From the NCBI GenBank assembly GCA_031280545.1, contig JAITGP010000032.1, positions 1 to 17,480 of the forward strand: 17,480 nucleotides of DNA, written 5' to 3'. The notes beneath the pieces are model-generated. The model had not been told where the DNA came from, did no database searches, and saw only the letters and a list, made by a program, of their open reading frames with translations. The first letter of the stretch is position 1. Every line of letters begins with the position of its first letter. Shown piece by piece: positions 1 to 17,480 of the stretch. The stretch comes from Candidatus Peribacteria bacterium (GTDB lineage Bacteria > Patescibacteria > JAEDAM01 > Absconditabacterales > Absconditicoccaceae). Both the position numbers and the translations under genes were made by a program.

Positions 1-2
1 TA

Positions 3-62
3 AATGCTAATTATTATCTAAATGCTTCTCGGACTTTACCAGTTGTATTTGCTATAAATTAG
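3..62 (+). CDS. 3' end of an unidentified protein (partial)
   Basis: An open frame enters from the left edge and closes at TAG (60-62), giving a C-terminal tail that ends in NASRTLPVVFAIN. Only 19 residues are visible, so no family can be named. A strong palindrome about 15 bases further on would be a natural terminator for this gene, which supports its being real. The frame could still be chance, because any short stretch has a fair chance of being open. Confidence 0.4.
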   Translation, partial: NANYYLNASRTLPVVFAIN

Positions 63-77
63 GTAAAAACCAAAGAC

Positions 78-103
78 TAAAGGGCGATAATTATCGCCCT
101 TTA
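78..103. terminator. Perfect palindrome, probable bidirectional terminator
   Basis: The halves at 78-90 and 91-103 are exact reverse complements with a GGGCGATAA/TTATCGCCC core flanked by A and T runs. It lies between the tail of the upstream reading frame and the next gene start at 197. The shape fits an intrinsic terminator that works on either strand. The effective loop is the AT-rich centre. Confidence 0.6.
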
Positions 104-196
104 TTGATATGTAAAAAATCTAAAGGGATTTTGAATTGATTTTCTCTTCAGAAAGATAATCATAGTAACATATTTTAATCATAAAAATGTAGGCAT

Positions 197-1018
197 ATGA
201 ATCTATTTATTTTGCTATTAGCATGTGGGATATCCTTAAATAAAGAATATTTGTATCAAAACCTTCAACAAGAAACTATAGATACAAAAATCATATCCAC
301 TCACGATCAAAATTTATTTAATAAAAAAAATATAGACACATTCCTTTATATTATCCAAAAAAAAATAGAAAAACTATATTCGCAAAATACCTTACAACAC
401 TCTCCCCAAATTCAGCAATATAAAGATAAGATTATATCTCTTTCCCAAAAAAACTCTCCTCTCACACTTATTTCCAATGTTCGTGGAATTTTATGAACTA
501 TCAGAGAATGAGTGGAGGTTCCTTTATATGCTATTGGAGAATACTATTTTGCAGTTTGTGGCACCCAAGGAATACAAAATATTCCTGTTTGTATCAGATC
601 ACAAGATAACAGTCGTTTTGAATAAATACCATTTTATGGTGTACTTATTGCAAAAAGGGGAGATAAAAATTGGTATCCCTTTCTAGAAGTATATGACCAA
701 ATAAAAGAGATAGGATACCAATCTAATCTTCCTTATGCATTATGGATTGATGGCGGGAGATTGCGATTAAGTGTTGTTATTTGAAATGGATGAGGGTCTG
801 GTGAAGGGACAGAAAGCGTGTTTGTTTTAGAGGAAGACGGTAATTGGGAACTTATAGGATGTTATTATTATATCCCCGATATTTATGGACACGAATGAGA
901 CTTAAGATTTAGTTATAAGAATTATACTAATAGTGTGAATTATATTAGCACAATCTTAACCGGATTTACTACTTATCCCCTGGAGCAATGTAATCATAGT
1001 GTAAAAATATGAATTTAA
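197..1018 (+). pseudogene. Putative lipoprotein gene interrupted by an in-frame TAA
   Basis: Read with UGA as glycine, one frame runs from ATG 197 to TAA 1016-1018 (273 codons) with a single interruption, the TAA at 623-625. Both sides look like one protein: the frame is kept, codon use is similar, and in-frame UGAs occur on both sides (494, 509, 782, 791, 896, 1010). The N-terminus is very hydrophobic and carries a lipobox-like LLAC with Cys10, although it lacks the usual basic residues before the hydrophobic stretch. The second half (626-1018) has no good start codon near its beginning, so it is unlikely to be a separate gene. I recognise no family. It could be a pseudogene, a truncated 142-residue protein, or an intact gene with a sequencing error. 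The start at 197 is the first ATG after an in-frame TAA at 182-184. Confidence 0.55.
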
Positions 1019-1054
1019 AAGTTAATTAGAGTCCTTTTGTTTTATAATTAATCA

Positions 1055-1090
1055 TCAAGCAAAACTGCTTGAAACTCTCTTCTTTTTTCA
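1055..1090 (+). terminator. Probable intrinsic terminator
   Basis: TCAAGCA (1055-1061) and TGCTTGA (1066-1072) form a 7-bp stem with loop AAAC, followed by a pyrimidine-rich tract that includes TCTTTTTT. It sits about 40 bases after the stop of the interrupted lipoprotein gene. Confidence 0.5.
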
Positions 1091-1128
1091 TACAGTAAGA
1101 AAATAATTTACTCCTTTCTCATTTCTGT

Positions 1129-1680
1129 ATGCAACAACTGCGAGTCGATATCCTTCGAGAACTCAATAACGCTCGAGAATGGATTACTAATTCCTGGATT
1201 ATCTCCAAAATAGCGTTTTTTACGGGAACATCAAATCTCTGAGCTACCCTTATTTTTCTCCTGATCGTGGTAGAAATTCTGATTTTTTGTCTTTTTCTCC
1301 CTCTCCATCGCAAAATTTTAAGAAATCTTGAAAATGCTAAAAAAAGGCTGGTAAAACAGATCGATGAAATTATCTATTCCCTCGCAAAAACGCAGTATGA
1401 ATCACATATCTCCAGAAAAGAGCTTGGAGGAGACCCGCATATGGCGATGATGAAAGAAATGTTTAAAAGCGGAAGTTTTGAATATCTCAATAATATCTCT
1501 ATTATCAAAGAAAATGTTGGGAAAGTGGAACTTCTTCTGAGAAAACAAGTTGCTACTCCAGAGCAGTGGGAGGAAGTAGATGCCTGCCAAAAAAAGATGA
1601 AAAGGCTGATCTTTTGGAAGAATTTCATTGGATGGCTAATCACGATTTTTACTCTAGGGATTTATAAACCATTTCGATAA
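1129..1680 (+). CDS. Small membrane protein of unknown function
   Basis: The frame is 183 residues if the UGA at 1240-1242 (codon 38) is read as glycine; under the standard code only the C-terminal part would be called. The N-terminus (MQQLRVDILRELNNAREW) is amphipathic. It is followed by a transmembrane segment at about residues 38-59 that begins at the UGA glycine. Next comes a long charged helical region with a likely coiled coil (NLENAKKRLVKQIDEI), and finally a second hydrophobic stretch at about residues 160-183 ending KPFR. The layout loosely recalls small membrane-anchored helical proteins such as LemA, but the LemA motifs are absent. I do not recognise the family. No Shine-Dalgarno motif precedes ATG 1129; the leader is pyrimidine-rich. 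It appears to be a single-gene unit between the terminator at 1055 and the repeat at 1749. Confidence 0.72.
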
Positions 1681-1748
1681 GATCTACCTAAGAAAACTTT
1701 AAATAACTCGTAATAAATATATTTCGTACGAATATCTATTACCTCTCT

Positions 1749-1813
1749 GGATTCTATCCGCTTTGCGAGATTAGGTCGCTTCGGTTCACAAGTTCACCTT
1801 CGCTCAGAATGAC
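1749..1813. repeat. Possible REP-like interspersed intergenic element
   Basis: On the minus strand this stretch opens GTCATTCTGAGCGAAGG and closes GGATAGAATCC. That resembles the GTCATTC-GAGCGAAG ... GAATCC type of intergenic palindromic repeat scattered through many bacterial genomes (recalled, not searched). Short inverted ends (ATTCT/AGAAT) are visible. It lies between two convergent genes, a typical place for such elements. Only one copy is present in this window. Confidence 0.4.
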
Positions 1814-1841
1814 AAATGTAGAAGAGTTTTGAGAGTCTCAA

Positions 1842-1878
1842 TAAAAAAAAGATAGCTTCTATATCTAGGCTATCTTTT
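1842..1878 (-). terminator. Intrinsic terminator of the L27-L32 pair
   Basis: AAAAGATAGC (1847-1856) pairs with GCTATCTTTT (1869-1878). On the minus strand the stem is followed by a run of T (complement of the A-run at 1843-1850). It lies just after the L32 stop codon. It may also act on the plus strand for the gene ending at 1680. Confidence 0.7.
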
Positions 1879-1888
1879 ATTATATACA

Positions 1889-2119
1889 CTATGCATCCAC
1901 TACAGTTTCTTTAGACTTTGTCTTAATAGTGAGTACTTGTTTCCCTTTGTAGTATCCACATACAGGACAAACTCTATGAGCTAATTTGTTTGCTCCACAG
2001 TTTGCACATTTTGTAGTCTTGTAAGTATTGGTCAACTTTTTGAGGTTGATGGTTTTCCAAGTGGAATGTCTGCGATGAGTCTTCATCTTGGAAATTTTAT
2101 TTCTTGGACTGATATTCAT
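1889..2119 (-). CDS. rpmF: 50S ribosomal protein L32
   Basis: This 76-residue protein has the L32 layout. A basic N-terminus ([20 protein letters not shown]) matches the usual VPKRKTSK...RRSHWK pattern. It is followed by a zinc ribbon with two Cys-X2-Cys pairs, CANC and CPVC, and the characteristic [12 protein letters not shown] motif. It is a structural part of the large ribosomal subunit. The first ATG is kept because it aligns with the normal L32 N-terminus. It follows L27 on the same strand with a 38-base gap and ends at a terminator, so the two are probably one operon. L32 is more often paired with YceD/DUF177 or fatty-acid genes, so this L27-L32 order is lineage-specific. There is no UGA codon. 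Confidence 0.95.
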
Positions 2120-2157
2120 GTGAGATGAAAGATAAAGAATAAAAGGTTAAAGCTGGA

Positions 2158-2649
2158 TTACTCAGCTTTTTTGGTTGCAGGTTTTTTAACGGGAGCTTTT
2201 TTCTCTGCTTTAGGAGCTGTTTCTTTTTCTTTTTTAGCAGGAGCTTTCTTTGCAGGAGCTTTTTCAGCTTTTTCTGCCTTTGGAGCTTCCTCACTAGCTT
2301 CAACGGGAGCTTTTTCTATTTTAGGAGCAATTTTTTCAGCTTTCTTTACCTCTTTTGGAGCAACAACTGCCTCAGCAGGAATGATTTCTACTACCGTTTT
2401 AAGATATGTTCTTCCATCGAATCTTTTGAAGTTTTTCTTTTTGAAGCTAACTACTCCATCAATCGTAGCGTGGATCGTAAAATCTGCTCCAAGATAGGTG
2501 TTTTGTCCAGCAACATATTGAGACCCTTTTTGTCTAATAATGATATTTCCAGCGAGTGCCTTTTGTCCTCCGAAGAGTTTGACTCCGCGATATTTTGGTT
2601 GTGAATCCCTAAGGTTTTTTGCCGATCCAGCGGCTTTTTTGTGTGCCAT
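2158..2649 (-). CDS. rpmA: 50S ribosomal protein L27 with a long KAPE-rich tail
   Basis: Residues 1 to about 87 are a canonical L27: MAHKKAAGSAKNLRDSQP, then VKLFGGQ, IIIRQKGSQYVAG and a closing VSFKKKNFKRF. L27 sits near the peptidyl-transferase centre of the large subunit, with its N-terminus reaching towards the tRNA ends. The protein begins directly with MAHKK, so it lacks the cleaved N-terminal extension found in Firmicutes. What is unusual is the C-terminus: about 76 further residues composed almost only of Lys, Ala, Pro and Glu, with repeated KAPAKK and EKAP units. Ordinary L27 is about 85-90 residues, so the tail nearly doubles it. The tail is probably disordered. It is upstream of L32 in a likely two-gene operon. 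Confidence 0.96.
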   Translation of the reverse strand: MAHKKAAGSAKNLRDSQPKYRGVKLFGGQKALAGNIIIRQKGSQYVAGQNTYLGADFTIHATIDGVVSFKKKNFKRFDGRTYLKTVVEIIPAEAVVAPKEVKKAEKIAPKIEKAPVEASEEAPKAEKAEKAPAKKAPAKKEKETAPKAEKKAPVKKPATKKAE

Positions 2650-2770
2650 TTTTTCACGAATAAAAATAAAAGTAAAATCAGAAGTGCCCTTCGTTCGGTT
2701 GACAGCCCAAAGGAAAGGATACTGACAAAGCTTTTCCCATCCCCAAAGAGTGAGGAAGTACTATGGAGAT

Positions 2771-2798
2771 AGTTTACAGATTTCCACAGGATTTTCAA
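2771..2798 (-). promoter_or_regulatory. Possible promoter of the L27-L32 pair
   Basis: On the minus strand TTGAAA (complement of 2793-2798) is followed after 16 bases by TAAACT (complement of 2771-2776). This lies about 120 bases upstream of the L27 start. The -10 is a weak match, so this is tentative. Confidence 0.35.
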
Positions 2799-2825
2799 GG
2801 GAAAATAAAAAAAGATCAGCTTGAC

Positions 2826-2853
2826 TTGAAATCCTTTGGCAAATGCCTATACT
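2826..2853 (+). promoter_or_regulatory. Promoter of tRNA-His
   Basis: TTGAAA (2826-2831), 16-base spacer, TATACT (2848-2853), with the tRNA starting 15 bases after the -10. An overlapping TTGACT at 2821 would need a 21-base spacer and is less likely. Confidence 0.65.
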
Positions 2854-2868
2854 ACAAAGCACATTTGT

Positions 2869-2943
2869 GGCGGCTGTAGCTCAGTTGGTTAGAGCACTTG
2901 ATTGTGGTCCAAGGGGTCGTGAGTTCAATTCTCATCAGCCGCC
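2869..2943 (+). tRNA. tRNA-His (GTG)
   Basis: A complete cloverleaf is visible. The acceptor arm includes the extra G-1 (GGCGGCTG pairing with CAGCCGCC), as expected for tRNA-His. The D arm is GCTCAGTTGGTTAGAGC, the anticodon loop TTGTGGT carries GTG, and the T arm contains GTTCAATTC. CCA is not fully encoded (CAG follows). It is the only plus-strand tRNA in the window and stands apart from the main tRNA array. Confidence 0.95.
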
Positions 2944-3098
2944 CAGTTAAATTGTTTAGTGAGTAATTAATTTGCATATATACGTAAAGACTTGGTTTTA
3001 TTGGTTTAAAATCCGAGTTTTTTTAAAGGAAAGAGGTAGGGCGATGGGGAAAATTTTACATCACATTCGTCATATATGGATTATTATATGTGGATTAT

Positions 3099-3117
3099 TC
3101 TCCTCCTTTGGAGGAGG
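3099..3117. repeat. Palindrome upstream of the DUF559 gene
   Basis: CTCCTCC (3100-3106), loop TTT, GGAGGAG (3110-3116). It stands out as a GC-rich patch in AT-rich DNA and is followed by GGGTAGGGTGGTTAAATA. From memory, CCTCCTTTGGAGGAGG-type palindromes recur next to DUF559 genes in several phyla, which would suggest that palindrome and gene travel together. This recollection was not checked by a search. Confidence 0.5.
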
Positions 3118-3171
3118 GGTAGGGTGGTTAAATACAGTAGAAATCCCCTTAAAAATACCTACAACTTCCTT

Positions 3172-3558
3172 ATGCGTTCTACCATAAATTATAAAAAACT
3201 TCCTTACAACCCAAAGCTTAGAGATAGAGCAAAAGCATTTCGTAAAGCTGGATATTTACATGAAGTACTATTTCGGAATCCAGTAAAAAATAAACAGTTA
3301 AATGGATTAGATTTTGATAGACAGAAAATTATTGGGAATTATATTGTTGATTTTTATTGTGCATCTCTAAATTTAGTTGTTGAGTTAGATGGTACTTCTC
3401 ACGATAATAAGACTGAATATGATGCTGAAAGAACTGCCTATTTAGAAAGTTTAGAATTAGTTATTTTGCATTATACTGCAAAAGAAATTTTTCAAAATAT
3501 GGATAGTGTAATGATAGATCTAAAAGAGAGAACAAGAAAATTGAGTGGTGATAAATAA
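3172..3558 (+). CDS. DUF559 (Vsr-like) endonuclease-domain protein
   Basis: The 128-residue product has the DUF559 signature. There is an N-terminal LRDRAKAFRKAGYLHEVLF segment, then KNKQLNGLDFDRQKIIGNYIVDFYC, then LNLVVELDGTSHD, where the acidic residues and the ELDG strand are those of the PD-(D/E)XK/Vsr-type nuclease fold. The C-terminal half (YDAERTAYLESLELVILHYT) is also typical. DUF559 proteins are predicted DNA endonucleases, often mobile, and usually of unknown biological role. I chose ATG 3172 because the family similarity begins just after it. An upstream in-frame ATG at 3076 would read through the palindrome and add 32 unrelated residues. No UGA codons occur, so the gene would be readable in either genetic code, which would suit a transferred gene. 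Confidence 0.85.
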   Translation: MRSTINYKKLPYNPKLRDRAKAFRKAGYLHEVLFRNPVKNKQLNGLDFDRQKIIGNYIVDFYCASLNLVVELDGTSHDNKTEYDAERTAYLESLELVILHYTAKEIFQNMDSVMIDLKERTRKLSGDK

Positions 3559-3598
3559 TGGAATGATAATATCATCAATTCTACTTCTCTTTTTTAAT

Positions 3599-3626
3599 TT
3601 GATTTCCTTTAAATTTTAACTATAAA
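3599..3626 (+). promoter_or_regulatory. Promoter of the small membrane protein gene
   Basis: TTGATT (3599-3604), 16-base spacer, TATAAA (3621-3626), 31 bases before ATG 3658. Confidence 0.5.
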
Positions 3627-3657
3627 CAAAACTACTTTATTACTCCTCTCTGACAAG

Positions 3658-3936
3658 ATGCTCCTTACAATTTTCTCTTTCGTGGCTCTGGCAATAGGAT
3701 GCTCAGTTTTATTTTTTCTTTTTTATGGGATTATTACTCTGGTTTTCAATCCCACGGAGCAATCTTATCAAAAGCTGATCAGACTTTCTGCTCAGTTATT
3801 GGTGGCAATCATTCTCTTTGTAGTGAGTGTGTTTCTCGTTAATAGTTTCCTTGCAAATACGGGTCTCTACGCTCGACAATTTAACTTTAGTGATATTGCT
3901 TGGACGGTTGGACAGTGGTTACAATGGAGATTCTAA
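3658..3936 (+). CDS. Two-helix membrane protein, function unknown
   Basis: The 92-residue protein has two strong transmembrane segments at about residues 4-30 and 45-66. They are separated by a short polar loop (NPTEQSYQKLIR) and followed by an amphipathic tail ending in WTVGQWLQWRF. The two-helix layout with a short polar turn resembles the small pilin-like/TrbC-VirB2 type proteins common in CPR bacteria, but no specific motif confirms this. The start is the first ATG in the frame, preceded by a pyrimidine-rich leader without a Shine-Dalgarno motif. A promoter lies 31 bases upstream. The gene is followed by the SLT-domain gene behind its own promoter. Confidence 0.68.
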   Translation: MLLTIFSFVALAIGCSVLFFLFYGIITLVFNPTEQSYQKLIRLSAQLLVAIILFVVSVFLVNSFLANTGLYARQFNFSDIAWTVGQWLQWRF

Positions 3937-4002
3937 TTTTCTGCCCAAATACTAATTCATAATGAAATGTCAAGGTAGACGCACTTATAAAGTCAGTTTT
4001 TT

Positions 4003-4030
4003 TTGCTTTTTGAAAGATTCGGCGTATACT
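4003..4030 (+). promoter_or_regulatory. Promoter of the SLT-domain gene
   Basis: TTGCTT (4003-4008), 16-base spacer, TATACT (4025-4030), 32 bases before ATG 4063. Confidence 0.6.
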
Positions 4031-4062
4031 AGAGAGTAGATTTTACCTTCTTTTTCAATCCG

Positions 4063-6570
4063 ATGTCTAATAATGTAAAAATTAAAGCTCTCCAAGTGGA
4101 AAAAGAGCAAAAAGAACAAAAAATAAAGGAGGTGGTTGACCAACTGGCTACTTTATCTAGTGAAGCCAGGGATGAAGCCAAAGAAACCATCAAACAACAG
4201 CTCAAACAGCTCAAAATCGAAAGAGAAGAAATTTTAGGAAAACTGAAAAATGAGATTGGAGATCAGCTGACAGCGACGGTAGATGAAATAGAAAAAGCGA
4301 ATTTGCAAGACCTTCTAGAAAAATATGAAAGAGAAGAATGGGAAAATCAAAGCTATTATCTGGGGGTGATTACCATCATTGAGCAAGATACTACCGAGAA
4401 TGGACTAGAGCTCCAAACCCTCCTCAAAATCCAAGAAAAAGCTGAACAACAGGAAAGGGTAAGTACCATTTCTACTTACGAACTCCTCAAAACTTCTACC
4501 ACAGCCGATAATCTTAAAGTTGCTTTGGGAAACACTTCCCTAGATAAACGTTTTGAAAAACTTGGTGTAAGTTCTGATCCTGAAAAAAGATTAGAAGCGA
4601 CCTTAGAACGTGCTCACGAAGTAGCAAAGCAATTTGTAGATTGGAAACTTTTTGATAGTGAAGCAGAAAAACAAAAAAATCCAGAATTAGTAAAGTATGC
4701 TCATGAGGTGATTGCTCCAGGAATTGAGCGATATTTGCTAGAGCTTCTTAAAGGGAAAGAAGGAGAAGATAACCATGCGAATAATCAGGAAGTTTTATCT
4801 TTCTTGCAGAATTTTAAGGTAAACTCCATCAAAGGGGCGTTTGATAGTGCTATGGGACTGGCACAAGGAGCCAGTGAAGCCTATGTTGCGATCAAATCGA
4901 TGACGAGAGCATTAGACTTTCTGAGTATCCACAAAAAGGATTCTACTTTCCTCCAAAAGCTAAAAACTGCAGATATGCTGAGAAACCCAGCTCATTTCAG
5001 AGATTTTCTTCTCCTGCCTGAATGGCAAAATAAAGATGCCCAAGGAGAAGATTCTGATTTATACAAGGTAAAACGAGACCAACTCCAAATCCCTTTTGAT
5101 CCTGCAGAAAAAGCGTTTGGACTCACTGAGCAGGACAAACAAGAAGTGCTGGTTCGTATTGGAAGTATTGATGTCCAACCCACTCCAGAAACCGCTTCCA
5201 GAATTTTAGACCTGATGGAAAAATCTCCTGACCTCCTCAAAGGACTACAGAAAGGAAAAGAATCAATTCTGAAAACGGGGGATGCTCTCTCTGGTCCTCT
5301 GAGCCTGTTTGAATCACTAGGAGTAGACCTGACGAAATATGTTGAAAATAATCCTGTTTTAAAAGGGATTATTAATTTTGTCTTGAGTCTCTTTGGATTC
5401 CCAGGTGGTTTCGATGGCTGGAAGAGAAGAAAATTTCAAAAACCGATTGAGGAAGACCTTGGAAACGATATTGAGGCCGAAGCAAGGAGAAATCAGATTG
5501 CAGATTTATATGCCTCTTACCAACAAACCCTTCCCGCAGATCCTAAGCCAGAAGACTCTCTTTATGAAATCTACAATAAAAAAGGAATCAGATTCCTAAA
5601 AAATAGCGAACAGTTTTTCAAAATCGATCAGCCTACTTTGCAGGCTACCTTGAAAGATAAACTTGATACTGCAACACTCAATCCTTTAGCGGTCAAGGCA
5701 GTCTTAGGCGGAACGTATGTAAAAACCGTAGATAAAAAGCTGGTAGTAGATACCGAGAAAATCGAGCAAAATAAAGATCTTTTCATCGAAAATTATCTCA
5801 AATTCAGCACCCAACATTTAGCAAAAAATGCTGACTACCTTTCAAAGATTGATTCAACCGACACGGTAGTTTTCACGATGATTTCTTCCCTCTTCGTCCA
5901 AGAAAAACATGTGATCAATGGAATCAAAGCAGAGATATTTTTGCCAGGAGACTTTATAGAAACTACGGAAATTCCTCAACCTGCACCACAAATTCCTTCC
6001 TCTGTAGAACATCAAACAAATGAAACAGAATCTTTACAAGGATATACAGGAGAATTAATGTATTTCGATAATATACCTGGGACAGAAGAAGAAAAGAAAG
6101 CCTTTAAAGCAAAAGTAGAAGAAATATCCAAAGAATTACAAATTAATCCCAATCGGCTTATGCTGGTAATGAAGAAAGAAAGCGGACTTAAGCATGCTAT
6201 AGTTAATAAAGAAGGTGGAGCAACAGGGCTGATCCAGTTTATGCCGACTACTGCAAAAAATTTGGGAACAAGTACAGAGAAATTAAAACAAATGACAGCA
6301 GTTCAACAGTTGGAGTATGTAAAAAAATATTATCAAAAGAATGCAGGAAACTTTAAAAGCTATGATGATTTACGTCTCTATACTTTTTTCCCTGCAGCAA
6401 TGGGAAAACCGGACGATTATGTTTTTGAAACACCAACCTTATCGGCACAAACGATAGCAAAACAAAATCATCGGGGAAAAGATCAAATTACTATGGCAGA
6501 TTATAAAGAAAGACTAAAAACTACGGTCACAGAAAATGTTCCTCCAGAGTATCAAAATCAATTTGCATAA
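4063..6570 (+). CDS. Large coiled-coil protein with C-terminal SLT transglycosylase domain
   Basis: The product is 835 residues. Residues 1 to about 110 are highly charged and helical (VEKEQKEQKIKEVVDQ), a likely coiled coil. The middle 570 residues are mostly helical and unrecognised, with one hydrophobic stretch at about 427-450 (IINFVLSLFGFPGGF). The C-terminal part (about 690-800) is a lysozyme-like SLT domain: INPNRLMLVMKKESGL with candidate catalytic Glu706, then GATGLIQFMPTTAKNLG, then LRLYTFFPAAMGKPDDY. SLT enzymes cut the MurNAc-GlcNAc bond of peptidoglycan to form 1,6-anhydroMurNAc. No signal peptide is visible, so the protein either leaves by another route or acts as part of a secretion, pilus or phage-like machine. 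It contains no UGA codon in 835 residues, unlike its neighbours. The domain call is firm; the biological role is inferred. Confidence 0.85.
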   Translation: MSNNVKIKALQVEKEQKEQKIKEVVDQLATLSSEARDEAKETIKQQLKQLKIEREEILGKLKNEIGDQLTATVDEIEKANLQDLLEKYEREEWENQSYYLGVITIIEQDTTENGLELQTLLKIQEKAEQQERVSTISTYELLKTSTTADNLKVALGNTSLDKRFEKLGVSSDPEKRLEATLERAHEVAKQFVDWKLFDSEAEKQKNPELVKYAHEVIAPGIERYLLELLKGKEGEDNHANNQEVLSFLQNFKVNSIKGAFDSAMGLAQGASEAYVAIKSMTRALDFLSIHKKDSTFLQKLKTADMLRNPAHFRDFLLLPEWQNKDAQGEDSDLYKVKRDQLQIPFDPAEKAFGLTEQDKQEVLVRIGSIDVQPTPETASRILDLMEKSPDLLKGLQKGKESILKTGDALSGPLSLFESLGVDLTKYVENNPVLKGIINFVLSLFGFPGGFDGWKRRKFQKPIEEDLGNDIEAEARRNQIADLYASYQQTLPADPKPEDSLYEIYNKKGIRFLKNSEQFFKIDQPTLQATLKDKLDTATLNPLAVKAVLGGTYVKTVDKKLVVDTEKIEQNKDLFIENYLKFSTQHLAKNADYLSKIDSTDTVVFTMISSLFVQEKHVINGIKAEIFLPGDFIETTEIPQPAPQIPSSVEHQTNETESLQGYTGELMYFDNIPGTEEEKKAFKAKVEEISKELQINPNRLMLVMKKESGLKHAIVNKEGGATGLIQFMPTTAKNLGTSTEKLKQMTAVQQLEYVKKYYQKNAGNFKSYDDLRLYTFFPAAMGKPDDYVFETPTLSAQTIAKQNHRGKDQITMADYKERLKTTVTENVPPEYQNQFA

Positions 6571-6596
6571 AATAAAAAAATTACACTTCTGTGTGC
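6571..6596 (-). terminator. Possible terminator at the end of the tRNA array
   Basis: A short stem (ACAC 6583-6586 with GTGT 6591-6594) precedes, on the minus strand, a T-rich run (complement of 6571-6580). It lies just downstream of tRNA-Gly and between convergent units. The stem is weak. Confidence 0.4.
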
Positions 6597-6607
6597 AATC
6601 CTTTTAA

Positions 6608-6684
6608 TGGAGCGGGTGACGGGACTCGAACCCGCAACAGTCTGCTTGGAAGGCAGGAACTCTAGCCAATTGAGTTACACCCGC
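6608..6684 (-). tRNA. tRNA-Gly (TCC)
   Basis: Acceptor GCGGGTG pairs with CACCCGC, discriminator T, CCA encoded. The anticodon loop CTTCCAA gives TCC, which reads GGA and probably GGG. U73 and C35-C36 are the usual glycine identity elements. This is not the UGA-decoding tRNA-Gly, which would need anticodon TCA. It is the last gene of the minus-strand array. Confidence 0.96.
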
Positions 6685-6760
6685 ATCAATGTTTACTTAA
6701 TAATAACAATTTTACTCAGTTTTTTCAAGAGATTTTTTTTGATTTTTATATGCCACTAAA

Positions 6761-6837
6761 TGGCGGGATGGAAGGGACTCGAACCCTCGACCTCCTGCGT
6801 GACAGGCAGGCGTTCTAACCAGCTGAACTACCACCCC
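6761..6837 (-). tRNA. tRNA-Asp (GTC)
   Basis: Acceptor GGGGTGG/CCATCCC with one G-T pair, discriminator G, CCA encoded. Anticodon loop CTGTCAC carries GTC between CCTGC and GCAGG. The T loop TTCGAGT is canonical. Confidence 0.96.
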
Positions 6838-6846
6838 ATAAAATAA

Positions 6847-6921
6847 TGGCGGTCTTACGGGGAATCGAACCCCGATTAGAAGATTGAAAGTCTCCTGTCC
6901 TGACCGTTAGACGATAAGACC
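6847..6921 (-). tRNA. tRNA-Glu (TTC)
   Basis: Acceptor GGTCTTA/TAAGACC, discriminator G, CCA encoded. The anticodon loop CTTTCAA carries TTC. T arm CGGGG TTCGATT CCCCG. Confidence 0.96.
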
Positions 6922-6937
6922 ACGCTTTTACAGGACT

Positions 6938-7010
6938 TGGGCGTGGTTGGTTTCGAACCAACGACCAATCGGTTATGAGCCGACTGCTCTAACCCCTGAG
7001 CTACACACCC
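6938..7010 (-). tRNA. tRNA with CAT anticodon (elongator Met, possibly Ile2)
   Basis: Acceptor GGGTGTG/CACGCCC, discriminator A, CCA not encoded. Anticodon loop CTCATAA between TCGG and CCGA. It lacks the GGG/CCC anticodon stem of initiators, so it is an elongator methionine tRNA or an isoleucine tRNA whose C34 is changed to lysidine. Sequence alone does not settle which. Confidence 0.9.
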
Positions 7011-7044
7011 ATAAAGATATGGGAGTATGTTGGATTTTTTCTAA

Positions 7045-7121
7045 TGGTGGGTGATATAGGACTCGAACCTATGACCCTCTGCTTGTAAGGCAGATGCTCT
7101 AGCCAACTGAGCTAATCACCC
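7045..7121 (-). tRNA. tRNA-Val (TAC)
   Basis: Acceptor GGGTGAT/ATCACCC, discriminator A, CCA encoded. The anticodon loop CTTACAA carries TAC between TCTGC and GCAGA. It is the evident parent of the degenerate copy next to it (7164-7230): the first 27 bases of the two are identical. Confidence 0.96.
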
Positions 7122-7163
7122 ATGGTATTTTCACCAACATAATTACCCATTCTTTTTCTTTTT

Positions 7164-7230
7164 GATAGGACTCGCAGACTATGACCCAGCCGATGAATCG
7201 GCTTGCTCTAGCCAACTGAGCTAATCACCC
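7164..7230 (-). pseudogene. Degenerate tRNA-like sequence (tRNA-Val derived, TCA in loop)
   Basis: The 5' half (acceptor strand, D arm) is identical to the neighbouring tRNA-Val. The anticodon arm has been replaced by AGCCG ATTCAT CGGCT: five perfect pairs and a 6-base loop that contains TCA. The T arm is damaged (ATAG TCTGCGAG TCCTAT, one base too long), and the 3' acceptor strand is gone, replaced by an A-rich tract where ATCACCC-A-CCA should be. Without an acceptor stem it should not be charged, so I treat it as a tRNA pseudogene. The fully paired new anticodon stem is odd for a decaying copy. TCA would read UGA, the reassigned codon here, but the acceptor strand is valine-like and the loop is one base short. 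Confidence 0.65.
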
Positions 7231-7273
7231 ATTGCTTTTCCTCTCTTTTTTTCATCTTTTTTAGAATTTTTTC

Positions 7274-7349
7274 TGGAGCCAGCTGACGGAATTGAACCGA
7301 CGACCTTTCGCTTACAAGGCGATTGCTCTACCTGCTGAGCTAAGCTGGC
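7274..7349 (-). tRNA. tRNA-Thr (TGT)
   Basis: Acceptor GCCAGCT/AGCTGGC, discriminator T, CCA encoded. Anticodon loop CTTGTAA carries TGT. T loop TTCAATT. It is immediately downstream of rpsT on the same strand. Confidence 0.96.
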
Positions 7350-7353
7350 ATAA

Positions 7354-7368
7354 TGCCCAACTCGGGCA
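7354..7368 (-). other. Hairpin between rpsT and tRNA-Thr
   Basis: TGCCC, loop of five, GGGCA lies in the short gap between the rpsT stop and the tRNA-Thr 5' end. No T-run follows it on the minus strand, so it is more likely an RNA-processing or stability element than a terminator. Confidence 0.35.
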
Positions 7369-7372
7369 GAGA

Positions 7373-7639
7373 TTACTTGACCTGTGTTTTGTGAAACATT
7401 TTTGCCATTCTGGCTTTTTTTCTACTTGCATTTCTCTGTTTCAGTATTCCAACTTTCAAACATTTATCAATTCTTTTGTAGAGATTACTCAATTCTGCAA
7501 CTTCTACTTTTTCACCCTTTTCTATCGATTTGATGAATTTCTTCATCGCCATTTTCATTCTGATTTTAAAATCTTTATTCCTCTTTTCGAGTTTCTGAGA
7601 TCTATTCATAGCTTTTTTTGCTGAACTTGTGATAGGCAT
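7373..7639 (-). CDS. rpsT: 30S ribosomal protein S20
   Basis: The 88-residue, very basic, all-helical protein matches S20. The N-terminal SSAKKAMNRSQKLEKRNK corresponds to the usual IKSAKKR...EKRRLRNKA. The middle contains KIRMKMAMKKFIKSIEKGEK. The C-terminus NASRKKARMAKMFHK matches the NNAARKKSRLAKK signature. S20 binds 16S rRNA in the small subunit. The gene sits inside the tRNA array on the same strand, between tRNA-Asn and tRNA-Thr, so it is probably transcribed with the tRNAs and freed by tRNA processing. The start is preceded by an AT-rich leader without a Shine-Dalgarno motif. There are no UGA codons. Confidence 0.93.
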   Translation of the reverse strand: MPITSSAKKAMNRSQKLEKRNKDFKIRMKMAMKKFIKSIEKGEKVEVAELSNLYKRIDKCLKVGILKQRNASRKKARMAKMFHKTQVK

Positions 7640-7685
7640 TGATCAAATATCTGATAATAAAATAAGAAGTATAAGGAATGAATCC

Positions 7686-7757
7686 CTCCGGGGGTGGGGA
7701 TCGAACCCACGACCAAATGGTTAACAGCCATCTGCTCTACCGCTGAGCTACCCCGGA
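7686..7757 (-). tRNA. tRNA-Asn (GTT)
   Basis: Acceptor TCCGGGG/CCCCGGA, discriminator G, CCA not encoded. Anticodon loop CTGTTAA carries GTT. T arm GTGGG TTCGATC CCCAC. Confidence 0.96.
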
Positions 7758-7823
7758 ATAGCACGTGAGGTATATATACTAAACTCCAACCCATTTGCAA
7801 GAGATTTTTTAACTTTTTTAATG

Positions 7824-7905
7824 TACCGAGGACAGGACTTGAACCTGCACGCCGTTCAGCACTTGGTCCTAAGCCAAGCATGTCTACCAGTTCCATCACC
7901 TCGGC
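7824..7905 (-). tRNA. tRNA-Leu (TAG)
   Basis: A class II tRNA with a long variable arm (GCTGAACGGC). Acceptor GCCGAGG/CCTCGGT, discriminator A. The anticodon loop CTTAGGA sits between CTTGG and CCAAG. CCA is only partly present. Confidence 0.95.
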
Positions 7906-7930
7906 TTGTACACATGAGTTGTAAAGTTTT

Positions 7931-8004
7931 TGGCTGGGGAACTAGGATTCGAACCTAGACAGACGGAGTCAGAGTCCGGCGTCCTACCATTAGACGATTC
8001 CCCA
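7931..8004 (-). tRNA. tRNA-Gln (CTG)
   Basis: Acceptor TGGGGAA/TTCCCCA, discriminator G, CCA encoded. The anticodon loop CTCTGAC carries CTG. It is nearly identical to the next tRNA-Gln. The differences are the wobble base and one compensated T-stem pair. Confidence 0.95.
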
Positions 8005-8057
8005 ATAGTCAATACATCAAATTGGTTGCGTAGGAAGTATCTGTAATAATTTTTTAG

Positions 8058-8131
8058 TGGCTGGGGAACCAGGATTCGAACCTGGACAGACGGAGTCAAA
8101 GTCCGGCGTCCTACCATTAGACGATTCCCCA
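8058..8131 (-). tRNA. tRNA-Gln (TTG)
   Basis: Same body as the CTG isoacceptor downstream. Anticodon loop CTTTGAC carries TTG. The T stem has a C-G pair where the other copy has T-A. CCA encoded. The pair looks like a tandem duplication with a wobble change. Confidence 0.95.
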
Positions 8132-8163
8132 ATAGTCTATTTTTTAGGTTATAATTAATAAAT

Positions 8164-8238
8164 TGGTTGCGGAGGATGGAATTGAACCACCTACCTTCGG
8201 GTTATGAGCCCGACGAGATACCGTTTCTCTACTCCGCA
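8164..8238 (-). tRNA. Initiator tRNA-fMet (CAT)
   Basis: The anticodon arm GTCGGGCTCATAACCCGAAG has the three G-C pairs diagnostic of initiators, and the D stem has the A11-T24 pair. CCA encoded. Position 1-72 is T-A rather than the C-A mismatch usual in bacterial initiators, a weak pair that may still allow formylation. Confidence 0.94.
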
Positions 8239-8247
8239 ATAACAATG

Positions 8248-8329
8248 TGCTGAGGAAGGGACTCGAACCCTCAAGCCGTAAGGCATACGCACCTCAAGCG
8301 TACATGTATACCAGTTCCATCACCTCAGC
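8248..8329 (-). tRNA. tRNA-Leu (GAG)
   Basis: A class II tRNA with a long variable arm. Acceptor GCTGAGG/CCTCAGC, discriminator A. The anticodon loop TTGAGGT between TACGC and GCGTA carries GAG. It is the first gene after the array promoter. Confidence 0.95.
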
Positions 8330-8349
8330 TCATTTAAACGTACTGGTAC

Positions 8350-8377
8350 TATATAAGGATCTGAAAGCAAAAATCAA
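8350..8377 (-). promoter_or_regulatory. Promoter of the tRNA array
   Basis: On the minus strand TTGATT (complement of 8372-8377), 16-base spacer, TATATA (complement of 8350-8355), about 20 bases before tRNA-Leu(GAG). It is the only good promoter I see for the whole minus-strand array, though internal promoters in the AT-rich spacers cannot be excluded. Confidence 0.6.
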
Positions 8378-8435
8378 GTCAGAATTTTAATTTTTTTCCT
8401 CTCTTTTAACTAGAAAGCATTTTCTCACAGAAAAT

Positions 8436-8463
8436 TTGCAAAAAAAAGAAAGCTGAGTATAAT
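8436..8463 (+). promoter_or_regulatory. Promoter of the pilin-like gene
   Basis: TTGCAA (8436-8441), 16-base spacer, consensus TATAAT (8458-8463), 33 bases before ATG 8497. It is divergent from the tRNA array promoter. Confidence 0.75.
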
Positions 8464-8496
8464 AGAGTAAAGATTTTATTTACTAGTGTATTACCT

Positions 8497-9426
8497 ATGA
8501 AAATTAAACATATTCTTTCCATATTCTTGATAGGAGCTTGTATAGCTTTACCAGCTTTTTCTTTTGCTCAAAGTGATGCCTGTCATGCTAAAAATCCAGC
8601 AAATGATGGTAACACGCATAATTATACTTGCCAAGCTAAATCAGATAAAGATACTAATAGAGATCTTTGTAGGGGCGATGGATCATCAAATAGTTGGCCG
8701 GAATTAAGTTGTGGACAGAATACAACTAATGTTTGTCACCGCTGTGTATGTAACCCCCCAAAGAAACGAGAAAATGGGAGATGTGTTTCTCCAGCAACAA
8801 AAGATTGTCAAAGTTATAACGATCAAACCACCTGTCTTTCCGAAACTTGTGAATGGAAAGATAATAAATGTCAGAATAAGGGAACCGCACCAAAAGGTTG
8901 TTCAGACTACAAAGACAAACCTACTTGTCCTACATCTAACTGCGAATGGACTTCAAGTAATATCTGCCAGAATAAAATTCCTCTAGAGGAGGGATGATCA
9001 AATTGAACGGAAAATGCAGGAGGAAACAATGAAGATCCAAATAAAGCTTTTGCAGACTGTATGGCTAAAAAATCTAAATGCTATGAGCGAATTGGGACAG
9101 ACTCAGCAGGAAAATGTGTTAAAGCTGGAATTTCCCTTAATACCGACGTCCCCTTCATTTGAAGATGTATCTCCCTTAATAATAACGACCAAATGAATGC
9201 CTTCCCAACCCTTATCGGAGCATTGATGAGAATCCTAACTTCTGCGATGTTAGTTATTGGATTTATGATGATTCTCATAGCTGGAGTGATGATGACCACA
9301 GGAGGGGTAAGTGCGAACAACTACAAAACCGGGAAAGAAATGATTTTCAAAGTCTGAGCAGCACTTGCATTGCTTGGATCCTTAGGAGTAATTTTAAAGC
9401 TGATCAATCCAACCTTCTTTACCTAG
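8497..9426 (+). CDS. Secreted Cys-rich protein with C-terminal T4SS pilin-like helices
   Basis: With UGA read as glycine (8995, 9004, 9160, 9355) this is one frame of 309 residues. A clear signal peptide (MKIKHILSIFLIGACIALPAFSFA) is followed by a Cys-rich region. That region holds two similar modules starting near Cys104 and Cys135 with the pattern C-X2-Y...TC-X4-CEW...C-QN; the many cysteines suggest disulfides outside the membrane. A Gly/Asn linker follows, then two transmembrane helices at about residues 239-270 and 286-304. These helices carry GG after the first, a YKTGKEMI turn, and a closing LINPTFF. This layout matches the type IV secretion (VirB2/TrbC-like) pilins common in CPR genomes; the fusion to a Cys-rich ectodomain is unusual. 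Under the standard code the pilin part would be lost. The pilin assignment is a family inference. Confidence 0.75.
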
Positions 9427-9454
9427 TGCAAGCCTCACTTAGGAGAAAAACCAC

Positions 9455-9482
9455 TTGCAATTTCTCAAACTTCTCATATACT
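9455..9482 (+). promoter_or_regulatory. Promoter of the 9502 gene
   Basis: TTGCAA (9455-9460), 16-base spacer, TATACT (9477-9482), 19 bases before ATG 9502. Confidence 0.6.
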
Positions 9483-9501
9483 GAGTTCAGCTTTTTATTT
9501 T

Positions 9502-9924
9502 ATGTTAAAAAACATGGCACTCAGTATTATACAAACCGAAAATGGTACAAGAATCTGACAACAGTTTATTTTCAATCCTGTAGAAATAGTTTCTGGGATT
9601 ATTAATCTTAAAGCTACTATTGGAGAGGAAATGGCCTATGATAGAGGAAATCTGCTCGCAATCGATTTCCCAGGGGAATATGATATTGGCGGGGTTTTGA
9701 TTCATGCTTATGTAGGAAACGGAGATAAACTAAATTTTCTCATTACCAATGGTGAGGAAAAATTTGGAATTATTCAGTCTCCAGACGTTTTGGAGCTTGA
9801 TGAAGTTAGTGGTATGGATACTTGGATTTTTTCAGATGAAGCGGTTGAAAAAAAACTTGATCAGCTTGAAATGGAAGGAGAGAGAGTAAATCTCAAAGCC
9901 TTAGCAGAAGATTCTATCGAATAA
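9502..9924 (+). CDS. Small cytoplasmic protein, possibly metallo-beta-lactamase-like
   Basis: The frame is 140 residues when the UGA at 9556-9558 is read as glycine. It starts MLKNMALSIIQTENGTRI-Gly and has no signal peptide or transmembrane segment. The motif AIDFPGEYDIGGVLI resembles the PGEYE-GG strand found in UlaG-type metallo-beta-lactamase-fold proteins. The metal-binding HXHXDH motif is absent, so at most this is a partial or degenerate relative. The C-terminus is acidic (ALAEDSIE). ATG 9514 is an alternative start. A promoter lies just upstream, and the lipoprotein gene follows after 31 bases, so the two may be co-transcribed. I do not assign a function. Confidence 0.65.
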
Positions 9925-9955
9925 TACACTTTTTTATCTTTTATCTCTTATACTC

Positions 9956-11230
9956 ATGAAAAAATTCTGATTTTTATCACTCTTGATCGTGCTTGCAGTT
10001 TCTTTATCTGCTTGTGGGACAAAAGAGGTGAATTATTCTTTTGAAGAAGCGAAAGCTATCGTCTTAAATTCTCCACTTCTGGATGCTTTATTGGCTCCTA
10101 CAGCGAATCAACAAGATGTATCTCTGACTACTACAATCGACTCAGAAGGATCTACTTTAGATCTCGCTTTGATTACTACTTCTCAGTCTGATCCAGAAAC
10201 GGAAAAGGGAACAGCTCAGATTTCTCTAGCTGCTGACATTACAGGAGGAGAAACTGCTCTTTCAGCCAAAGGAATAATAGAAGCTTTAGTGACTCCATCG
10301 ACTCTCTTCTTTAATCTTACACAGTTTGATATCACCAGTACTGATCCTAGCATTGCAATGATTACCAGTATGGTAGAAGGTTTCAAAGCAAAATGGTTTC
10401 AGCTTTCTCTCTCTGGTGCACTAAGTGCAGGAAGCTCTCTAGATAAAGACTTTGCTAAGTATCGCGACGAAATTGCTGACCTCTACGTAGAGCAAGGATC
10501 AAATAGCTATGAAGGAACCTTTTCTCAATTTAATGGAAAGCCTGCTTATCAATTCACCCTAGATACAGAAAAATTAGAAAATCTGATTAAAGAGCTTTTA
10601 CAGCTTCTTGAAACCACAAATCAAGATCAAATTGCCTCTTTAGGATTGCCAGAGGAAGAAGACGTTTTCTCTAATTTGACGGTCACTATCCCAAGCTTTG
10701 AAGGAAATCTTGTAATTCTTGGAGATAAAAATGTAGCTGAAGTGGTTGATACCTTTGAAGTACAAATATCTGTGCCTGGAGAAGATGCAGAAACGATTAC
10801 GATTCTCGGAGAGTATCGATTGGGACAAGACGGATTTGTAATCAATCTCAGAAGTAAAGAACCTACGGGAGAGATAAGCGAAGATACTGCAATTTCCATT
10901 AGTGTTGTAAAAGCAAAATCTAACACCTACAAGGTAGATATGGTATTGGGAGAATTCCTTGCAATCAAAGGAATTGCTACGGTTGCAAAAACTAGTCTTG
11001 CCATCGATTTTGACCTAGAAGTAGAAGTAATCTCTGATATAGAAACAAGTGAAACGGTTATTATCCCTCTCAAAGGATCTCGAGCCTACAAAACCATCTC
11101 TTCTGTAAGTTTTGAAGAACCAACGGATGCAGTAGATTTGATGGAAATGCTTGGTGGTTTCCTCGGAGCAACAGGTGATGAGTGATATCTTTATGATGAA
11201 GAGATTGGAGATGAATATCTGATAGAATAA
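9956..11230 (+). CDS. Lipoprotein of unknown function
   Basis: With UGA as glycine the frame is 424 residues. The UGA at 9968 is codon 5, inside the signal peptide (MKKF-Gly-FLSLLIVLAVSLSAC), and another at 11183 adds 15 C-terminal residues. The lipobox LSAC places the lipidated residue at Cys20. Without glycine decoding of codon 5 the start and the n-region would be missed. The mature protein is acidic and rich in Thr, Ser, Leu and beta-prone sequence, with a helical segment near LENLIKELLQLLETTNQDQ. It has no cysteines after Cys20 that I can see, which fits a protein held on the outside of the membrane by its lipid. The folding pattern recalls large beta-sheet lipoproteins that bind hydrophobic ligands, but I recognise no specific family. 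Confidence 0.8.
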
Positions 11231-11283
11231 TACTTGTATACTGCTGATAGTACAAAGAGTGTTTTATTCTGCTTTTTCTTCTG

Positions 11284-11499
11284 ATGACAGATTCTCAACC
11301 CCCAGTTCCCAGTAAAGAAAATGAGCTGAGCAAAGCGATGCATAACCCTTTAGCACAAGCTACCAAAAAAGCTGATCTTAAAGAGACGATCGATGCTGAG
11401 CAATCTTCTGCATCCAAAAAAAATGATCCAAATCAGATTTCTATCCAGTTGGATAAATTTGAAAATAGGCTGATTAAAAAAAGGAAATTTAAAGAATAA
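11284..11499 (+). CDS. Short hydrophilic protein, unknown
   Basis: The 71-residue frame starts MTDSQPPVPSKENELSKAM and ends NRLIKKRKFKE. It is strongly charged, Lys/Asp/Ser/Gln rich and probably disordered, with a basic tail. It has no membrane segment or recognisable motif. Its stop codon runs directly into a strong intrinsic terminator, which supports a real transcribed gene. A TATACT at 11237-11242 could be its -10 element, but no good -35 precedes it, so it may also be transcribed with the lipoprotein gene 53 bases upstream. Confidence 0.5.
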   Translation: MTDSQPPVPSKENELSKAMHNPLAQATKKADLKETIDAEQSSASKKNDPNQISIQLDKFENRLIKKRKFKE

Positions 11500-11526
11500 A
11501 AAATACCCCCGAAGGGGTATTTTTTT
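11498..11526. terminator. Strong bidirectional intrinsic terminator
   Basis: The stem AAAAAATACCCC / GGGGTATTTTTT with a short CGAA loop is flanked by A and T runs. It serves the plus-strand gene ending at 11499 and could also serve the minus-strand gene ending at 11586. Confidence 0.88.
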
Positions 11527-11585
11527 ATGCACTTATTCATGTATCTAAAAATACTTCGCGTCTTTGTCTTTTCAGGGAGTATATT

Positions 11586-11996
11586 TTATACTTCAATAAT
11601 CACTTCATTCTTTTTTGCTTTTCCTTTTTTTACTTTATCGGTTGTTAAGACATTTGTCGGGAAGAGGATCAAAATCAACACTCCAGTCAAAGAAAAAATA
11701 TCACCGATGAAAATACCATTTGCACCATCATTTACTAGCATCGTTTGACTCAAAATAATCAAAGCTAAGCTCAATACCAACAACGCTGGTCTAGAAAATT
11801 TAATGTGGATTGGATAGATTCCGTAAAAGGTGATAATATAGAGACAAAGAGCAATCAAAATAATATATCGCAACACATTGAGCTGAGCAAATTCTGGCGT
11901 AGTAATAGCTTGTCCATTGATAGCGAGATACAGGAGGTATGCGAAAAATGCTCAGAAAACTATGATAACGATGGCTTTTTTGATAAAATCTTTCAT
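11586..11996 (-). CDS. Four-helix membrane protein, unknown
   Basis: With the UGA at codon 15 (complement of 11952-11954) read as glycine, the frame is 136 residues from ATG at 11996. The N-terminus MKDFIKKAIVIIVF-Gly-AFFAYLLYLAI forms the first transmembrane helix, and the UGA glycine lies inside it. Further hydrophobic segments follow: YIILIALCLYIITFYGIY, ALLVLSLALIILSQTMLV and FSLTGVLILILFP. A basic cytoplasmic tail (TDKVKKGKAKKNE) ends the protein. No family is recognised; the layout fits a small integral membrane protein. Under the standard code the first helix would be lost. Confidence 0.72.
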
Positions 11997-12143
11997 GAGA
12001 TTTAATAAAGAGTAAATAAAGCTGACTAGCAGTGTTGTATCTTTTATCAGACTTTTTTCAAGAGATTATTACCTCCCCTTATTCTTCTCTTGAAATTGTC
12101 TCTCAAACTCTTACCCTACAGACATCAGCTTTTTTATTTTTTA

Positions 12144-12149
12144 TATACT
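12144..12149 (+). promoter_or_regulatory. -10 element close to the enolase start
   Basis: TATACT lies only four bases before ATG 12154. If it is used, transcription would begin at or next to the start codon, giving a leaderless mRNA. No good -35 is visible 16-17 bases upstream, so this is tentative. Confidence 0.4.
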
Positions 12150-12153
12150 ATAG

Positions 12154-13410
<1,257 letters not shown>

Positions 13411-13425
13411 TCGTTGTTATATATA

Positions 13426-13458
13426 AAATCTGATCTCATCATGGGGTCAGATTTTTTT
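13426..13458 (+). terminator. Intrinsic terminator of enolase
   Basis: AAATCTGA (13426-13433) pairs with TCAGATTT (13447-13454), followed by a T run. It is 16 bases after the enolase stop. Confidence 0.85.
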
Positions 13459-13634
13459 ACAGAGAAATAGTATTATATACCAAAAATGAAAAAATATAAG
13501 AGGATAATTTAGAGCTAAAATACTCCAAAAATGCGTCAATAACGTCTATTTTTAATTTTCTCCTGATAAAAAGAAGAAAAACTTTTTTCAAAAAGAGAAA
13601 AATAAAAAAAATAGCTTATCTTTTACTCTTTCGG

Positions 13635-13708
13635 ACTGTCTATTTGACAGTATATTAGACAAAAGGTCTGTCAAAAAGCTGTCAAGTGAAAGAAAAAAAT
13701 ACTGTCAA
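13635..13708. repeat. Cluster of CTGTCAA motifs
   Basis: CTGTCAA occurs at 13668-13674, 13679-13685 and 13702-13708, and in reverse (TTGACAG) at 13644-13650. The first unit also forms the hairpin ACTGTC-TATTT-GACAGT (13635-13651). Such spaced repeats upstream of a large surface-protein gene may be regulator binding sites, but this is inference. Confidence 0.45.
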
Positions 13709-13875
13709 ATTATGTCTAGTTTAGCATAAGTCACTATATTATAGTATCTCTTGAAAAATGTATAGGAAAGAGTACAAAGCCCAAAATGCTGATGAATGTG
13801 TAGATTTGGTAGAAACACACGAAGATAAAAATGTTAAAAAATGTTTTTTTATTCCATATATATATATATGTATTT

Positions 13876-16800
13876 ATGAGTTCCATCATCTCACGAACCT
13901 TAATCGCTGTAATGTCAATACTCAGCTTTTTTGCTACTTCCTATACGATCTTCCCTTCGTTTGTTTCGGGAATTGTGAATTTTGTAAGTGGTACTACTAA
14001 TGAGGACGTTGTTTTAGGCGGTTGTGTACTAGGGGAAGATGGAGAGGAAATCTGCTTTGAGGATGAGGAACAAGAAGACTGAGCCGAAGAGGGAGAGGAG
14101 CCACAACTATCAGAAGGCTCAGAAGCGGAAGATGGAGATGGAAACGAATTAGAAGAATGAGATGAATCATGAGATGAAGCATTAACTGAGGACGGAGACG
14201 AGTGATCAGAAGAAAATGAAGGCTGAACCGAGGACAGAGATGAGGAAAAAACACTAGCTTCTCTGGAGATTTATAATCTTAATGATACGTTCCAAACCTA
14301 TGCGAATCCAGTATGTGATACTCCGGATATCACGATTGGAAATTACACTATCAAGGCTTGTAATGTAGGAGCATCTATTGCTGGAACAGGAATAGATTCC
14401 TATGGTGCATTATTTCAGTGGGGGAATAACTATCTGTTTCCCAATACGTGAAGTAATTTTCTCTCAGGAGCGACCAAACCTGATGCGAGTAGTTTTGGAC
14501 CACTTAATCCCTATAGTAGCGGATATTATGTGCTTTCCGGACCCAACTGGTCGTCTATCCCCAACGGAAACCTTCGAGGAGGTGCAGCAGACACGCCAGA
14601 AAGTCGAACGGGAAGAGACGCAGACAGACAGTGACCTTGTGACCTAGGCTACCACGTCCCTAGTGCGTATGAGCGGGGAGATTTTCTTATGACCCGATAC
14701 TATGTAAATTCTGGAACACTTGGAGGAACCTTGTCAGATACTTGAAGTGGCTTGCCATCGTTGGTTGGGGGAACCATAGGAGACAATTTTAGAAATCAGT
14801 TTTTACTTCCTTTAGTGTGACGTCGTGGATTTGATGCAGCTGCTACAGTAAATAGTCAGGGAAGTGCGGGATATTATGCGTCTTCTACTCCTCTTAGTAC
14901 CAATAATACCTATGGACTCTTTCTCCAGTCCACACAAATCGTTACTTCTAATAATAGTTCTCGTGCTTACGCTGTTCCCGTGCGTTGTTTTAAAAATACT
15001 CCTCCGCCAGTTCCTGTATCCACTTGTGATAGTCCAGACATCACGATTGGAAATTATACCATCTCAGCTTGTAATGTCGGTACTTCTATAGCGGGACTTG
15101 GATCTGCTTCGTATGGAGCTATGTTTCAGCGAGGAAACAATTATGGATTCCCATCTGTAGGAACAATTTCAACAACAAGTAATACTCAAGTAGACGCTTC
15201 GTCATACGGACCAACGAACCCATACAATAGTAGTACGTTCATAGCGTGATACTCTGATTGGTCAAGCCCACAAAATGATAATCTCCGAGGAGATACAGAT
15301 AATACCCTAGAAGCGAGACAATGACCATGTGCTACTGGATATCACGTCCCAACAAGAGATGAACGAGTACAGATGAGGGCTGAAGGGGGATGGTGAAGTA
15401 ATGGATCACAGATGTCAACAGATCTAAAGTTGCCTATGGCCGGATACCGTTCCTACAGTGACGGTTCACTCAACGATCAGGGATCCTACGGCTACTATTG
15501 GTCGTCTAGTCCTGATAGCCCCTACGCCAACAACATGTACTTCGATTCGTCCTACGTCAAGCCGCAGACCAGCAACGACCGTGCCGCCACCCTCTCCGTT
15601 CGTTGTTTCAAAAATATCCCTGTAGATACTGGTGCTTTCATCACGACATGGGATACTACGATCACATGAACGGGAAGCAGTAATGCAACTACGATCATCA
15701 TCCCAACCACAGGGACAGGATATGATTTTGAAGTAGACTGGGGAGATGGAATCGTAGATAACTTCACGGGAACCGCACCGACGGTAAGTCATAGTTATGC
15801 AACAGGTGGAGTGAAAACGGTAAGTATTCGTGGGGATTTCCCAAGAATTTACTTCAACAATACAGGGGACAGAAATAAAATTCTGACTGTTGAGCAATGG
15901 GGAGATGTAGAGTGGACGAGTATGCAAAATGCTTTTTATGGATGTGAGAATTTGCAAATTCCAGCTCCAGATGCACCTATATTCACAGGGTCTACTATTA
16001 GTATGGCAAATATGCTCAGAGGAACGACAAACTTTAATAGTCCAGTAAATCACTGGGATACTAGTAAAGTAACGAATATGGGGAATATGTTCTATGGAGC
16101 AAGTAGTTTCAATCAACCTGTAAATGATTGGATAGTAGATAATGTTAGTATTATGTCTAACATGTTTAGAGAGAGTGCATTTGATCAACCACTTGATAAC
16201 CGAAATATAGGGAATGTGACTGCTATTGGAGCTATGTTTGAAGATAATAGATACTTCAATCAAGATATTAGTATGTGGAATACTAGTAAAGTAACTAATT
16301 CACAGGGAATGTTTAAAGGAGCAATAAGTTTTAATCAAGACATAGGTAGCCGAACTATGAGTGGGGTAAATGCTATAGGAGGTATGTTTTATGGAGCTAG
16401 TGGGTTCAATCAAGATTTGTCTACTTGGGATATTCACAATGTAGGAGTATTGGACTATTCAGGAAATGGACTCTATCTTTGATTGTTTGAAGGAGCAGGA
16501 CTTTCTACGTATAATTATAATCAAATTTTATCAGGACGAAGTATGCAAGCAGTACAAAGCTGACTGGACTTCACAGCTATGCCTACTCAGTATGGAGGGT
16601 GTTTAGTGAATGCTCAGGACGGTGTCAATGGAAGAGCGACCTTGCAGTCCAAAGGCTGGACGATTGATGATGGAGGATTGGCAGATTGTGCTATTACGGG
16701 AATGCTCACCTACAATCCAAGTAGTGCTACGAACCAAGATGTGCTAGCTACGTTGACCTTGAATATGACAGGAAGTGTGATGTTATCTGGCTGGACTACC

Positions 16801-17480
16801 GTTAATGCTACCACCTTCACGAAGCTCTATACAGGAAATGTGAGTGGAGAAGTGGTGAACTTCGAAAGTGTCTATGGCTACACGGGAGTATCCTTCGTTA
16901 TCATTAGCCGAATTGACAAAACGCTTCCAGAAATCACGAATTTGACCTATACTCCAGACACTGCGACAAGTGGAAATGTAGAGGTAAGTATCACGCTGAA
17001 TGAAGCAGGAATCATCACAGGACGAGCGACGGCAGGTAATTTGACGCGGACGAAAATTTTCGATACAAATACAGGGTATACGCTGACTTTCTCCGACATA
17101 GTAGGAAATACAAACACAACGGGAATAACGATAAACCGAATAGACAAAACTGCGGTAACGTGAAGTATAGCGTATAGTCCGAACACGAACACGAACCAAG
17201 ACGTGAACGCGACTATCACGTTTAATAAACCTAATGTAACGGTGACGAATAATGGAGGAAACACGAGCTACACCTTCACAGGAAACGGAAGTTTCACGTT
17301 TGAGTTCGTAGACCAATACGGCAACACGGGAGCAGAAACCGCAACGGTGAACCGAATAGACAAGACGATCCCTAGTATTATTAGTATGGTGTATTCACCA
17401 AATGCTCAAACTTCTGGACCTGTTATCGTTACAATTACTCTTAACAAACCCGGAACGGTGGTAGGATGGACAAAAGTAGA
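13876..17480 (+). CDS. Giant surface protein: two FISUMP domains, BspA-type repeats, Ig-like repeats (3' partial)
   Basis: One frame of 1201 visible codons, open to the window edge, holds 16 UGAs read as glycine. Domains in order: signal or anchor helix (MSSIISRTLIAVMSILSFFA, residues 1-40); acidic Glu/Asp/Gly linker (about 50-130); FISUMP domain 1 (about 147-374) and FISUMP 2 (384-580), both opening CD-PDITIGNYTI-ACNVG and closing VRCFKN; a BspA-type start with WGDG at about 622; six 25-residue DUF285 repeats to about 869; then Ig-like repeats of about 72-76 residues, each ending NRIDKT or similar. In both FISUMP domains the conserved QGPC glycine is a UGA (14632, 15322). Such proteins are typically displayed on the cell surface and bind ligands or cells. 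ATG 13831 is an alternative start giving 15 more residues. The end of FISUMP 2 has foreign-looking composition (see 15439-15606). The C-terminus lies outside the window. Confidence 0.88.
14314..15615 (+). repeat. Tandem FISUMP domain duplication
   Basis: Copy 1 spans about 14314-14997 and copy 2 about 15025-15615. The copies share the opening CD-PDITIGNYTI-ACNVG-SIAG and SYGA-FQ-GNNY-FP, the middle QGPC...GYHVP motif and the closing VRCFKN. They are divergent at DNA level, so the duplication is not recent, and only copy 2 has the GC-rich end. Confidence 0.8.
15439..15606 (+). other. Putative DGR variable region in the second FISUMP domain
   Basis: This stretch encodes AGYRSYSDGSLNDQGSYGYY, then WSSSPDSPYANNMYFDSS, then YVKPQTSNDRAATLSVRC. 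Its pattern (GYR...GSYGYYWSS...YF-SS-V-P...N-RA...SVRC) is that of C-type-lectin-fold variable regions in DGR target proteins. Composition changes abruptly: 37 of 60 bases are G or C at 15541-15600 against 22 of 60 at 15121-15180 in the same gene. NNC codons dominate (TAC, TCC, GGC, GCC, AAC, GTC, CCC), as expected when AAC codons of a template are randomised at adenines. There is no UGA inside it, although the flanks have them. No template repeat or reverse transcriptase is in the window, so this is a candidate. Confidence 0.6.
16033..16482 (+). repeat. Six BspA-type (DUF285) 25-residue repeats
   Basis: Units begin FN or FD at 16033, 16108, 16180, 16255, 16330 and 16405, spaced 75, 72, 75, 75 and 75 bases. 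The consensus is FNQ-(I/V/L)--W-(T/D)-SKVTNM--MF-GA-S. This is the 25-residue repeat known from BspA-like and mycoplasma surface proteins. The second-to-third unit is one residue short. Confidence 0.85.

Follow-up and report, generated by a model that had tools for sequence, protein, structure and literature searches.

Results

A UGA-recoded adhesin-like gene with two FISUMP domains

The window, i.e., the whole stretch of 17,480 nucleotides analyzed here, contains on its forward strand an adhesin-like open reading frame (ORF) at positions 13831-17478, which reaches the 3' end of the window with no stop codon. This frame is open only if TGA encodes an amino acid; it has 16 in-frame TGA codons, translated as glycine under code 25. 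The predicted product, presumably an adhesin, is composed of two FISUMP-type domains followed by DUF285/PARCEL repeats, all encoded on the forward strand: FISUMP-like domain 1 at 14305-14997 (start approximate), FISUMP domain 2 at 15022-15630, and the repeats at 16153-16446 (best Pfam DUF285 stretch at residues 775-872; NCBIfam TIGR02167). Domain 2 matched the Pfam Fib_succ_major family (PF09603) at residues 524-594 with 37.9 bits, passing the curated cut-off of 33.9, and the NCBIfam model TIGR02145 scored 31.3 on the FISUMP domain, under its cut-off of 41.65. In both FISUMP domains, the glycine of a QGPC motif is encoded by TGA. A weak model suggests that domain 2 has a C-type-lectin-like fold; in the search for related folds, none of the solved structures matched in sequence at E ≤ 1.

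The window also carries an enolase gene (12154-13410), a cluster of twelve tRNA genes on the reverse strand (6608-8329), and a tRNA-His gene (2870). By enolase, the closest contig in the contig collection was a Gracilibacteria MAG with 75% identity, and among the 245 of 353 class genomes with an enolase match, the closest were G065, G066, and G070 (89%, 88%, and 84%). The nearest named genome, G001, is without RVT_1. A search of phage records gave no match, and FISUMP ends were found in viral contigs at two loci, which were included in the third-base scoring. Several catalogue proteins (P0094, P0010, P0014, and others) were observed to have Trp at conserved-Gly columns, the pattern expected if Trp had been assigned to TGA in organisms where UGA encodes Gly.

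A patch of C-ending codons at the end of domain 2

At the C-terminal end of FISUMP domain 2, a stretch of 56 codons in frame with the ORF (15439-15606; peptide MAGYR...SVRCFKN) showed a GC3 of 0.70 and a C3 of 0.55, whereas the remaining ORF had values of 0.34 and 0.16. It contains 31 C-ending codons, the maximum of the ORF for a window of this size, reached only here and in overlapping neighbours. This count was attained in any 56-codon window in 0 of 20,000 codon shuffles of the ORF, and the patch itself never attained it in 5,000 trials that exchanged synonymous codons only. Widened by one codon to the left and three to the right, the patch reads MAGYRSYSDGSLNDQGSYGYYWSSSPDSPYANNMYFDSSYVKPQTSNDRAATLSVRCFKN; it includes none of the in-frame TGA codons. 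The homologous end of domain 1, our internal control, had a GC3 of 0.22 and a C3 of 0.13. Both observations of the preliminary description, a GC-rich patch dominated by C-ending codons at this domain end and its absence from domain 1, were thus confirmed. Its bounds stood in part: 15439-15606 is the C3-richest 56-codon stretch, and homology to the repeats of related genomes (see below) suggests that the candidate variable region (VR) spans about 15436-15615 on the forward strand, a few bases beyond. No repeats were found within 15300-15720.

This patch had been proposed to be the VR of a diversity-generating retroelement (DGR), with a near-copy of it, a reverse transcriptase (RT), and an avd gene to be looked for nearby; in the 17.5-kb window, none of them was found. 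No template repeat (TR) copy of the VR was detected, the best ungapped 84-base match being 50% and lying in FISUMP domain 1; the frames of the window gave no match to the RTs of ten relatives; and no Avd was found. The lack of TR, RT, and Avd in the window counts against the DGR reading.

DGRs of related genomes

A protein search with the patch gave matches in 47 of the 353 class genomes. TR/VR pairs were looked for in sequence stretches covering 50 loci from 23 genomes. The pair detector asks that at least 75% of the mismatches be at A, and therefore part of the A bias in the pairs is selected. Eight of the 23 genomes had TR/VR pairs with mismatches at template adenines. The pairs were of the FISUMP type in G044 (with two VRs), G245, G103, G021, G025, G002, and G117, and of another type in G112. 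When the mismatches of the nine pairs from these eight genomes were summed, 161 of 446 template A positions had changed, as compared to 8/390 C, 2/333 G, and 4/403 T (14/1,126 for the other bases together). A shorter second pair of G021 (L113; 7/8 mismatches at A) is outside this sum, and G025b, a reverse-complement reading of the G025 pair, was dropped. As controls, the detector was run with C or G in place of A, which gave matches in G066 alone, and these were repeats; with T, the same pairs were recovered on the opposite strand. The G066 rows scoring above 160 were tandem protein repeats, and the G066 TR was read separately. Pairs from two genomes were less pure: in G083, 14/67 A against 7/126 other positions (L179) and 30/64 against 15/122 (L178), and in G066, 11/43 against 6/138 and 14/43 against 14/139. 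Further pairs lie close to RTs in additional genomes of the class (L091, L093, L094, L095, L103, L108, and L110).

DGR-type RTs carry the motif [ILV]GxxxSQ. Nine of the ten RTs of relatives that were read have IGNLTSQ and YVDD, the exception being that of G099. A VR, an A-biased TR, and an RT were found together in G044, G245, G103, G021, G025, G002, and G117, and these genomes are thus taken to carry DGRs; the RT motif was read for the first six, and the G117 RT was recognized by homology to that of G066. Avd-like frames were present at 11 fetched loci, the query's own counted, three of them weak, and that of G021 scored above the Pfam bAvd cut-off and under the NCBIfam Avd cut-off. In G103, the TR and VR alike (L166:3772-3956 and 2808-2992) contain an in-frame TGA, glycine under code 25, i.e., a recoded codon inside the DGR cassette. 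At L112 (G021:C110), on the edge of the contig, a DGR-type RT adjoins a VR-like FISUMP end, and no TR for this end was found in the three G021 contigs compared.

The third-base composition was common to TR and VR and differed from that of the surrounding gene in most relatives compared. The GC3/C3 values of VR, TR, and rest of the gene were 0.54/0.38, 0.56/0.40, and 0.14/0.07 in G044; 0.78/0.56, 0.75/0.56, and 0.47/0.28 in G245, where the code-25 frame continues into avd; and 0.64/0.39, 0.65/0.38, and 0.38/0.22 in G021. The VR C3 was not raised in the DGR genomes G002, G003, and G081, and this counts against the reading of our patch as a VR.

Next, the patch was related to the presence of RTs across the class. 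RVT_1 was detected in 118 of the 353 genomes, being present in 25/47 of those with a patch match and 93/306 of the others (p = 0.002). A strong DGR RT match was found in 15/47 genomes with VR-like FISUMP ends and 15/306 others (p = 3e-7), these 30 positive genomes having been hand-picked at about E ≤ 1e-50. The other 32 of the 47 are without a strong DGR RT match, G112, which does have a DGR, among them, and this speaks against a simple DGR reading. For a comparison of FISUMP ends, 30 of the 47 genomes contributed one locus apiece, which gave 31 ends with enough flank. A GC3 excess of at least 0.23 was shown by 8 of 10 ends in DGR-RT genomes and 5 of 21 in the others. Two further results count against the DGR reading: the separation of both groups by patch was modest (p = 0.048 for C3 and 0.016 for GC3), and the patch was present in G064, G043, G099, G020, G120, and G068, which are without a strong DGR RT match. 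The C3 excess of the window (0.37) was above that of all 31 ends, and its GC3 excess (0.34) above 28 of them.

Codons of the patch compared with the templates of relatives

The plain comparison of A and non-A mismatches between the window VR and the relatives' TRs gave a weak difference, e.g., 20/52 against 37/124 with G245, because templates diverge between species; we therefore used a test based on codon columns. The window was aligned by codons with the TRs of seven relatives, not the TR of its own organism, and a column was called template-AAY when at least half of the seven TRs read AAC or AAT. At the 17 columns so defined, the window has TAC TCC AAC GAT TAC TAC TAC AAC TAC GAT AAG ACC AGC AAC GAC GCC AAT. 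NNY was found at 16 of these columns (background 593/1153, p = 2e-4) and NNC at 13 (background 185/1153, p = 8e-8), with Asn kept at four. At the other TR-conserved columns, the window agrees at 18 of 20. Against these seven TRs, the VR codons follow the change from template AAY to NNY, and the other positions are conserved. NNC was also raised at the non-AAY columns of the patch (20/44), and this is counted against the VR reading.

The third bases at AAY codons were then scored in the patch and in domain 1, leaving out the misframed rows TR_G083 and TR_G066. Compared to the G044 and G245 TRs, the patch had 5/19 and 5/19 mismatches, as opposed to 15/19 and 17/19 in domain 1; the third bases of this control do not follow the relatives' templates. 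With the TRs of G103, G021, G025, G002, and G117, the patch had 8/21, 8/16, 7/16, 6/14, and 12/23 mismatches, and domain 1 had 13/21, 11/16, 11/16, 11/14, and 17/23. When mismatches at positions 1-2 of AAY codons in the patch were tested against those at position 3, none of the seven TRs, all from other species and offering 14-23 codons each, gave a significant result (best p = 0.076). Domain 1, too, has more mismatches at AAY codons than at other codons, which again counts against the VR reading.

Variable regions of the closest relatives

G066 carries an RT and a TR on one contig, and two different contigs have the VRs that match this TR; therefore, a TR lying outside the 17-kb window is no surprise. 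Among seven paralogous VRs of this genome (13 loci fetched), codon positions 1, 2, and 3 differed by 0.32, 0.21, and 0.28, as compared to 0.26, 0.24, and 0.41 in the upstream part of the domain. Four paralogous VRs of G064 (six loci fetched) gave 0.31, 0.26, and 0.19, against 0.06, 0.11, and 0.27 upstream. The usual third-position excess is thus gone or inverted in the VRs of both genomes, and the third bases of their hypervariable columns are C or T in 155/167 and 74/76 cases, respectively. No RT match was obtained in G064, though it has 10 VR-like places, and G065 and G070, two of the three closest relatives, gave no match to a DGR RT, an observation that counts against the DGR reading. A second type of VR-like end was observed in G066 (L154-L158, L161, L162, and L164); a DNA search of this genome with one of these ends detected VRs only and no TR.

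Internal position of the candidate variable region

The VR of the window is followed by 621 codons inside the window, with the ORF still open, and thus it is not at the C-terminus, the position that is typical, not defining, of DGR targets; this counts against the DGR reading. The frame ends at the TR-matched FISUMP VR in G245 (by the standard code), G103, G021, G025, and G002, and G044 is therefore the exception among the genomes compared. There, a stop-to-stop frame of 4,406 codons with 184 in-frame TGA (L232; G044:C4:31830-45047) contains two VRs, both TR-matched and internal, which start at residues 643 and 922. The TR (30621-30815) and the RT (28876-30102), both on the reverse strand, adjoin this frame. 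One non-A difference from the TR, a C to G near the TR 3' end, is common to both VRs and may mark a homing site. We also searched 3' of the VR for a hairpin of at least seven pairs, a candidate DGR cis-element: among the nine stretches tested, it was found after the VRs of G103 and G021 only, and neither the window nor the two VRs of G044 had one. A count of internal domains in catalogue proteins (89 of 109 with the domain; 120 scanned) was not used as VR evidence, because a VR and an ordinary FISUMP end are indistinguishable there.

Discussion

Collectively, these data point to the patch being the VR of a DGR, a reading to which we give a probability of roughly 85%. The preliminary proposal, a VR with a bias inherited from a template, is well supported by the relatives, where TR and VR share GC3 and C3 and the template AAY codons coincide with the changed codons of the window; no TR, RT, or Avd was found within the 17.5 kb. 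The TR and RT probably act in trans from elsewhere in the genome of this organism, where the system may be active at present. Mutagenic retrohoming is the established mechanism of DGRs. By its steps, RNA transcribed from a TR at another genomic site, as seen in the relatives and presumed here, would be reverse-transcribed by the DGR RT together with Avd, which would misread adenines, and the resulting cDNA would take the place of the end of FISUMP domain 2. Template codons AAC and AAT would become NNC and NNT, which are never stops, and the non-adenine positions would be copied faithfully, so that the C-rich third bases would be kept. The long surface protein would then have, midway along its chain, a ligand-binding surface that is redrawn again and again.

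It is also conceivable, and in our judgement unlikely, that the patch is a fossil, written by an ancestral DGR or imported with its module, the TR and RT having since been lost and the sequence fixed. The 32 genomes with VR-like FISUMP ends and no strong DGR RT match, and G064 with its VR-like places, would fit such a history; the genomes of relatives are drafts, and RT losses are therefore probably over-counted. Against it, the ends of domain 1 and of other FISUMP domains that have no patch suggest a drift of third bases towards host codon use over time, and the C3 excess of the window patch is larger than that of all 31 relatives' ends compared. An origin apart from DGRs, with this domain end being either a segment recombined in from another, GC-rich FISUMP gene or an island of codon usage or RNA structure, would agree with the patch-wide rise of NNC and with patches in genomes lacking a strong DGR RT match, but is very improbable, as the patch bounds are those of the relatives' TR/VR repeats, most TR-matched VRs and their TRs have the same bias, and the amino-acid differences from the templates fall mainly at TR AAY codons.

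DGRs, VRs of the FISUMP type, and enrichment of DGRs in CPR were already known. The preliminary description had called DGRs frequent in CPR, and in line with this, Roux et al. 2021 (PMC8144416) report that cell-encoded DGRs are enriched in CPR, with VRs in C-type-lectin-like domains. These Patescibacteria/CPR systems resemble those described here in the RT and TR found in relatives and, should domain 2 have the weakly suggested fold, would also do so in the type of domain carrying the VR. They differ in that, according to the same paper, VRs are typically at C-termini, likely tied to cis-acting DNA needed beyond the VR, whereas the VR of the window is internal, and its TR and RT are seen in relatives only. 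Among human microbiomes, PMC4159848 lists in its Table 2 nine proteins that are DGR targets with Fib_succ_major, the same Pfam domain that carries the VR in the window; the VR is at the protein end in the example given there, as opposed to an internal position in a UGA-recoded Gracilibacteria gene. The variable proteins Mtd of BPP-1 and TvpA of Treponema differ in that the window protein matched no solved structure in sequence, and support for a shared fold is weak. In open-access full text, we found no literature linking DGRs with FISUMP by that name, and none on internal DGR VRs; the passages found on Gracilibacteria and DGRs name CPR DGRs in general.

A third-base patch of this kind may serve to flag VRs in metagenome contigs that have no template, with a specificity that was modest here. 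The unusual feature is the position of the VR inside a long surface protein encoded by a UGA-recoded gene, for which G044 offers a parallel matched by a TR. Such internal VRs make the requirement for downstream cis-acting DNA, which PMC8144416 gives as the likely reason for C-terminal VRs, open to testing. We lean towards the view that UGA-recoded Gracilibacteria run DGRs with VRs inside giant surface proteins, of which the adhesin of the window would be a second case: homing would proceed without downstream intergenic cis-elements, and one template would rewrite several internal lectin modules, two of them in the long frame of G044.
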